In this document: positions 1 through 64,000 of the stretch, one piece after another
Position numbering within the stretch: position 1 is the stretch's first letter
Layout of the letters: every line of letters begins with the position of its first letter
Source of the DNA: Serratia sarumanii
GTDB taxonomy: Bacteria; Pseudomonadota; Gammaproteobacteria; Enterobacterales; Enterobacteriaceae
NCBI RefSeq assembly: GCF_029962605.1
Contig: NZ_CP124750.1
Span: 3,162,001-3,226,000, forward strand
Length of the DNA stretch: 64,000 bases
Reading direction: 5' to 3'
Translations under genes and position numbers: made by a program
Notes under the pieces: generated by a model
The model's input: only the letters and a program-made list of their open reading frames with translations
What the model was told of the DNA's origin: nothing
Database searches by the model: none

Positions 1-3000
1 GCGTCAAATCGAATTTGGCCGCCTGGTAGTGCGCCAGCAGATCCTGTGGCGCCAGCCAGGCCGGCGCATCCCCCACTTCCTCCAGCGCGAACAGCGCCTG
101 GAACAGCGGATGGCGCGACAGATCGCGCGGCACCTGCAGCAGCTCGATCAGCTGATCCAACGGCAAATTCTGATGCCGTTGCGCCTGCAGCACGCCGTCA
201 AAGACCCGGTTTACATAGTCGTTCAGCGACGCCGCATCGTCGATCTGCGAACGCAGCGGCAGCGTGTTGACGAAGAACCCGATCGCCGAGCGGGTCTCCG
301 CCACCGGCCGGTTGGCGACCGGCGTGCCGACCAGAATATCTTGCTGGCCGCTGAAGTAACCGAGCAGCAGGTTAAAGGCCGCGAGATACAGCGCAAACGG
401 CGTGACGCCCTGGCGCCGGGCGAACTGCGTCGCCTGCATCGTCAGGGTCTCCGGCAGCGCGATGACGTGGTTGGCACCGCGATGATCGAAGCGGGCCGGC
501 CGCACGAAATCGAGCGGCATTTCCAGCGCCTGCCATCCATCCAGCGCTTGCCGCCAATACGCCTTCGCCTCATCCGCCTGAGCGGATTCCAGCCAGCGCC
601 GTTGCCAGACGGCATAGTCGCCATAGTGCAACGGCAACGCCGCCAGCCCGGCCTCTTGCCCTTGCCGCTGCGCCTGATACAGCACGTCCAGCTCCTGCAA
701 CAGCACCGGCTGCGACCAGCCGTCAAACGCCAGGTGATGCACCAGAATCAGGCTGTAAGTCACCCACCCGCCATCCGGCTGCGCCACCCGGTAAACGGCT
801 GCCCTGATCGGCAATTCCGCCCCCAGCGCAAACGGCCGGTCGATATCCTGCCGTAGCCTGTCCGGCCAGTGCGCCGCCGCCAGCGTCACGCGCTCCAGCG
901 AAAGCGTCAGTTCACAGGCGCGGGCGACGGCGCTTTGGGATGGCATCTGGACAATCAGGCTGTGCAAGACCTGATGCCGGGCGACCACCGCCTGCAAACT
1001 GCGCTCGTAAGCCGCCAGGCACACCTCGTCGCCGAGACGGAACAGCATTGGTACGTGGTAGAGATTGCCGCCGCCGTTCAAATTCTCGATAAACCACAGC
1101 TGCAGCTGTGAAGAAGAGAGCGGATACTCGCGCTGCCGCAGCGGCGGGATCGACACCGGCGCGGCGCCCTGCTCCTGTTGCGGCAACGCGCGGCACAGCG
1201 AGCGGATCGTCGGGAAGCGCCCCAGCTCGCTCAGCGTGACCTCGCGCGCCAGCCGCCGGCCGATCTGATAGCAGGCCTGGATAGCCAGAAGAGAGTTGCC
1301 CCCCAGCGAGAAGAAATTGTCCTCCACGCCGATATCCTGCCGCTGCAGCAGATCGCGCCACACCGCCAGACAAGCGTTCTCCCATTCGCTCTGCGCCGCG
1401 ACAAACTCACGCGCCGCCCTTTCCGGCTGCGGCAACGCCTGTCGCGCTATCTTGCCGTTTTCGGTCAGCGGCAGCTGCGCCAACTGCATCAGCGCCTGCG
1501 GCACCATGTAAGGAGGCAGTTGGCGGCTCAAATGCTGAGCCAGCGCCTGAGGGGCGATCGCCTCATCGGCAACGTAATACGCGGCCAGGCAGGGCTGCGG
1601 TTGCGTGACGAGCACGCAGCAACAGGCGGTCACGCCCGGATAGGCGAGCGCGGCATGTTCTATCTCCCCCAGTTCGATGCGATAGCCGTTCAGTTTGATC
1701 TGCTGATCTAGGCGCCCCATAAACTCCACGTTGCCATCCTCCAGCCATCGGCCCGCATCGCCGGTGCGATACACCCGCTCCTGCAGCTCGTCATGCCAGA
1801 AGAAACTCTCGGCGGTGCGTTGCGGATCGCCGTAATACCCGCGCGCCAGGCCTTCCCCCGCCAGATAGATTTCGCCTCGGACACCCGGCGCGGCGGGCCG
1901 CCGCCCGGCATCCAGGATATAGCAACGCTGGTGCGGCAACGGTTTGCCGTAAGGAATGCTGACCGACCGAATTTTCTGACCGCGCGGCACTTCGTACAGC
2001 ATGGTGAAGATCGCCACCTCCGTAGCGCCGCCGGCGCTGCAAAAACGGCCGTGCGGCGCCCAGGCCAGGCAGCGTTCCGGCAGCGAGGTGGCGATCCAGT
2101 CGCCCCCCACCATCACCGCCCGCAGCGCCGGTGCCGGCCCAGCCGTCAACCCCGCCCCGTTCACATAATCCAGCAACAGCTCCATCAGCGCCGGTGCGCT
2201 CAGCCATTGCGTCACCCGATGGGTCATCATCAGCTGATACCAGGCCTGCGGATTGGTCCGATCCCGCTCGGCTGGCATCACGACCGCGCCGCCGGCGCTC
2301 AACGGGCTGAAAATGTCGAAGATCGCCAGATCGAAGCTCAACGCGCTGAGGGCCAGGCTGCGATCCCGCTCGTTGAGGCCGAAATACCGCCGCACGCCTT
2401 CCAGCATATTCACCGCGCTGCGATGTTCGATCGCCACGCCTTTCGGGGTACCGGTCGATCCCGAGGTGAAAATGATATAGGCCAGGCTGTCGGGCCCGGC
2501 ATCCAGCGCCGGCAGGCGCTGTTCCGGCAGCGGCAGCTGCGCCGCCAGCCCTGCGGCATTCAGTTCGATCAGATTGATCTCGGCGCAGGCCCAGGGCGCA
2601 TCGCTGAGCAGCGTATTGATGCCGGCCTGCGCCATCACGTTCAGCCGCCGCTGCGGCGGCCATGCCGCCTCCATCGGCAAAAACGCCTTGCCGCACATCA
2701 GCGCCGCCAGCAGGGCTACCGGCTGCCGGCGCCCCTTGTCGGCGATGACGGCGATGGCGTCACCGGTCATCCGCCCTTGCACGCGCAGCTGAGTGGCAAG
2801 CGTCAGCGCCGCCGCGTGCAGCTCACCGTAAGTCATTTCGCCCTGCTCGTCGACAACCGCCACGGCCTGCGGATTGCGCCGCGCATGCTGCACGAAGTCC
2901 TGTTGCAGGCTGCGTTCAAACGCATAGCCGAAGGCGGGCGACGCCGGCAGCGCCTGGCTCTGCGGTTGCAGACGGATATTTTCCAGCGGCCAGTCGTCGT

Positions 3001-6000
3001 GGTGCGCCATCTGCTGCAACACGGCGAGATAGTAGCCGGCCAACCGATCCATCGACGCTTTGCTGAACAGCGCCGAAGCGAAGTTGAAGCGCGCGCGCAT
3101 CTGCTCCCCCTGCGGCGTCAGCGTGAGCGTAAGATCAAACTTGGCGGTGCGTTCATAAGCGCTCAGATCGACCACCGACAGCCAGTCCGGGCGCGCCAGT
3201 GCGCCGCCTTCGTTCTCCAGCGCGAACATGACCTGGAACAGCGGATGGCGCGAAAAATCGCGCGGCAGCGCCAGGTCGTCCACCAGCGCTTCCAGCGACA
3301 GCGTCTGATGCTGCTGCGCCTGCAGCGTCGTGGCCGCGACCTGCCGCACAAACTCGACGACGCGATGGCGCGGGTCGATCTGCCGGCGCAAAGGCAGCGT
3401 ATTGACGAAGAACCCGATCAGATTCTCCAGTTCAGGGCGGCTGCGGTTGGCCAACGGCGTGCCGACCATGACATCGTTCTGGCCGCTGTAGCGGGACAGC
3501 AGCAACATGAACCCCGCCAGCATCACCGCATGCAGCGTCACCCCCTCTCTGCGCGCCAGCGCATCCAGCGCCTTCACCAGCGCCGCCGGCAACGGCACTT
3601 CGCTGTTGTCTCCGCGCTCGTCGAAGACCGCCGGCCGCAAAAAGTCCAACGGCAGCGAGAGTTGCTGGCAGCCCGCCAGCGCTTGCCGCCAAAAGGCCAA
3701 TTCTTCCGCCCGGCGCTGCACATTTTCCGGCGCTTGTTGCCAGCACGCATAGTCGAGGTATTGCAACGCAGGCTCTGTCGCCTCACGCCACGTTCCCCGA
3801 TAGCGCGCGTCCAATTCCTGCAGCAGCACCTCAAGCGACCAGCCGTCAAAGACGATGTGATGGAACACCAACAGGCAAACGGTCGTTTCCCGCTCCGCCG
3901 CATCGCGGTAACGGTAGCGCGTGGCGCGCAGCGGCAGCTCGCTCGTCAAATCCATCGGCTGGCTGCAGGCTTGCGTCAGCGCGGCGTCAAATTCATCGGC
4001 GCTCAGCGTTAGCACAGGCACCGGCAACGCGGTGTCGCTGACCCACTGGCTGGCTTCGCCCCGATCATTCTGGCGAATCAGGCTGCGCAAGATCTGGTGG
4101 CGCTCGACGATCGCCTGCAGGCACTCCGCAAAACGTTCGTCATCGATATCCGGCGACAGCTGTAGCAGCACCGGCGACAGATAATGCGTGGCGTTCACCG
4201 ACAGTTGCTGAACAAACCACAGCCGCGACTGCTGAAGCGACAGCGGCGCCTCCCGCAGCCCGCCGGAGAGGATCGGCAGCTCGTCCGGCGGCGCCTGACG
4301 CTGGGCAGCGATGTGCTCGCTCAGCGCGGCCACCGTCGGGTGCTGATTCAACGTTAGCACCGAGATCTTCGCCCCCGGCAGTTTATTCACTTCGTGGCAC
4401 AGCCGGATCGCCATCATGGAGTTGCCGCCGAGGCGGAAGAAGTTGTCATCCACGCCGACATCGCCCCCCAGCAGCCGATTGAACAGTGCCGACAGGCGAA
4501 TCTCCAGCGGCGAACACGGCCGGCGAAACGCCGTTTGCGGCTCGATCGGCAAAGGTTCCGGCAATGCCCGGTAATCGACCTTGCGGCTCACCGTCAGCGG
4601 CAGCGCCGCCAGCGCCCGCATCGCCGAGGGCAACATGTAGTGCGGCAGCTGCGCCGCCAGCCGTTGCAAGATGTCGCCGGCCTCCGGCTCCGCGCCAGGT
4701 TGCGGCACATACCAGGCCGCCAGCTGATCCGCCGTGCCGGGACGCAGGCTCACCACCGCCTCGGCCACCTCAGGCAGCGCGCGCAGCTGCATTTCTATCT
4801 CGCCCAATTCGATGCGATAGCCGTTGATCTTGATTTGCTGATCGTGCCGTCCGAGGTACTCCAGACTGCCGTCGGCCAAGCGCCGCACTCTGTCGCCGGT
4901 GCGGTACAGGCGCCGGTACGGCTCACGCAGTTCAAAAGGATTGGCGGTGAACGCGGCCTCCGTCAACGTCGGCAGGTTCAGGTATCCGCGCGCCAGACCG
5001 ACGCCGGCCAGGCACAGTTCGCCTTCCGCCCCCAGCGGCAGCAAGTTATCGTGCTCGTCAACCACATAGCAACGCATGTTGGCGATGGCGTGGCCGATAT
5101 TGCGCGCGCCGTTGCGGCGATAAATATTCAGGCTGGCGCTGACCGAAGCTTCGGTCGGGCCATACATGTTGGCGACCTGCATGCCGCGGGCCAGGTAATG
5201 GTCGAGCGCTTCCTGCGCGCTCGCCTCGCCGCCGGTCGCGAGATAGCGCACCGAAGCCGGCAATTCAGGGAAGATGCCAAGCAGCGCCGGCGGCAGGAAG
5301 CAGGCCTCGATGCACCAGGCCGCCATCTGTTCGCACAACAACGCCGGATCTCGTCGCTGCGCTTCGCTCGCGATGAACAGCCGGTGGCCGTTGCCCAGGG
5401 CCATGAACACCTCAAAGACGTGCGCGTCAAACGCCAGCGAGGCGAACTGCAGGCAGTTGAGCGCATCCGGCTCATTGCGCAACAAACGCTGCGTATGGCC
5501 AAGCACCATGTTGGCCGCGCCCCGGTGTTCGCACAGCGTGCCCTTCGGCCGCCCGCTGGTGCCGGAGGTGTAAATCACGTAGGCCAACTGCCGGGCGTCC
5601 ACACGCGGCAAGCTCGCGGCGTCCGCGTCGGCGAGCGGTTCATCCGCCGACAGGCAAAGATCGCCCGGCGCCAATCGCTGCGCCGCGGCCTGCAACGCGC
5701 TTTCGGTCAGGACGATCGGGCTGTTCACCTCTTGCAGGATATAATCCAGCCGCTGCGCCGGCGCGGCGGGATCCAGCGGCACATAGGCGCCGCCCGCCTT
5801 CATGATGGCCAGCATCGCCACCACCGCCTCCGCGCTGCGCTGCAGATACAGAGGGATCAGCGTCTCCGGCGGCATGGCCACGCCGCGCAGCCGTTGATAC
5901 TCCGCCCGCAGCCGCAGCGCCAGACGATCGCTGCGCTGCGCCAGCTGGCGGTAGCTGAGCGATCCTTTGGCGTCGGTCACGGCGATGCGTTCCGGGTGAC

Positions 6001-7360
6001 GGCGCGCCTGGCGGGCCAGGCCGTCGAGCAGCGTCGCTTCCGCGTCGGCCGTTGCAGGCCCGCTCTCCCAGGCGTCGCGGCAGCGCAAAACCTGTTGCGC
6101 CGTCAGCTGCGGCCAAGCGGCAATCGGCGCATCCGGTTCGGTTAACGCGCGCTGCAATAGCCAAAGATACTGCTCCGCCATCTCCGCCATCTGGGTCGCG
6201 TCGAACAGATCGGGGCGGTAGCGCAGGCGAAACTCAAAGGCCTGCTCGGTGGGCTGATACTCCAGCAGCAGTTCCGAACCGGCCAGATCGACATTGAACC
6301 GGTGATTGACGCCAATGCGACACCCCTCGAGCGCCAGCGGCGCATCTTTCAGGTAAGCCTGGGTAAAGTTGACGTTCAGCTGACGCACCGGACTGAGGCT
6401 CAGCATGTCATAAACCGGTAATTGGCTGTGCCGCAGCTTGCCAGCCACCTTGAGCGCTTTGCTGTAGGCCAGCGTCGCTCGGTACAGCTGATTGAACGTG
6501 GCTCCCGGGGCGAGGGTCAAGGGAAACACCGCAGTGTTGACCTGTGCGCCGAAGAACAGCGCCTCGCCGCCCTCCGGCGCGATGGGATAACCGATATGCA
6601 CCGTTTCCTGCGCAGATTGTCGGGCGATCAGCAGCGCCCACAGCGTTTTGAAGATCAGGAAAGGATTGGCATACCTGACGCCGGATTTCAGCGCTTGCCA
6701 CTCAGCGAACGGCAACGCAAAGCGCACTTCGCCGGCGCCGGGCGCTTCGGCCGCTGCGCCGGGGAGATAAGGCAACGCCACGCGCGGGGCGCATTCGGCC
6801 AGCATGTCGCCCCAGAATGACGCGGAACCGAACTCGTGTTTCAACGCCGCGATATCCGCCTCATAGCGCCGGTACAATGTGCTGATGTCCGTTTCATCCG
6901 CCTGCGGCGGCGTCACCGCCGTGCCGCGATTGTAATAGGCGGAAACGGCGCTGTAGAACTCCTGTCCGGACAGGCCGTCGATCAGGATGTGATGAACGAC
7001 AATGATCAGGTTATAGCGCTGCGGAGCCAGCTCAATCAGGTAGAAGCGGCACAGCGGCCCTTCCCGGAGATCGAACGGCGTGTTGATTAACTTACCGACA
7101 TCGCAATCGGCATCGAGCGTTTCCAGCGCAATTTTTTTCGCCGACCTTACCCAGCGTAATTGCGAGGCGCTGTCATCCAGAACGTGGTGAAACAGAATAT
7201 AGTCACGGCAAACCCCGTCGATCGCCGCGCGCAGTCGGCCGACGTCCAATTCTCCCTCAATCGTCTGATCCAGCACCAGGTTGTACTCGCAGGAGTGTGG
7301 ATTGAGCATGTACTCATTCCAAAATGTGTGGGTATAGGGTGAAGCGATGAGCGCGTCCAT
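1..7360 (-). CDS. Multimodular non-ribosomal peptide synthetase, C-A-PCP-C-A-PCP-C..., 3' end outside window
   Basis: One uninterrupted minus-strand frame starts at ATG 7360 and gives about 2453 codons before leaving the window. Domains by motif: C1 (about residues 1-430, HHILIDG near residue 123), A1 (about 450-940, core YTSGTSGRPKG near 600, YGPTE core, YRTGD), PCP1 (LGGNS near 978), C2 (about 1030-1450, HHIVFDG), A2 (about 1470-1900, core FTSGSTGTPKG), PCP2 (LGGNS near 2020) and C3 (from about 2048, HHLAFDG). No epimerase, cyclisation or thioesterase domain is visible here. A2 is unusual: FDLAIFDIF in the pocket and GGATE in place of YGPTE, as in the cysteine/beta-alanine subclass of adenylation domains. 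Opening with a C domain means the first residue is joined to a donor from another protein or to an acyl group. The product is not identified; a siderophore or lipopeptide is possible. Confidence 0.95.
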   Translation of the reverse strand, partial: MDALIASPYTHTFWNEYMLNPHSCEYNLVLDQTIEGELDVGRLRAAIDGVCRDYILFHHVLDDSASQLRWVRSAKKIALETLDADCDVGKLINTPFDLREGPLCRFYLIELAPQRYNLIIVVHHILIDGLSGQEFYSAVSAYYNRGTAVTPPQADETDISTLYRRYEADIAALKHEFGSASFWGDMLAECAPRVALPYLPGAAAEAPGAGEVRFALPFAEWQALKSGVRYANPFLIFKTLWALLIARQSAQETVHIGYPIAPEGGEALFFGAQVNTAVFPLTLAPGATFNQLYRATLAYSKALKVAGKLRHSQLPVYDMLSLSPVRQLNVNFTQAYLKDAPLALEGCRIGVNHRFNVDLAGSELLLEYQPTEQAFEFRLRYRPDLFDATQMAEMAEQYLWLLQRALTEPDAPIAAWPQLTAQQVLRCRDAWESGPATADAEATLLDGLARQARRHPERIAVTDAKGSLSYRQLAQRSDRLALRLRAEYQRLRGVAMPPETLIPLYLQRSAEAVVAMLAIMKAGGAYVPLDPAAPAQRLDYILQEVNSPIVLTESALQAAAQRLAPGDLCLSADEPLADADAASLPRVDARQLAYVIYTSGTSGRPKGTLCEHRGAANMVLGHTQRLLRNEPDALNCLQFASLAFDAHVFEVFMALGNGHRLFIASEAQRRDPALLCEQMAAWCIEACFLPPALLGIFPELPASVRYLATGGEASAQEALDHYLARGMQVANMYGPTEASVSASLNIYRRNGARNIGHAIANMRCYVVDEHDNLLPLGAEGELCLAGVGLARGYLNLPTLTEAAFTANPFELREPYRRLYRTGDRVRRLADGSLEYLGRHDQQIKINGYRIELGEIEMQLRALPEVAEAVVSLRPGTADQLAAWYVPQPGAEPEAGDILQRLAAQLPHYMLPSAMRALAALPLTVSRKVDYRALPEPLPIEPQTAFRRPCSPLEIRLSALFNRLLGGDVGVDDNFFRLGGNSMMAIRLCHEVNKLPGAKISVLTLNQHPTVAALSEHIAAQRQAPPDELPILSGGLREAPLSLQQSRLWFVQQLSVNATHYLSPVLLQLSPDIDDERFAECLQAIVERHQILRSLIRQNDRGEASQWVSDTALPVPVLTLSADEFDAALTQACSQPMDLTSELPLRATRYRYRDAAERETTVCLLVFHHIVFDGWSLEVLLQELDARYRGTWREATEPALQYLDYACWQQAPENVQRRAEELAFWRQALAGCQQLSLPLDFLRPAVFDERGDNSEVPLPAALVKALDALARREGVTLHAVMLAGFMLLLSRYSGQNDVMVGTPLANRSRPELENLIGFFVNTLPLRRQIDPRHRVVEFVRQVAATTLQAQQHQTLSLEALVDDLALPRDFSRHPLFQVMFALENEGGALARPDWLSVVDLSAYERTAKFDLTLTLTPQGEQMRARFNFASALFSKASMDRLAGYYLAVLQQMAHHDDWPLENIRLQPQSQALPASPAFGYAFERSLQQDFVQHARRNPQAVAVVDEQGEMTYGELHAAALTLATQLRVQGRMTGDAIAVIADKGRRQPVALLAALMCGKAFLPMEAAWPPQRRLNVMAQAGINTLLSDAPWACAEINLIELNAAGLAAQLPLPEQRLPALDAGPDSLAYIIFTSGSTGTPKGVAIEHRSAVNMLEGVRRYFGLNERDRSLALSALSFDLAIFDIFSPLSAGGAVVMPAERDRTNPQAWYQLMMTHRVTQWLSAPALMELLLDYVNGAGLTAGPAPALRAVMVGGDWIATSLPERCLAWAPHGRFCSAGGATEVAIFTMLYEVPRGQKIRSVSIPYGKPLPHQRCYILDAGRRPAAPGVRGEIYLAGEGLARGYYGDPQRTAESFFWHDELQERVYRTGDAGRWLEDGNVEFMGRLDQQIKLNGYRIELGEIEHAALAYPGVTACCCVLVTQPQPCLAAYYVADEAIAPQALAQHLSRQLPPYMVPQALMQLAQLPLTENGKIARQALPQPERAAREFVAAQSEWENACLAVWRDLLQRQDIGVEDNFFSLGGNSLLAIQACYQIGRRLAREVTLSELGRFPTIRSLCRALPQQEQGAAPVSIPPLRQREYPLSSSQLQLWFIENLNGGGNLYHVPMLFRLGDEVCLAAYERSLQAVVARHQVLHSLIVQMPSQSAVARACELTLSLERVTLAAAHWPDRLRQDIDRPFALGAELPIRAAVYRVAQPDGGWVTYSLILVHHLAFDGWSQPVLLQELDVLYQAQRQGQEAGLAALPLHYGDYAVWQRRWLESAQADEAKAYWRQALDGWQALEMPLDFVRPARFDHRGANHVIALPETLTMQATQFARRQGVTPFALYLAAFNLLLGYFSGQQDILVGTPVANRPVAETRSAIGFFVNTLPLRSQIDDAASLNDYVNRVFDGVLQAQRHQNLPLDQLIELLQVPRDLSRHPLFQALFALEEVGDAPAWLAPQDLLAHYQAAKFDLT

Positions 7361-7888
7361 AAATCAATTCCCTTTTAATATATTCCGTAAATATATAAAT
7401 AGATATTTATGCATGACATAAATACCGTAAGCGTTATACGATTGAGCTGTTAACTGAAAACCTAAAAAACATAAGAGGGAATATTATTTTATTTTTATAA
7501 AAAATAAAGCCACAAAAATACAAATAAATAAATATGATAAAAATCAATCAGATAAAATAGATTTTTATTTTCCACTAATGAATTAACCACATTGCATTCA
7601 TTAATAAAATAAATGAGATAAACAAATTAAAAAAACGAATAGGATTATGTTTAAGATAAGCCAGGGTGATTTAAAAACGCCCAGCACATCGCTATTGAAT
7701 AGAGAATTTTATTAATTGAAAACACGCCTCTTTCGGCTGCGCTATTCCAAAGCATACGATATCGGAATATCCTATACTCTTTGCAGGATGCAGTTTCCTT
7801 CCCCTTGAATGCCGGTACAGGGAGTCAAAAATGGCTATTTTCGCCCCCTTGCGGGCAACTCTTTCAGCATTATTGGCAGAATTATCTG
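7361..7888. other. AT-rich divergent spacer between NRPS and pqqU
   Basis: About 530 bases without a supportable gene. The NRPS-proximal 300 bases are conspicuously A/T-rich against the high-GC genes on both sides, with many A and T runs, a composition typical of H-NS-bound DNA and of promoters. It must hold the NRPS promoter (leftward) and the pqqU promoter (rightward); a TATACT hexamer at 7773-7778 is a possible pqqU -10 box, with no clear -35. I see no convincing Fur box. Open frames here are short and lack family resemblance. Confidence 0.6.
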
Positions 7889-10018
7889 ATGAATAAAAAA
7901 CGTCCCGCCTTGACCCCGGCAACCCTGTTATTGCTACAGCCGATCTATATCGGCTCGGCCCTGGCGGCGGAGCAAAAAGACAGCGACACCCTGGTGGTGA
8001 TGGCGCAACCCACCGGATTGACGGAGCTGGGGTCGCCGGTCTCCGTCAGCGTGATCGACGGCGAAGACCTGCGCAACGCCGCGCCGCAGATTAACCTGTC
8101 GGAAAACCTCGGCAGCGTGCCGGGCCTGCAGATCCAAAACCGGCAAAATTATGCGCAGGATCTGCAGCTGTCGATACGCGGGTTCGGTAGCCGCTCGATG
8201 TTCGGCGTGCGCGGGGTGCGCATGTACGTCGACGGCATTCCCGCCACCATGCCCGACGGCCAAGGGCAAACCTCCAATATCGACATCAATTCCGTCGAAC
8301 GCATCGAGGTGCTGCGCGGCCCCTATTCCGCGCTGTACGGCAACGCCTCGGGCGGGGTCATCAATGTTGACACCATTACCGGCACCCAGCCGCCGACGCT
8401 GGAGGCCGGCGGCTATTTCGGCAGTGACAACACCTGGCGCTACGGGGTGAAAGCGACCGGCGCCACCGGCGACGGCACCCAGGCCGGCGACGTCAACTAC
8501 GCCATCTCCGGCACCCGCTTTACTACCCAGGGCTACCGCGATCACAGCGCCGCGCGGAAAAACCTCGGCAACGGCAAGCTCGGCGTGCGGCTGGACGACG
8601 TCAGCACCCTGACGCTGATGTTCAACAGCGTCTCAATCGATGCCGGCGATCCGGGCGGCCTGACCGAGGCGGAATGGAAGGAAAACCCGCGCCAGGCGCC
8701 GCGCGCGGATCAATACAACACCCGCAAATCGCTCGACCAGACCCAGGCCGGCTTGCGCTATCAGCGCCAGATGAGTGAACGCGACGAACTGACCCTGACC
8801 GCCTACCACGGCGAGCGCCACACCACGCAGTACCAATCGATCCCGATGGGGCCGCAGCTCAACCCCACCCACGCCGGCGGGGTGATCGTGCTGGAAAGAA
8901 AATATCAGGGCATTGACACTCGCTGGAAGCATGAGGATACTCTCGCATCGTTACCGGTAACACTGATCGGCGGTCTGGATTATGAAACCATGACCGAACG
9001 CCGGCAGGGGTTCGAAAACTTTATTCTGCGAGACGGCACAGTGGACTACGGCGAGAAAGGCGACCAGCGGCGCAACGAGAAGAACCGCATCTGGAACCTG
9101 GATCCTTACCTGCAAACCTCCTGGCAACTGACGCCGCACTGGACGCTGGATGCCGGCCTGCGCTACAGCACGGTCAGCTTCGACTCGACCGACTATTACA
9201 TCACGCCGCGCAACGGCGACGACAGCGGCAGCAAGCGTTACCACCAGTGGCTGCCGATGGGCTCGCTCAACTACAAGATCAATCCGGCGTGGAACCTTTA
9301 TCTCTCCGCCGGCCGCGGCTTTGAAACCCCCACCATCAACGAGCTCTCATACCGCCCCGACGGCCAGGCGGGCCTCAACATCGGCCTGCAGCCGTCTACC
9401 AGCGACACCGTCGAGCTGGGCAGCAAGCTGCGCCTCGGCAACGGCCTGGTGAGCGCCGCCCTGTTCCAGACCGAGACCGACAACGAACTGGTGGTGGCGG
9501 AAAGCAGCGGCGGGCGCACCAGCTATGCCAACGCCGGCAAAACCCGGCGGCGTGGCCTCGAACTGGCGCTGGATCAGGAGTTTGCGCTGGACTGGCGCCT
9601 GAATATGGCCTGGACGCTGCTGGACGCCACCTACCGCAGCGATATGTGCGGTAAATCCGGCTGTACTCCCGCCGGCAATCGCCTGCCGGGCATCGCACGC
9701 AATATGGGCTACGCCTCGCTGGCCTGGGCGCCGCCGGAAGGCTGGCACGCCGGCGCGGAGCTGCGCTACATGAGCGACATTCAGGCTAACGACGCCAACA
9801 GCGCGCAGGCGCCCTCTTACACCGTGGCCGGCGTAAACGCCGGTTATCGCTTTACCTGGAACCGCTGGGCGCTGGACGTCTTCAGCCGGGTAGACAATGT
9901 GTTCGATCGCCGTTACGTCGGTTCGGTGATCGTCAACGAAGGCAACGGCCGCTATTTCGAGCCGGCGCCGGGTCGCAACTGGGGTGGCGGCGCCACCTTG
10001 TCTTACCGCTTTGAATAA
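7889..10018 (+). CDS. pqqU: TonB-dependent outer-membrane receptor PqqU (YncD), PQQ uptake
   Basis: A 709-residue outer-membrane receptor, close in recalled sequence along its whole length to E. coli YncD (about 700 residues), since named PqqU for high-affinity TonB-dependent uptake of pyrroloquinoline quinone. Seen here: signal peptide (residues 1 to about 27, ending LAA), a TonB-box-like DTLVVMA soon after, a plug with INLSENLGSVPGLQIQNRQN and SIRGFGSRS, the barrel, and the C-terminal SYRFE. The start at 7889 (MNKKRP) is chosen because it gives the signal peptide directly; a frame extension to 7781 adds 36 unlikely residues. There is no obvious Shine-Dalgarno. The next gene, gcd, encodes a PQQ-dependent enzyme, which supports the PQQ assignment. 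Confidence 0.9.
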   Translation: MNKKRPALTPATLLLLQPIYIGSALAAEQKDSDTLVVMAQPTGLTELGSPVSVSVIDGEDLRNAAPQINLSENLGSVPGLQIQNRQNYAQDLQLSIRGFGSRSMFGVRGVRMYVDGIPATMPDGQGQTSNIDINSVERIEVLRGPYSALYGNASGGVINVDTITGTQPPTLEAGGYFGSDNTWRYGVKATGATGDGTQAGDVNYAISGTRFTTQGYRDHSAARKNLGNGKLGVRLDDVSTLTLMFNSVSIDAGDPGGLTEAEWKENPRQAPRADQYNTRKSLDQTQAGLRYQRQMSERDELTLTAYHGERHTTQYQSIPMGPQLNPTHAGGVIVLERKYQGIDTRWKHEDTLASLPVTLIGGLDYETMTERRQGFENFILRDGTVDYGEKGDQRRNEKNRIWNLDPYLQTSWQLTPHWTLDAGLRYSTVSFDSTDYYITPRNGDDSGSKRYHQWLPMGSLNYKINPAWNLYLSAGRGFETPTINELSYRPDGQAGLNIGLQPSTSDTVELGSKLRLGNGLVSAALFQTETDNELVVAESSGGRTSYANAGKTRRRGLELALDQEFALDWRLNMAWTLLDATYRSDMCGKSGCTPAGNRLPGIARNMGYASLAWAPPEGWHAGAELRYMSDIQANDANSAQAPSYTVAGVNAGYRFTWNRWALDVFSRVDNVFDRRYVGSVIVNEGNGRYFEPAPGRNWGGGATLSYRFE

Positions 10019-10165
10019 GGCAAAGCACCTTAAGGTTAAAAAACGGGATGGGTTTTACGTCACCCTAGCGGCTTCCCGCTGAAATATTAGGGATAAACCG
10101 CGTGTTTTTTCCGATTTGGCTTAATCTCTAAATCGGGGACTTTCATTTTTGGTAAGGGTATTGCT

Positions 10166-12538
10166 ATGCAAAATAAAGCGTCACTATCGCCGCTTATCGT
10201 CATAACGGCGCTATTTGCCGCGCTGAGCGGGCTTTATCTGCTCGGCGGCGGCATTTGGCTGGCCAAGTTGGGCGGTTCGCTGTATTACATCATCGCCGGG
10301 CTGGTGCTGCTGGCGACCTCCTGGCTGCTGTTCCGCCGCCGCGCCACCGCGCTGCTGCTGTACGCGGTATTCCTGCTGGGCACCACTATTTGGGCCCTGT
10401 GGGAAGTCGGCCCGGACTTCTGGGCGCTGACGCCGCGCCTGGACGTCACCTTCTTCTTCGGCCTGTGGCTGGTGCTGCCGTTTATCTACCGTAAGCTGGT
10501 CGCCAACGGCAAGTTCGCCTACGGTGCGCTGAGCGCGGCGCTGGCAATCACCGTCATCGCGCTGGCCTATGCCGTATTCAACGATCCGCAAGAGATCAAC
10601 GGCACTCTCGACGCCGCGCAGGTGCAGCCGAAAGACGCCAACGGCGCCGACTGGCCGGCCTATGGCCGCACCCAGGAAGGCACCCGTTACTCGCCGCTGA
10701 GCCAGATCAACGACAAAAACGTTGGCCAGCTGCAAGAGGTTTGGCGTTTCCAGACCGGCGATCTTAAGACCGCCAACGATCCGGGTGAGATCACCAACGA
10801 AGTCACGCCGATCAAGATCCGCGATACCCTTTACATGTGTACGCCGCACCAGAAGCTGTTCGCGCTGGATGCCGCCACCGGTAAAGAAAAGTGGAAATTT
10901 GATCCGCAGCTGAAGTACAACCCGACCTTCCAGCACATCACCTGCCGCGGCGTGTCTTACCACGAAACCGCTGCAGCCGCGGGCGCCGCCGGCGATGCCG
11001 CACCGGCGATGTGCGCGCGCCGCATCATTCTGCCGGTCAACGACGGTCGCCTGTTCGCGCTGGACGCCGACACCGGCAAACCGTGCCCGGACTTCGCCAA
11101 CAACGGCGAGTTGAACCTGCAGAGCAACATGCCGTATGCGACGCCGGGCCACTACGAGCCGACTTCGCCGCCGGTGATCACCGATAAAGTGATCGTCATC
11201 GCCGGCGCCGTGACCGACAACTACTCCAACCGCGAGCCTTCCGGCGTCATTCGCGGCTTCGACGTCAACAGCGGCAAGCTGCTGTGGGCCTTCGATCCGG
11301 GCGCGAAAGATCCGAACGCCATCCCGGCGGACGAGCATCACTTCGTGCCGAACTCGCCGAACTCCTGGGCGCCGGCCGCCTATGACGCCAAGCTGGATAT
11401 CGTCTATCTGCCGATGGGCGTTTCCACGCCGGACATCTGGGGCGGCGATCGCACCCCGGAAATGGAGCGCTACGCCAGCGGCCTGCTGGCGCTGAACGCC
11501 TCCACCGGCAAGCTGGCCTGGTTCTATCAGACGGTACACCACGACCTGTGGGATATGGACGTGCCGGCGCAGCCGACCCTGGCGGACATTACCGACAAGA
11601 GCGGTAAAAAAGTGCCGGTCATCTACGTGCCGACCAAAACCGGCAACATCTTCGTGCTGAACCGCACCAACGGCGAGCTGGTGGTGCCGGCCCCGGAGAA
11701 ACCGGTACCGCAGGGCCCGGCCAAAGGCGACCGCCTGTCGCCGACCCAGCCGTTCTCCGAGCTGACCTTCCGTCCTGAGAAGAAACTGACCGGTGCGGAC
11801 ATGTGGGGCGCGACCATCTATGACCAGCTGGTCTGCCGCGTGATGTTCCACAGCCTGCGTTACGAAGGCACCTTCACCCCGCCGTCCGAGCAGGGCACGC
11901 TGGTGTTCCCGGGTAACCTCGGCATGTTCGAGTGGGGCGGCCTGGCCGTCGATACCGATCGCGAAATCGCCATCGCCAACCCGATCGCGCTGCCGTTCGT
12001 GTCCAAGCTGATCCCACGCGGCCCAGGCAACCCGATTGAGCCGCCGGAAGGCGACAAGGGCGGCAGCGGCACCGAGTCCGGCGTACAGCCGCAGTATGGC
12101 GTGCCGTTCGGCGTGACCCTGAACCCGTTCCTGTCACCGTTCGGTCTGCCGTGCAAACAGCCGGCCTGGGGTTACATTTCCGCCGTGGATCTGAAAACCA
12201 ACGACATCGTGTGGAAAAAACGCATCGGCACCGTGCGCGACAGCTCCCCGCTGCCGCTGCCGTTCAAAATGGGCATGCCGATGCTGGGCGGCCCGGTGAC
12301 CACCGCCGGTAACGTGTTCTTCATCGGCGCCACCGCAGACAACTACCTGCGCGCCTTCAGCGTGACCAACGGTGAAAAACTGTGGGAAGCACGCTTGCCG
12401 GCCGGCGGCCAGGCGACGCCGATGACCTATGAGGTCAACGGCAAGCAGTACGTGCTGATCTTCGCCGGCGGCCACGGTTCCTTCGGCACCAAGCTGGGTG
12501 ACTATCTGGTCGCTTACGCCCTGCCCGACCAGAAGTAA
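10166..12538 (+). CDS. gcd: Membrane-bound PQQ-dependent glucose dehydrogenase
   Basis: 790 residues, close to the 796 of E. coli Gcd. It oxidises D-glucose to gluconolactone on the periplasmic face and passes electrons to ubiquinone. The N-terminal about 145 residues hold five hydrophobic segments (from SPLIVITALFAALSGLYLL onward), followed by the eight-bladed quinoprotein propeller: DWPAYGRTQEGTRYSPL, repeated tryptophan-dock strands such as KEKWKFDP and KLLWAFDPG, HHDLWDMDVPAQP, and C-terminal GGHGSFGTKLGDYLVAYALP. TAAGGG precedes the ATG at 10166. The 147-base gap from pqqU contains a small hairpin near 10063-10092, so the two genes may be partly separately expressed. A strong terminator follows. 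The holoenzyme needs PQQ, and no pqq biosynthesis gene lies in this window. Confidence 0.97.
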   Translation: MQNKASLSPLIVITALFAALSGLYLLGGGIWLAKLGGSLYYIIAGLVLLATSWLLFRRRATALLLYAVFLLGTTIWALWEVGPDFWALTPRLDVTFFFGLWLVLPFIYRKLVANGKFAYGALSAALAITVIALAYAVFNDPQEINGTLDAAQVQPKDANGADWPAYGRTQEGTRYSPLSQINDKNVGQLQEVWRFQTGDLKTANDPGEITNEVTPIKIRDTLYMCTPHQKLFALDAATGKEKWKFDPQLKYNPTFQHITCRGVSYHETAAAAGAAGDAAPAMCARRIILPVNDGRLFALDADTGKPCPDFANNGELNLQSNMPYATPGHYEPTSPPVITDKVIVIAGAVTDNYSNREPSGVIRGFDVNSGKLLWAFDPGAKDPNAIPADEHHFVPNSPNSWAPAAYDAKLDIVYLPMGVSTPDIWGGDRTPEMERYASGLLALNASTGKLAWFYQTVHHDLWDMDVPAQPTLADITDKSGKKVPVIYVPTKTGNIFVLNRTNGELVVPAPEKPVPQGPAKGDRLSPTQPFSELTFRPEKKLTGADMWGATIYDQLVCRVMFHSLRYEGTFTPPSEQGTLVFPGNLGMFEWGGLAVDTDREIAIANPIALPFVSKLIPRGPGNPIEPPEGDKGGSGTESGVQPQYGVPFGVTLNPFLSPFGLPCKQPAWGYISAVDLKTNDIVWKKRIGTVRDSSPLPLPFKMGMPMLGGPVTTAGNVFFIGATADNYLRAFSVTNGEKLWEARLPAGGQATPMTYEVNGKQYVLIFAGGHGSFGTKLGDYLVAYALPDQK

Positions 12539-12559
12539 CCGCTGCAGTTAATACCGCGC

Positions 12560-12586
12560 AAAGCACGCCGCAAGGCGTGCTTTTTC
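12560..12586 (+). terminator. Rho-independent terminator of gcd
   Basis: A perfect 10-bp stem, AAAGCACGCC, GCAA loop, GGCGTGCTTT, then T residues, 21 bases after the gcd stop codon. Confidence 0.9.
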
Positions 12587-12642
12587 TTTTCCCGCCCCGC
12601 CGACTGCCCCTCGTAATACCCTTAATTTTTTCACTCTCATTA

Positions 12643-12671
12643 TTGATAATGGTTATCATTCGCAATATTAT
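12643..12671 (+). promoter_or_regulatory. Sigma-70 promoter with embedded Fur box
   Basis: TTGATA (12643-12648), a 17-base spacer and TATTAT (12666-12671) make a near-consensus promoter. Overlapping it, 12645-12663 reads GATAATGGTTATCATT plus CGC, about 15-16 of 19 matches to the Fur consensus GATAATGATAATCATTATC. A Fur dimer here would block RNA polymerase directly, so the genes downstream are probably iron-repressed. This is a sequence match only. Confidence 0.75.
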
Positions 12672-12734
12672 GAGTACGTGGCCCCGGCAGCGGCCCGAAA
12701 TCCTTCTCCAGCTTAATGGGCAATACAACGATCG

Positions 12735-12756
12735 GCCGCCTGCGGGCGGCTTTATT
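12735..12756 (+). other. GC hairpin in the leader of the Fur-box transcript
   Basis: GCCGCC-TGCG-GGCGGC followed by TTTATT, ending a few bases before the GGAGG of the next gene. It could be a weak terminator, making an iron-responsive small RNA of about 80 nucleotides, or a structure that shields the ribosome-binding site. I cannot tell which. Confidence 0.5.
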
Positions 12757-12765
12757 CGGAGGCGC

Positions 12766-12951
12766 ATGGTCGACCATACTCGGAAGCATCGAAAGAAAAT
12801 TCTACAAGCGGCGGTGAAGACGCGGCGCGCCGCTCTGCCGCTCGCGGCGAACTCCCCCGCCACTGCGCATTTTATTGGTTTGCCCCATCAGACGGAGGCC
12901 GTGCTGGTGCACCTGGTCGGCGATGATGACGCACAAGAGGAGCATGAATGA
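12766..12951 (+). CDS. Small basic protein of unknown function, first gene of a Fur-box operon
   Basis: A 61-residue frame starting MVDHTRKHRKKILQ, with GGAGG three bases before the ATG. Longer in-frame starts (12577, 12670) lie upstream of or inside the predicted promoter at 12643-12671, so they are unlikely. The N-terminal half is rich in Lys/Arg/His (about ten basic residues in the first 20); the C-terminal tail is acidic and His-containing (GDDDAQEEHE). There is no membrane segment or signal peptide. I recognise no family. Its stop overlaps the next start (ATGA), indicating translational coupling with the 59-residue membrane protein. Iron regulation is inferred only from the Fur box. Confidence 0.6.
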   Translation: MVDHTRKHRKKILQAAVKTRRAALPLAANSPATAHFIGLPHQTEAVLVHLVGDDDAQEEHE

Positions 12952-13127
12952 ACCTGCAGCCCTTTACCGCCATGCTGATGTTCGCCTACGTGCTGTTGAT
13001 GGTGCCGCTGCTCTACATCATCGACAGCCGGCTGAGCGCCAGCAAACTGGTGCGCAAAGCCACACAAAACTTCATCATCATCGTGTTGACGCTACTGTTC
13101 TTCAGCGCGATGACGCTGCTGTATTGA
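12948..13127 (+). CDS. 59-residue two-helix membrane protein, coupled to the preceding small gene
   Basis: Starts at ATG 12948, overlapping the previous stop as ATGA. The sequence shows two hydrophobic segments, about residues 7-25 (AMLMFAYVLLMVPLLYII) and 39-58 (NFIIIVLTLLFFSAMTLLY), joined by a polar, positively charged loop (DSRLSASKLVRKATQ): a helical hairpin with no enzyme motif. The family is unknown to me. With its partner it forms a two-gene unit behind a Fur-box promoter, so a role in iron stress or transport accessory function is conceivable but not shown. Its 3' end overlaps by 36 bases the 3' end of the opposite-strand LuxR-type gene. Confidence 0.65.
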   Translation: MNLQPFTAMLMFAYVLLMVPLLYIIDSRLSASKLVRKATQNFIIIVLTLLFFSAMTLLY

Positions 13128-13778
13128 CGCCGCAGCGGTTCCGGCGCCAAGCCGCGCACCTGAACCGCACCCCTCTCCTCGCGCCCGCTCTACGGTTTTC
13201 AGGCCCCCTTGCCGCAGCCAGTGGTATAAATCGACGTTGCGCTTGAACCCCAGTTTTCTCATCGCTGCCTGTTTGTGGTTACTGACGGTCTTCACGCTCA
13301 ACGCCAAATAACGCGCTATCGCCGTCGGCGGCATTTCCCAGGCCAGATAGCGCATCACATCCTGTTCGCGGCGGGTAATGCGCTGCCGCTCGCACCAATA
13401 ACAGCGGCGCGCTTCGCTATCAGACGTCTGCAACGCCAGCGCCTGTTCCACCCGGCTCAGTACGAGGCCGATCGTATCGTTGCGAAAGATCACACCCGAT
13501 TCGCTGATGCAGCGCGGCTTGTCGCGCCAACGGGTGTCATCCGGCGCACGCAGAGAAAAATTAATCTGTTTACCGCCCTCCGCGGCACGCAGGCAGAATC
13601 GCGCCTGCCAATCCCTTTCCACGGACTGGAACACCATATCCGCCTGCGCCGCCGCGGCGGGATCCAGCAATCGAACCGGAATCGCCCTGCGGGCAAAATA
13701 AGACAGTAGCACCCGCTGCAGCCCTTCAATAAAAAAGCGGTCGTTATCGATGAACGCCAGGGACAGACTATTTCCCAT
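13092..13778 (-). CDS. LuxR-type helix-turn-helix transcriptional regulator
   Basis: 228 residues from the chosen ATG at 13778, which has GGAGAAGG at good spacing; a start at 13793 is also open. The C-terminal part carries a LuxR/FixJ-type HTH: ITRREQDVMRYLAWEMPPTAIA, then LSVKTVSNHKQAAMRKLGF and LYHWL, about residues 134-190. The N-terminal half begins LSLAFIDNDRFFIEGLQ like a receiver-type fold, but lacks a clear phospho-acceptor Asp arrangement. A polar tail of about 40 residues follows the HTH. The gene lies on the same strand just after the fimbrial operon (125-base gap from the adhesin), so control of fimbriae is plausible, as for other LuxR-like fimbrial regulators. The target is not shown. 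Confidence 0.85.
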   Translation of the reverse strand: MGNSLSLAFIDNDRFFIEGLQRVLLSYFARRAIPVRLLDPAAAAQADMVFQSVERDWQARFCLRAAEGGKQINFSLRAPDDTRWRDKPRCISESGVIFRNDTIGLVLSRVEQALALQTSDSEARRCYWCERQRITRREQDVMRYLAWEMPPTAIARYLALSVKTVSNHKQAAMRKLGFKRNVDLYHWLRQGGLKTVERARGEGCGSGARLGAGTAAASIQQRHRAEEQ

Positions 13779-13902
13779 CGGTACCTTCTCCATGAAATCT
13801 CCCTTTTCGCGCCCAGATGCACGTCATCCTTTCCGCTTATCAGCGCTAACAAGACCGATGACGGCCTTGCGGTGATACGCGGCCTTAAGCGCGACCAAGC
13901 GG

Positions 13903-14748
13903 CTACGGCAGCGCCAGAATGGCGACCGACTGCCCAGAGTAATCACCAGCTTTGACCGTTCCGGTCACGCCGAGCGTTGAAGTGACCGGCAACGTGATGC
14001 CGCTCGTGTCGGCAGTGAACGGATACCCCTGATTGCCCAACACGCCATTGATGCGCAGCGTGCTGTAGACGCCCGAGTTGTTGCCCAGATCCAAACGGCC
14101 GCTGCTGCCGGTGCGGATATACATGACGATATTCATCTTCTGCGAACACACCACCCGCAGACTGCCGCGCGCGGTATTACCCGCCAGTTCAGTGTCCTGC
14201 AGCACGCCATGGTTCAAATCGAGCTGCTGCTCATCAATGCCGCACACCCCGACCGGCGGCGGCGCGATGCCGCAGACGCTGCTGGGCATCAGGCGCGCAT
14301 TGCTCCCCGTTACCGCGGAACCGGAGCGCGTGTTGTAAAACAACCCGACGCACTCCTGAGTGATCGACTCCCCCACGTGCGAAGTGCTCCCCTGTATCGG
14401 CAACGGATAGATGCTTTGATAAAAACGGCTGAGTTCGCCCATCGTCGCCAATTGAGTAATTTGCGGATAACGCGTCGAGCCGACAACGTAGGCAGACGGT
14501 GACACCGAAGATGTGCCCCCGGTGTTGGTGCTGGTATGCCGGTGGTTAATGCCGATAGCGCAATTTGCCTGCTGATAGCAGGGATTGGGCGACAGGTCGT
14601 CCATATCCCAGCTTTCAAGCACGAACTTATAGCTAGCGTTGGAGGGAGAGCCGGTGCTTTGGGTGACGTACGAATAGATTTGTGCCGAGCACAGCCCCGG
14701 CGCCAGGCCAAGCAGTAGAGACATCCATCTGAAGTGAGCACGCTGCAT
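13903..14748 (-). CDS. Fimbrial tip adhesin, MrpH-like
   Basis: 281 residues, close in length to Proteus MrpH (275). Signal peptide residues 1 to about 22 (LLLGLAPGLCSA). The N-terminal adhesin domain contains H69 and H71 (INHRHT) and H124 (STSHVGES), matching the spacing of the three zinc-binding histidines known in MrpH; paired cysteines are present. The C-terminal about 110 residues form a pilin-like domain (CGIDEQQLDLNHG...) ending SGQSVAILALP, where a subunit donor strand would engage. It is the last structural gene of the operon, as mrpH is in mrpABCDEFGHJ. The likely role is receptor binding at the fimbrial tip, requiring zinc. The ligand is unknown. Confidence 0.85.
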   Translation of the reverse strand: MQRAHFRWMSLLLGLAPGLCSAQIYSYVTQSTGSPSNASYKFVLESWDMDDLSPNPCYQQANCAIGINHRHTSTNTGGTSSVSPSAYVVGSTRYPQITQLATMGELSRFYQSIYPLPIQGSTSHVGESITQECVGLFYNTRSGSAVTGSNARLMPSSVCGIAPPPVGVCGIDEQQLDLNHGVLQDTELAGNTARGSLRVVCSQKMNIVMYIRTGSSGRLDLGNNSGVYSTLRINGVLGNQGYPFTADTSGITLPVTSTLGVTGTVKAGDYSGQSVAILALP

Positions 14749-14797
14749 CGCGTCAGGTCCTTATTCTGTTTTACCGAATACCGGGCCGGCCCGGCGT

Positions 14798-15340
14798 TTA
14801 TTGATAGTCCAGGTTGAAAGTCGCAATGGCGTTGAACGCGCCGCGACCGATGGTCTTCTTCGCCAGCGCCTCCGGTTCGCCCCGCACATAAGCCTGCACG
14901 GCGATCACCGTACTGCCGTTCTGCAACGGGTATTTGCCGCCGGCGCTGTTGAGCGGCAATGGCCGCCCTTGCGCGGTTTCCATGCCGATGGCGATCCCGC
15001 TGGCCTCGCTGCTCGCCGCCAGCGCCAACAACCCCGGCAACTGCGGGTTTTCCTCGCCCTTGAAGGTGATCGACACCGTTTTTCCCAGACTCAGATCGCA
15101 TTCGGACAGCCGCAGCTCGAACGGTTGGCTCAACGTGCGCTGATTCAGGTACAGGTATTTGTCGACCACAGTGCCGAAATCCAGTTGGATATCTTCGTCG
15201 CCCGGCTGAATGACACAGGGCTCCGCCACCAGCGCGCCGTGCATATACAGATTGTCCGCCGCTCGCACCATGCCGCTCACGCCCAGTGAAAACAGCAACA
15301 GCCCCGCCGTCGCCCAGCGGCGTCTTGGCGTCATTTTCAT
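14798..15340 (-). CDS. Minor fimbrial subunit, MrpG-like
   Basis: 180 residues from ATG 15340 (MKMTPRRRW), which has GGAGG seven bases upstream; a GTG start at 15358 is possible but would put that GGAGG inside the gene. Signal peptide of about 27 residues (LLLFSLGVSGMVRA), two cysteines forming the usual pilin disulfide (EPCVIQP and LSECDLS), and the pilin C-terminal beta-zipper ending FNAIATFNLDYQ. It sits between the tip adhesin gene and a further minor pilin gene. In MR/P fimbriae the equivalent subunit is a tip adaptor. Confidence 0.8.
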   Translation of the reverse strand: MKMTPRRRWATAGLLLFSLGVSGMVRAADNLYMHGALVAEPCVIQPGDEDIQLDFGTVVDKYLYLNQRTLSQPFELRLSECDLSLGKTVSITFKGEENPQLPGLLALAASSEASGIAIGMETAQGRPLPLNSAGGKYPLQNGSTVIAVQAYVRGEPEALAKKTIGRGAFNAIATFNLDYQ

Positions 15341-15354
15341 ACGTGTTCCCTCCT

Positions 15355-15846
15355 TCACTGGTAGTCAGCCTGCAGGGTCGCCGTGGCGTCGAACGCCCCT
15401 TCCGTCAAGGTTTCCCCCGCCTTGCCGACCGGCACCGCTTCCAGCACCGGCGGCTTGAGCGGATCGATGGGCAGCGAACTGCCCACTTTGAATGGCGCGG
15501 CATTTTGGTAAATGCGAATGCCCAGATAACGGTGGTTGGTTTGCACCGCCGCCTCATCGAAAGAGGTCGCCGTGCCGTTCAGGCGCAACATCATGTCCCA
15601 CTTGCCGATCCCCGGCTCGCAGGTAATGCGATAGCCGATGGTTTGCCGGTAATTCACGCCGTCGACCTTATTGATACCGACGCGATCGCCGAAATCCACA
15701 TCGATCACGCCATCATCGTTGATGGTGCAGGGCGGCGGCTCGATCAGCGTGCCGCGGAACTGCATATCGACCGTTTTTTCCGCCCAGGCGAAGTGGCACA
15801 CCACGCCGGCGCACAGCAGCACGCTCGCCGTTAAACGCTGTTTCAT
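15355..15846 (-). CDS. Minor fimbrial subunit, MrpF-like (second copy)
   Basis: 163 residues with a signal peptide (residues 1 to about 21, LLCAGVVCHFAWA), pilin cysteines in EPPPCTIND and RITCEPG, and a C-terminal beta-zipper FDATATLQADYQ. It resembles the next upstream gene product in length and in motifs such as GVNYRQTIGYRITC versus GSNYRRPVNYTLTC, so the two look like a tandem duplication. The 3' end meets the possible GTG start of the following subunit gene. Part of the minus-strand fimbrial operon. Confidence 0.8.
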   Translation of the reverse strand: MKQRLTASVLLCAGVVCHFAWAEKTVDMQFRGTLIEPPPCTINDDGVIDVDFGDRVGINKVDGVNYRQTIGYRITCEPGIGKWDMMLRLNGTATSFDEAAVQTNHRYLGIRIYQNAAPFKVGSSLPIDPLKPPVLEAVPVGKAGETLTEGAFDATATLQADYQ

Positions 15847-15861
15847 GCTCTAGCTCCTGCG

Positions 15862-16356
15862 TTACTGATAGTCCACTTTCATCGTCGCGCCGGCGGTGAA
15901 TTCGCCCGCCGTCAGTTTGGCAGTGGCCGATTTCACCGGCACCGCCTCAAGCGTCGGCGTGACGGGATAGGTAAAACTCAACCACTGATTGATCGGCCAG
16001 CGGCTGCCCCCGTGAAGCAGCGCGATGCCCAGTCCGTCCTGGCTGGTGCGCAACAATTGACCGTCGAAACCGGCCGCCGCCCCCTGAACCTGCAGTTTGA
16101 GAGCGTTGCTGCTCTGCCCGTTGCACGTCAGCGTATAGTTCACCGGCCGCCGATAGTTGCTGCCGTCGATCCGGGTGGTCATCACTTCATCGCCGAAATT
16201 CACCTCGATAGGCTGCCCACCGTTGATAACGCAGGGAGGGGAAAGCACGGTGACCCGCACGTTCACCAGGGTGTTCGCCTCAGCCGACAGTTGAACCAGC
16301 GCCAACAGCCCCGCCAGCCAGAGCGCCGTTCGGCTTCGTTTCATCATCTGCGCCAT
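15862..16356 (-). CDS. Minor fimbrial subunit, MrpF-like
   Basis: 164 residues. Signal peptide (residues 1 to about 27, LLALVQLSAEA), pilin cysteine pair (SPPCVINGG and LTCNGQS), and C-terminal TAGEFTAGATMKVDYQ. Several in-frame ATG codons lie at the start (16356, then MM four residues in), so the exact start is uncertain by a few residues. Nine bases separate it from the preceding subunit gene. Probably a shaft-tip adaptor assembled by the chaperone and usher of this operon. Confidence 0.8.
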   Translation of the reverse strand: MAQMMKRSRTALWLAGLLALVQLSAEANTLVNVRVTVLSPPCVINGGQPIEVNFGDEVMTTRIDGSNYRRPVNYTLTCNGQSSNALKLQVQGAAAGFDGQLLRTSQDGLGIALLHGGSRWPINQWLSFTYPVTPTLEAVPVKSATAKLTAGEFTAGATMKVDYQ

Positions 16357-16365
16357 CTCACCGCC

Positions 16366-17013
16366 TCAGTCATAACTCAGCCTAAAATCCACCGCCGCCC
16401 GATAAGCGCCGGCCATCAACGGCGCCGCGGTTCGCTCCGGCGCGACGGTGTAGCTCAAGGTATTCTGCCCCGGCGTCAGCATCAGCGGCTCACCGCGGCT
16501 GCCCAGGCGAACGTCGCGGCCGCGGCCGTCCAGCAGGCGCAGCCCCAGACCAGACACGCCCTGCGCTTTCACCAACTGTGGGTTGTCCATATCCGTCGGC
16601 GCGCCGAAGCTGACCGTCACCGCCGGTTGGTTCGGCGCCCAGGTCAGTGCGCCGGTGCGCGCATCGCGCTGGCTGGTCGAGGCGCGCAGACAATCTTGCA
16701 GACGCAGCTCGAACGCCACCGGCAGCCCGCGATCGCCGGCCTGCCGCAAGCGTGCGGTGCCGGTTTCCCCCAGCCAAATATCCTGCCGCGCGCTGGTCAT
16801 CTCCAACCGACAGGCACTCTCCGTCAGCGCGCCGCGCACCTGCAACACGCCGTTGGCGCCTTCCACCTGCCAGTTGTCGGCCGCGACGGCTTTCGGCAAT
16901 AGCAGCGGCAACATCAGCGCCAGGCCGCCCATCGCGGCGTAATAGCGCCATTCGCAGCGCTGCGGCAGGCTGTCCTTTTTCAGTTTTCGTTTCATCCTTT
17001 GCACCTGAGTCAC
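16366..17013 (-). CDS. Minor fimbrial subunit, MrpE-like position
   Basis: 215 residues, longer than the other pilins here. A long basic N-terminus (MTQVQRMKRKLKKDS...) precedes the signal hydrophobic stretch GGLALMLPLLLPKAVAA; an internal ATG at residue 7 (16995) is an alternative start. Cysteines in ESACRLEM and LQDCLRA make the pilin disulfide, and the end YRAAVDFRLSYD is a pilin zipper. It directly follows the chaperone gene, the position of mrpE. It may be an adaptor, or a subunit affecting fimbrial length, inside the fibre. Confidence 0.75.
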   Translation of the reverse strand: MTQVQRMKRKLKKDSLPQRCEWRYYAAMGGLALMLPLLLPKAVAADNWQVEGANGVLQVRGALTESACRLEMTSARQDIWLGETGTARLRQAGDRGLPVAFELRLQDCLRASTSQRDARTGALTWAPNQPAVTVSFGAPTDMDNPQLVKAQGVSGLGLRLLDGRGRDVRLGSRGEPLMLTPGQNTLSYTVAPERTAAPLMAGAYRAAVDFRLSYD

Positions 17014-17043
17014 TCTCCCGTCGATAACGGCCTGAACAGAGGG

Positions 17044-17802
17044 TTATGAAGCCGGTTTCTTTTCCGGCACCACTTTGCAACTGCCGCCGCTGCAGCTGAA
17101 ACTGAGCTGCGGCCGGCCGCCGTAGTCGTTGATATAGGTCAGCACCGGGCTGCCGCCCAGGGCCGCCGCGCTCACGGTCAGCCGCGCATTGCTCTTGGGC
17201 GCGATCATGAAGGGCTCGAAACCCTGCGCGCCTTCGCCGTGCTTTTTGCTCCCGGCATCGACAATGGTGATGTAATAAGGGGTCGGGTTATTGACCTGAT
17301 AGCCGTCTCCCTGCCGCGTCAGTGTCAGTTGCTCTTGCCACGGCGTCGCCATGTCGGCGCGGCTCGGCACGATCGCCGTCGGCCGGTAAAACAGCTTGAT
17401 GCGCGTTTGCAGCGCGATCTGCAGCGTGTTCGGTTTGTCGCTCTTCGGCGGGATCTCGCGCAAATTGAAGTAGTACAGGCTCTCGCGATCCTGCGGCAGC
17501 TGTTTGGCCGCCGGCAGCGCCTGAATCTTTATCTGGCTCGGTTTGCCCGGCTCGATGCGCTGCACCGGCGGCAGCACCACCAGCGGGCTCTGAATCTTGT
17601 TGCCCTGCTCGTCCTCCAGCCAACCCTGCGCCAGATACGGCAGCTGTTTGTTCTGGTTGCTGAGGTTCAGGCTGACCGAGCTCTGGCCGCCGTCAAAGAT
17701 CACCCGGGTGCGATCGAGCGCGATCGCCGCCGATGCCTGCTGCGACATCGCTGTGCTCAACAGGGCGATCGCCGCCGCGGTCTTCAGGGAAATGTTCTGC
17801 AT
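17044..17802 (-). CDS. Periplasmic fimbrial chaperone (PapD-like, MrpD type)
   Basis: 252 residues: signal peptide of about 25 residues (ALLSTAMSQQASA), then the two-immunoglobulin-fold chaperone. Visible hallmarks are the G1 strand region LQIALQTRIKLFYRPTAI with the conserved Arg/Lys pocket, and the family signature YYFNLREIPP (about residues 110-119). The chaperone completes the fold of each pilin by donor-strand complementation and hands it to the usher. The C-terminal tail has two cysteines (SCSGGSCK) that may pair. It follows the usher gene with a 33-base gap, as in mrpCD. Confidence 0.92.
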   Translation of the reverse strand: MQNISLKTAAAIALLSTAMSQQASAAIALDRTRVIFDGGQSSVSLNLSNQNKQLPYLAQGWLEDEQGNKIQSPLVVLPPVQRIEPGKPSQIKIQALPAAKQLPQDRESLYYFNLREIPPKSDKPNTLQIALQTRIKLFYRPTAIVPSRADMATPWQEQLTLTRQGDGYQVNNPTPYYITIVDAGSKKHGEGAQGFEPFMIAPKSNARLTVSAAALGGSPVLTYINDYGGRPQLSFSCSGGSCKVVPEKKPAS

Positions 17803-17835
17803 GTTGTCGATTACTCCAGATTCAGAATGATGAAT

Positions 17836-20361
17836 TTATTCAGCCGGGGCGAGCGGCCGGCAAGGCAGCAACAATGTGCGCATCAGCATGTCGGCCGGCA
17901 GCGAAGACGGCAGCTGTATTTGGCACTGTGCGGCACCATTCCAGTGGACCGTCATGGTTTCACCGGCGTTGATGCCGCTCAGGTAGACGCTGCCGCCGTC
18001 GTTGACGATGCCGGTTTCCTGTTTGCGGGCGTTCAACACCGTAGCGCCGAACGGCGGCGTACTGCCGTCCGCCAGTTTGACGATCGCCATTGCCTTCTCA
18101 CCGGCGATCACATCGAACTTGCGGTAGCCAATCGCCCCTTCCGTCAGGGTGGCCTGCACCACCGATCGGGTGGCCTCGGCGTTGTCTCCCAGCTTGTTCA
18201 GATCGATGCTGGCCTTGTTGCGGTAATAGCTGTTGACGTCCGCCACCACCGCCTTGCCGAAGCGGTTGGTGCTCACGGTGCTGCCGTAGCCGCGCACCGG
18301 TACCCCGGCTACGCCGTTGGTGTCCAGCAACAGGCGCGTACCGCCCATAACGGTAGAGCGATGCAGCGCGCCGCCTTCCTGCGTGACGGTCATCCCTCCC
18401 TGCGCGGACAGGCCAACGGCGCTGTAGCGCCCGGCCTGATAGCTGGCGTTGGCGCTCAGACGCGCCACGTCGCCCTCGTGGTTGTAGTAGCCGTTCAAAT
18501 TGGCGCCGCTACGCGCGCTGCCGGCGCTCACCTGATAGTTGTTGTGTTCGTCGACGCGGTTGTAGTACCCCACGCGATGAGTGTTGTCGTTGCGATTCAC
18601 CGTGGTGTTGTAGCTGAGAGTGGCACCATTGCCCCACGGCATTGACAGCGACAGATACATGCCGTCGTCGTTGGTCTCGTTGTAACGGTTGCGATAAGCC
18701 GACAACGACAGGCTCAGGTTTTTGAAGTCGCCGATGTCGAAATAGCGCGACGCCGTCAGGCTGTAACGGTCATTGGCCGGGCGATCCCAATAAGTCTGAT
18801 GGTTGTAGTTGAGGTAGGTGCTCAACCCCCAGTCGCGGAACTGCTTGTTAAAGGTGATGGTGTACATCTCCTTGTTGTTGCCGACCCGATTACCGTAATA
18901 ACGCGCGTCGAGGTATTCGCTCATGCTCATGTAGTCTTCTTGCGAGAAACGGTAGCCGGCGAAGGTGACCTGGCTGTCCAACTCATCGAAGGTTTTCGAA
19001 TAGCTCACCCGGTAAGAACCGCCGCTCAGCGTTTTTTCCTGCTGCGGCAGGCGCGCCCGCGATTGGGTGGCGTCGAACGACAGCGCGCCGAACATCATCA
19101 GATCGCGCCCCACGCCCAGCGAAAGGGCGTTATAATCGCCGCCCGCCAACGCGCCGCCATACAACGACCAGCCGTTGCTGATGCCCCATGAGAATTCGCC
19201 GGTGCCAAACAGCGGCCCGCGAGCGTGGTGTTGCCAGTCGGACGGCTTGCCCGCCGCCAGTTTGAAACGCCACGAGCCCGGGCGGGTCAGATACGGAATG
19301 CTGGCGGTGTTCATCTTGAACGCCTGTACGCTGCCGTCCTGTTCTTCCACCCGCACATCCAACTCGCCGGAGATGGCGTCATTGATGTCCTGAATACGGA
19401 ACGGCCCCGCCGCCACCTGGGTTTCATAAATGACCCGCCCCTGCTGACTGATGGTCACCTTGGCGTTGGTTTTGGCCACGCCGACCACCTCTGGCGCATA
19501 GCCGCGCAGGTTGGGCGGCAGCATATTGTCGTCGGAGACCAGACTCGCGCCTGAAAAACGGAAGCTCTCGAAAATGCCCGAATCCAAATAGTCTTCACCC
19601 AGCGTCAGGCGCGAACGCAGCGCGGGGATGGCGCGGTAGGCGTAATAGCGGCTCCACTCCAACTTCTTATCGGTAGGCTGCCCGACACCGGTTTGATGGT
19701 TAAGCTGCCCCTGCCAGTCGGCGCGCAGACGCCAGGCGCCGAGATTGGCGCCGGCGGTACCGTTGCCGCTGACGCTATACTCGCGAGTGCCCTCCTTTTG
19801 CTGATGCCGGCTTTGAGCATTGAGGTTATAGTCGAACAACAACCCCGGAATGCCCTCATCCCAGCGCGACGGCGGATCCCAGTCTTCCGAGCTGTACTCC
19901 ATATAAGCCTGCGGCACGCTCAGATAGAGCGCAGCCGTCGCAAGATCGCCGCGCGACGCCATGCCCTTCAGGCTGGATTCGTCCAGACACTCACCCTGAT
20001 GCCACCAGCTGAGCGATCGCACCATCTCTTGCTTCAGCCCCAATTGTTCGACCAACGCTTTGGTGATGCAGGCCCGGCTGCCGTCCGGATCGCTGTCCGG
20101 CGGATAAAACGATATTTTTTGCTCCGGCAGTTCGTTTTTATTGATATGAACCACCATGCTGTAACTCCCCGGCATAATGTAGCCGCTGCGGGAAAATTGG
20201 CTTAGGTCGATATTTTTCCGATCGTTAACATCCAGAATGTCGGTATTAAATTGAATACCGTCTTCAGCGTAAACACGCGTTGATGAACTTCCCAGTGCCA
20301 GCGTGATACATAACCCCAAAACCTGAAATCGAAATAGCTTCCCAGCAGGTGATAACATCAT
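17836..20361 (-). CDS. Fimbrial outer-membrane usher (FimD/PapC/MrpC family)
   Basis: 841 residues from ATG 20361 (MMLSPAGKLF), the usual usher size; the frame is open further upstream, but that part overlaps the preceding subunit gene and lacks usher similarity. AGGGAT precedes the start. Signal peptide to about residue 30, N-terminal chaperone-binding domain (GIQFNTDILDVNDRKNIDLSQF), then the 24-strand barrel and plug, for example WRFKLAAGKPSDWQ, TLSGGSYRVSYSKTF and GYYNRVDEHNNYQVSAG. The C-terminal domains contain FGATVLNARKQETGIVNDGG and a final cysteine pair. It secretes and orders the fimbrial subunits. Confidence 0.95.
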   Translation of the reverse strand: MMLSPAGKLFRFQVLGLCITLALGSSSTRVYAEDGIQFNTDILDVNDRKNIDLSQFSRSGYIMPGSYSMVVHINKNELPEQKISFYPPDSDPDGSRACITKALVEQLGLKQEMVRSLSWWHQGECLDESSLKGMASRGDLATAALYLSVPQAYMEYSSEDWDPPSRWDEGIPGLLFDYNLNAQSRHQQKEGTREYSVSGNGTAGANLGAWRLRADWQGQLNHQTGVGQPTDKKLEWSRYYAYRAIPALRSRLTLGEDYLDSGIFESFRFSGASLVSDDNMLPPNLRGYAPEVVGVAKTNAKVTISQQGRVIYETQVAAGPFRIQDINDAISGELDVRVEEQDGSVQAFKMNTASIPYLTRPGSWRFKLAAGKPSDWQHHARGPLFGTGEFSWGISNGWSLYGGALAGGDYNALSLGVGRDLMMFGALSFDATQSRARLPQQEKTLSGGSYRVSYSKTFDELDSQVTFAGYRFSQEDYMSMSEYLDARYYGNRVGNNKEMYTITFNKQFRDWGLSTYLNYNHQTYWDRPANDRYSLTASRYFDIGDFKNLSLSLSAYRNRYNETNDDGMYLSLSMPWGNGATLSYNTTVNRNDNTHRVGYYNRVDEHNNYQVSAGSARSGANLNGYYNHEGDVARLSANASYQAGRYSAVGLSAQGGMTVTQEGGALHRSTVMGGTRLLLDTNGVAGVPVRGYGSTVSTNRFGKAVVADVNSYYRNKASIDLNKLGDNAEATRSVVQATLTEGAIGYRKFDVIAGEKAMAIVKLADGSTPPFGATVLNARKQETGIVNDGGSVYLSGINAGETMTVHWNGAAQCQIQLPSSLPADMLMRTLLLPCRPLAPAE

Positions 20362-20422
20362 ATCCCTAACCTTTATCGTATATTTCCGTCGTTGCGGCCC
20401 ACCGTAAGCCGTAATAAAAACT

Positions 20423-20968
20423 TCAGTAATAATCCAGCTTGAAGCGCACCGCAGAAAAATAGCTTCCGGCATGCAGCGGTTGCTTATTGGCAACCAGCTT
20501 GATGGAATAGTTGAGCGACATGCTTCCTGGTGAAATATCGCCACGCGGCAAAGGCACACCGGGCGCCGCGATATTCCCTTGGCCATCGGATATTTGCAGC
20601 GCCACACCCTTCGCGTCTCCGCGCACGCCGAATAACTCGCCATCGGCATCGCCGTCAAAAACAACCTGGAATTGCTTCCAGTTCGGCAAATTGGGCTTTG
20701 GCCGTTCAAACGTGCAGTTGATTAATTCGATGGTGAATGGGCGCGTATTGCCCTGTCCATCGCGCGCAATATTTCCCAGCGGCAACACATCCATATCGAT
20801 AGTCTGATCGCGACTGCCGGCGGCAATGGCGCAAGCGGTATCGATAATGGCTCCTTGCATATTCACTCGCCCCCATCCCTGAACCTTGGGAGCAGCCTGA
20901 GTGGCCGGAATAACTAGCATGGTCATCAATATGCAAGGAGACACTAAATGGTAAATAAACCGGTTCAT
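20423..20968 (-). CDS. Fimbrial subunit, MrpB-like (second gene of operon)
   Basis: 181 residues from ATG 20968 (MNRFIYHL) with AGGGG seven bases upstream. The frame extends to 21010, but that stretch contains the perfect palindrome between this gene and the major pilin gene, so the inner start is preferred. Signal peptide of about 26 residues, pilin cysteines in IDTACAIAAG and LINCTFER, and the C-terminal zipper YFSAVRFKLDYY. It corresponds in position to mrpB, whose product is thought to terminate fibre assembly at the base. Confidence 0.85.
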   Translation of the reverse strand: MNRFIYHLVSPCILMTMLVIPATQAAPKVQGWGRVNMQGAIIDTACAIAAGSRDQTIDMDVLPLGNIARDGQGNTRPFTIELINCTFERPKPNLPNWKQFQVVFDGDADGELFGVRGDAKGVALQISDGQGNIAAPGVPLPRGDISPGSMSLNYSIKLVANKQPLHAGSYFSAVRFKLDYY

Positions 20969-21004
20969 TGAATACCCCTGACAAATACCCTTCATCCTGG
21001 GAAA

Positions 21005-21030
21005 ATGCATGCGGGATATCCCGCATGCAT
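21005..21030 (-). terminator. Perfect 26-bp palindrome: likely attenuator between major pilin and downstream fimbrial genes
   Basis: 21005-21030 is a fully self-complementary palindrome centred on GGGATATCCC with arms ATGCATGC and GCATGCAT. It lies 30 bases after the major-pilin stop and is followed on the minus strand by TTTTCC. A short T tract after a strong hairpin suits a partial terminator or an mRNA-protecting stem, either of which would make the major pilin in excess of the other subunits. Confidence 0.7.
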
Positions 21031-21059
21031 AAAAGACGTCACGCCAATGGCGATGAGAC

Positions 21060-21584
21060 TTATTGGTAAGCCAGTTTGAAATCGGCTACGGCGGTGAAAT
21101 CACCTGGAACCACGGTGGCGGAAGCGCCGTCACCCTGCAGGTAAGCGGCGAAGCGCAGCGTGTTGTTGCCGTCGTTCAACGTCTGAGGAGCCGTTGCGGT
21201 GCCCAGTTTGATCGGATTGCTCGCCATGTCGGTAATGGCGATGCTGGCGCCGCTGGCGGTACCGATGATGCCCAGCAGATCAGGATTCGCGGCAGAAGCC
21301 TTGCCGTCAAAAGTGGTGGTGACGGTTTTCAGCGTGGAGGTGTCGCACTGTTCCAGTTTAATATCGAACTGACGCGGCGCTGATTTGCCGCCATTTTTCA
21401 GCGCGACATTGGAAATCTGCCCCATTTCCACAGTTTGATCGGCCGATTCAGGCGCAATGGAGCAAGGAGCATCAATAATAGAACCGGTAAAAGTCACTTT
21501 GCCATGACCCTGATCGGCGGCATTCGCCAGAGAAGACACGCCAAACGCCAGAACAGTTGCCAGCATGATTTTGTTCAGTTTCAT
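21060..21584 (-). CDS. Major fimbrial subunit, MrpA-like
   Basis: 174 residues, typical of class I pilins. Signal peptide residues 1-22 (MKLNKIMLATVLAFGVSSLANA), mature start ADQGHGKVTFTGSI, paired cysteines in DAPCSIAPES and LEQCDTS, and C-terminal zipper FTAVADFKLAYQ. It is the first gene of the minus-strand fimbrial operon and has its own hairpin after it, as expected for an abundant shaft subunit. The order A-B-usher-chaperone-minor subunits-adhesin matches the Proteus MR/P locus, but no mrpI-type recombinase gene is seen. Confidence 0.92.
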   Translation of the reverse strand: MKLNKIMLATVLAFGVSSLANAADQGHGKVTFTGSIIDAPCSIAPESADQTVEMGQISNVALKNGGKSAPRQFDIKLEQCDTSTLKTVTTTFDGKASAANPDLLGIIGTASGASIAITDMASNPIKLGTATAPQTLNDGNNTLRFAAYLQGDGASATVVPGDFTAVADFKLAYQ

Positions 21585-22359
21585 AATTCACTTATTCCTT
21601 TAATATTGTGTAAAAAGCGCAGGATTGCTCCCGTTCCTTTAACAGCCATTTATACATTCCAGAATGAATAACGGTATTACTCTTCGCCAAAAAGAAAGAC
21701 GTCGCAATTGTGAAATCGCGACTGTCAATTCATTACCACCCAATTAGGGTTATAAACGAATAGCTAAACAGGCAAAAGAAAAACACGCTTAAATAAAGAT
21801 CGTCTAAAGACTTACCCTTCAGAGATATTTAAAATAAGTTCCTTCTTACCCGCTCATTTTGGCCTGGTTATTCTTACAAAAACACTCACACCTTGGAAAG
21901 CCATTTTAATCAAAACCAATAAATACAAAATATAAGCCCAAAAACCACGAGACGAATATATTTTTGCGAGACAACAGATCGTAAAAGCAATAACACCAGT
22001 CAATTGTATCGAAAAACATATTTTCCACGACATTAACGATCGCCATTTTGCTATTTGCGTTATAATGCGCCGAGAAAGAGAAGGAAGACTTAACGATCCG
22101 AACAGGTGAAAACCAGGCTCGGAAGTACACCATGGAGCAAAACAATGAAATACAGCCAATACACACAGCCTGCCGGGCCCCCGGCAACGGCATTCTCCAT
22201 CCTGCCCCTTGCGCGCCGCCGGGTTATAGCGGCGAAAATATCAGGTTCAGACGGCCGTCCGGGAATAGCTCAGGAGCGTCTTGTCGGCAACCGGCACTAT
22301 TCTCTGACCCATCTTTTACCGCTATATCAAAACTCACCTGAAGTTTAAGGGAGGCTTAC
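21585..22359. other. Regulatory spacer between the fimbrial operon and the PapI-like gene
   Basis: About 775 bases, AT-rich for this genome, separating two divergent transcription units. Open frames are present (such as 21854-22159 minus and 22106-22348 plus), but none has a recognisable family, and I do not call them genes. It contains exactly four GATC sites, described separately. The last 250 bases before the PapI-like gene are richer in G/C and could be a long leader or a small unrecognised gene. Confidence 0.7.
21798..22098. promoter_or_regulatory. Four GATC sites, all within ACGATC: putative Dam/Lrp/PapI phase-variation switch
   Basis: GATC occurs at 21798, 21977, 22038 and 22095 and nowhere else in the 775-base spacer. 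Each is part of ACGATC: the first two on the minus strand, the last two on the plus strand. ACGATC is the core to which PapI directs Lrp in the E. coli pap switch, where Dam methylation of two GATC sites sets ON or OFF states. The adjacent PapI-like gene makes the parallel strong. The spacings (179, 61 and 57 bases; 118 between the second and fourth) differ from the 102 bases in pap. Confidence 0.65.
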
Positions 22360-22632
22360 ATGGCAAAACGCATCTCAAAACAACAAGAATTGCAGAACCT
22401 GCAGCAACATTTACTCACGACGCTACACAACCTGTGCCCTTCAGCCAGGGAAACGCCGCCGCCGCCCCCCGGCGAATGGCCCACCACGCGCCAATTGGCC
22501 GAGTCCAACGACTTGACGATTTATCAGGCGCGCAATTTGCTGCTGAGCCTGGCGGGCAAGGGAAAAGTGCTGGTCACCCAAGGCCCTGTCAATAACTCAC
22601 TGCGCTGGTATCCTTCGACTCACCACTCCTGA
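22360..22632 (+). CDS. PapI/FaeA-like fimbrial switch regulator
   Basis: 90 residues; GGGAGG lies six bases before the ATG at 22360. Residues about 42-85 (TTRQLAESNDLTIYQARNLL, then LAGKGKVLV and LRWYPS) match the winged helix of PapI/FaeA, where [20 protein letters not shown] and a final YWF/RWY are typical. The extra 40-residue N-terminus has a proline run (PPPPP). PapI proteins raise the affinity of Lrp for ACGATC sites and flip pap-type fimbrial promoters. The divergent orientation to the fimbrial operon is the same as papI relative to papBA. No PapB homologue is recognisable. Confidence 0.75.
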   Translation: MAKRISKQQELQNLQQHLLTTLHNLCPSARETPPPPPGEWPTTRQLAESNDLTIYQARNLLLSLAGKGKVLVTQGPVNNSLRWYPSTHHS

Positions 22633-22694
22633 CGACGCCATTTTCTTGTCGGCGGCCGTTCAATCGGCGCCGGCAGTTTCCCGATAATACACGG

Positions 22695-24128
22695 TTAACC
22701 TTTCCTCTCTCGCCTCATCCGCGGATATTTCCACAGCCAGCGCCCGCTGACCATGCGCCAATAGAACAAGGCGCCGCGCACTGCCCAATCGAGGAACATC
22801 CCCAACCAGACGCCCACCACGCCCATGCCCAGTTCAATGCCCAGCGCGTAGCCCGCCACCACGCGGCAGCCCCACATGCCCAGCATCGTCACCCACATGG
22901 CAAAGCGGGCATCGCGCGCGCCTTTCAGCCCGGCAGGCAACACCCAGGAAGCGGCCCAGATCGGCATAAAGGCGGCGTTGAGCCAAATCAGGGTTTTCAC
23001 CACCGATTTCACGTCATCCTGCGAGGTATAAAACGCGGCGAATACCCCGGCCAGCGGCGCCGTGCCCCAGGCGATGGCGGTTAGCCCAAGGGTAGACAGC
23101 CAGAAAATATGGCGCAGCTGCCGCTCCGCCTGGCCGATCTCGCCTTTGCCGAGCCGCCGGCCGACGATGATGGTCGAGGCCGATCCCAACGCGTTGCCCG
23201 GCAAGTTGATCAACGAAGCGATGGAGAAGGCGATGAAGTTACCGGCGATCACGTTGGTGCCCATGCCGGCGACGAACATCTGCGTCAACAGCTTGCCGCC
23301 GTTGAACAATACCGATTCAACGCTGGCGGGAATGCCGATCCCCAGCACTTCCCACAGGATGCTCATCTTCAGCGGCGTGAAATAGCTTTTCAGCGTGATG
23401 TGCAGCGCCGGGTTAAAACCGATCGCCAGCACATAGAGAATGGCGATGGCGCCGATATAGCGGGAAATCGTCAGCCCCAGCCCGGCGCCGACGAAGCCCA
23501 GCCCGTGCCAACCCAGCATGCCGTAAATCAGGATGCTGCTGATGATGATATTGAGGATATTCATGCCGCCATTGATCAGCAGCGGGATCTTGGTGTTGCC
23601 CGCGCCGCGCAGGGCGCCGCTGCCGATCAGCGCAATCGCCGCCGCCGGGTAGCTCCACACCGTGGTCTGCAGGTAAGAGAGCGCCAGCGCTTTCACTTCC
23701 GGCGAGGCCGCGCCGGCGATCACATCGATGATCGGTTCGCCCGCCAGATGAATGCCCGCCGCCAACAGCAGCGCCACGCCGGTCATCAAGACCAGCGACT
23801 GACGCGCCGCCGCCCGCGCGCGCCTGCGATCCCGCTTGCCGAGGCTGAAGGCCACCACCACGGTGGTGCCGAGATCCACCGCGGCGAAAAAGGCGATGAT
23901 CACCATGTTGAAGCTGTCCGCCAGCCCCACCCCGGCCATCGCCTCTTTGCCGAGCCAGCTCACCAGAAAGGTGCTCAGCACCCCCATCAGCAGCACGCAG
24001 GCGTTCTCCAGGAAGATCGGCACCGCCAGCGGCGTGATCTCGCGCCAGAACAGCACGCGGTAGCTTTTCCGTTTGGCGTACCAGGGCGTATTTTCCACGC
24101 GCTGACGCAGGGCGGCATACAGGTTCAA
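22695..24128 (-). CDS. MATE-family efflux transporter, YeeO/EmmdR type
   Basis: 477 residues with about twelve hydrophobic segments in two related halves, starting FWREITPLAVPIFLENACVLLMG. The duplicated MATE pattern is visible in SWLGKEAMAGVGLADSFN and, in the second half, VAGMGTNVIAGNFIAFSI. It is an inner-membrane antiporter that exports drugs, flavins or similar cations in exchange for H+ or Na+. The sequence recalls the YeeO/EmmdR subgroup; in E. coli yeeO lies among the asn tRNA genes, whereas here it is about 20 kb from them. Its substrate cannot be read from the sequence. Confidence 0.85.
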   Translation of the reverse strand: MNLYAALRQRVENTPWYAKRKSYRVLFWREITPLAVPIFLENACVLLMGVLSTFLVSWLGKEAMAGVGLADSFNMVIIAFFAAVDLGTTVVVAFSLGKRDRRRARAAARQSLVLMTGVALLLAAGIHLAGEPIIDVIAGAASPEVKALALSYLQTTVWSYPAAAIALIGSGALRGAGNTKIPLLINGGMNILNIIISSILIYGMLGWHGLGFVGAGLGLTISRYIGAIAILYVLAIGFNPALHITLKSYFTPLKMSILWEVLGIGIPASVESVLFNGGKLLTQMFVAGMGTNVIAGNFIAFSIASLINLPGNALGSASTIIVGRRLGKGEIGQAERQLRHIFWLSTLGLTAIAWGTAPLAGVFAAFYTSQDDVKSVVKTLIWLNAAFMPIWAASWVLPAGLKGARDARFAMWVTMLGMWGCRVVAGYALGIELGMGVVGVWLGMFLDWAVRGALFYWRMVSGRWLWKYPRMRRERKG

Positions 24129-24242
24129 GGTGGGCTCGGTGGATAAAAGTGAAACATCATTTCAAATGATGATCGATAAATCGTTATCCTGCAAAGAATT
24201 TTTGGGCGCCCGTGACGAGCACCCGACAGGCTTGCCGCAACG

Positions 24243-24641
24243 CTACTCCATGTAGTCTTCCTGATCGGCCTGCGCCGCCGCGATAAAGCGCGCGGTGCTG
24301 CGGCTGAGCGTGGCGCATTTATCCGTCAGCAGCTGATTATCCTGTTGCAGAGCCAGATAGCGCGCCTGGGTGAGCGCCGGCAGCTGCCGATACCCTGCCG
24401 CATGCGTGTCCCAGCCGCGGTGCTGCGCCGTACGCATCGCGGTGCGCTGCAATTTCACATCGTCCGGCACTTCGCTGCGCCCGCACGCCACGCGCAGGAA
24501 ATGCCCGCCGGCCAGCATCAGAGCGATGTGATCCAACTGCGCCTGCAGCGGCGGCGCCGGTTTATGCGCCGTCTGCTGACAACCCGCAAGCAGCAGCAAC
24601 GCCACCGCGCCGCAAAGAGAAGTGCGAAACAGAGTAGACAT
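24243..24641 (-). CDS. Lipoprotein of the GspS/YacC pilotin family
   Basis: 132 residues with a lipoprotein signal peptide: LLLLAGC, lipidated Cys21. The mature part reads HFLRVACGRSEVPDDVKLQR, QHRGWD, then TDKCATLSRS near the end. The cysteine pair and the LP...W..C pattern match the small helical type II secretion pilotins (GspS/OutS/PulS) and E. coli YacC. Pilotins carry the secretin GspD to the outer membrane. No other secretion gene is nearby, so this is an orphan; the family call rests on a remembered pattern and could be wrong. Confidence 0.6.
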   Translation of the reverse strand: MSTLFRTSLCGAVALLLLAGCQQTAHKPAPPLQAQLDHIALMLAGGHFLRVACGRSEVPDDVKLQRTAMRTAQHRGWDTHAAGYRQLPALTQARYLALQQDNQLLTDKCATLSRSTARFIAAAQADQEDYME

Positions 24642-24717
24642 GGGCGCTCCCGGAAACCTGTGGGTGATGCAATGATCTTAGGTGAGCGGATGCCGGGCGG
24701 CAAGGCGGGCTACACGC

Positions 24718-24918
24718 TTAGCGCCGGCCGCTGCTGACCTTGGTGGCGCGGGCGGGGTTGCCGGCGACGAACTCCAGCGTGGGGGAATAGTAAAACGGCA
24801 GCCAGGCGTTATAGCCGCTCTCCCACTCCCATTTGACCGGGCAGGGCCACAGCATGTCTTCATGCAGGATGTAATAGATCCACCGCCCGGGCGGACGGCG
24901 CGGTTTGCGCGTTTTCAT
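24718..24918 (-). CDS. Small hypothetical protein, 66 residues
   Basis: Starts MKTRKPRRPPGRWIYYIL at 24918. It is rich in tryptophan, tyrosine and proline (CPVKWEWESGYNAWLPFYYS) with a basic N-terminus, and has no signal peptide. Composition unlike a random shadow frame and an otherwise gene-free location argue for a real gene, but no strong Shine-Dalgarno is present and I recognise no family. Confidence 0.45.
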   Translation of the reverse strand: MKTRKPRRPPGRWIYYILHEDMLWPCPVKWEWESGYNAWLPFYYSPTLEFVAGNPARATKVSSGRR

Positions 24919-25135
24919 AGCGGGTTCGACGGCCTGATGGAATGCGATAGGGTGAACTGCTGCATTTTACCGCGATTTGGGTCGCGGGGACAGCCTGCGT
25001 TGCCGTGCGCAATGCCCGCCGAACCTCGCCCGCTGATTCGGCGTAAAGCCCGCCGTTTTACTGATCCAGAACATCTTTCGCATTCACCTTGCTGATATAT
25101 TGATTGAAAATCATTCCTATTCAGGAGGAAGGGTC

Positions 25136-25570
25136 ATGGTTAAGTCACTGAATGCGGCATTCACGCGCCTTTTTGATCGCCCGGACGCCGGTAAGTTGGC
25201 GCTCAGACTGACCTTCGGCGGGTTGATGCTGTTTCACGGCGTGGCAAAAATTCAGCATGGCATCGGCTGGATCGCCGATGCGTTACAACAACAGGGGCTG
25301 CCCGCCTTCATTGCCTATGGCGTGTATGTTGGGGAGATCCTGGCGCCGATACTGATCGTTTTGGGGCTGTTCACCCGCCCCGCCGCGCTGGTTTACGCCC
25401 TCACGCTGGTGGTGGCGTTTCTGATGGTGGGCACCGGCAAGGTGTTTACCGTCACAGATGTCGGCGCCTGGGGCATTGAAAACGAACTGGTGTTCTTTAT
25501 GGGTGGGGTCGTCATCCTGCTGCTGGGCAGCGGGAAATACGCGATCGCGCGCAATGAAGCCTATCGGTAA
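25136..25570 (+). CDS. DoxX-family membrane protein (YphA-like)
   Basis: 144 residues from ATG 25136, which has CAGGAGGAAGG upstream; in-frame codons back to 25100 are not needed. Four hydrophobic segments: LRLTFGGLMLFHGVAKI, GVYVGEILAPILIVLGLFT, ALVYALTLVVAFLMVG and LVFFMGGVVILLLG. This is the DoxX fold, with the usual early HGxxK pattern (FHGVAKIQHG). DoxX proteins are small quinone-linked or redox-related inner-membrane proteins of mostly undefined role. It is monocistronic, followed directly by a terminator. Confidence 0.85.
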   Translation: MVKSLNAAFTRLFDRPDAGKLALRLTFGGLMLFHGVAKIQHGIGWIADALQQQGLPAFIAYGVYVGEILAPILIVLGLFTRPAALVYALTLVVAFLMVGTGKVFTVTDVGAWGIENELVFFMGGVVILLLGSGKYAIARNEAYR

Positions 25571-25582
25571 GCGGCACTATAG

Positions 25583-25611
25583 AGGAGGTTCCTGATTCGA
25601 ACCTCCTTTTT
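25583..25611 (+). terminator. Rho-independent terminator after the DoxX gene
   Basis: AGGAGGTTC, 7-base loop, GAACCTCCT, then T5. It lies between two convergent genes. Confidence 0.9.
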
Positions 25612-25617
25612 GCATGC

Positions 25618-26580
25618 CTAAGGTTTGGCAAGCAGCGTGTTCGCCATGAAAGACAGTAAGGCGGTCGATTGAGGGTAGGCTGCACGGTTCTCGGTGACCT
25701 CGCGATCAAACCGCCAGTTCATGATGTAAACCACAGGCGCATTGGGATATTGGTTAATAAAATCCCAATACAGTTGAATTTGCGCATGCAGTTGCTGGTC
25801 GTTCATTCCTAACGATGCCGTGGAAGGCGGTACCAACACCCACTTTTGTCCGGCTGCGCTTATCGGCGCCAGGCGGTTGTAGGTACTCCACATATCCGCC
25901 ACCGACCAGTTGTAGTTATCCACCCCAACCCAATCGGGCGTGCTTTTTACGTTGGCCGGACACGCGGTCGCAGGCGCGCCCTGCTGTATTTCACGGATCC
26001 ATTCGGCGTTGTTGGCATGCCGGTAGGACAAGATGGTGTAGATGGGGATCGCGACGCCATACTGCTGCATGGCCTGCCGCAGGGTGCAAACATAGCTTGA
26101 ATATTGGTAAGCGTCGTATTTCCCCGCGGTCTGTAACGCGGGAACGTCGAACGGCTCATCGATAAAATAAATGGCGCCGGGCTTATGTTTGGCTTCGGCG
26201 ATCTTTTTCACCGCCGTCCAAATGGCGTTCCAGGAACCCGCGGCCTGACAACTGCCGTTCGAGTCTGCGCCAGGGCAGATATCGATAAACGGCGATCCCG
26301 AGACCGCACCCGAACCAGCCTGAATGTTCACGGCGCAGGTGCCACCGGCGCAAACGGGCAGATTGAGGCTTGCCAACGTGTGCACCACGTTCAGATTGGT
26401 CATACTGAAGCCGGTGCCGGTAATCGCCTTAAGCGCCTCTGTGGCGCTGAAAGACGGCGTGGCAGTTTCATAAAAGTCCAGCCAGTCATAGCCGTAATAC
26501 TTGATATTGGCGTTGGGGCCCGCCGCCAGAGCGTTGGCGCCGATCAGGCACCAGCACAGCAGTGCAAAACGTTTCAACAT
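25618..26580 (-). CDS. Secreted protein of unknown function, possible TIM-barrel fold
   Basis: 320 residues from ATG 26580 with GGAGAAG upstream; the longer open frame to 26715 adds residues before an obvious signal peptide (MLKRFALLCWCLIGANALAA), so the inner start is used. The mature protein has three likely disulfide pairs (PVCAGGTCAV, DICPGADSNGSC, others) and blocks such as GAIYFIDEPFDVPAL, TPDWVGVDNYNWS and QKWVLVPPSTASLG that look like barrel strands ending in acidic residues, as in glycoside hydrolases. I do not recognise a named family. A periplasmic or extracellular enzyme is plausible. Confidence 0.7.
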   Translation of the reverse strand: MLKRFALLCWCLIGANALAAGPNANIKYYGYDWLDFYETATPSFSATEALKAITGTGFSMTNLNVVHTLASLNLPVCAGGTCAVNIQAGSGAVSGSPFIDICPGADSNGSCQAAGSWNAIWTAVKKIAEAKHKPGAIYFIDEPFDVPALQTAGKYDAYQYSSYVCTLRQAMQQYGVAIPIYTILSYRHANNAEWIREIQQGAPATACPANVKSTPDWVGVDNYNWSVADMWSTYNRLAPISAAGQKWVLVPPSTASLGMNDQQLHAQIQLYWDFINQYPNAPVVYIMNWRFDREVTENRAAYPQSTALLSFMANTLLAKP

Positions 26581-26852
26581 ACTCTTCTCCTTCAAACCCT
26601 CGTCGATGTTAGCCAAAGGTGGGCGGCAAACGGCGCCGCCGACCGGAAACACCATCGTGGCACCGGCTATCGGCGGTGGCCCGTCGTTTGCGTTGTGCAG
26701 CGGCAGAACGAACACGGTTCAGGTTTGAGGAATACGTCGCGTCGGTTTGCTTGCCGAGCGGCGAGGAGATGCGGGTAAAAAAGAACCTGGAAGAGCCAGG
26801 CAAAGCCCGGCGGGAATCAAGCTTTATAGTCTGAACCGCCGGCTATCGGCCA

Positions 26853-27485
26853 TTAACTCTCGGCCTGGCGGTACACCGGGACCTTGCGCGTCGTGCCGGT
26901 CAGGGTGTCGAAGATTTCGGTTTCCGCCGTCACGATCGCCATGCCGGTTTTTCTTAGCCTGCGCACCTCGGCGGCAATGCGCTGGATGCCGAACCAGAAC
27001 AATCCATCCAGCGCCGTTACCGGCAGCCCCTGCTCCAGCGCCAGCTTGAGCCGCTCACGCGGCGCTTTGAGCGCCTTGGCGATTTCCCGGTAAGGCAGCG
27101 CGTCCACGCCCGACGCCGAGGTTCGATGAATACGGGTCGACAGGCTGTACTGAAAAGCCTCCGGCACGCCGCTCAAATCGCTTTTCAGGCTGTAGACACA
27201 GCCGAAACGCTTGCCGTTGAACACCACATTTTTTTGACTGATCGACAGCTCATCGCGCAGGCCGGCGATCAACTGCGGCGCCCGCACCAGCAATAAGCGA
27301 AACGGCAATTCGAAACTGGTCACATAGTCCACGTTGAGCAACGCAATGCGCAGGCGCTCTTCCGCGCCCGCTTGCGTCTCGCGGCACTCGTTCAACACCT
27401 CGCTCCACTGGCGCGCAAGCCGCGGGGCCTCATCCAGCGGCGCGAAATGGTATTTCTCGATGTGATAGTCGATTTTCTCGTTCAT
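26853..27485 (-). CDS. Hypothetical protein with C-terminal helix-turn-helix-like domain
   Basis: 210 residues, no signal peptide or membrane segment. The C-terminal about 70 residues (LEQGLPVTALDGLFWFGIQR, then IAAEVRRLRKTGMAIVTAE and RKVPVYR) resemble a small winged-helix domain often found in phage or plasmid proteins, where a helix pair is followed by a beta wing. The N-terminal 130 residues are not recognised. A DNA-binding role is likely but unproven. The gene stands alone, between the secreted-protein gene and pcaR. Confidence 0.6.
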   Translation of the reverse strand: MNEKIDYHIEKYHFAPLDEAPRLARQWSEVLNECRETQAGAEERLRIALLNVDYVTSFELPFRLLLVRAPQLIAGLRDELSISQKNVVFNGKRFGCVYSLKSDLSGVPEAFQYSLSTRIHRTSASGVDALPYREIAKALKAPRERLKLALEQGLPVTALDGLFWFGIQRIAAEVRRLRKTGMAIVTAETEIFDTLTGTTRKVPVYRQAES

Positions 27486-27620
27486 GTCCGTTGGCCCCCG
27501 CGTCAGTCATCTTTGCCAACAGCAAATTACCTTACCCGCGGGCAACAGTACAACACCGCATGACTCACCTGGCGCGGTAAAAAACCGGCGTTAACTCCGG
27601 CAGGTACCCAAAGTTCAAGA

Positions 27621-28427
27621 TTAATCGTGCAACAGCAGCGATATCTCTTCGGCGGCCGAGCGCAATAAAGGCAAGTGGTGCTGATACAAACGCTCTGCGG
27701 AAACCTGGCTGGCATGCACACCGACGTTCAACGCCGCGGCGATACGGCCGTCCGGCGTGGTGAGCGGCACCGCCAGTGAACGCAGGCCAATCTCCAGTTC
27801 CTGATCGTTGATGGCATATCCCTGCTGACGCACGCGCGCCAGCTCTTCCCGCAATGCGCTAACGCTCACCAGGGTATGGCTGGTGTAACGCAGTTGCGTC
27901 AGCCGCGCCAAATAGTCATTCAACGGCTCATTGGCGAGCCCGCTCAGCAGAACCCGCCCCATCGACGTCGTGCTGGCAGGTAAGCGACTGCCGACGTGCA
28001 AATCGATGGTCATGATCCGCGAAGTCGATGCGCGGGCGATATAAAGAATGTCATCACCGTCCAATATGGCCATGGAACAGGACTCATTGAGCGTCTGGCT
28101 GAGTTGCCTCAACACCGGTTGCGCGGCGTTGGCCAACGGCGAAGCCGCCAGCCAGTTATGGCCCAGCGACAAGACGCGCGGGCGCAGCTCATAATTCTTG
28201 CCGTCTTCCGCGTACACAAAGCCCAGCTTACTCAGGGTATAAAGGCAGCGGCGCACCGCCGCGCGCGGAATGCCGGTACGCTGGCTAATCTGCGATACCG
28301 ACATCAGCCGCCGCTGCGGCGTAAAAGCCTGCAGGACTTCCAATCCTCGCGCCAAAGAGGCCATAAAGTCGGGATCCCCCTTCCAGGGATCGGTGCTGCT
28401 GCGCGTAATTTCCTGTCCTTTTTCCAT
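27621..28427 (-). CDS. pcaR: IclR-family regulator of the protocatechuate pathway, PcaR/PcaU type
   Basis: 268 residues from ATG 28427 (MEKGQEITRSS). N-terminal winged HTH (FMASLARGLEVLQAFTPQRR, MSVSQISQRTGIPRAAVRRC, about residues 22-70) and a C-terminal ligand domain with the IclR patterns ARASTSRIMTIDLHVGSRLP and TSMGRVLLSGL. PcaR/PcaU regulators bind beta-ketoadipate or protocatechuate and control pca genes. It is divergent from pcaIJFB. The 190-base spacer contains two copies of CGATAATCG, and a similar pair precedes the pcaK-like gene, which marks a likely shared operator. Confidence 0.9.
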   Translation of the reverse strand: MEKGQEITRSSTDPWKGDPDFMASLARGLEVLQAFTPQRRLMSVSQISQRTGIPRAAVRRCLYTLSKLGFVYAEDGKNYELRPRVLSLGHNWLAASPLANAAQPVLRQLSQTLNESCSMAILDGDDILYIARASTSRIMTIDLHVGSRLPASTTSMGRVLLSGLANEPLNDYLARLTQLRYTSHTLVSVSALREELARVRQQGYAINDQELEIGLRSLAVPLTTPDGRIAAALNVGVHASQVSAERLYQHHLPLLRSAAEEISLLLHD

Positions 28428-28502
28428 TCTCGTTACCCCGCTGTCTGCCTGAAATTTCGGTGTGCCGACGATCACAGCCTGCGAACCTTTGTTAAACAAT
28501 AG

Positions 28503-28531
28503 CCGATAATCGCACACTTTTTCGATAATCG
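28503..28531 (+). promoter_or_regulatory. Candidate PcaR operator upstream of pcaI
   Basis: CGATAATCG at 28504-28512 and again at 28523-28531, with CACAC and a T-rich stretch between. Nearly the same arrangement stands before the pcaK-like gene at 38326-38355. IclR regulators of this type bind repeated near-palindromic 10-bp units. Confidence 0.6.
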
Positions 28532-28617
28532 GTATTGTTTGCCTGAAAGGGACGATCTACTTTTCCCATTGACGATAGACACTCCCCCCGGCGGGCATCG
28601 AACAAAAGGAACAACAG

Positions 28618-29307
28618 ATGATCGATAAAAGTGTGGCCACCCTGGAAGATGCCGTGTCCATCATTCCGGACGGCGCGAGCATCATGATTGGCGGCTTTGG
28701 CCCCGCGGGACAGCCGCTGGAACTGATCGATGCGCTGATTGGACGCGGTGCCCGCGAGCTGACGGTAATCAGCAATAACGCCGGCAACGGCGACAGCGGC
28801 CTCGCGGCGCTGCTCAAGACCGGCTGTGTGCGAAAGATGATTTGCTCCTTCCCGCGCCAGGCCGATTCGTGGGTCTTCGACGATCTTTATCGCCGCGGCG
28901 CGATCGAACTGGAACTGGTGCCGCAGGGCAACCTGGCGGCCCGCATGCAGGCCGCCGGCAGCGGGTTGGGCGGCATTTTCACCCCAACCGCCTTTGGCAC
29001 GCCGCTGGCGCAAGGCAAAGAAACGCGTGAAATCGACGGGCGTCATTACGTGTTTGAAACGCCCTTGAAGGCGGATTTCGCCTTGATAAAGGCCCATCGG
29101 GGTGACCGCTGGGGCAATCTGGTTTACCGCAAAGCGGCGCGTAATTTTGGCCCGGTGATGGCGATGGCCGCCGCCACGACGATAGCGCAGGTGGCTGAAT
29201 TGGTGCCGTTGGGCGCACTGGATCCGGAAAACGTGATAACGCCGGGCATCTTCGTCCAGCGCCTGGTGGCGGTGGCGCGCCCCGCGACCTTTTCCCTCTC
29301 TGCCTGA
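28618..29307 (+). CDS. pcaI: 3-oxoadipate CoA-transferase subunit A
   Basis: 229 residues. Transfers CoA from succinyl-CoA to 3-oxoadipate together with PcaJ. It shows the CoA-transferase signature GASIMIGGFGPAGQPLELID near residues 20-40, and IFTPTAFGTPLAQGKETREI. It opens the pcaIJFB-DC operon; gaps to the following genes are about 3-10 bases, or overlaps. An AGGAAC stretch precedes the ATG. Confidence 0.95.
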   Translation: MIDKSVATLEDAVSIIPDGASIMIGGFGPAGQPLELIDALIGRGARELTVISNNAGNGDSGLAALLKTGCVRKMICSFPRQADSWVFDDLYRRGAIELELVPQGNLAARMQAAGSGLGGIFTPTAFGTPLAQGKETREIDGRHYVFETPLKADFALIKAHRGDRWGNLVYRKAARNFGPVMAMAAATTIAQVAELVPLGALDPENVITPGIFVQRLVAVARPATFSLSA

Positions 29308-29317
29308 GGAGTAGAAC

Positions 29318-29971
29318 ATGCAAAAATTAACCCGCGACCAATTAGCCCAACGGGTGGCGCGCGATATTCCGGAAGGCGCCTACGTCAACCTCGGAATCGG
29401 GCTGCCGACCCGCATCGCTAACTACCTGCCCGCCGACAAAGAAGTGATTCTGCACAGCGAAAACGGCCTGCTCGGCATGGGGCCGTCACCTGCGCCGGGC
29501 GAAGAAGATCCGGAACTCATCAACGCCGGCAAAGAGCTGGTGACCTTGCTGCCCGGCGGCAGTTATTTCCATCACGCCGACTCTTTTACCATGATGCGCG
29601 GCGGCCATCTCGATATCTGCGTGATGGGGGCGTATCAGGTCTCGGCTGCCGGCGATCTGGCCAACTGGAGCACCGGCGCCGAAGACGCGATCCCGGCGGT
29701 GGGCGGCGCCATGGATCTGGCCATCGGCGCGCGCAAAGTCTATGTGATGATGGACTACCTGACCAAGACCGGCGAATGCAAGCTGGTGGAACAGTGCAGC
29801 TACCCGTTGACCGGGTTGGCCTGCGTCAGCCGCATCTATTCGGATATGGCAATCCTTGATATCACCCCGGACGGCCCGCAGGTGCTGGAGCTGTGTCCGG
29901 GGCTCACCTTTGACGCGCTGCAAGCGTTAACCCCGATACGTTTACTGCAATCTGACCTGATCCCCGCTTGA
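29318..29971 (+). CDS. pcaJ: 3-oxoadipate CoA-transferase subunit B
   Basis: 217 residues. Carries the catalytic glutamate in HSENGLLGMGP (E48), which forms the acyl-CoA thioester intermediate, and the conserved NLGIGLPTRIANYL and LPGGSYFHHADSF. It pairs with PcaI as a heterotetramer. GAGGAG lies before the ATG, ten bases after the pcaI stop. Confidence 0.96.
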   Translation: MQKLTRDQLAQRVARDIPEGAYVNLGIGLPTRIANYLPADKEVILHSENGLLGMGPSPAPGEEDPELINAGKELVTLLPGGSYFHHADSFTMMRGGHLDICVMGAYQVSAAGDLANWSTGAEDAIPAVGGAMDLAIGARKVYVMMDYLTKTGECKLVEQCSYPLTGLACVSRIYSDMAILDITPDGPQVLELCPGLTFDALQALTPIRLLQSDLIPA

Positions 29972-29981
29972 GGAAATCGCC

Positions 29982-31184
29982 ATGCAACAGGCTTTAATCT
30001 GCGATGCCGTTCGTACGCCCTTTGGCCGTTACGGCGGCGCATTATCCGCGCTGCGCGCCGACGATTTGGCCGCTCTGCCCCTGAAGGCGCTGCTTGCCAG
30101 GCTGCCGCAGCTGGATCCCCAGGCCATTGATGACGTTATTCTGGGGTGCGCCAACCAGGCCGGTGAAGACAACCGCAACGTGGCGCGAATGGCGCTGCTG
30201 CTGGCCGGATTGCCGCACTCCGTGCCGGGCACCACCCTCAATCGCCTGTGCGGTTCGGGATTGGACGCGGTAGGGATGGCGGCGCGCGCCATTAAATGCG
30301 GCGAAGCGGAGGTCATCATCGCGGGCGGCGTGGAAAGCATGTCGCGCGCGCCCTTTGTCACCGGCAAAGCGGACAGCGCCTTCAGCCGATCGCTGAAAAT
30401 GGAAGATACGACGATGGGATGGCGCTTTATCAACCCGCAAATGCGCGCTCAGTTCGGTGTCGAAACCATGCCTGAAACCGCCGAAAATGTGGCTCGCGAA
30501 TTCGCCGTCAGCCGCGCCGATCAAGACGCCTTTGCATTGCGCAGCCAACAACGCACCGCCCGCGCTCAGGAGCTGGGCCTGTTTGATGAGGAACTGATCG
30601 CCGTCAGCATTCCGCAACGCAAAGGCGAACCGCTCAACTTGGTTCGCGACGAACATCCCCGCAGCACCTCTTTGGCCGCGCTGTCCGCACTGAAAGGCGT
30701 CGTACACGCCGAGGGGAGCGTCACCGCCGGCAACGCCTCGGGCATCAACGACGGGGCCAGCGCCCTGCTCATTGCCAGCGAACGCGCGGCGGTGCAGTAT
30801 GGACTCGCCCCGCTGGCGCGGGTGGTCGCCATGTCCGCCTGCGGCGTAGAGCCGCGCATCATGGGTTACGGGCCGGTTCCCGCGGTTCGCAAGGTACTGG
30901 CGCAAACCGGTTTGAGCCTGGCGCAAATTGACGTCATCGAGTTGAATGAAGCCTTTGCCGCCCAGGCGCTGGCCGTGACGCGCGCCCTGGGGTTACCGGA
31001 TGATGCGGAACAGGTCAACCCTAACGGCGGCGCCATCGCGCTGGGCCATCCTCTGGGCGCATCCGGCGGCAGGCTGGCCATGACCGCCGCTTATCAGCTG
31101 CGTCGCACCGGCGGGCGCTTTGCCCTGTGCACCATGTGCGTAGGTGTTGGGCAGGGCGTCGCCTTGATTCTGGAACGGATATAA
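29982..31184 (+). CDS. pcaF: 3-oxoadipyl-CoA thiolase
   Basis: 400 residues, the usual thiolase length. It cleaves 3-oxoadipyl-CoA to succinyl-CoA and acetyl-CoA, the last pathway step. All three catalytic motifs are present: TLNRLCGSG (Cys90), [10 protein letters not shown] (His356) and [10 protein letters not shown] (Cys386). A GAGGAAA ribosome site sits before the ATG. Phenylacetate-pathway PaaJ is the closest alternative, but the pca context decides. Confidence 0.95.
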
Positions 31185-31187
31185 CCA

Positions 31188-32531
31188 ATGTCACTCTATA
31201 GCGCAATGTTTATGACGTCGCCATTAACGCCCTGCTTCAGCGATACGGCCCTGCTACAGGGCATGCTCGATTTCGAAGCCGGCCTGGCGCAAGCCCTGGC
31301 ATCTGCAGGGATTATCGATGACGAGTCGGCTCGAATCATACGCAGCCACTGCCGGGCGGAAAAACTCGACGCCGCCGCGCTGGCGCAGTCCGCCGGATTG
31401 GCGGGCAACTTAGCGATTCCGCTCGTCAAACAGTTGACGGCGCTGGTGGCTCAACGCTCGCAGGACGCGGCGCGCTTCGTTCACTGGGGGGCAACCAGTC
31501 AGGATGCGATTGACAGCGGGCTGGTGCTGCAACTGCGCAGCGCGCTCAACCAAACCGACACGCTGCTCAATCATCTGATTGCGGCGCTGACGGCGCAATG
31601 TCGGCGCCATAGCGCAACGTTAATGGTCGGCCGCACCTGGCTGCAACACGCGTTACCCACGACGCTGGGGCTGAAGCTGGCCGGCACGCTGGACGCCTTG
31701 CTGCGCTTTCGGGTTCGTCTGGCTGAGATGCGGCCACGCGTGCTGGCGCTGCAATTCGGCGGTGCCGCCGGCACGCTCGCCTCATTCGGCGAGCAGGGAG
31801 AACGCGTCGAGCAGGCGCTGGCGGAAGCGCTGGCGCTGCCGCGCAGCGCCACGCCGTGGCATACCCAACGCGACCGGTTGCTGGAACTGGCCGGCTGGTA
31901 TGCCGGACTCACGGGCACGCTCGGCAAGCTGGCGCGTGACATGTCGCTGTTGATGCAAACCGAGGTCGCTGAAATCAGCGAACCTTCTGCCCCGGGTCGC
32001 GGCGGCTCCTCCACCATGCCGCATAAGCGTAATCCGGTACTCTGCGCCGCCATCCTCAGCGCGGCTAACCGTTTGCCTGCGCTGATGGCGGGATTGTATG
32101 CCGGCCAGGTGCAAGAGCACGAACGCGCGCTGGGAGGCTGGCAGGCCGAGTGGCAAAGCCTGCCGCAGCTCCTGGTGCTGAGCGGAGCGGCAATGGCGCA
32201 AAGCCTTGACCTCGTTAACGGCCTGGAGGTGCATGAAGCGGCGATGCGGCGCAATCTGGCGCTGACGCAGGGGCAGATCATGGCTGAATCGGTTTCCCTG
32301 GCCTTAGCCCCGCTTCTCGGCAGCCAGCAGGCGCACCAGCATATCGCGCAATGTTGCCGCCAGGCTCAGGCAACGCAGCAATCCCTGTTAACCCTGCTGT
32401 GCGCCGATGCGGAAGTCTCTTCCCGACTCAGCCGGGAAGCTCTGGAGACGCTGCTCGATCCGGCCAATGCCACAGGCAGCGCACAGCGTTTCATTCAACA
32501 AGTTCTGGCATCGGCCGAAAAGGAGCAATGA
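31188..32531 (+). CDS. pcaB: 3-carboxy-cis,cis-muconate cycloisomerase
   Basis: 447 residues of the fumarase/aspartase superfamily. It cyclises 3-carboxy-cis,cis-muconate, the product of protocatechuate 3,4-dioxygenase, to 4-carboxymuconolactone. The superfamily signature GSSTMPHKRNP is at about residues 266-276, with HWGATSQDAIDSGL and GRTWLQHALPTTLGLK upstream. It starts three bases after pcaF. Its stop overlaps the start of the fused pcaDC gene. Confidence 0.95.
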   Translation: MSLYSAMFMTSPLTPCFSDTALLQGMLDFEAGLAQALASAGIIDDESARIIRSHCRAEKLDAAALAQSAGLAGNLAIPLVKQLTALVAQRSQDAARFVHWGATSQDAIDSGLVLQLRSALNQTDTLLNHLIAALTAQCRRHSATLMVGRTWLQHALPTTLGLKLAGTLDALLRFRVRLAEMRPRVLALQFGGAAGTLASFGEQGERVEQALAEALALPRSATPWHTQRDRLLELAGWYAGLTGTLGKLARDMSLLMQTEVAEISEPSAPGRGGSSTMPHKRNPVLCAAILSAANRLPALMAGLYAGQVQEHERALGGWQAEWQSLPQLLVLSGAAMAQSLDLVNGLEVHEAAMRRNLALTQGQIMAESVSLALAPLLGSQQAHQHIAQCCRQAQATQQSLLTLLCADAEVSSRLSREALETLLDPANATGSAQRFIQQVLASAEKEQ

Positions 32532-33682
32532 TGTTGAATTATGTCCTGGAAGGGCCCGAAAACGCCCCGGTCATTCTGTTCAGCAACTCGCTGGGGACGT
32601 CATTGGCAATGTGGCAACCGCAGCGCGACGCGCTCATCTCCCACTATCGCATTCTGCGCTACGACGTTGCCGGCCACGGCGCATCGCCGCCCGGTGAACA
32701 ACCCGGATCGCTGGCGCTGCTGGGCAGACAGGTGCTGTCATTGCTGGACGCTCTGGCGATTGAGCGCGTCCATTTTTGCGGTATCTCCATGGGGGGGTTA
32801 ACGGGATTATGGCTGGCGCGTTTTCATCCCGAGCGCTTGCTGACGTTGACCATCGCCAATAGCGCAGCAAAAATTGGAACGGCGGCGAATTGGCGACAAC
32901 GCGCCGCGCAAGTGCGTCAGTCCGGGATGTCCGCCGTCAGCGATGGCGCAGCATCACGCTGGTTCACGCCGGCATTTTGCCAATCCGCCCCCGCCAGGGT
33001 GCAAGCATTATTGCAACAGCTGACCGCCTGCGATCCCAACAGCTATGCCGCTTGCTGCGAAGCATTGGCGAACGCCGATTTACGCGCCGAGCTGGAAGGG
33101 ATCCTCTTGCCGACGCTGATTATCGCCGGACATGACGACGCGGTAACGACCGTCGATGATGCCAAAGCGTTAGTGGCGGGCATTCCCGGCGCTCAATGCG
33201 TCATCTTGCCCGCCTCTCACCTTTCCAGCGTCGAGGCCTGGCGGGCATTCAATCGCACTTTCCGGGCCTTTTTGGATGAACAGCTCACGCAGCGGCAACG
33301 CTACCAGCAAGGCATGGCGGTGCGCAGAGCCGTATTGGGCGATGAGCATGTCGATAATACCCTCGCGGCGCTGTCGCCGTTCAACGAGGAATTTCAACAT
33401 TTCATCACTCGCTACGCCTGGGGGGAAATGTGGACGCGTCCGGGTCTGTCGCGCCATACCCGCAGCCTGATCACCATCGCGATGTTGATCGCCTTGAATC
33501 GCGAAGCTGAACTGAAAATGCATATACGAGCCGCCTTCAACAACGGCGTCACGCGCGAAGAGCTCAAAGAAGTCCTGATGCATGCTGCGCTTTACTGCGG
33601 CCTGCCCGCCTCGAACGCCGCCTTTCATTTGGCGCAATCCGTCTTTGCCGAACACGATGCCGGGCAGCCGCCGGTCGAATAG
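32528..33682 (+). CDS. pcaDC: Fused 3-oxoadipate enol-lactonase / 4-carboxymuconolactone decarboxylase
   Basis: 384 residues from the ATG that overlaps the pcaB stop (ATGATG at 32528); the open frame reaches back into pcaB but is not the gene. Residues 1 to about 255 are an alpha/beta hydrolase with nucleophile Ser87 in CGISMGG and a late His in LPASHLSSVEAW: PcaD. Residues from about 265 are the small decarboxylase (RYQQGMAVRRAVLGDEHVDN, TRYAWGEMWTRPGLS): PcaC. The fusion (called PcaL in some actinobacteria) performs decarboxylation then lactone hydrolysis. It ends nine bases before the convergent pcaQ. Confidence 0.95.
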   Translation: MMLNYVLEGPENAPVILFSNSLGTSLAMWQPQRDALISHYRILRYDVAGHGASPPGEQPGSLALLGRQVLSLLDALAIERVHFCGISMGGLTGLWLARFHPERLLTLTIANSAAKIGTAANWRQRAAQVRQSGMSAVSDGAASRWFTPAFCQSAPARVQALLQQLTACDPNSYAACCEALANADLRAELEGILLPTLIIAGHDDAVTTVDDAKALVAGIPGAQCVILPASHLSSVEAWRAFNRTFRAFLDEQLTQRQRYQQGMAVRRAVLGDEHVDNTLAALSPFNEEFQHFITRYAWGEMWTRPGLSRHTRSLITIAMLIALNREAELKMHIRAAFNNGVTREELKEVLMHAALYCGLPASNAAFHLAQSVFAEHDAGQPPVE

Positions 33683-33691
33683 AACAGCCGT

Positions 33692-34624
33692 TTATACCGG
33701 CACATCCAGTACTCTCTGACGCAGCGCTGCGACCAGGCGCTGCTGCTCAGGGGGCGTGAACGCCTCTTGCCGGGTAATGATGCCCAACGGTTCTGCCATT
33801 CCCTGAGTAGGCAACGGCAGCGCACGCAGGTGATTGCCGAACAGATCGTCGCGCACCGCGCCGTAAGGCACCAGCCAAACATAGCCATACTGCAACGTCA
33901 GGCAACGCGCCAGCGTGACCGACAAGGTCTCGACGCAGCCTTCCGGCACGGCCAGCCCGTGGCTGACAATGAGCGCCTCCGCATTCTGGCGCGGTACGGT
34001 CCCACGCGGTGAGAGCACCAATGGCCAACTCAGGGCCTCCGCCAGCGTGACATCCGCATGCAGCAGCGGATGATGGGGGGAAACCACCAGCCGCAGCGTT
34101 TCATGATACAGCAGCTCGAAATTGAGCCCCTCCATGCGAGAGGGGTCTGACATACGCCCTATCCCTAAGGTTAATTGCCCGGATCTCACCGCCATCATCA
34201 GCGCATCGTTGGCCAGCGTCGAAACCTGTATGCGCCAACCTGGCGATTGCTGCTGCAACCCCACCACGACCGGCGCGACCAAACTCACCAGCGTGGTGGG
34301 CAGCGCCCCGATATGCAGCGGCGCCGGCAGCGCCTCACTGTCCGATGCGACCGTACGCCCCAACACATTCAGCGCATCCAAAACGCGCCCCGCATCCTGC
34401 AGGAAACGCGCCCCGGCGGCGGTCAGCTCTGCCCCCTGCCGGCTGCGCGAAAACAGGCGCTCGCCGGCCAGGCTTTCCAGTTCATTGAGCGTTTTGGAGA
34501 GGGCGGGCTGCGTGATGCCCAATTGCTGTGCGGCGCGCACCAGCGTCCCCTGCTGCGCGGTAGCGACAAAGGCGTGCAGATGACGCAGGCGGATGCGTTG
34601 GCTAAAGCGAGAAGTCATGTTCAT
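33692..34624 (-). CDS. pcaQ: LysR-family regulator PcaQ
   Basis: 310 residues. N-terminal LysR winged HTH (LRHLHAFVATAQQGTLVRAA, LGITQPALSKTLNELE) and the effector domain with TRQEAFTPPEQQRLVAALRQ near the end, typical of PcaQ. PcaQ responds to pathway intermediates such as beta-carboxymuconate and activates pca genes. It is the third gene of a minus-strand unit pcaH-pcaG-pcaQ, 58 bases after pcaG, so it may be co-transcribed with its targets. The window also has pcaR: two regulators for one pathway. Confidence 0.9.
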   Translation of the reverse strand: MNMTSRFSQRIRLRHLHAFVATAQQGTLVRAAQQLGITQPALSKTLNELESLAGERLFSRSRQGAELTAAGARFLQDAGRVLDALNVLGRTVASDSEALPAPLHIGALPTTLVSLVAPVVVGLQQQSPGWRIQVSTLANDALMMAVRSGQLTLGIGRMSDPSRMEGLNFELLYHETLRLVVSPHHPLLHADVTLAEALSWPLVLSPRGTVPRQNAEALIVSHGLAVPEGCVETLSVTLARCLTLQYGYVWLVPYGAVRDDLFGNHLRALPLPTQGMAEPLGIITRQEAFTPPEQQRLVAALRQRVLDVPV

Positions 34625-34682
34625 GATTTATAGTATTAACTTGCCGCCAACGCGGCAAGCTCATTCACAGGGCGAACGGAGG

Positions 34683-35302
34683 TCAAATATCAAAAAAAAC
34701 GGTCTCGTTCTCGCCCTGTAGCCAGATATCGAAATGGTATACCGTCTGATCACCGCGCTGCCGCCTTTGCGCCAATAACGTGCCGCGCCGTTTCTCCCAT
34801 TCAATGAGGTTCAACACCGGATCTTCAGCGTTCGCCGCCTGCTCGTCGGCGAAGTAAAGACGCGTGTTCAACCCGATGTTGATGCCGCGGGCCACGATCC
34901 ATAAATTGAGATGAGGCGCCATCAGCCGGCCGTCGCGCCCCATCACTCTGCCCGGTTTGATCGTCTCAAATTGCCACAGGCCGCTGGTGAAATCCGAACA
35001 GGTTCGCCCCCAGCCGCGAAAAGCGGGGTCGTCGGGTTTATCTCGTTGGCCGTCGGCGGGATGCTGATATCGTCCGGCGGCGTTGGCCTGCCAGACTTCA
35101 ACCAGCGCGTCTCGCACCGGCGTGCCGGTACCGTCATAAACATGCCCTTCCACCACGATGCGTTCCCCGCGCGTTTCCGGTTGCGTCAACACATGGGTGA
35201 AATTACGCTCAAAAATGTCAAAACCGGCGGCATGCGGCGCCAAACCGATGTGCACATAAGGGCCGGCGGTTTGCGAGGCCGTTTCAGACAAATACTTTTT
35301 CA

Positions 35303-35303
<1 letters not shown>
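34683..35303 (-). CDS. pcaG: Protocatechuate 3,4-dioxygenase alpha subunit
   Basis: 206 residues from ATG 35303, which overlaps the pcaH stop by one base (TGATG); a GTG at 35306 is less likely. Intradiol dioxygenase fold with [19 protein letters not shown]. The alpha subunit lacks the complete iron ligand set, as normal, and contributes to the substrate pocket. It assembles with PcaH to open the ring of protocatechuate between the hydroxyl carbons. Confidence 0.95.
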
Positions 35304-36217
<914 letters not shown>

Positions 36218-36269
36218 CTACTGAATGGTCGCTTTCAGGTCATCCATGACCGCTTAACTGGAGGCAATG

Positions 36270-38165
36270 ATGAAACGTTCTATCGCGACGGTCTCGGTAT
36301 CGGGCTCGCTGCCGGAAAAACTGCGGGCTATCGCCGCCGCAGGCTTTGATGGCGTCGAAATTTTCGATAACGATCTGGTCTATTACCCCGGTTCACCGGC
36401 GCAAATCCGTGATCTGTGCGCCGAACTGGGCCTGGAAATTTTGCTGTTCCAGCCGTTTCGGGACTTCGAAGGCGGCCCGCGCGAAAGCCTGGCGCAGAAC
36501 CTTTCACGCGCAGCGCGCAAGTTCGACGTCATGCAGCAATTGGGCTGCTCGCGCATGCTGCTCTGCAGTAATGTCTCGCCCGACAGCAGCGAAGACATGG
36601 CCACGCAAGTGAGCGATTTGCGCGCGTTGGCGGAGTTGGCCGCCGAGTATGATATTACTGTCGGTTATGAAGCGCTGGCATGGGGGCGTCACGTGAACCT
36701 GTGGCGCGACGCCTGGGCGCGGGTTAAGGCCGTAGACCATCCGGCGCTGGGGATCATTCTCGATAGTTTTCATATCCTGTCGCGCGGCGATAATCTTGAC
36801 GGCCTTGATGAAGTCCCGCCCGAAAAAATTGTGTTTGTACAACTGGCGGACGCCCCGCTGCTGAAGATGGACGTGCTCGCCTGGAGCCGCCATTTCCGCT
36901 GTTTCCCCGGCCAAGGGGAGCTGAACCTGGCTCAATTCATGACTCAACTTTCCGCGCATGGCTATCGCGGCGCCTGGTCGCTGGAGATATTTAACGATGG
37001 TTTCCGCGCCTCGCCGGTGCTTCCCACGGCTCAGGACGGTTTCCGATCGTTGTTGTGGCTGGAGGAACAAACCTATGACTGGTTGGCCAAACAGCCTCTG
37101 CTGCCCAACGCCATGGCCTCGCTCATAGAACACTCATTATTTCATTCAGAAGCGCATCCCCCCTTGCTGGCGCTGGAGTTTATCGAATTTGCCGTCTCGC
37201 ACAGCGATGGGCTGGCGATGGGCCAATGGCTGACGCAGTTGGGATTGGTTCACGCCGGCGAACACCGCTCCAAAAGCGTCGCCCTCTATCGCAACGGCAA
37301 AGTGAATGTCATTCTGAATGCCCAGCCGGAAAGTCAGGCCAGCGGCTATTATCACTTGCACGGCATTTCTCTTTGCGCCGTGGCGTGGCGGGTTCGCGGC
37401 GTAGCGCGTTTACTGCAACGGGCGCAAGACTACGGTTACGCCCTCTGGCAAGGAGAAACCGGCCCCAACGAGCGGCAAATTCCCGCCCTGTGCGCACCGG
37501 ACGGCAGCCTGATTTATCTGGTCGAGGCGGACGAAGATCCCAAGAACGATATTTATCACACCGATTTTCATCTGACTCATCGCAGCGCGCCGCCGCCTGC
37601 ACTGCAGAGCATCGATCACCTCGCGATAGCGCTGACGGACGAATCTTGCGGCAACTGGATCATGTTCCTGCGCAGCGTGCCGGGTTTTGTGCAGGACAAC
37701 GAGTGGGAACTGCCCGATCCGTTGGGTTTGGTGCGCAGCCGCGTGTTGCGCAGCCCCAACGACGCCATCCGGCTGCCGCTGAATATGTCGGTGAGCCGGG
37801 AAACCCAAATCGCCCAGGCATTAACCACCTATCAGGGCGCGGGATTACAGCATGTCGCCTTTGGCTGTAATGATTTGTTCAGCGTCGTGAAAGCGGCTCA
37901 GCAGCGTGGATTAAAAACGCTGCGCATCCCCGATAACTACTATCAAGACCTCAGAGCGCGTTTCGATCTTGATCCCGTTTTCCTTTCGCAGCTGCAAGCG
38001 TTCAATGTGCTCTACGATCGAGACGAGCAAGGTGGAGAATTACTGCACGTCTATACCGTCGCCTACGAGAAAGGGCGCTTCTTCTTCGAGTTATTGGAAC
38101 GTCGGGGCGGCTACCGCGGCTTCGGGGCCGCCAACGCCCCGGTTCGGCTCACCGCCATGCGTTAA
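36270..38165 (+). CDS. quiC: 3-dehydroshikimate dehydratase with C-terminal HPPD-like domain
   Basis: 631 residues (a start at the adjacent ATG 36267 adds one Met), with GGAGGC just upstream. Residues 1 to about 275 are a xylose-isomerase-like TIM barrel (SIATVSVSGSLPEKLRAIAA; metal-site candidates Glu134 in GYEALAWG, Asp165 in ILDSFHI, Gln191, Glu239 in WSLEIFND). From about 290 to the end is a vicinal-oxygen-chelate domain like 4-hydroxyphenylpyruvate dioxygenase (SIDHLAIAL, GLQHVAFGC, FFELLERRGGYRGFG). The first domain converts 3-dehydroshikimate to protocatechuate; the role of the second is uncertain. This is the QuiC1 bacterial type. Confidence 0.93.
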   Translation: MKRSIATVSVSGSLPEKLRAIAAAGFDGVEIFDNDLVYYPGSPAQIRDLCAELGLEILLFQPFRDFEGGPRESLAQNLSRAARKFDVMQQLGCSRMLLCSNVSPDSSEDMATQVSDLRALAELAAEYDITVGYEALAWGRHVNLWRDAWARVKAVDHPALGIILDSFHILSRGDNLDGLDEVPPEKIVFVQLADAPLLKMDVLAWSRHFRCFPGQGELNLAQFMTQLSAHGYRGAWSLEIFNDGFRASPVLPTAQDGFRSLLWLEEQTYDWLAKQPLLPNAMASLIEHSLFHSEAHPPLLALEFIEFAVSHSDGLAMGQWLTQLGLVHAGEHRSKSVALYRNGKVNVILNAQPESQASGYYHLHGISLCAVAWRVRGVARLLQRAQDYGYALWQGETGPNERQIPALCAPDGSLIYLVEADEDPKNDIYHTDFHLTHRSAPPPALQSIDHLAIALTDESCGNWIMFLRSVPGFVQDNEWELPDPLGLVRSRVLRSPNDAIRLPLNMSVSRETQIAQALTTYQGAGLQHVAFGCNDLFSVVKAAQQRGLKTLRIPDNYYQDLRARFDLDPVFLSQLQAFNVLYDRDEQGGELLHVYTVAYEKGRFFFELLERRGGYRGFGAANAPVRLTAMR

Positions 38166-38420
38166 CCATGCGGGCCATCAAGGCCCGCTCATTCTTTCAT
38201 CTTACTGAAAAGATTAATGATCACGCTCACACTCTCAACCGCTTCCGGCTCAGCCATTCCCACGGCAATCCCTTTTCATAACATAAGGTTAACATTCCAC
38301 CCTCACTTCCCTCTCACCTCATCGTCCGATAAACGCACATTATTTCGATAATCGACATTTATTGCCCCACCAACGGCTGCTTATAGTGATGACACTCAAC
38401 TACTGCACCGGGAGCCCCCC
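38166..38420. promoter_or_regulatory. Promoter region of the transporter-quiA unit, with candidate PcaR operator at 38326-38355
   Basis: A 255-base spacer. It contains CGATAAACG (38327-38335) and CGATAATCG (38347-38355) separated by a GCACAT and T-rich stretch, nearly the same as the paired motif before pcaI. The conserved pair suggests one regulator, probably PcaR, controls both units. Confidence 0.55.
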
Positions 38421-39797
38421 ATGTCGGGAAACAACGCAATCAATGTTCGGGCGCTGATCGACAGCCGCCCCTTAGGGAAATGGCAAAAGATGGTCGTGCT
38501 GCTCGGCTTTTGCATCATTGCTCTGGATGGATTCGATATCGTTATCATGGGATTTATTGCGCCAGAGCTTAAGGCCGATTGGCAAATCACTAATCGCGAG
38601 CTGGGGCTGGTGATCAGCGCGGCGCTGATTGGCCTGTCGCTGGGCGCGATGCTTTCCGGGCCATTGTCAGACAGGTTCGGCCGCAAAGTGGTCATCATCA
38701 ACAGCGTATTCTTTTTTGGCGTTTGGACGCTGGTGACGGCGTTTTCTCAAAATATGGAGCAGATGATATTATTTCGCCTGCTCACCGGCTTGGGGCTGGG
38801 CGCCGCCATGCCGAATGTCGGCACCCTGGTGGCGGAATTCGCGCCTGCCCGGCGCCGCGCTTTCTTGATTACCGTGGTCTTCTGCGGCTTCACCTTTGGC
38901 GCCGCCTTGGGCGGATTCGCCGCCTCCTGGCTGATGCCACGCTTCGGCTGGCATTCCGTGCTGCTGCTCGGCGGGATCTTGCCCCTGCTGTTCGCGCCCG
39001 TGCTGATGGCGGCGTTACCCGAATCGGTGTGTTTCCTGGTGGAGAAACGGGCGAAAAACGACGGAATTCAGCGGATTTTGGCGAAACTGGCGCCCGACCT
39101 CGATCTTCGGTACAGCACCATCATATTGCCCCCGCCAAACCAGGCCTGCGCGCACCCCATCAAATTAGTGGTGAGCTCGCAGTACCGTTTCGGCAGTTTA
39201 ATGCTGTGGGGATCGTATTTTTCCGCGCTGTTTCTGTTCTATACGTTGGGCAGCTGGCTGCCGTTGCTGATTAAAGACGGCGGCTTCAACGTCACGCAAG
39301 CGGCGATCATCACCGCCCTGTTTCAGGCGGGCGGCACGCTGGGCTCACTGTTTTCCGGCTGGCTGATGGACAGGTCCGAACCGCATCGCGCTTTGGCGTC
39401 CATTTATGGGATGGGGGCGCTGTTCACCCTGCTGATGGGGCCGGCGATGGGCTACCCCGTCCTGATGGGAGGCTGCGCGATGGCGATCGGATTCTGCATC
39501 GGAGGAGCCAACACCGGCATGAACGCCCTGTCGGCCAGTTTTTATCCCACCGAAGCCCGGGCTACCGGCTCCAGCTGGATGCACGGCATCGGTCGTTTGG
39601 GCGCCATATTGAGCGCGCTGGCCGGCGCTGAAATGCTGGCGCTCGGTTGGAGCTTAAGCACCATTTTCACCGTGCTGGCGCTGCCGGCGCTATTGACGGT
39701 GGCGATGATCGTCGCCAAAGGGCGCCATCAAGTTCGCCAAGCGGCAGGGCATGGGTATAAGGCTTACCTTGACGCACGTTCAAATGACATGCGCTGA
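38421..39797 (+). CDS. pcaK: Aromatic acid:H+ symporter (MFS, AAHS family), PcaK-like
   Basis: 458 residues with about twelve membrane helices. The AAHS-family hallmark in the first helix, LDGFDIVIMGFIAPEL, and the MFS loop motif SDRFGRKVV are both clear; the mid-loop contains the second DRS motif (LMDRSEPHRAL). Members import protocatechuate, 4-hydroxybenzoate, benzoate or quinate with protons. From its place between quiC and quiA the substrate is probably protocatechuate or quinate/shikimate. It starts 18 bases after GGGAGC. Confidence 0.85.
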   Translation: MSGNNAINVRALIDSRPLGKWQKMVVLLGFCIIALDGFDIVIMGFIAPELKADWQITNRELGLVISAALIGLSLGAMLSGPLSDRFGRKVVIINSVFFFGVWTLVTAFSQNMEQMILFRLLTGLGLGAAMPNVGTLVAEFAPARRRAFLITVVFCGFTFGAALGGFAASWLMPRFGWHSVLLLGGILPLLFAPVLMAALPESVCFLVEKRAKNDGIQRILAKLAPDLDLRYSTIILPPPNQACAHPIKLVVSSQYRFGSLMLWGSYFSALFLFYTLGSWLPLLIKDGGFNVTQAAIITALFQAGGTLGSLFSGWLMDRSEPHRALASIYGMGALFTLLMGPAMGYPVLMGGCAMAIGFCIGGANTGMNALSASFYPTEARATGSSWMHGIGRLGAILSALAGAEMLALGWSLSTIFTVLALPALLTVAMIVAKGRHQVRQAAGHGYKAYLDARSNDMR

Positions 39798-39878
39798 ACG
39801 CGCGGAGTAGCCCCCGTTTGAACAGCGACGACAGGATAGCGGGAATGACATTCCCTCCCTTCCTTTCTTCGGTACAGA

Positions 39879-39920
39879 CGCCTTCCGGCTGCAAACACGT
39901 GGCGCCTGAGCCGGAAGGCG
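39879..39920. repeat. 12-bp inverted repeat between pcaK and quiA
   Basis: CGCCTTCCGGCT at 39879-39890 and its exact complement AGCCGGAAGGCG at 39909-39920, with an 18-base loop. There is no T tract after it. It resembles a REP-like intergenic hairpin and could stabilise the upstream mRNA or lower read-through into quiA. Confidence 0.7.
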
Positions 39921-39978
39921 CAACGCCACCTCATTCCCCTTTTTAACCGCCTCAGAGAAAAATCACTAAGGAGCTCAT

Positions 39979-42348
39979 ATGCAAAAAGCGCACAGGACGC
40001 GGGACGGGAAGAAGTACCTCCTGTGGTTTCTTGCCGGATTGATGTTCATTATCGGCCTGGCAATCTGCCTTCTCGGCGCCAGATTGGCCTTCGTCGGCGG
40101 AACGTTTTATTTCGTGGCGATGGGTCTGGCGATGATTATCGCCGCCGTACTGATTGCCCGGCGCCGTCGCAGCGGCATTATCCTGTACGCGATCGCCTTC
40201 GTCGCCTCCCTGTTTTGGGCCGTCGCCGATGCCGGCTGGCATTACTGGCCGCTGTTCTCGCGCCTTTTCACCCTCGGCGTTTTAGCGTTTCTTTGCGCTA
40301 TCGCCTGGCCATTGATGCCCGGCCATTCGGCCAAAAAAGGCCCGGCTTTCGGCTTAGCGGCGATCCTGGCCATCGGGTTGGGGGTCAGCTTCGGGTGGAT
40401 GTTCAGATCCCAACCGCTGGTCAGCGCGACGAAAACCATCCCCGTATTTCCAGTAGCCGCCGGCGAGCAACAAAAGAATTGGGAGCACTGGGGAAATACC
40501 CCGCACGGCGATCGCTTCGCCGCACTTGATCAAATAAACAAGCAGAACGTTTCCCGCTTGCAGGTGGCCTGGACTGCCCATACCGGCGATCTTCCCGTGA
40601 GCAAAGGTTCGGGCGCGGAAGATCAGAATACGCCTTTGCAGGTCGGCGACACGCTTTATGTCTGCACCCCGTACAGTAAAGTGCTGGCTTTAGATGTGGA
40701 TAGCGGGAAAGAAAAATGGCGTTTCGATCCGCAGGCCGCCTCGCCGAACTGGCAGCGCTGCCGGGGCCTGGGTTACTACGAGGATCACGCCGCTCCTGCA
40801 GCAACAGGCTCGAGTCGCCCACCCGCGATCTGTTCGCGTCGTTTGTTCCTGCCCACGATTGACGCCAGACTCATCGCCCTTGATGCCGACACGGGGAAAT
40901 TGTGCGACGCCTTTGGCGATCGCGGTACCGTCGATCTCGGCAGCGGCATGGGCGAAATCAAACCGGGCTATTATCAACAAACCTCCACGCCGCTGGTGGC
41001 CGGAGAAATCGTCGTCGTGGGGGGACGCGTAGCGGACAACTTTTCCACCGATGAGCCTCCCGGCGTTGTTCGAGCTTATGATGTTCACTCCGGCAACCTC
41101 GTGTGGGCCTGGGATCCGGGCAACCCTGAACTGAGCGGCCTGCCGCCGGAGGGGCAAACCTATACTCGCGGCACGCCGAATGTCTGGTCAGCCATGTCCT
41201 ATGACAAGCGGTTGAACCTCATCTATTTACCCACAGGCAACGCGACGCCAGACTTTTTCGGCGGCACTCGCAGCGCGCTGGACGATAAATACAGCTCCGC
41301 CGTCGTCGCCATAGACGCCGCTACCGGCAAAGTTCGCTGGCACTATCAGACGACCCACCACGATTTGTGGGACTTCGATCTGCCCTCACAGCCACTGTTG
41401 TTCGATTTGCCCGACGGCAAAGGCGGCATTACGCCGGTTCTGGTGCAAACCAGCAAGCAAGGCATGATTTTCATGCTCAACCGCGTGACCGGCGAGCCCG
41501 TCGCGCAAGTTGAAGAACGCCCGGTGCCAACGGGAGCTATCAAGGGTGAACGCTATTCCCCCACCCAGCCGTACTCAGTGGGGATGCCGATGATTGGCAA
41601 TGAACAACTGAAAGAGTCGGATATGTGGGGCGCAACGCCGATTGACCTGCTGTTATGCCGCATTCAGTTTAAAGAAATGCGCTATCAAGGCATTTTCACC
41701 CCGCCGGGTGAAGACCGCGCCCTGCAATACCCAGGCTCCCTGGGAGGAATGAACTGGGGCAGCGTCGCCGTGGATCCCCACAATAATCTGATGTTCGTTA
41801 ACGACATGCGTCTGGGATTGGCGCATTATCTGGTGCCGAGGGATAAGGTGCCGACCAACGCCAGCGGTATTGAAATGGGGATAGTCCCGATGGAGGGCAC
41901 CCCGTTCGGGGCCCTGCGAGAACGGTTCCTCTCCCCGCTGGGGATCCCCTGCCAGAAACCGCCGTTCGGCACGATGTCCGCCGTGGACCTGACTACCGGC
42001 AAATTGGTGTGGCAGGTCCCTGTCGGGACAGTCGAGGATACCGGGCCGCTCGGCATCAGCATGCATATGCCGATCCCTATCGGCATGCCAACGCTGGGCG
42101 CGCCGCTGTCGACGCAGTCGGGTCTTCTGTTTTTCGCCGGCACGCAAGACTTCTATTTACGCGCCTTTGACACCGCCAACGGTAAAGAGATTTGGAAATC
42201 GCGCTTGCCGGTCGGGAGCCAATCCGGCCCGATGACTTACCTTTCGCCGAAAACCGGCAAACAGTACATTGTCATCAATGCGGGGGGCGCACGCCAATCA
42301 CCGATGCGCGGCGACTACATTATCGCCTATGCGCTACCGGACAAGTAA
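39979..42348 (+). CDS. quiA: Membrane-bound PQQ-dependent quinate/shikimate dehydrogenase
   Basis: 789 residues, the size of Gcd and QuiA. N-terminal five-helix membrane anchor (YLLWFLAGLMFIIGLAICLL onward, about 130 residues), then the quinoprotein propeller: HWGNTPHGDRFAALDQINKQ, KEKWRFDPQA, HHDLWDFDLPSQP and C-terminal GDYIIAYALPDK. It is clearly a paralogue of gcd in this window (same block order, roughly half identical by eye). The quinate assignment rests on its place next to quiC and the pca genes. It oxidises quinate to 3-dehydroquinate and shikimate to 3-dehydroshikimate in the periplasm, using PQQ and ubiquinone. AAGGAG precedes the start. Confidence 0.9.
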   Translation: MQKAHRTRDGKKYLLWFLAGLMFIIGLAICLLGARLAFVGGTFYFVAMGLAMIIAAVLIARRRRSGIILYAIAFVASLFWAVADAGWHYWPLFSRLFTLGVLAFLCAIAWPLMPGHSAKKGPAFGLAAILAIGLGVSFGWMFRSQPLVSATKTIPVFPVAAGEQQKNWEHWGNTPHGDRFAALDQINKQNVSRLQVAWTAHTGDLPVSKGSGAEDQNTPLQVGDTLYVCTPYSKVLALDVDSGKEKWRFDPQAASPNWQRCRGLGYYEDHAAPAATGSSRPPAICSRRLFLPTIDARLIALDADTGKLCDAFGDRGTVDLGSGMGEIKPGYYQQTSTPLVAGEIVVVGGRVADNFSTDEPPGVVRAYDVHSGNLVWAWDPGNPELSGLPPEGQTYTRGTPNVWSAMSYDKRLNLIYLPTGNATPDFFGGTRSALDDKYSSAVVAIDAATGKVRWHYQTTHHDLWDFDLPSQPLLFDLPDGKGGITPVLVQTSKQGMIFMLNRVTGEPVAQVEERPVPTGAIKGERYSPTQPYSVGMPMIGNEQLKESDMWGATPIDLLLCRIQFKEMRYQGIFTPPGEDRALQYPGSLGGMNWGSVAVDPHNNLMFVNDMRLGLAHYLVPRDKVPTNASGIEMGIVPMEGTPFGALRERFLSPLGIPCQKPPFGTMSAVDLTTGKLVWQVPVGTVEDTGPLGISMHMPIPIGMPTLGAPLSTQSGLLFFAGTQDFYLRAFDTANGKEIWKSRLPVGSQSGPMTYLSPKTGKQYIVINAGGARQSPMRGDYIIAYALPDK

Positions 42349-42560
42349 TCCCGCACGAGAAATATCAAGGCGCATCGGGTTTACAGAGTAAGTAAATCCC
42401 ATCGGCAACGGGCGGCGTCAAACCCGCCCTATCGTTCACAACATGACAAACGGTAAGACGAAAAAGGGTCGGGGCAAGGAAAAGGGGCTGCAACCGGTCA
42501 GAACGGAAGTTTTACTGTGATGGGGATCGTTGAAAGATTTATTCGTAAGTGATTGAATAG

Positions 42561-42650
42561 TGGCGGAGAGAGGGGGATTTGAACCCCCGGTAGAGTTGCC
42601 CCTACTCCAGTTTTCGAGACTGGTCCGTTCAGCCGCTCCGGCATCTCTCC
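42561..42650 (-). tRNA. serU: tRNA-Ser (anticodon CGA)
   Basis: A 90-nucleotide class II tRNA with GGAGAGATG/CTCTCTCC acceptor pairing, anticodon stem CCAGT/ACTGG around loop CTCGAAA (CGA), a long variable arm, GGTTCAAATCC T-loop and encoded CCA. In E. coli the same tRNA lies near mtfA and asnT, as here. Confidence 0.95.
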
Positions 42651-42742
42651 TGACAACGCTTGCTATCATGCCCGCTTTTGCGGCATTTTTACAGCATTAG
42701 CATACCGCTGAACGTTCAAGTGATGAGTTTACGAGCAACCTG

Positions 42743-43543
42743 ATGATTAAATGGCCGTGGAAAGCGACTCAACCCTCTCAATCCCAGGCAGACATCGAGG
42801 CCCAGTGGCAGGACGCGCTGGCGATCCCGCTGCTCTCGCCGCTGAATGAGCAGGAGCGGCAGCGGCTGGTGGCCGTCGCCGGGCAGATCTTGCAGCAAAA
42901 GCGCATCGTGCCGCTGCAGGGGCTGCAGCTCACCTCGCAAATGCAGGCGCGCATCGCCCTGCTGTTCGCCCTGCCGGTGCTGGAGCTCGGCGCGGAGTGC
43001 CTCGACGGCTTCAACGAAATCCTGCTCTACCCCACCCCGTTCGTGGTGGAAGACGAATGGCAGGACGAAATCGGCCTGGTGCACTCGGGGCCGGTGGTGC
43101 AGTCCGGCCAGAGCTGGGAACAAGGGCCGATCGTGCTCAATTGGCAAGACGTGCAGGACTCTTTCGATCTCTCCGGTTTCAATCTGGTGATCCACGAAGC
43201 GGTGCACAAGCTGGATATGCGCAACGGCGGCGTCGCCACCGGCGTGCCGCCGATCCCGCTGCGCGAGGTGGCCGCCTGGGAACATGACCTGCACGCCGCA
43301 ATGGAAAGCCTGCAGGACGAGATCGACATGGTCGGCGAAGAGGCCGCCAGCATGGACGCCTACGCCGCCACCGATGCGGCCGAGTGCTTCGCCGTGCTGT
43401 CGGAGTATTTTTTCAGCGCCCCCGAGCTGCTGGCAGAACGCTTTCCGGCGCTGTATCAGCACTTTTGCCGCTTCTACCGCCAGGATCCGCTGGCGCGCCT
43501 GCTGCGCGGCCAGGCGGAAAACGACGCGCAATGGGCTGACTGA
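42743..43543 (+). CDS. mtfA: Mlc titration factor A, metallopeptidase
   Basis: 266 residues, matching E. coli MtfA (YeeI). It has the zinc peptidase motif HEAVH (His151, Glu152, His155) and the further conserved EVAAWEHDL and [13 protein letters not shown]. MtfA binds the repressor Mlc and so derepresses the glucose phosphotransferase gene ptsG; it also shows peptidase activity. It lies between tRNA-Ser and tRNA-Asn. Confidence 0.95.
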
Positions 43544-43595
43544 CGGGCATATTGCTCAGATACCGAGCAGTCGCGCCGCCTGGGGCAATTTAGCG

Positions 43596-43624
43596 TTGAC
43601 ACACCCGGGGCGGCTGGATATGAT
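43596..43624 (+). promoter_or_regulatory. Consensus promoter of the first tRNA-Asn
   Basis: TTGACA (43596-43601), exactly 17 bases, TATGAT (43619-43624), followed by a GC-rich discriminator GCGCCCC, the usual mark of stringently controlled stable RNA promoters. Confidence 0.85.
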
Positions 43625-43642
43625 GCGCCCCGTTCACACGAT

Positions 43643-43718
43643 TCCTCTGTAGTTCAGTCGGTAGAACGGCGGACTGTTAATCCGTATGTCACTGGTTCGA
43701 GTCCAGTCAGAGGAGCCA
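43643..43718 (+). tRNA. asnT: tRNA-Asn (anticodon GTT), copy 1
   Basis: 76 nucleotides, TCCTCTG/CAGAGGA acceptor, anticodon loop CTGTTAA (GTT), TTCGAGTCC T-loop, encoded CCA. Identical to the copy at 59883-59958. Confidence 0.97.
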
Positions 43719-43727
43719 TATTTAGAG

Positions 43728-43760
43728 AAGCCCGCTTAAGGAAACTTAAGCGGGCTTTTT
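43728..43760 (+). terminator. Terminator of tRNA-Asn copy 1
   Basis: A 13-bp perfect stem AAGCCCGCTTAAG / CTTAAGCGGGCTT with a GAAA loop, then T residues. Confidence 0.92.
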
Positions 43761-43772
43761 GCTGTTGGGCGT

Positions 43773-44783
43773 TTACAGCCCGCGTTGTTCCATCAGCAGC
43801 GCCAGATCGACCAAGCGGTTGGAGAAGCCCCACTCGTTGTCATACCAGGCGAGCACTTTCACCAGGTTGCCGCCGATCACCAGCGTGGACAGGCCGTCGA
43901 TGATCGACGAACGCGCATCGCCCCGATAGTCGCTCGACACCAGCGGTTCATCGCTGTACCCCAAAATTCCTTTCAGCGGGCCGGACGCCGCCGCCGCGCG
44001 GAAAGCGGCGTTAATCTCCTCCACCGTCGCCGGGCGTTTCAGCGTCACCGTCAGATCGACGATCGAGACAACCGGCACCGGCACCCGCAGCGAGTAACCG
44101 GTCAGGCGGCCGTCGAGATCCGGGATCACCTTGCCGAGCGCCTTGGCCGCACCGCTGGAGTAAGGCACGATCGACTCCGCCGCCGCCCGCGCGCCGCGCA
44201 GATCTTTTTCCGGCTGATCGTGCAGCGCCTGGCTGTTGGTATAGGCGTGGGTGGTGTTCATCAGCCCGTATTCGATGCCGAACGCCTGATGCAACACCTG
44301 CGCGGCGGGCGCCAGCCCGTTGGTGGTGCAGCTACCGTTGCTGACCACTTTATGCCGCGCCGGATCGTAGAGTTGGTCGTTAACCCCCATGACGATGGTG
44401 ATGTCGTCGTTCTTGGCCGGCGCCGAGATAATCACCCGCTTGGCGCCGCCGTGCGTGATGTGCACTTCCGCCTTGGCTTTATCGGTAAAGAAGCCCGTCG
44501 CTTCGATCACCACGTCCACGCCCACGCTGCTCCAGGGGATCTCGGCGGGATCGCGCTGCGAAAACACCTGAATCGGCCGGCCGTCCAGCAGCAGCTGGTT
44601 GTCGCCGGCTTCCACCCTGGCCGCCAGCGTGCCGGAAAGCGTGTCGTATTTCAGCAGATGCGCCAGCGTTTTGCTGTCCGTCAGATCGTTGATCGCCACC
44701 ACTTCAAAATCGCTGCGCCCCAGCGCCGCGCGCAGCACGTTGCGCCCGATCCTGCCGAAGCCGTTAATGCCAACTTTCACCAT
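43773..44783 (-). CDS. Glyceraldehyde-3-phosphate dehydrogenase, type I, GapA paralogue
   Basis: 336 residues. NAD-binding start MVKVGINGFGRIGRNVLRAA with an acidic INDLTD after the second strand, suggesting NAD preference. The catalytic Cys152 and His179 are present (SNGSCTTN, NTTHAYTNSQ). The usual SCTTNC second cysteine is Gly156 here, and GSC replaces ASC. The C-terminus YDNEWGFSNRLVDL resembles Gap proteins of Gram-positives and plastids more than enterobacterial GapA, so this is probably a second, specialised GAPDH. It is monocistronic, next to a GlxA-type regulator on the same strand. Confidence 0.88.
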   Translation of the reverse strand: MVKVGINGFGRIGRNVLRAALGRSDFEVVAINDLTDSKTLAHLLKYDTLSGTLAARVEAGDNQLLLDGRPIQVFSQRDPAEIPWSSVGVDVVIEATGFFTDKAKAEVHITHGGAKRVIISAPAKNDDITIVMGVNDQLYDPARHKVVSNGSCTTNGLAPAAQVLHQAFGIEYGLMNTTHAYTNSQALHDQPEKDLRGARAAAESIVPYSSGAAKALGKVIPDLDGRLTGYSLRVPVPVVSIVDLTVTLKRPATVEEINAAFRAAAASGPLKGILGYSDEPLVSSDYRGDARSSIIDGLSTLVIGGNLVKVLAWYDNEWGFSNRLVDLALLMEQRGL

Positions 44784-44860
44784 GATGCTCTCCTCGTTTT
44801 GGGCTTTGCCTCAAATCTAGCCCTGCCCCGAGGCGGCGTAAATGACGTTTACCGATCAAT

Positions 44861-45835
44861 TTACGCCAAATTGCGCGCATGGAAGCGTTCGCGGTATTCG
44901 CTCGGGGTCAGTTGCAGTTTGCGCTCAAACACCCGCCGCAGGTTAAGGCCGTTGCCGAAGCCGGTGGCCAGCGCGATCTGTTCGATGCCCTCCGCACTCT
45001 GCTCGAGGCGCTGCCTGGCGGTATGCAACCGCCCTTCTTCGACGAATTTGGCGGGAGAAATGCCCGTCTCGCGGGTGAATACGCGGGTAAAGTTGCGCGG
45101 GCTCATCGCCACGCGGTCGGCCAACCGATCGACGCTGAGATCGTCGGCGAGGTTTTCCAGGATCCAGGACTGCAGGTCGCGGATCGGGCCCGGCGATTTG
45201 GCCTGGTTGAGCGGGTAGCGGCTGAACTGCGCCTGCCCGCCGGGGCGTCGCAAAAACATCACCAGATCCTGCGCCACTTCGCGCGCCTGCACGAAGCCGT
45301 AGTCGTCCTCCACCAGCGCCAGCGTCAGATCGAAGCCGGAGCTGACGCCGCCGGAGGTCCAGATCGGCCCGTCCTGCACGTAGATCGGGCCGTTCTCGAC
45401 CTGCACCCGCGGGAAGCGCGCCTGCAGCGTTTCCGCCAGCCGCCAGTGGGTAGTCGCCCGCCGCCCGTCCAGCAACCCGGCTTCGGCCAGCAGCAGAGCC
45501 CCGCCGCAAACGGAAGCGATACGGCGCGCCTGCGGGGCCGCGCGGCGCAGCCAATCCGCCACCAGGGCGCCCTCTTCTTCGGTCGCCCCCTTGCCGGCAA
45601 CAATGACGGTATCGCGCGGCAGGGCCGGATCGAGATCCGCCAGGCGGTGGTCGGCCAACAGGCTCAGCCCGGACAGGCCGTGTACCACCCGATGGGATTG
45701 CGTGGTGGCGACCGCGATCTGATACAGCGGCGCCTCGGCAGGACTCAGACGGTTAGCCTGCATCAGGATATCGGCGATGCCCGCCGCTTCGAACAGCATG
45801 CCCCCTTCAGGGACGATAATCAGGAATGTATGCAT
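44861..45835 (-). CDS. GlxA-family transcriptional regulator (DJ-1/PfpI plus AraC)
   Basis: 324 residues from ATG 45835 (MHTFLIIVPEGG), where family members begin; eight extra residues are open upstream. Residues 1 to about 190 are a DJ-1/PfpI-like domain with IASVCGGALLLAEAGLLDGR around its cysteine. From about 215 are the two AraC helix-turn-helices (VDRLADRVAMSPRNFTRVF, EQIALATGFGNGLNLRRVFE). Such regulators control catabolism of amines, glycine betaine and related compounds, or detoxification. The target is unknown; adjacent genes are a GAPDH and a short-chain dehydrogenase. Confidence 0.88.
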   Translation of the reverse strand: MHTFLIIVPEGGMLFEAAGIADILMQANRLSPAEAPLYQIAVATTQSHRVVHGLSGLSLLADHRLADLDPALPRDTVIVAGKGATEEEGALVADWLRRAAPQARRIASVCGGALLLAEAGLLDGRRATTHWRLAETLQARFPRVQVENGPIYVQDGPIWTSGGVSSGFDLTLALVEDDYGFVQAREVAQDLVMFLRRPGGQAQFSRYPLNQAKSPGPIRDLQSWILENLADDLSVDRLADRVAMSPRNFTRVFTRETGISPAKFVEEGRLHTARQRLEQSAEGIEQIALATGFGNGLNLRRVFERKLQLTPSEYRERFHARNLA

Positions 45836-45916
45836 GGCGATAATAGGAAGAACAAGCAAAACAGGTCAGACAGCCACTGTATAAGAAAAGCCTCGCCGGT
45901 TCACCCTGCGGGCATA

Positions 45917-45946
45917 AAAAAGCCCGTCGGCAAGCGCCGACGGGCC
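45917..45946 (-). terminator. Terminator of the short-chain dehydrogenase gene
   Basis: Stem GCCCGTCGGC / GCCGACGGGC with a four-base loop. Read on the minus strand it is followed by T6. Confidence 0.92.
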
Positions 45947-45961
45947 AACAAAGCACTGTCC

Positions 45962-46696
45962 TCAAGCCTGCGGCAGGCTCACCCCGCCGGCGCGCGCCAA
46001 TTGCGCCAGCAGCGCCGTTTGAAACGCCTCGTCGTATACCGCCGCGTGAGGTTCGAAGCGCTGTTGATGGTGCCAATAGCCGCCGGACGCCAGAGCCTGC
46101 GGCTCATCGCTGCTCACCAGCCACGCCTGCGTCACATGCCCCAGCGCCAGATCGTCTGGCGCATCCGCGCCGCCCATTTTGGTCGGCACCCAGCCGGGAT
46201 CGACCGCGCTGCTGATCACGTCAGGCCACAGGCGCGCCACGGCGGCGGCCAGCGCGGTGACGAACAGTTTGCTGTCCGAATAGGAGCCGGCTGCGCCGCC
46301 GAGCCAGTCCACGCCGCTCAGTTCCGCCACGCCGTCAAAGTGCATGCTGCTGCTCAGATAGACGATACGCTTGGGGCGTTCGATCAGGGCCGTCAGCAGG
46401 TAGGGCGCAACGACGTTCACCGGCATCACCTGCGGCCCGGTAAACATACCGGCGTTGTGGATCACCGCGTCCGGGCGGCCGAGGCGGTTGACCTGCTCGG
46501 CAAGCTGCCGGATCTGCTGCACATCGGACAGATCGCCGATCGTCGCCTGTGCGCCGCGATCCAGCAGATCGCGCACCGCGTCCAAACGGCCGGGCTCACG
46601 CGCATGCAGAATTACCTGATGCCCTTCGTCCAACAGCGTTTGCGCGGCGGCGCGGCCCAGCCCGTCTACCGAACCGGTAATGAAAATGCGTGACAT
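45962..46696 (-). CDS. Short-chain dehydrogenase/reductase
   Basis: 244 residues. Nucleotide-binding ITGSVDGLGRAAAQ (residues 6-19), NAG motif (IHNAGMFTG), catalytic Ser in YLSSSMHFD and the Tyr-Lys pair altered to YSDSK (AGSYSDSKLFV), all in SDR order. It is likely an NAD(P)-dependent oxidoreductase of unknown substrate. Its start lies 14 bases after the preceding flavin-monooxygenase gene stop, so the two are probably co-transcribed. Confidence 0.85.
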   Translation of the reverse strand: MSRIFITGSVDGLGRAAAQTLLDEGHQVILHAREPGRLDAVRDLLDRGAQATIGDLSDVQQIRQLAEQVNRLGRPDAVIHNAGMFTGPQVMPVNVVAPYLLTALIERPKRIVYLSSSMHFDGVAELSGVDWLGGAAGSYSDSKLFVTALAAAVARLWPDVISSAVDPGWVPTKMGGADAPDDLALGHVTQAWLVSSDEPQALASGGYWHHQQRFEPHAAVYDEAFQTALLAQLARAGGVSLPQA

Positions 46697-46709
46697 GCCA
46701 CTCCTCCGT

Positions 46710-47732
46710 TTAGCGCCAGCCGAGCGCCGGCGCGATATGGGTTAAAATCGATTCGATGACGTGGGCGTTGTAATCCACGCCCAGCTGGTTAGGCACGGTC
46801 AGCAGCAGCGTATCCGCTTCGGCGATGGCCTCGTCCTGCGCCAGCTGCTCGATCAGCACGTCCGGCTCGGCGGCATAGCTGCGGCCGAAGATCGCCCGGG
46901 TCTGCGCGTCGATATACCCCAGTTGATCGCCCTCCTTGCCGCCGCCGCCGAAGTAGTTGCGATCCCGCTGATCCACCAGCGCGAAGATGCTGCGGCTGAC
47001 GGAAACCCGCGGCTCGCGCGCATGGCCCGCCTCTTGCCAGGCGGCGCGGTAGGCGCGGATCTGCTTGGCCTGCTGGATATGGAAGGGTTCGCCGGTTTCG
47101 TCGTTCTTGAGCGTCGAGCTTTGCAGGTTCATGCCCAGCTTCGCCGCCCAGACGGCGGTGGCGTTCGAACCGGCGCCCCACCAGATGCGGTCGCGCAGCC
47201 CGGCGGAAAACGGCTCCGGCCGCAGCAGCCCGGGCGGATTCGGGAACATCGGCTGTGGATTGGGCTCGGCGAACCCTTCGCCGCGCAGCGCTTCCAGGAA
47301 CACTTCGGTATGGCGACGGGCCATGTCCGCGTCGCTCTCGCTGTCGGCCGGGGCATAGCCGAAATAGCGCCAGCCGTCGATCACCTGCTCCGGCGAGCCG
47401 CGGCTGATGCCGAGCTGCAGCCGCCCGCCGGCGATCAGATCCGCCGCGCCGGCGTCTTCCACCATGTACAGCGGATTTTCATAACGCATGTCGATCACGC
47501 CGGTGCCGATCTCGATGCGTTGGGTTTTGGCGCCGATGGCGGCCAGCAGCGGGAACGGCGACCCCAGCTGGCGTGCAAAGTGGTGTACGCGAAAATAGGC
47601 GCCGTCCGCCCCCAGATCTTCGGCGGCGACCGCCAGATCGATGGACTGCAGCAGCGCATCCGCCGCGGAACGGGTGCCGGACTGGGCGGAAGGCGACCAG
47701 TGGCCAAACGAGAGAAAACCAATCTTTTTCAT
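46710..47732 (-). CDS. Luciferase-like flavin-dependent oxidoreductase (LLM class)
   Basis: 340 residues starting MKKIGFLSFGHW. Bacterial luciferase-like TIM barrel: GVIDMRYENPLYMVEDAGAA, GGRLQLGISRGSPEQVIDGW and IWWGAGSNATAVWAAKLGMN mark the FMN pocket. Members oxidise diverse organics using reduced flavin from a partner reductase. It is transcribed with the downstream SDR and divergently from the thiamine-salvage operon. Confidence 0.85.
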   Translation of the reverse strand: MKKIGFLSFGHWSPSAQSGTRSAADALLQSIDLAVAAEDLGADGAYFRVHHFARQLGSPFPLLAAIGAKTQRIEIGTGVIDMRYENPLYMVEDAGAADLIAGGRLQLGISRGSPEQVIDGWRYFGYAPADSESDADMARRHTEVFLEALRGEGFAEPNPQPMFPNPPGLLRPEPFSAGLRDRIWWGAGSNATAVWAAKLGMNLQSSTLKNDETGEPFHIQQAKQIRAYRAAWQEAGHAREPRVSVSRSIFALVDQRDRNYFGGGGKEGDQLGYIDAQTRAIFGRSYAAEPDVLIEQLAQDEAIAEADTLLLTVPNQLGVDYNAHVIESILTHIAPALGWR

Positions 47733-47887
47733 CGGGAATCGTCCTCAAAGGCAAAATCATCGGCCTACAGTGACAAAAATCGCGCGCTCTGCGCCAGCAA
47801 AATCGCCCCCGATCGCACTAAACGAACCGATTGCCGCCGCGCCGCCCGGCGATTGTAATCAAAAAACAAATGTCGTATAACAAGCAG

Positions 47888-47972
47888 CTCCGAGGGGTGT
47901 CCTGTTACGGGCTGAGATGGCGCAAGCCGAACCCTTTGAACCTGATCTGGGTCATGCCAGCGAAGGGACGGT
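47888..47972 (+). promoter_or_regulatory. TPP riboswitch (thi box) upstream of tenA
   Basis: Conserved aptamer segments appear in order: GAGGGGTGTCC, GGCTGAGATGG, ACCCTTTGAACCTGATCTGG, ATGCCAGCGAAGGGA. The expression platform (AGGCAAC...GTTGCCT at 47974-48000, no T tract) lies just before the AAGGAGG of tenA, so control of translation initiation is more likely than termination. TPP would repress the operon. Confidence 0.95.
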
Positions 47973-48047
47973 TAGGCAACAACGCTCTCACCCGTTGCCT
48001 GTTCATACCCCAGCGTGCCCGGATCTCCACTGACTCAAGGAGGTCCC

Positions 48048-48731
48048 ATGTCCATCACCACCCTGTTCGAAAGCGGTCTTTACGGCCGGCTGCGCCAACA
48101 TGCCGGCAGCCACTGGCAAGATTACGTTGATCACCCGTTTCTGCAGCAGCTGGCCGCCGGCACCTTGCCCGAACGCGCGTTTCGCCGCTACCTGACCCAG
48201 GACTATCTGTTCCTGCTGCACTTCGCCCGCGCCTACGCGCTGCTGGTCAGCAAGCTGCGCACCCTGCCGGAGATGCGCGCCGCTACCGCCTCGCTCAACG
48301 GCATCGTCGCCGAACTGCCGCTGCACGTGGCCTACTGCGCCGAATGGGGGCTGAGCGAAGCGCAGATCGCCGCCCAGCCGGAAGCGGCGGAAACCATGAA
48401 CTATACCCGCTACGTGCTGGATATCGGCCATGCCGGCGACGCCCTCGATCTGCTGGCTGGCCTGCTGCCCTGCGTGGCCGGCTATGCCGAAATCGGCCTG
48501 CGGCTGCTGCACGATCCCGCCACCCAAATGGAGGGCAATCCTTACGCCTCCTGGATCCGCAACTACGGCGACGAGGGCTATCTGGCCGGCGTGCGCGCCG
48601 CCATCGAGCTGCTGGAAACCGTCGGCCACCAGCGCGGCGCACAAGGCCGCTTCACCGAGCTGGCGCAGATTTTCACCACCGCCACCCAGCTGGAATCGGC
48701 ATTTTGGCAAATGGGGCTGAACGCCTCATGA
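48048..48731 (+). CDS. tenA: Aminopyrimidine aminohydrolase TenA
   Basis: 227 residues from ATG 48048 with AAGGAGG seven bases before; 11 extra upstream codons are open. All-helical TenA/HemO fold: DHPFLQQLAAGTLPERAFRR, YLTQDYLFLLHFARAYALL, and the cysteine motif LLPCVAGYAEIG (Cys142), the mark of the TenA_C class that hydrolyses 4-amino-5-aminomethyl-2-methylpyrimidine to the thiamine pyrimidine HMP. It opens a TPP-riboswitch operon with an importer, so the operon salvages degraded thiamine. Confidence 0.93.
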   Translation: MSITTLFESGLYGRLRQHAGSHWQDYVDHPFLQQLAAGTLPERAFRRYLTQDYLFLLHFARAYALLVSKLRTLPEMRAATASLNGIVAELPLHVAYCAEWGLSEAQIAAQPEAAETMNYTRYVLDIGHAGDALDLLAGLLPCVAGYAEIGLRLLHDPATQMEGNPYASWIRNYGDEGYLAGVRAAIELLETVGHQRGAQGRFTELAQIFTTATQLESAFWQMGLNAS

Positions 48732-49468
48732 CCACCCCGCGTCTCCCGCCCGGCATCCAGGTGCGGGATCTCAGCCTGCGTTTCGGTCAGCAAATCGTCT
48801 TCGACCGGCTGAGCTTCGACATCGCCGGCGGCAGCTTCGTCGCCCTGCTCGGAGCCAGCGGCGCCGGCAAAACCAGCCTGCTGAAGATCATCGCCGGCCT
48901 GGCGCAGGCCACCTCAGGCACGGTGACCGGCAGCGACGGTTTGCCGATCGCCGGGCGCATCGCCTACATGGGGCAAAAAGACCTGCTCTACCCGTGGCTG
49001 ACCGTCGAAGAAAACGTCGCCCTCGGCGCGCGGCTGCGCGGCGAAACGCCGGACCGGGCGTGGGCGGCGCACCTGCTGGAACGCGTGGGCCTGGCCGCTC
49101 ATGGCCGCAGCCTGCCCGCCGCGCTGTCCGGCGGCATGCGCCAGCGCGCCGCCATCGCCCGCACGCTCTATGAACGCCAGCCGATCGTGCTGATGGATGA
49201 ACCCTTTTCGGCGCTGGACGCCATCACCCGCGCCGAGATCCAGAGCCTGGCCGCCGAACTGCTGGCGCAAAACACCGTGCTGCTGATCACCCACGACCCG
49301 ATGGAAGCCTGCCGCCTGAGCCACCGGCTGCTGGTGCTGTCGCCCTGGCCGCTGGGCCTCGACGATACCCACCGCATCAGCGGGCGGCCGCCGCGTGCGC
49401 CGGATGACGCCGGCCTGCTGAAAAGCCAGGCCGAGCTGCTGCAGCAGATGGTGAGGGCCGCGCAATGA
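48728..49468 (+). CDS. thiZ: Thiamine-precursor ABC transporter ATP-binding protein ThiZ
   Basis: 246 residues from the ATG that overlaps the tenA stop by four bases; the longer open frame back to 48344 lies inside tenA in another frame. Walker A LGASGAGKTSLLK, ABC signature LSGGMRQRAAIARTL, Walker B IVLMDEPFSALD and switch His ITHDPMEA are complete. It powers import of formylaminopyrimidine or a related thiamine breakdown product with ThiX and ThiY. Confidence 0.92.
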   Translation: MTTPRLPPGIQVRDLSLRFGQQIVFDRLSFDIAGGSFVALLGASGAGKTSLLKIIAGLAQATSGTVTGSDGLPIAGRIAYMGQKDLLYPWLTVEENVALGARLRGETPDRAWAAHLLERVGLAAHGRSLPAALSGGMRQRAAIARTLYERQPIVLMDEPFSALDAITRAEIQSLAAELLAQNTVLLITHDPMEACRLSHRLLVLSPWPLGLDDTHRISGRPPRAPDDAGLLKSQAELLQQMVRAAQ

Positions 49469-50232
49469 ATATCGCCAAAGAGCGCGGCCTCACCCGCCTG
49501 CGGCGCGGGCTGACGGTGTTCGTCGGCCTGCTGCTGCTGTGGTGGCTGGCGGCGCAAAGCGGCATTCCGGCCTTCCTGCTGCCCACGCCGGGCGCGGTGG
49601 CGCAGGCGCTGTGGGACGGGCGCGGCTATCTCACCTGGCACACGCTGATCACCGCTTCGGAGATCGTCAGCGGGCTGGCGCTGGGCGTGCTGCTCGGCGC
49701 GGCGCTGGCGCTGTGCATGATCTTCTCGCCACGCCTGCAGCGCTGGCTGATGCCGCTGGTGCTCACCAGCCAGGCGATACCGGTGTTCGCCCTGGCGCCG
49801 CTGCTGGTGCTGTGGTTCGGCTTCGGCATGAGCGCCAAGGTGGCGATGGCGGTGCTGGTGATTTTCTTCCCGGTGGTGTCGGCCTTTTTCGACGGGCTGC
49901 GCCGGGTCAACAACGACTATCTCGATCTGGCGCGCACGATGCGCGCTTCGCGCTGGGCGCAGCTGCGGCACGTGCGGCTGATGGCGGCGCTACCGGCCTT
50001 CGGCTCCGGCCTGCGCATGGCCGCCGCCGTCGCGCCGATCGGCGCCATCATCGGCGAATGGGTCGGCTCGGCCGAAGGGCTGGGCTACGTGATGCTGAAC
50101 GCCAACGCGCGCATGCAGACCGACGTCTGCTTCGCCGCGCTGTTTATTTTGGTGCTGATGACCGTGCTGCTGTGGGCCGCGGTGGATGCGCTGCTGCGGC
50201 GCCTGATCGCCTGGGCGCCGGAAAACGACTGA
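49465..50232 (+). CDS. thiX: Thiamine-precursor ABC transporter permease ThiX
   Basis: 255 residues, overlapping thiZ by four bases. About six hydrophobic segments (VFVGLLLLWWLAAQ onward) and the permease EAA-type loop YLDLARTMRASRWAQLRHVRL around residues 151-171, as in the SsuC/TauC/ThiX family. It forms the membrane channel of the pyrimidine importer. Confidence 0.92.
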   Translation: MNIAKERGLTRLRRGLTVFVGLLLLWWLAAQSGIPAFLLPTPGAVAQALWDGRGYLTWHTLITASEIVSGLALGVLLGAALALCMIFSPRLQRWLMPLVLTSQAIPVFALAPLLVLWFGFGMSAKVAMAVLVIFFPVVSAFFDGLRRVNNDYLDLARTMRASRWAQLRHVRLMAALPAFGSGLRMAAAVAPIGAIIGEWVGSAEGLGYVMLNANARMQTDVCFAALFILVLMTVLLWAAVDALLRRLIAWAPEND

Positions 50233-50267
50233 TGATTGCAACCATAACCAGGGATAAAGGAACGACC

Positions 50268-51203
50268 ATGATCAAACAAACCCTCTGCGGGCTGCTGCTC
50301 GGCGCCGCCATCACCGGCCAGGCCGGCGCGGCCGAAAAGCTGACGCTGGTGCTCGACTGGTACATCAACCCCGATCACGCGCCGATTATGGTGGCCGAGC
50401 AGATCGGCGCCTTCAAGGCCGCAGGGCTGGACGTCAAGATCGTGCCGCCGTCCGATCCGGCGCTGCCGCCGCGGCTGGTGGCCGCCAAACAGGCCGACCT
50501 CGCCATCACTTACCAACCGCAGCTGCATTTCTTCGCCGATCAGGGCCTGCCGCTGATGCGCGTCGGCACGCTGATCAACACGCCGCTGAATACGGTGATC
50601 GCGCTGGATAAAAACATCACGTCGCCGGCGGATCTCAAGGGCAAGACGGTGGGTTACTCGGTCAGCGGCATCGAACAGGCGACGCTGGCCACCATGGTCG
50701 AACACGAACACCTCAAGCCGCAGGACATCAAGCTCATCAACGTCAACTTCCAGCTGACCAGCGCCCTGCTGGCGGGCCAGGTCGATGCAGTGATCGGCGG
50801 CTACCGCAACATCGAAGCGCTGGAGCTGAAGCTGCAGGGCAAGACGCCGGTGGTGTTCAACGTCGAAGATTACGGCGTGCCGGCCTACGACGAGCTGATC
50901 ATCGTCGCCCACCGCGATGCGGTGAACGAGCCGAAAATCCGCAAGTTCCTCGCCGCGCTGAAGCAAGGCAGCGACTACCTGCACGCGCACCCGCAGGACA
51001 CCTGGCTGGCGTTCGCCAAGGCGCACCCGGAGCTGAATACCGAGCTGAACAAACAGGCGTGGCAAGCCAGCCTGCCGCTGTTCGCGCGCGATCCGGCCAA
51101 GCTGGATCGCGCCCGCTACCAGACTTACGAACAGTTCCTGTTCGACAACAAGCTGATCAAGAAAATCACCCCGGTGGAACAGTACGCGGTGGAGCTGGAT
51201 TAA
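50268..51203 (+). CDS. thiY: Thiamine-precursor ABC transporter substrate-binding protein ThiY
   Basis: 311 residues from ATG 50268 with AAAGGA upstream; the frame is open far into thiX, but this start gives the signal peptide (CGLLLGAAITGQAGAA). The NMT1/THI5-like fold is clear: KLTLVLDWYINPDHAPIMVA, DLAITYQPQLHFFADQGLPL and GKTVGYSVSGIEQATLATM. It binds N-formyl-4-amino-5-aminomethyl-2-methylpyrimidine or a similar ligand in the periplasm. The yeast THI5 iron-site cysteine cluster is absent, so it is a binding protein, not a synthase. Confidence 0.92.
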   Translation: MIKQTLCGLLLGAAITGQAGAAEKLTLVLDWYINPDHAPIMVAEQIGAFKAAGLDVKIVPPSDPALPPRLVAAKQADLAITYQPQLHFFADQGLPLMRVGTLINTPLNTVIALDKNITSPADLKGKTVGYSVSGIEQATLATMVEHEHLKPQDIKLINVNFQLTSALLAGQVDAVIGGYRNIEALELKLQGKTPVVFNVEDYGVPAYDELIIVAHRDAVNEPKIRKFLAALKQGSDYLHAHPQDTWLAFAKAHPELNTELNKQAWQASLPLFARDPAKLDRARYQTYEQFLFDNKLIKKITPVEQYAVELD

Positions 51204-51210
51204 CGAGGCG

Positions 51211-51250
51211 GAACAGCTGCTGCAGGCGTGCAGCGGCTGTTCGCTTTGGT
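51211..51250 (+). terminator. Possible terminator after thiY
   Basis: GAACAGC (51211-51217) pairs with GCTGTTC (51235-51241) with an imperfect inner stem; a weak T-containing stretch follows. Confidence 0.45.
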
Positions 51251-51311
51251 TGCGATACCCTATGCGTCGGGCTTATCATCGCGCTCTGTCGAAAGAAACA
51301 GTGGGACGAAA

Positions 51312-52223
51312 ATGGCCACGCTCAGCCGCACAGAACTCGCCGAACTTAATGTGTTCTCCATCATTTGCCGCAAGAAAAGTTTCCGGTTGGCGGCCGTGGA
51401 GCTCGGCGTCAGCACATCGGCTCTCAGCCACGCCATGCGTTCGCTTGAAGAGCGCCTCGGCGTAAAGCTGTTGAACAGAACCAACCGCTCGGTCGTTCCC
51501 ACACCGGCAGGCGTGGCCCTGGTAACCGAACTCGATCGCGGATTCGACTACATCAAATCCGCCCTCTCGACATTGGAACCGTATCGCGATGAACCCATCG
51601 GCCACCTTCGCCTGAACATTCCGCATGATGCGCTCGATTTGCTCATCGCCCCCGTCATGGAAAGCTACGCCCAAACACATCCCAAAATAGCGCTGGAAGT
51701 GGCCGTCAATAACCATCAGGTAGACATCATCAAAGAAGGCTTCGACGCCGGCATCCGGTATGGCGAGATCATCCCCAAAGACATGATTGCCGTTCCTCTG
51801 ACCGGCAGTCTGAAATGGGTCGTCGTCGCCGCTCCGGCCTATCTGGCAAAATATGGCGCGCCAGGCTCACCGTCGGAGTTGAAAGATCACAGTTGCATCA
51901 ACATGCGATTGGGAGATGGCGCGGTATATCAATGGGAATTGGGCAACGATGAGGCGTTTTGCCGGTTGCCGGTGAATGGGCAATATATTTTCAGTGAAAC
52001 CTCAATGATTATCAAAGCGGCGCTCGCCGGGCTGGGGTTGGCCTACTGTCTGGAAATGCAAATCGATGAACACTTGCGCACTGGCGAATTGCAATGCGTC
52101 ATGCCCCATTGGTCGCATCTCAGCGCCCCCTTTATGATGTACTACCCCAGCCGCCGCCAGCTGCAACCAGGATTGCGGCCTTTGATTGAGCTGATAAAAG
52201 CGCGGCATCGCTCCCCTGGTTGA
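51312..52223 (+). CDS. LysR-family transcriptional regulator
   Basis: 303 residues from ATG 51312 (MATLSRTELAELN); the 28 upstream codons are unlikely. LysR HTH (FSIICRKKSFRLAAVELGVS, TSALSHAMRSLEERLGVKLL) and a substrate-binding-like domain (HLRLNIPHDALDLLIAPVME, YCLEMQIDEHLRTGELQCVM). It is the CrgA/AaeR-like subgroup with the PSRRQLQPGLRPLIELI ending. It is read in the same direction as the cupin and aldo-keto reductase genes downstream, which may be its targets. Confidence 0.88.
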   Translation: MATLSRTELAELNVFSIICRKKSFRLAAVELGVSTSALSHAMRSLEERLGVKLLNRTNRSVVPTPAGVALVTELDRGFDYIKSALSTLEPYRDEPIGHLRLNIPHDALDLLIAPVMESYAQTHPKIALEVAVNNHQVDIIKEGFDAGIRYGEIIPKDMIAVPLTGSLKWVVVAAPAYLAKYGAPGSPSELKDHSCINMRLGDGAVYQWELGNDEAFCRLPVNGQYIFSETSMIIKAALAGLGLAYCLEMQIDEHLRTGELQCVMPHWSHLSAPFMMYYPSRRQLQPGLRPLIELIKARHRSPG

Positions 52224-52427
52224 TATCGGCTCAACGCTTCGTCAAAAAACATTCAATGCATTGTATTGTATTCTGTCAGTGATGTGCGGGAACGTTGAAA
52301 TAAGGGTGTTCGTCCGCACGCAATATTATCCAGCCTGAGATAAAACATAGTGACACCGTCGCTTGAGCCATGAATGTTTTATTTCAGTGACCGGTTAATC
52401 ACGCCTATCATTTACAGTGAGCGCAGT

Positions 52428-52826
52428 ATGAACGCATTATATTTTGATCTGGAAGAAAGGAAAAAACACTTTCCTGACACCGCCGACTCTCTGATCGTCG
52501 ATATGTACCTTGATGATACGCCGCAGGGCAGCGTCCGCCTGTTTCGCGTTTATGCCGAGGTTCCCGCACACTACCACCAACAATGTGATGAAATCTTGAA
52601 CGTCGTGGAAGGCGCGCTGGAGTTTCAGGCCGGCAACGATGTCAAAAGAGTTTTAGCCGAAAACCAAATGGTGATATTTAAACGAAACACCGTTCACAGC
52701 ATCAATCCTTTTAACGGCAAGCCCGTATATTTTTTATCTATCGATACACCTCGTCGGGAAGCCTCTGACGTGCACTTTATTAATCCTGCTCACGAACATT
52801 TAAAATTCATCAGCCATATTGGGTAA
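52428..52826 (+). CDS. Small cupin-domain protein
   Basis: 132 residues from ATG 52428 (MNALYFDLEERK); the frame opens at 52374. Single cupin barrel with metal-site pattern EVPAHYHQQCDEILNVVEGA (His-x-His...Glu) and a second histidine in KRNTVHSINPF. Such proteins are sugar or polyketide isomerases, or sensors. It lies six bases before the aldo-keto reductase gene, so the two form a unit, probably under the upstream LysR regulator. Its substrate is unknown. Confidence 0.8.
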   Translation: MNALYFDLEERKKHFPDTADSLIVDMYLDDTPQGSVRLFRVYAEVPAHYHQQCDEILNVVEGALEFQAGNDVKRVLAENQMVIFKRNTVHSINPFNGKPVYFLSIDTPRREASDVHFINPAHEHLKFISHIG

Positions 52827-52831
52827 AGAAT

Positions 52832-53656
52832 ATGCGTAATTCACAACACCGGTTCACCAATGACGGCAACGCGATGCCTGCCATCGGATTCGGCGTCTGG
52901 CAGTCGCGAGGAGATGAATTGATCGGCGCCGTTCAATGCGCGCTTGATGCGGGCTATCGCCTCGTCGATACGGCCGCAATCTATGGCAACGAATCTGAAG
53001 TGGGCAGCGCAATAAAAACTGCGGGCGTGTGCCGGGAAGATATATTCATCACCACCAAGCTATGGAACGACCGGCATGACGACGTTGAGAACGCCTTCAA
53101 CGAAAGCCTGACCAAGCTCGGTTGCGACTATGTCGATCTGTATTTGATTCACTGGCCGGTATCCGGGCAAAACCTGTTCGTTTCCGCCTGGGATGCCATG
53201 ATAAAACTCCGCGACAGCGGGCGAGTCAAAAATATCGGGGTAAGCAACTTTTCCATCGAGCAAATACGCCGCCTGGAGGCTGAAACCGGCGTCCTGCCCG
53301 CAGTCAATCAACTGCAAATCCACCCTTTTAATCAGCAACGAGAGTTGGTTGATTGGCTGCGCACTCAGGGGATCATCACGCAGGCCTGGAGCCCGCTTGG
53401 CCACGGCAACCAAAACATATTAACCCACCCCGTCATCTTGAAAATTGCCGAACAGCAGCATAAAACCCCTGCCCAGATCGTATTACGCTGGCTGTATGAA
53501 AACCAAATCATTGCGCTGCCGAAATCCAGTACGCCGCAAAGAATACGGGAAAATATTGATATCTTTGACTTTAACCTGTCCACATCCGAACTGTCGGCGA
53601 TAAACGCACTGGATCGCGGCCTCAACGTCGGCAACGATCCCGACGCCTTCAGGTAG
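52832..53656 (+). CDS. Aldo/keto reductase (DkgA-like)
   Basis: 274 residues. NADPH-dependent (beta/alpha)8 barrel with the catalytic tetrad visible: Asp46 and Tyr51 (DTAAIYGNE), Lys76 (TTKLW), His107 (LIHWPVS). C-terminal IALPKSSTPQRIRENIDIFD binds the cofactor phosphate. It resembles 2,5-diketo-D-gluconate reductases and methylglyoxal reductases. Its end overlaps by eight bases the end of the opposite-strand binding-protein-like gene. Confidence 0.88.
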   Translation: MRNSQHRFTNDGNAMPAIGFGVWQSRGDELIGAVQCALDAGYRLVDTAAIYGNESEVGSAIKTAGVCREDIFITTKLWNDRHDDVENAFNESLTKLGCDYVDLYLIHWPVSGQNLFVSAWDAMIKLRDSGRVKNIGVSNFSIEQIRRLEAETGVLPAVNQLQIHPFNQQRELVDWLRTQGIITQAWSPLGHGNQNILTHPVILKIAEQQHKTPAQIVLRWLYENQIIALPKSSTPQRIRENIDIFDFNLSTSELSAINALDRGLNVGNDPDAFR

Positions 53657-54392
53657 CCGAGGCGGCCGGCGGCGCCACCGTCACCTCACCCTGGCCGCTG
53701 CGCTGCAAGGCCGCCTTCACCAGCCCGTTGGCCTTGCAGCGCTCGATAAAATCGTTCACGTAGGCGGCGCCCTGCGTTTTTTGCCGCGGCACCGCCATTG
53801 CCTGGCGGATAGCGGTGAAATGCCCGTCCAGCACCCGGTAGCCGGGATGGACGGCCGCAGCGGCCAGCAGCGGTTGGCGCACGCCGGCCGCCGCCTCCAG
53901 CCCCCGGTCGAAAAACAGCGCGATCGCCTCGGCAGAGGTTGCCGCCCGCACCAGTTGCGCCTGCTGCAGCGTGCGCGATAAAAACAGATCGTACGCCGCC
54001 CCCTGGCCGACCGCGATGCGCACCTCCGGCCTGTCGAGCTGCGCCACCTCAAAGTAAGGCGCGTCGTTCGCCACCAGGTAAGTCCCCTCGATGATCACGT
54101 ACGGCTCGCTGAAGGCGATCTGCGCCGCGCGCACCGGCTCGATGGCCATAAACGCCAGGTTCCAGGCGCCGCTGTCCAGGTCGGCGAACACCTTGCCCGC
54201 CGCGTCATAGGTGACCAGTTCGAGCGCCACGCCCAGCTCCTGGGCCAGCGCGGCGGCCAGCTCCACCGAAGCGCCTTGCGGTTTGCCGCCGGCTCCGGCC
54301 TGCGCCAGCACCGGATTGCCGTAGTTGATCGCCGCGCGCAACACGCCTTGCGGGGCCAGATCGTCGAGTACCGCGGCGGGAATCGTCTGCAT
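53649..54392 (-). CDS. Substrate-binding-protein-like protein without a signal peptide
   Basis: 247 residues. The fold of amino-acid-type solute-binding proteins is evident: GVLRAAINYGNPVLAQ, GASVELAAALAQELGVALEL, NLAFMAIEPVRAAQIAFSEP and RIAVGQGAAYDLFLSRTL. The N-terminus (MQTIPAAVLDDLAPQGVLRA) has no hydrophobic core, so export is not expected, and no permease or ATPase gene is adjacent. It may be a cytoplasmic sensor or enzyme that reused the fold. An alternative upstream start in this frame with a signal peptide is not seen. Confidence 0.8.
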   Translation of the reverse strand: MQTIPAAVLDDLAPQGVLRAAINYGNPVLAQAGAGGKPQGASVELAAALAQELGVALELVTYDAAGKVFADLDSGAWNLAFMAIEPVRAAQIAFSEPYVIIEGTYLVANDAPYFEVAQLDRPEVRIAVGQGAAYDLFLSRTLQQAQLVRAATSAEAIALFFDRGLEAAAGVRQPLLAAAAVHPGYRVLDGHFTAIRQAMAVPRQKTQGAAYVNDFIERCKANGLVKAALQRSGQGEVTVAPPAASAT

Positions 54393-54678
54393 ACTTCCTC
54401 CTGAATGGCTGATGGGCGCGCCGTCGTGGCGCTCATTAAGCGTAGAGCGAAACCTCCGACCAGCAAGCTTTCGCCGCCGAAGCCGCCGCCGGCGTGATTA
54501 ACGTCACACTATTGTCATAAAAATGTACAATAGCCGCCGTTCGTCGGCCGTAGCGGGAGATTGCGCGTTGTTCCGCCGCCGGCAATAGGCTATACCCTTC
54601 ACTTTTCGCGCCGCGGCACGCTCGGCGGCGCAGACCAGGGCAGCAACGGTTTTATTTCAATCAGACAGGGTTTGGCGG
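54393..54678. other. Intergenic region upstream of opgB
   Basis: 286 bases between divergent genes with no supportable coding sequence. A TTGTCATAAA stretch near 54512 lies in the most AT-rich part and could contribute to a promoter for opgB, but I find no strong hexamer pair. Confidence 0.4.
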
Positions 54679-56982
54679 ATGGTTTTAGCAGTCGTTTCGT
54701 TTGTTCTCTTTTTGGCGTCGATTTTGATTTATCGCACCCGGGCCGCCGCCAACCGCTGGTGGTTCGCCATTCTGCTGACGCTGCTCGGCAGCTATCTGGT
54801 GCTGAACGTCATCCTGATCGCCAGCAACTACTTCACCGGCGACGGCATCACCGACGCGGTGATCTACACCGTCACCAGCAGCCTCAAAGGCGCGGGCATC
54901 AGCAAATACGTGCTGCCGTTCATCGGCCTGCTGGCGGCGTTGGGGCTTATCTTCGCGGTGCTGGCTCGCAGCCTGCTGCGCCGCAAGGCCAAAGGCAGCA
55001 GCGTGGCCTACAGCATCGTCGCCGTGCTGCTGGCGCTGTTTTCGGTCGGCACCACCCCGGCGTTTCAGGACATCTCGCTGCTGGTCAAGAGCCAGATCGT
55101 CGGCGATACCGCCGATTTCAGCACCTACTACAAGGCGCCGAAAAAGACCGTGCAGGGCAAGCGGCCGAACCTGGTGTACATCTATGCCGAGAGCCTGGAG
55201 CGCACCTACTTCGACGCCGAGCTGTTCCCCGGCCTGGCCGACGAGCTGAACGCCCTGCGCACGGACAGCATCGATTTCAGCAACACCCAGCAGCTGCCGG
55301 GCACTGGTTACACCATCGCCGGCATGGTCGCCTCGCAGTGCGGCATTCCGCTGTTCGCGCCCTTCGACGGCAACGCCTCCAGCGCGGTCTCCACCTTCTA
55401 CCCGGAGAACGTCTGCCTGGGCGACGTGCTGAAGGCCGCCGGCTACAGCAACTATTTCTATCAGGGCGCCGAGCTGGCGTTCGCCGGTAAAGACACCTTC
55501 CTGAAATCCCACGGCTTCGACCACGTTTACGGCTTCAAAGAGCTGCGCGAACAGGTCGCCGATCCGAGCTACAAAAACGACTGGGGCTGGTACGACGACA
55601 GCGTGCTGGACGTGGTGTACGGCAAGTTCGTCGAGCTGTCCAAGCAGCGCCAACCGTTCTCGCTGTTTACCCTGACCGTCGACACCCATCACCCGGACGG
55701 CTTTATCTCCGCCGGCTGCAGCAAGAAAAGTTACGCCTGGCAGAATAAAGAAAATCGCTCGCTAAGCGCGGTGGCCTGCAGCCAGCAACACATCGCCGCG
55801 CTGATCGACAAGATCAAACGCTCGCCCTATTTCAGCAACACCGTGATCGTGGTGTCCTCCGATCATCTGGCGATGAACAACACCGCCTACGATATCCTGG
55901 CCAAACAGAAGCGCCGCAACCTGTTCTTCATCATCGACGGCACCCGGCCGCTGGCGGAGCAGCGCAACGAGAAGCGCAGCACGCTGGACAACGGCGCCAC
56001 GGTGCTGGACGTGATGGGCGGCGACAACTACATCGGCCTCGGCCGCAGCAGCCTGTCGGCGCCGTCGCTGTCTACGGTGTTCCTGAACATCGAAGAGAAG
56101 ATCAACGGCTGGAAACCGGCGGTGATCAACCAGTGGGGCCTGCCGAACCGCATCAGCGACTACAGCGTCGATACGCGCCAGCGCAGCTTCAGCTTCTCCG
56201 GCGTCACCTACAAGGTGCCGTTCATTCTGCGGGTAGGCGATAACCGCATCGAACCGATGTTCAACGTCTACCTTTCCGCCCCGCTGCGCAAACAGCTGGC
56301 CGGGCTGGGCGCGGGGGAAAAATTCGTCTGGGTCGATAAATGCTATGAGATCGGCCGGGTCTGGGCGCCGCAGCTGGCGCTAAGCACCGACATCTGCGTG
56401 GCCTCCGGCACCCTGGCCTCACCGCCGCAGATCGTGCAGGCCAGCGGCGAACGCTTCCGCAGCAAGGTGAGCTTTACCGCCCCGGCGGCGGACAGCGTCG
56501 CCGATTATCAAAACGCCGTTGCTCGCCTGCAGGTGGACGACGCGGCGATGAAGTACCGGGCGGACAGCATCGAGTTCATGCTGCCCGGCCTGCCGGAGCA
56601 GGTGAAAGCCATCACCGGCGTTTCCGGCGTCGAGGAGTGGGGCCGCTGGTCCGATGCCAACCTGGCGCCGGCGGTCGACATCGATTACGTCGATCCGCTG
56701 CCGAAGCGCTTCGATCTGGTGCTGCGCGCCCGCGCCTACGGCAATAACGTCGGCGAACCGATTTCGGTGCGCGTCGGCGACGAAGAGCGCTTCGTGTCGC
56801 TCGGCGAACAGGACAGCACCGTCACCCTGCGCTTCGACAACCCGCGCGGCGCGCAGAAGATCAGCATTACCCCGCCGGCCCCCACCGAGCCGAAAGAGAG
56901 CGCCAGCGGTGGCTTTACGCCGAAGAAGCTGGGCATCGGCCTGGTGTCGTTGAAGGTCGAGGCGGCCGCCCCCGCCTCCTGA
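54679..56982 (+). CDS. opgB: Phosphoglycerol transferase I (periplasmic glucan modification)
   Basis: 767 residues, close to E. coli OpgB (763). N-terminal membrane helices (VLAVVSFVLFLASILIY, WWFAILLTLLGSYLVLNVIL, VLPFIGLLAALGLIFAVLAR), then an LtaS/sulfatase-like periplasmic domain: NLVYIYAESLERTYFD with its catalytic site, TVDTHHPDGF and VVSSDHLAMNN (metal ligands). It transfers phosphoglycerol from phosphatidylglycerol to osmoregulated periplasmic glucans. The terminal 250 residues are a beta-rich extension normal for the family. It is monocistronic. Confidence 0.95.
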   Translation: MVLAVVSFVLFLASILIYRTRAAANRWWFAILLTLLGSYLVLNVILIASNYFTGDGITDAVIYTVTSSLKGAGISKYVLPFIGLLAALGLIFAVLARSLLRRKAKGSSVAYSIVAVLLALFSVGTTPAFQDISLLVKSQIVGDTADFSTYYKAPKKTVQGKRPNLVYIYAESLERTYFDAELFPGLADELNALRTDSIDFSNTQQLPGTGYTIAGMVASQCGIPLFAPFDGNASSAVSTFYPENVCLGDVLKAAGYSNYFYQGAELAFAGKDTFLKSHGFDHVYGFKELREQVADPSYKNDWGWYDDSVLDVVYGKFVELSKQRQPFSLFTLTVDTHHPDGFISAGCSKKSYAWQNKENRSLSAVACSQQHIAALIDKIKRSPYFSNTVIVVSSDHLAMNNTAYDILAKQKRRNLFFIIDGTRPLAEQRNEKRSTLDNGATVLDVMGGDNYIGLGRSSLSAPSLSTVFLNIEEKINGWKPAVINQWGLPNRISDYSVDTRQRSFSFSGVTYKVPFILRVGDNRIEPMFNVYLSAPLRKQLAGLGAGEKFVWVDKCYEIGRVWAPQLALSTDICVASGTLASPPQIVQASGERFRSKVSFTAPAADSVADYQNAVARLQVDDAAMKYRADSIEFMLPGLPEQVKAITGVSGVEEWGRWSDANLAPAVDIDYVDPLPKRFDLVLRARAYGNNVGEPISVRVGDEERFVSLGEQDSTVTLRFDNPRGAQKISITPPAPTEPKESASGGFTPKKLGIGLVSLKVEAAAPAS

Positions 56983-56985
56983 TCC

Positions 56986-57015
56986 CCGCGCCTTCACGGG
57001 CGCGGTATTTTCTTT
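56986..57015 (+). terminator. Terminator of opgB
   Basis: CCGCGCC, six-base loop, GGCGCGG, then TATTTTCTTT, four bases after the stop codon. Confidence 0.85.
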
Positions 57016-57120
57016 GCCGCGCCCGTCATTTCGACCAAGCTTTTACGCCCTTCTTCGGCTAACCTGTGACGGTAAAACGCCGCAACCCCGCCACAGAGCC
57101 GGGACATCCAAGGAGAAAGT

Positions 57121-58584
57121 ATGAGCTATGCCCCACCTCGCAGCGGCCTCAGCGCCGATCAGGCACTCGATCAACTGGAAGCCCTGTATGACGCCGCGGT
57201 AGACGCGCTGCGTCAGGCGGTCGGCGACTTTATCAGCCACGGCACGCTGCCGGATGCGCAGGCGCGCGCCGCCGGGCTGTTCGTGTATCCCGAACTGCGC
57301 GTCAGCTGGGACGGGCAGCAATCCGGCCCGAGCAAAACCCGCGCCTTCGGCCGCTTCACCCATCCCGGCAGCTACAGCACCACCGTGACCCGGCCGCAGC
57401 TGTTCCGCCACTATCTGGCCGAACAGCTGGCGATGCTGGAGCACGATTACGCCGCCCATATCGAAGTGGCGCCGTCGCAGCAGGAGATCCCGTTCCCTTA
57501 CGTGATCGACGGCTCCAGCCTGGCGCTCGATCGCTCGATGAGCGCCGGCATCGCGCAGCATTTCCCCACCACCGAGCTGGCGCAGATCGGTGACGAAACC
57601 GCCGACGGCCTGTACCACACCACCGACAACCATTTCCCGCTGTCGCATTTCGATGCGCTGCGCGCGGATTTCTCGCTGGCGCGGCTGCGGCACTACACCG
57701 GCACGCCGGTGGAGCACTTCCAGCCGTTCGTGCTGTTCACCAACTACACCCGCTATGTGGATGAGTTCGTGCGCTGGGCCTGCGCGCAAATCGCCGATCC
57801 GGCCAGCCCGTACATCGCGCTCTCCAGCGCCGGCGGCACCTATATCACGCCGGAAACCCGCGCGCCCGAACAGGCGGTGTCCGATCTGGCGTGGAAAAAC
57901 CACCAGATGCCGGCCTATCACCTGATTTCGCGCACCGGCCAGGGCATCACGCTGATCAACATCGGCGTCGGCCCGTCCAACGCCAAAACCATCTGCGATC
58001 ACCTGGCGGTGCTGCGCCCGAGCGCCTGGCTGATGATCGGCCACTGCGGCGGCCTGCGCGAAAGCCAGAAGATCGGCGATTATGTGCTGGCCCACGCCTA
58101 TCTGCGCGACGATCACGTGCTAGATGCGGTGCTGCCGCCGGATATCCCGATCCCGAGCATCGCCGAGGTGCAGCGTGCCCTGTACGACGCCACCAAGATG
58201 GTCAGCGGCATGCCCGGCGAAGAGGTCAAACAGCGTTTGCGCACCGGCACCGTGGTCACCACCGACGACCGCAACTGGGAGCTGCGCTATTCCGCTTCGG
58301 CGCGGCGCTTCAACCTCAGCCGCGCGGTGGCGGTCGACATGGAGAGCGCCACCATCGCCGCTCAGGGTTACCGCTTCCGGGTGCCGTACGGCACGCTGCT
58401 GTGCGTCTCCGACAAACCGCTGCACGGCGAAATAAAACTGCCGGGCCAGGCCAACCGCTTCTATGAAGGGGCGATCTCCGAGCACCTGCAGATCGGAATC
58501 TGCGCCATCGATCTGCTGCGCGCCGAGGGCGATCGTCTGCACTCACGCAAGCTGCGCACCTTCAACGAACCGCCGTTCCGATAA
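57121..58584 (+). CDS. amn: AMP nucleosidase
   Basis: 487 residues (E. coli Amn 484). It hydrolyses AMP to adenine and ribose-5-phosphate, controlling adenylate levels. The N-terminal regulatory domain (about 1-180) is followed by a nucleoside-phosphorylase-like domain with INIGVGPSNAKTICDHLAVL, HCGGLRESQKIGDY, VAVDMESATIAAQGYRF and LCVSDKPLHGEIKLPGQANR. AAGGAG precedes the ATG. Amn beside nac and asn tRNA genes is the same neighbourhood as in E. coli. Confidence 0.96.
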   Translation: MSYAPPRSGLSADQALDQLEALYDAAVDALRQAVGDFISHGTLPDAQARAAGLFVYPELRVSWDGQQSGPSKTRAFGRFTHPGSYSTTVTRPQLFRHYLAEQLAMLEHDYAAHIEVAPSQQEIPFPYVIDGSSLALDRSMSAGIAQHFPTTELAQIGDETADGLYHTTDNHFPLSHFDALRADFSLARLRHYTGTPVEHFQPFVLFTNYTRYVDEFVRWACAQIADPASPYIALSSAGGTYITPETRAPEQAVSDLAWKNHQMPAYHLISRTGQGITLINIGVGPSNAKTICDHLAVLRPSAWLMIGHCGGLRESQKIGDYVLAHAYLRDDHVLDAVLPPDIPIPSIAEVQRALYDATKMVSGMPGEEVKQRLRTGTVVTTDDRNWELRYSASARRFNLSRAVAVDMESATIAAQGYRFRVPYGTLLCVSDKPLHGEIKLPGQANRFYEGAISEHLQIGICAIDLLRAEGDRLHSRKLRTFNEPPFR

Positions 58585-58593
58585 CGGTTCTCA

Positions 58594-58618
58594 GGCCCGC
58601 TGCGGCGGGCCGTTTTTT
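58594..58618 (+). terminator. Terminator of amn
   Basis: GGCCCGC-TGCG-GCGGGCC followed by T6, between the convergent amn and nac genes. Confidence 0.92.
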
Positions 58619-58620
58619 CC

Positions 58621-59544
58621 TCAACGCACCAGCGCCAGCGCGCGTTTCTCCTGGCTGCGGCCGCCGGCGATCGACAGCAGCAGGTCTTTCACCAGCAGCG
58701 CCGGGGCGGACAGCGCCTGTTGGCCCGACATGCACAGCGACAGCGGCACCGACATCGTCGGCGCATTGATGCGCGCCATCCAGGCCTTGGCCGGGCCGAT
58801 CATCGCGCGCGCCACCGATTCCGGCAGCACGGTCGCCCCCAGCCCGCTGGCGATCGCGGCGCTCAGCGCGCCCGAGGATTCGATCTCTCCCACCACGTTG
58901 ACAGCCAGCTTGCGCAGCGCCATCGCCTCTTCCAGCTGATTGCGCACCGCATCGCCCTCGCGCGGCAGGAACAGGTTTAGCCGCGCCACGTCCAGCAGCT
59001 CGACGCTGTTGCCGGGATGCGGCACCGCGCGCGTCGCCACCAGATAAAGATCTTCTCGCATCAGTGCGATGGCGTGCAGCCCGGCGGGCATTTTGGCGCC
59101 GTAGACCATCGCCATGTCCAGCGTCTGGTTAGCCACCTGCCCGGCCAGCGTCGCGCCGCCGTTTTCATGCAGGCTGAGCAGGATACCCGGCTGCTGATCG
59201 CGCAGGCTTTGCAGCAGCGGCAACGCCAGCTGCGCCGCTGTGCTGCCCGACGCCAGCCCGAGAGACACCTGGCCGCTCATCGCCTGCCCGGCGCTGTTGA
59301 CCGCACTCTGCGCCTGCTCGCACTGGCGCAGAATGGTCTGCGCGTGGGCATACAGAATGTTGCCGGCCTCGGTCGGCTGCACGCCGCGCTTGGTGCGGAT
59401 CAGCAGCTGTTGCTTCAGCTCCCCCTCCAGCGTCGCCAGCTGCTGGCTGAGCGCCGGCTGGGCGATGTGCAACACCTCCGCCGCCTGGGTCAGGCTGCCG
59501 ATATCGACGATTTTCACGAAGTACTTCAGACGTCTGAAATTCAT
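58621..59544 (-). CDS. nac: Nitrogen assimilation control protein Nac (LysR family)
   Basis: 307 residues. The N-terminus MNFRRLKYFVKIVDIGSLTQ and LHIAQPALSQQLATLEGEL match the Nac HTH almost exactly as recalled from Klebsiella and E. coli; the effector domain has NLFLPREGDAVRNQLEEA, GEIESSGALSAAIASGLGAT and VLPESVARAM. Nac activates or represses sigma-70 nitrogen genes under ammonium limitation and is itself made from a sigma-54 promoter in Klebsiella. I could not find a clear sigma-54 site in the upstream 300 bases. Confidence 0.94.
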   Translation of the reverse strand: MNFRRLKYFVKIVDIGSLTQAAEVLHIAQPALSQQLATLEGELKQQLLIRTKRGVQPTEAGNILYAHAQTILRQCEQAQSAVNSAGQAMSGQVSLGLASGSTAAQLALPLLQSLRDQQPGILLSLHENGGATLAGQVANQTLDMAMVYGAKMPAGLHAIALMREDLYLVATRAVPHPGNSVELLDVARLNLFLPREGDAVRNQLEEAMALRKLAVNVVGEIESSGALSAAIASGLGATVLPESVARAMIGPAKAWMARINAPTMSVPLSLCMSGQQALSAPALLVKDLLLSIAGGRSQEKRALALVR

Positions 59545-59835
59545 AGTGCCTCCAGCGAGCCGCTAAATTGAGAATGCCGAAATCCGGTCAGGCAACCACA
59601 GCAAGATCCAGGCCAGAATCGGTAAACGGCCACGGAAGCGGGATATACGGCGGCCAACAGCCGTTCGCCGGGCGGCGCACGCCACCGCGCAGGGCAGCCG
59701 TTGCACCATCGGCAGGCAAATGCGCCAAACAACGGGCAATCCGGCGGCGCTGCGCGCGGGATAAGCGACAAAAGCGAGAAAAAGCAGCAGGTTGGGCAAT
59801 CTTGCAGCAAACGAGCGCATCGGGCGCTTTCACGC
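59545..59835. other. Upstream region of nac, no gene seen
   Basis: About 290 bases between nac and the promoter of the second tRNA-Asn. Frames are open on both strands because of high GC, but none resembles a protein. It should contain the nac promoter. Confidence 0.5.
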
Positions 59836-59864
59836 TTTACAAGCCGCAACCGCCCCGCTATTAT
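59836..59864 (+). promoter_or_regulatory. Promoter of the second tRNA-Asn
   Basis: TTTACA (59836-59841), 17 bases, TATTAT (59859-59864), followed by a GC-rich CGCCCC discriminator as in copy 1. Confidence 0.8.
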
Positions 59865-59882
59865 TCGCCCCGTTCACACGAT

Positions 59883-59958
59883 TCCTCTGTAGTTCAGTCG
59901 GTAGAACGGCGGACTGTTAATCCGTATGTCACTGGTTCGAGTCCAGTCAGAGGAGCCA
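59883..59958 (+). tRNA. tRNA-Asn (anticodon GTT), copy 2
   Basis: 76 nucleotides identical to 43643-43718, including encoded CCA. The 19 bases immediately before it (CGCCCCGTTCACACGAT) and the bases after it (ATATTTAGAGAAGCCCGCT) are also shared. Confidence 0.97.
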
Positions 59959-59967
59959 TATTTAGAG

Positions 59968-60000
59968 AAGCCCGCTCAGGGAAACCCGAGCGGGCTTTTT
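59968..60000 (+). terminator. Terminator of tRNA-Asn copy 2
   Basis: AAGCCCGCTC / GAGCGGGCTT with inner GGG-AAA-CCC, then T5. The stem differs from copy 1 on both sides in a pairing-preserving way. Confidence 0.92.
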
Positions 60001-60014
60001 GCTTTCTGCCGCCG

Positions 60015-60455
60015 TCAAAAGCTGCGTTTCGCCACCAGATAGGCGCCCGCCACCAGCAGCAGGGCGCCGAACAGCGCCGGCAGATTGTCGCGCAGCGCCG
60101 CCGGGCCGGCGCGGTAGACGTCCACCAGCAGCCCCATGCACAGCTGGCTGGCGACCAGGATCGAGATGGTGGCCGCCGCGCCCAGTTTTTGGTAACCCAG
60201 GATGCCGGCGAACACGAACAGCGATCCCAACAGCCCCGGCAGCAGCATCCACCACCTGGCGGCGCCGGTCACTTCCGCCACCGCGCCGAGGCCGTTTTTG
60301 GCCAGCAACAACCCCACCAGCAGCAGCAAACCGACGCTGGAGTTGATCACCAGCGTGATAAGGATGGTCGAGACGCTTTCGGTAATGCGCACCATCAGCA
60401 GATTCTGCACCACCAGCCCCATTCCCGCCGCGATCAGCAGCAATAGCATATTCAT
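60015..60455 (-). CDS. DMT-superfamily small membrane transporter (YdcZ-like)
   Basis: 146 residues with about five hydrophobic helices (MLLLLIAAGMGLVVQNLLMV, ILITLVINSSVGLLLLVGLL, WMLLPGLLGSLFVFAGILGY, TISILVASQLCMGLLVDVY, LFGALLLVAGAYLVA). This is the half-size drug/metabolite transporter pattern, which works as a dimer. It is 16 bases downstream of the acetyltransferase gene, on the same strand. A role in exporting the acetyltransferase substrate or product is speculation. Confidence 0.82.
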   Translation of the reverse strand: MNMLLLLIAAGMGLVVQNLLMVRITESVSTILITLVINSSVGLLLLVGLLLAKNGLGAVAEVTGAARWWMLLPGLLGSLFVFAGILGYQKLGAAATISILVASQLCMGLLVDVYRAGPAALRDNLPALFGALLLVAGAYLVAKRSF

Positions 60456-60471
60456 CGCCCTGTCTCCAGGA

Positions 60472-60990
60472 TCAGCGCGCCGGCGGCGTGGCCCGCTCGT
60501 CGAGCGTCAGCTGCAGGAAAGTCAGATCCAGCCATTGACCAAATTTGGCGCCCACCTGCTCCATGCGCCCCACCTCGCGGAACCCGAGCGCCAGGTGCAG
60601 CTTAATCGAGGCCTGATTGCCGGATTCGATACCGGCCACCATCACGTGCTTGCCGATCTCCCGCGCCCGTGCGATCAGGGCGATCAACAGCGCTTTGCCA
60701 ATCCCTTCACCGCGATGCGCCTGATGGACATACACCGAGTGTTCTACGGTATGGCGATAGCCGTCCCAGGCGCGCCAGTCGCCGAACGACGCGTAGCCGA
60801 TCGCCTCGTCCGCGCCGTTCACCGCCACCAGCACCGGGTAGCCCGCCGCCTGCCGTTCGCCGATCCACGCCGCGCGGTTGGCCGCATCCACGGTTTGTTC
60901 ATTCCAGATGGCGGTGCTGTTCAACACCGCGTCGTTATAGATGGCGGCAATCGCCGCGCTATCGTTGAGCGTCGCATTTCGTATAATCAT
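60472..60990 (-). CDS. mnaT: GNAT N-acetyltransferase MnaT (YncA-like)
   Basis: 172 residues. Nearly block-for-block like recalled E. coli YncA/MnaT: AAIAAIYNDAVLNSTAIWNE, GYASFGDWRAWDGYRHTVEH, SVYVHQAHRGEGIGKALL (acetyl-CoA loop), GKHVMVAGIESGNQASIKLH and FGQWLDLTFLQL. It acetylates L-methionine sulfoximine, methionine sulfone and related toxic amino acids such as phosphinothricin. Divergent from a cupin-type repressor gene with only 38 bases between starts, so it is likely controlled by it. Confidence 0.92.
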   Translation of the reverse strand: MIIRNATLNDSAAIAAIYNDAVLNSTAIWNEQTVDAANRAAWIGERQAAGYPVLVAVNGADEAIGYASFGDWRAWDGYRHTVEHSVYVHQAHRGEGIGKALLIALIARAREIGKHVMVAGIESGNQASIKLHLALGFREVGRMEQVGAKFGQWLDLTFLQLTLDERATPPAR

Positions 60991-61028
60991 GGTTTACCCC
61001 GGCTAATTGTCCACTATAATACTACGAT

Positions 61029-61598
61029 ATGAATATTAAATTAGACAATCTAAATCAGCTGATCGGCGCACGCATTCGCCTTGAGCGCGAGGCGCGCCAC
61101 TGGTCGCTGTCCGATCTGGCCGAGCAGGCGGGCGTCTCACGGGCGATGGTTCATAAGATCGAGCGCGGCGAGAGCAGCCCGACGGCGATGCTGCTGGCCA
61201 GGCTGGCGGGGGCGTTCGGCCTCAGCATGTCCAAGCTCATCGCCCGGGCGGAAACGCAGGAAGGCCGGCTGCTGCGCCGGGAAGATCAGCCGGTCTGGGT
61301 CGATCCGCAGAGCGGCTACGTGCGGCGCCACGTGTCGCCGCGCACCGATCTGCCGCTCGATCTGGTGCGTATCGAACTGCCGGCCGGCGCGACGATCCCG
61401 ATGCCGGCTTCGGTGTATGCCTTCAAGCGTCAGCTGATCTGGGTTTTATCCGGCGAGTTGGTCTTTGTGGAAGGTGACGCGCGCCATGACATGGCCGAGG
61501 GAGACTGCCTGGAGCTCGGCCCACCGGCGGACTGCCGCTTTGAAAACCAGAGCGATCAACCGTGCGTGTATATGGTGGCGGTGCTGAGCGCCGCCTGA
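61029..61598 (+). CDS. XRE-family regulator with C-terminal cupin sensor
   Basis: 189 residues. The N-terminal HTH_3 domain (IGARIRLEREARHWSLSDLA, EQAGVSRAMVHKIERGESSP, residues about 10-65) is joined to a cupin barrel (RIELPAGATIPMP, FVEGDARHDMAEGDCLELGP). Such two-domain repressors sense small molecules and usually control the adjacent divergent gene, here mnaT and the small transporter. Confidence 0.88.
   Translation: MNIKLDNLNQLIGARIRLEREARHWSLSDLAEQAGVSRAMVHKIERGESSPTAMLLARLAGAFGLSMSKLIARAETQEGRLLRREDQPVWVDPQSGYVRRHVSPRTDLPLDLVRIELPAGATIPMPASVYAFKRQLIWVLSGELVFVEGDARHDMAEGDCLELGPPADCRFENQSDQPCVYMVAVLSAA
61041..61053 (+). promoter_or_regulatory. Possible operator of the XRE-cupin regulator
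   Basis: TTAGACAATCTAA is a palindrome with 5-bp arms. A related half-site, ATTGTC, lies at 61006-61011 in the short divergent region, next to a TATAAT at 61015-61020. The palindrome falls within the first codons of the regulator, fitting autoregulation. Confidence 0.4.
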
Positions 61599-61611
61599 CG
61601 CCCCGCCCGCG

Positions 61612-61905
61612 CTAGCCCTGCGTCGGCCGGTTATAGCCGGCGCGGAAAAACTTCTCCGCCAGCCGGCTGTCGCCGCCGGAAAAAAACTCGCTCATCGGCT
61701 CGCTGCCGAGGCCATAGGCGCGGCTCAGCTGCCCGGCTTCGAACGCCGCCCGATTCTCGTCGCCGCAGCGCTGCGCCAAATGGTGCGCATAGCCGAGCAC
61801 AAAGCCGCGCTTGTAGTCGGAGCAAAAGCGCGACAGCTCCGTCTCCGGCTTCAGACTCTCCGCCTTTAACCCCGCCAACAGCCCTTTGCCAAAATGGTCA
61901 ACCAC
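61612..61905 (-). CDS. Small protein of the DUF2623 / YghW family
   Basis: 97 residues beginning MVDHFGKGLLAGLKAESLKP, with CSDYKRGFVLGYAHHLAQRC, EAGQLSRAYGL and KFFRAGYNRP. These blocks parallel E. coli YghW (NHFGKGLMAGLKA, CADYKRGFVLGYSH, FFMAGYR). Function is unknown in the family. No membrane segment. Confidence 0.78.
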   Translation of the reverse strand: MVDHFGKGLLAGLKAESLKPETELSRFCSDYKRGFVLGYAHHLAQRCGDENRAAFEAGQLSRAYGLGSEPMSEFFSGGDSRLAEKFFRAGYNRPTQG

Positions 61906-61995
61906 GGTTTCCTCCTCATTACGCCATCGCTATATAACAAAATATACAGCGAATGAGCGAACGAGAACATACTCCCTAAGTTTTACTCGCCGCAT

Positions 61996-62018
61996 AAAAA
62001 AGGCCCGCCAAGCGGGCC
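61996..62018 (-). terminator. Terminator of the nitroreductase gene
   Basis: GGCCCGC-CAA-GCGGGCC preceded on the plus strand by A6, hence T6 on the minus strand, 18 bases after the stop. Confidence 0.9.
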
Positions 62019-62035
62019 TCGGCAAGAACGGGCGA

Positions 62036-62623
62036 TCACAGCGTGAAATTCAGCCCTTCGCTGACGGTCTTGCCCAGCGGCAGGCGGCCCGACGGCGCCT
62101 CTTTTTCCTGCAGGAAATCTGGCAGGCGGGCTTTGTCACCCGGTTTGCCGATCGCCACCATGGCGTGCACCGCATAGTCGTCCGGCAGCTGCAGCGCCGC
62201 TTTGATCTTGTCGTGGTGAATGCCGCTCATGCAGTGGGTCAGCCAGCCTTTCAGGTGCGCCTGATGCGCCAGGCTGGCCCAGGCGGCGCCGGTATCGAAC
62301 GCGTGGGTCGGGTTGTCCACCAGCCGTTCGCCGTTCAGGCTGGTGGTTTTGGAGACGATCACCACCAGCGCCGAGGCGTGCTGCGCCCAGCCGCGGTTGA
62401 AGTCGATCAGGAATTCCAGGTAGTTCTCCCAGCTGTCGGAACCGTGCTTGCTATAGGCAAAGCGCCACGGCTGAATGTTGTAGGCCGAAGGCGACCAGCG
62501 CGCCGCTTCAAAAAAGCTCAGCAGCGTTTGATCGTCGATGGCGTCGTTGGCCATCGCGCGCGGCGACCAGCGTTCGATAAATTGCGCATCAATCGGATAA
62601 TCGGAAGTTCTTGGCTGGTTCAT
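62036..62623 (-). CDS. Nitroreductase-family protein
   Basis: 195 residues, FMN-binding nitroreductase fold: FIERWSPRAM near residue 14-23 (flavin-binding Arg/Ser), FEAARWSPSAYNIQPWRF, then GAAWASLAHQAHLKGWLTHC and VHAMVAIGKPGDK. It reduces nitroaromatics or quinones with NAD(P)H, physiological substrate unknown. It is next to a LysR gene and a flavin-reductase gene, a small redox cluster. Confidence 0.9.
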   Translation of the reverse strand: MNQPRTSDYPIDAQFIERWSPRAMANDAIDDQTLLSFFEAARWSPSAYNIQPWRFAYSKHGSDSWENYLEFLIDFNRGWAQHASALVVIVSKTTSLNGERLVDNPTHAFDTGAAWASLAHQAHLKGWLTHCMSGIHHDKIKAALQLPDDYAVHAMVAIGKPGDKARLPDFLQEKEAPSGRLPLGKTVSEGLNFTL

Positions 62624-62692
62624 AGTCGGTTCTCGCAGTGAAGTAAAAACAAAAGTTCGCTGATATTCCCACAGCTTAGGGCGATAAAACTT

Positions 62693-63589
62693 TTATTTCG
62701 TGCCATTGCCCTGCGGCAGCTCCTGCTGCAGCCAGGCGAGAAACGCCCTGACCGGCGGATGCCGCTCGCGCCCCGGCGCGCACAGCACGCTGTACGCGGC
62801 GCCCGGTACGCGCACCTCCGGCCGGTACGCCACCAGCAGACCGTTGTCCACCATATCGGACACCATCACCGAGCTCGCGAGCACTATCCCCTGCCCGGCC
62901 ACCGCCGCCTGCAGGGCGTAATGCTCCTCGTGATAGCTGCGCATCGCCGCATGGCGCTGCCACCAGTCCACGCCGGCGGCCCGGCACCAGTCGCGCCAGC
63001 CGCTGTCGTACAGCGCCGAATCCCCCCATTTGACGGTGATCAGCACCGGGTTTTCCGGTTCGGCGGCGGCCAGCCCCGGCGCCGCGTAGACGCCAAAGCT
63101 TTCCTCCAGCCGCGCCGTCTGATGCAGCGCGGGATAGTGCGCGCGGCTGTAGCGCACCGCCACGTCCACGCTGGCGTCCTGCTGCAGATCGATCACCTCG
63201 GCGCAGGCCTCCAGGCGCACCAGATAGTGCGGGTAGGCCTGGTAGAAACGCCCCAGGCGTGGCACCAGCCACAGCGCCGCGAAAGAGTGCGTGACCGAGA
63301 CGCACAGCGATCCGGTACTGGGCTGCGGCCGCAGGCCTTCGAGCGTAGCGGCGACGTCCAGCAGCGCGCCGTGCACCCCGGCAAACAGCGTTTCGCCTTT
63401 CGGCGTCAGCCGCACGCCGCGCGGCACCCGCTCGAACAGCGCAAACCCCAACTGTTGCTCCAGCGCTTTGATCTGGTGCGAAATCGCCGTCGGCGTCACC
63501 GCCAGCTCGGCCGCCGCCAGCTTGAAGCTGCGCAGGCGAGCGGCAGATTCAAAGGTGCGTAATGCGTTGACGGGCAGCGTGGCGAACAT
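62693..63589 (-). CDS. LysR-family regulator, GcvA-like
   Basis: 298 residues starting MFATLPVNALRTFESAARLR. LysR HTH (SFKLAAAELAVTPTAISHQI, KALEQQLGFALFERVPRGV) and effector domain (GSLCVSVTHSFAALWLVPRL, GIVLASSVMVSDMVDNGLLV). The ALRTFESAARLRSFKLAA start is typical of the GcvA/AmpR subgroup. It is divergent from the flavin-reductase gene at 63705, its likely target, with a 17-base palindrome between the two. Confidence 0.9.
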   Translation of the reverse strand: MFATLPVNALRTFESAARLRSFKLAAAELAVTPTAISHQIKALEQQLGFALFERVPRGVRLTPKGETLFAGVHGALLDVAATLEGLRPQPSTGSLCVSVTHSFAALWLVPRLGRFYQAYPHYLVRLEACAEVIDLQQDASVDVAVRYSRAHYPALHQTARLEESFGVYAAPGLAAAEPENPVLITVKWGDSALYDSGWRDWCRAAGVDWWQRHAAMRSYHEEHYALQAAVAGQGIVLASSVMVSDMVDNGLLVAYRPEVRVPGAAYSVLCAPGRERHPPVRAFLAWLQQELPQGNGTK

Positions 63590-63604
63590 GGCGAAACCTC
63601 TAGA

Positions 63605-63621
63605 GATGAGTTGAGCTCATC
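63605..63621. promoter_or_regulatory. Perfect inverted repeat in the LysR / flavin-reductase spacer
   Basis: GATGAG-TTGAG-CTCATC: six-base arms with a five-base centre, 16 bases before the LysR start. Position and shape suit a LysR-type binding site that also controls the divergent gene. Confidence 0.5.
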
Positions 63622-63704
63622 CTGGCAGAAAAGCCGTCATTTGTCGCCTGCCACTACTTGTTTCTAGAGTAGAGCTGAATTCACTTCATACCGAGGAACA
63701 TGAC

Positions 63705-64000
63705 ATGAGTACAACTCATCAATCCAAACGTTTGGTGGTGCTGGTCGGCAGCCCGCGCCGCGACGGCAACAGCGCCACGCTGGCGCAGGCGATCATGGCG
63801 GGCGCCGCCGAAGCCGGCACGTCCGCCAGCCTGCATTTTCTCGATGATTACCTGAGCAGTTTTCTGAGCGATGAGCGCCATACGCCGCCGCCGGCCGATC
63901 GCTACGCCGAACTGTTTCTGGAGCACTTCCTGCCGTCCGACGGCGCGGTATTCTGCACGCCGATTTACTGGTACGGCATGTCGGCGCAAACCAAGGCCTT
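63705..64000 (+). CDS. NAD(P)H-dependent FMN reductase / flavodoxin-like oxidoreductase, 3' end outside window
   Basis: 98 residues visible from ATG 63705 (GAGGAAC upstream), continuing past the edge. The flavin-binding phosphate loop GSPRRDGNSATLAQAI (about residues 15-30) and TPIYWYGMSAQTKA (about 85-98) are typical of the NADPH-dependent FMN reductase family. Reaction: reduction of flavins or quinones by NAD(P)H. Its control is probably by the divergent LysR gene. Confidence 0.9.
   Translation, partial: MSTTHQSKRLVVLVGSPRRDGNSATLAQAIMAGAAEAGTSASLHFLDDYLSSFLSDERHTPPPADRYAELFLEHFLPSDGAVFCTPIYWYGMSAQTKA

Follow-up and report, generated by a model that had tools for sequence, protein, structure and literature searches.

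The window, the 64,000-nucleotide stretch of the Serratia sarumanii genome analysed here, carries a fimbrial operon on the minus strand and, across a divergent gap, a small regulator gene on the plus strand. We refer to this arrangement as locus A. Its genes and control region, in window positions, are:

13092..13793, minus strand: LuxR-type regulator gene at the 3' end of the operon (GerE, 45.2 bits)
13903..14748, minus strand: MrpH-type tip adhesin gene (PF24222, 146.8 bits, and PF24223, 74.9 bits, both over their cut-offs; 'Fimbrial adhesin' 6y4f, 102.2 bits)
17044..17802, minus strand: periplasmic chaperone gene (PapD_N, 132.4 bits)
17836..20334, minus strand: outer-membrane usher gene of the Stf-type subfamily (NF011812, 1204.7 bits, cut-off 972; the start codon is our choice)
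21060..21584, minus strand: major pilin gene, MrpA/StfA-like (Pfam Fimbrial, 66.1 bits; best NCBIfam model StfA at 98.4 bits, below its cut-off of 267)
21585..22359: divergent intergenic control region of 775 bp between the pilin gene and the PapI-like gene
22360..22632, plus strand: PapI/FaeA-like regulator gene, 90 aa (Pfam FaeA, 20.4 bits, cut-off 20.7; a family profile leads to PefI and PapI)

The pilins, Stf-type usher, chaperone and MrpH-type adhesin agree with the initial annotation of an MR/P-type operon and place the fimbriae with the MR/P and Stf types. A gene of the GerE/LuxR type ends locus A in the window and, at the same place, in a copy on an S. marcescens plasmid record (NZ_OY970407.1; L050:4217-4918). 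This plasmid copy lies near transposase genes and is 94.4% identical to the window over the part compared. A second fimbrial locus of the genome, locus B, also ends in such a gene (L103:14632-15297), and in both loci it occupies the place of mrpJ in mrp.

A single-sequence PDB search with the PapI-like protein returned nothing related, and PHROGs yielded no more than a weak, unrelated match. A profile built from 31 relatives ranked PefI (2jt1, E 3.2e-4) and PapI (2htj, E 1.5e-3) as the top two of 177,635 PDB sequences, and FaeA was matched by 20 of the 31 relatives at E 0.01. The profile search thus supports the annotated PapI-family gene divergent from the fimbrial operon. A PF04703 search of 295 genomes of the order gave matches in 40, mostly in frames of >200 aa unlike PapI.

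The 5.19-Mb genome also encodes Dam (322.7 bits) and an Lrp that, by our reading, differs from E. coli Lrp at three of 162 aligned residues. PapB (PF03333) had no match in the whole genome, with the E. coli control positive. Open reading frames in the gap had no meaningful Pfam match, and the first gene past the gap is the pilin gene, not a papB-like gene.

The intergenic gap and its conserved GATC pair

The gap contains exactly four GATC sites (21798, 21977, 22038 and 22095), and each is extended to ACGATC, on the minus strand at 21798 and 21977 and on the plus strand at 22038 and 22095; both observations had been made in the initial annotation, which extended the switch to 22632, the end of the PapI-like gene. 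The GATC count is unremarkable when set against 20,000 dinucleotide shuffles of the gap (mean 2.1, with four or more in 16%), while four or more ACGATC arose in 0.005% of 20,000 such shuffles, a test devised post hoc. Distances between the sites are 57, 61, 118, 179, 240 and 297 bp, and no pair lies at 102 bp among all site pairs within the gap.

The DNA fold of the gap was better than those of its 20 shuffles (z -3.43). Downstream of the putative pilin promoter and ahead of the pilin start there is a terminator-like hairpin (window 21701-21722, minus strand); by eye, its conservation does not extend to every relative. One locally conserved minus-strand open reading frame, 21854-22159, was considered as a small membrane protein and rejected. 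It has stops in relatives, shows no excess of third-codon-position changes and is thus not conserved as coding sequence, and its weak Pfam match is to an unrelated family and under the cut-off. By this comparison the locally conserved block left of 21977 is non-coding. The plus-strand frame 22106-22348 was likewise set aside, having no Pfam match and being crossed by indels in the alignment of locus copies.

We aligned nine copies of locus A, comprising the window, seven loci from genomes of the genus with close relatives of the PapI-like protein (L022-L028, of which L024 is S. ureilytica, L027 S. nevei and L028 S. marcescens 106R), and the plasmid copy L050. The elements of the gap, with their conservation in these rows, are:

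21798..21801: accessory GATC, not conserved (GATC in 2/9 rows)
21870..21880, minus strand: putative extended -10 of the pilin promoter, TTTGTAAGAAT on the minus strand and ATTCTTACAAA on the plus strand
21971..21986: invariant 16-bp block ACAACAGATCGTAAAA, identical in 9/9 rows, holding the pilin-proximal GATC (21977-21980) with ACGATC on the minus strand
22038..22041: pilin-distal GATC, 61 bp from the proximal one and in the -35 slot of the putative papI-like promoter, invariant in 9/9 rows with variable flanks
22061..22066, plus strand: TATAAT, putative -10 of the papI-like gene, its position kept in loci A, B and C
22095..22098: accessory GATC, not conserved (GATC in 2/9 aligned rows)

GATC is invariant at 21977 and 22038 alone, and the 61-bp spacing of these two sites is kept in all nine rows. 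The accessory site at 22095 is missing from L022, a locus with a 97% identical PapI-like protein; in L025, a third row, an ACGATC lies close by, a few bases from the 22095 position. Around the distal GATC the flanks read AC, AT or TT before the site and GC, GT or TC after it. A plus-strand ACGATC at 22038 is unique to the window among the nine rows, and L025 has a minus-strand one. Of the 85 tetramers between 21987 and 22075 only eight are invariant, among them the GATC at 22038 and all three that make up TATAAT. The four-site set of ACGATC motifs, put forward in the initial annotation as PapI-dependent Lrp cores, is thereby reduced to two conserved GATCs, one of them (21977) with a conserved ACGATC.

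These elements form a cassette of fixed geometry: the putative pilin -10, 106-107 bp, GATC, 60-61 bp, GATC, 23-24 bp, and the TAYAAT of the PapI-like gene. In the window the distal GATC begins 23 bp before TATAAT. The leftmost element, ATTSTKRCAAA at 106-107 bp left of the proximal GATC, was defined after inspection. The fetched loci contain 76 distinct pattern matches; 44 of these carry the element, many of the 44 being orthologues of each other. All 44 modules that bear it are PapI-linked, no PapI-linked module examined lacks it, and none of the other 32 matches has the element. This count covers the fetched loci, and unfetched PapI-linked modules (e.g. G169:C11) fall outside it. Read along the pilin strand it is TTTGYMASAAT, a possible extended -10, and it lies 190-192 bp from the papI-like -10 in 44/44 modules. 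Because a sigma-70 consensus scan returned no promoter in 21560-22700, both promoter assignments are inferred from conservation alone.

Both boxes read CGATC on the minus strand, i.e. in direct orientation, in 42 of the 44 modules. ACGATC is present at the proximal site in 43/44 and at the distal site in three (L002, L025 and L106). Shuffling the gap 20,000 times never produced the full module, whereas the GATC pair alone arose in 1.1% of shuffles.

Distribution of the module in the genus and beyond

Two further PapI-like genes are encoded in the window's genome, at locus B (C1:1652642) and locus C (C1:4780310). A GATC pair at 60 bp was present in 13 of 13 B loci, ten from the genus and three (L003, L005 and L009) from three other genera; these were grouped by the protein N-terminus after the pairs had been seen. 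For C, 20 loci were fetched as 10-kb stretches, and all except L089 had a pair at 61 bp. The remaining seven of the 27 C-type genes were covered by the genus scan. By eye, loci A, B and C have little other sequence in common here beyond the named elements.

The gene content around the switch differs among these loci. At locus B (L103:4370-6261) two genes come after the PapI-like gene on its strand, the first for a 343-aa protein that has a Fimbrial domain at its C-terminus and is possibly an adhesin, the second for a further pilin-like protein, an order by which the switch may divide shaft genes from tip genes. At locus C (L091:5296-6839) the switch is separated from the PapI-like gene by genes for a 137-aa protein without a Pfam match and for a 375-aa FKBP-type isomerase. 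The B operon likewise encodes an FKBP-type protein (L103:13247-14635).

We scanned 30 genomes of the genus with GATC-N56/57-GATC-N19/20-TAYAAT, the right-hand part of the cassette. The scan gave 52 matches in 26 genomes, and the reversed control gave none. All but three of the matches (49/52) have a PapI-like match on their own strand 95-1983 bp downstream, and the remaining three appear to be a single sequence common to three genomes. The window's genome has three matches, at its three fimbrial loci A, B and C. At least one PapI-like protein was matched in 28 of the 30 genomes, in one of them with stops, and the module was present at 49 of the 57 PapI-like places of the genus. The pairing of an MR/P-type operon with a Pap-type Dam/Lrp switch had been called unusual; with PapI-like genes in 28/30 genomes and the pair at 49/57 places, PapI-type pairing is not exceptional in this genus.

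The eight places without the module are varied. Two (L104 and L108) carry inverted GATC boxes at a spacing of 71 bp, three (L105, L109 and L110) have a single GATC, and L089 (G172) has no pair at 60-61 bp. The PapI-like frame of G175 contains stops. At G159:C2 (L107) two pilin matches lie on the strand of the PapI-like gene, and no divergent pilin was found.

A scan of 392 genomes of the family found matches in 54 genomes, with seven matches in the reversed control. Outside the genus there were 52 matches, of which three were recognised as PapI-linked (G016, G032:C15 and, by likeness, G468), and many of the other 49 look like coding sequence. Set against these 52 matches and three recognised linkages, the seven of the reversed control show it to be lenient and to understate the chance rate, which is nearer about one match per eight genomes. 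The three non-PapI matches in the 30 genus genomes fit that rate.

Among 15 PapI-like places in other genera, a 60-61 bp pair was present in four (L003, L005, L009 and L012). In L012 the proximal GATCGT and other features are absent, and in L009 no TAYAAT lies at 23-24 bp. Two loci, L117 and L119, have a PapI-like gene and a divergent pilin with no GATC in the gap. By these counts the module belongs to the genus and a few relatives rather than to PapI-like genes at large.

A 70/71-bp version of the pattern matched in 23 genomes (control 8), including 4/4 genomes of genus g138; the g138 matches are of nearly the same sequence, and PapI linkage was shown for G138 (L113) alone. The 71-bp pairs of L104, L108 and L113 are about one helical turn longer than the 61-bp class. 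In all three a TATAAT or TACAAT lies 23 bp after the start of the distal GATC, and the boxes are inverted in L104 and L108.

A candidate switch compared with known systems

The relatives of pap include sfa, daa, fae and pef. In pap the GATC boxes are inverted, and an ACGATC core was reportedly found at both pap sites by Hernday et al. 2003. According to PMC2909390, pap and related operons combine two GATC boxes at 102 bp with a PapI-like protein, and the 102-bp pair is the signature of Lrp/Dam-controlled fimbriae. The pap GATCs are placed inside Lrp sites 2 and 5 of six in a control region of 416 bp (PMC9820224), a region given as 330 bp elsewhere (PMC11316696). In pap, repression comes from Lrp bound at the proximal sites and activation from PapI-Lrp at the distal ones, and each state shields one GATC from Dam (PMC11316696).

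Locus A resembles pap in its divergent small PapI-family gene, in the two conserved GATCs between regulator and operon, and in the presence of Dam and Lrp. It differs in the orientation of the boxes, which are direct here and inverted in pap, and in the conservation of ACGATC, here at the proximal site only. No papB-like gene is present, neither first in the operon nor in the genome; the distal GATC lies in the -35 slot of the papI-like promoter; and the fimbriae are of the MR/P-Stf type. The spacing is also different, 60-61 bp here against 102 bp in pap (PMC2909390). Of the Pap-type switch originally proposed, the PapI-family gene, the conserved GATC pair, Dam and Lrp are retained, and the 61-bp direct layout and the missing PapB depart from it. 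With no pair at 102 bp, we do not file the locus as a Pap-type switch. By its parts, it would be expected to work like one, and the compact 61-bp layout suggests kinship, in a shorter form, with the on/off switch of E. coli P pili. Given the spacing, the direct boxes and the missing PapB, the rules of pap cannot simply be carried over. A scan by the 102-bp pair, the signature in print, would miss these loci.

We regard it as probable that the region is a bidirectional Dam/Lrp/PapI-type fimbrial switch built on the two GATCs 61 bp apart at 21977 and 22038; for these two sites, we infer binding, methylation and bistability from sequence. Lrp would bind at the GATCs and shield them from Dam, and the PapI-like protein would direct Lrp to the proximal ACGATC, turning on the pilin promoter ~100 bp away. 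The amount of PapI-like protein made would be set at the distal GATC, in the -35 slot, by Lrp or by methylation, and methylation would pass the state on when cells divide, so that ON and OFF cells arise. With the distal GATC placed in the papI-like promoter, production of the regulator itself would depend on the methylation state. If Lrp sites lie ~30 bp apart, footprints at a 61-bp pair would overlap, and exclusion would be either steric or replaced by joint coverage of both GATCs. More tentatively, and with some doubt, the logic may differ from that of pap. With such Lrp spacing the two GATCs, in overlapping footprints or even within one, would be co-protected and not shielded in turn, the distal one would gate the papI-like gene, and PapI-Lrp would activate the pilin gene without PapB, all in one complex and at three loci. 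If so, one compact nucleoprotein complex would switch two genes, in parallel at three fimbrial loci.

The same proteins could act without memory. Regulation of both promoters by Lrp and the PapI-like protein, with no heritable methylation state, would suit the proximal site, which is kept in 9/9 rows as the longer block ACAACAGATCGTAAAA, and PapI-like loci with a GATC-free gap do exist (L117 and L119). At the distal site, however, the flanks vary while the GATC stays, which fits selection for a Dam site, and we think regulation of this kind unlikely. If methylation does matter, the partner of Dam need not be Lrp. SeqA and HdfR are other Dam-partner proteins, the systems of interest being agn43, gtr and std, and in agn43 and gtr, which are under Dam/OxyR control, promoter GATCs are likewise the presumed methylation memory. 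OxyR, SeqA or HdfR could act here with the PapI-like gene as a bystander, and Dam/OxyR switches do exist in enterobacteria (PMC2909390). Against this, the pair tracks PapI-like genes (49/52 matches), unlike the sites of agn43 and gtr, and the partner is presumably Lrp; a different Dam partner seems very improbable.

The structural genes raise the question of inversion. Like mrp, locus A combines an MrpH-type adhesin with usher, chaperone and pilins and ends in a regulator gene, here LuxR-type rather than mrpJ, and the mrp operon of P. mirabilis is switched by a 252-bp invertible element and the MrpI recombinase (PMC9820224). The genome does hold two recombinases of FimB/FimE size (183 and 182 aa), and these flank another fimbrial operon with an usher (L217; G000:C1:4043000-4054500), which makes an inversion-type fimbrial locus in the same genome probable. 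At locus A neither an invertible element nor MrpI was seen. The stretch 21400-22700 has no inverted repeat of switch size, the best being 13 nt with 85% match, and of the 13 integrase-domain hits in the genome, two of which are on another contig, none comes closer than 200 kb to A, B or C. The initial remark that no MrpI recombinase was in view is borne out, and we give practically no credence to promoter inversion by an MrpI/FimB-type enzyme. An ordinary divergent promoter region with chance GATCs would agree with a GATC count that is not high and with two of four sites being unconserved, but it would leave a spacing fixed in three diverged loci and a pattern linked to PapI-like genes; we consider it extremely improbable.

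For usher and chaperone the top-scoring models are those of Stf and Ste, a likeness to the Stf/Ste fimbriae of Salmonella, and stf is not known to be under PapI/GATC control. Among the matches listed from the open-licence literature (titles and parts of abstracts), there was no earlier report of PapI-type control in Serratia, though one could exist. The module predicts which GATCs matter in methylation reads of the genus. It also suggests that three such switches, served by a single Dam and a single Lrp and lacking PapB, may operate in one genome alongside a probable inversion-type fimbrial switch. The natural variants, with spacings of 60, 61 and 71 bp, a single GATC or none, offer material on the effects of spacing and orientation on switching. 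One locus of another genus (L122/L215), left out of the evidence above, has an inverted pair 101 bp apart upstream of a pilin gene.
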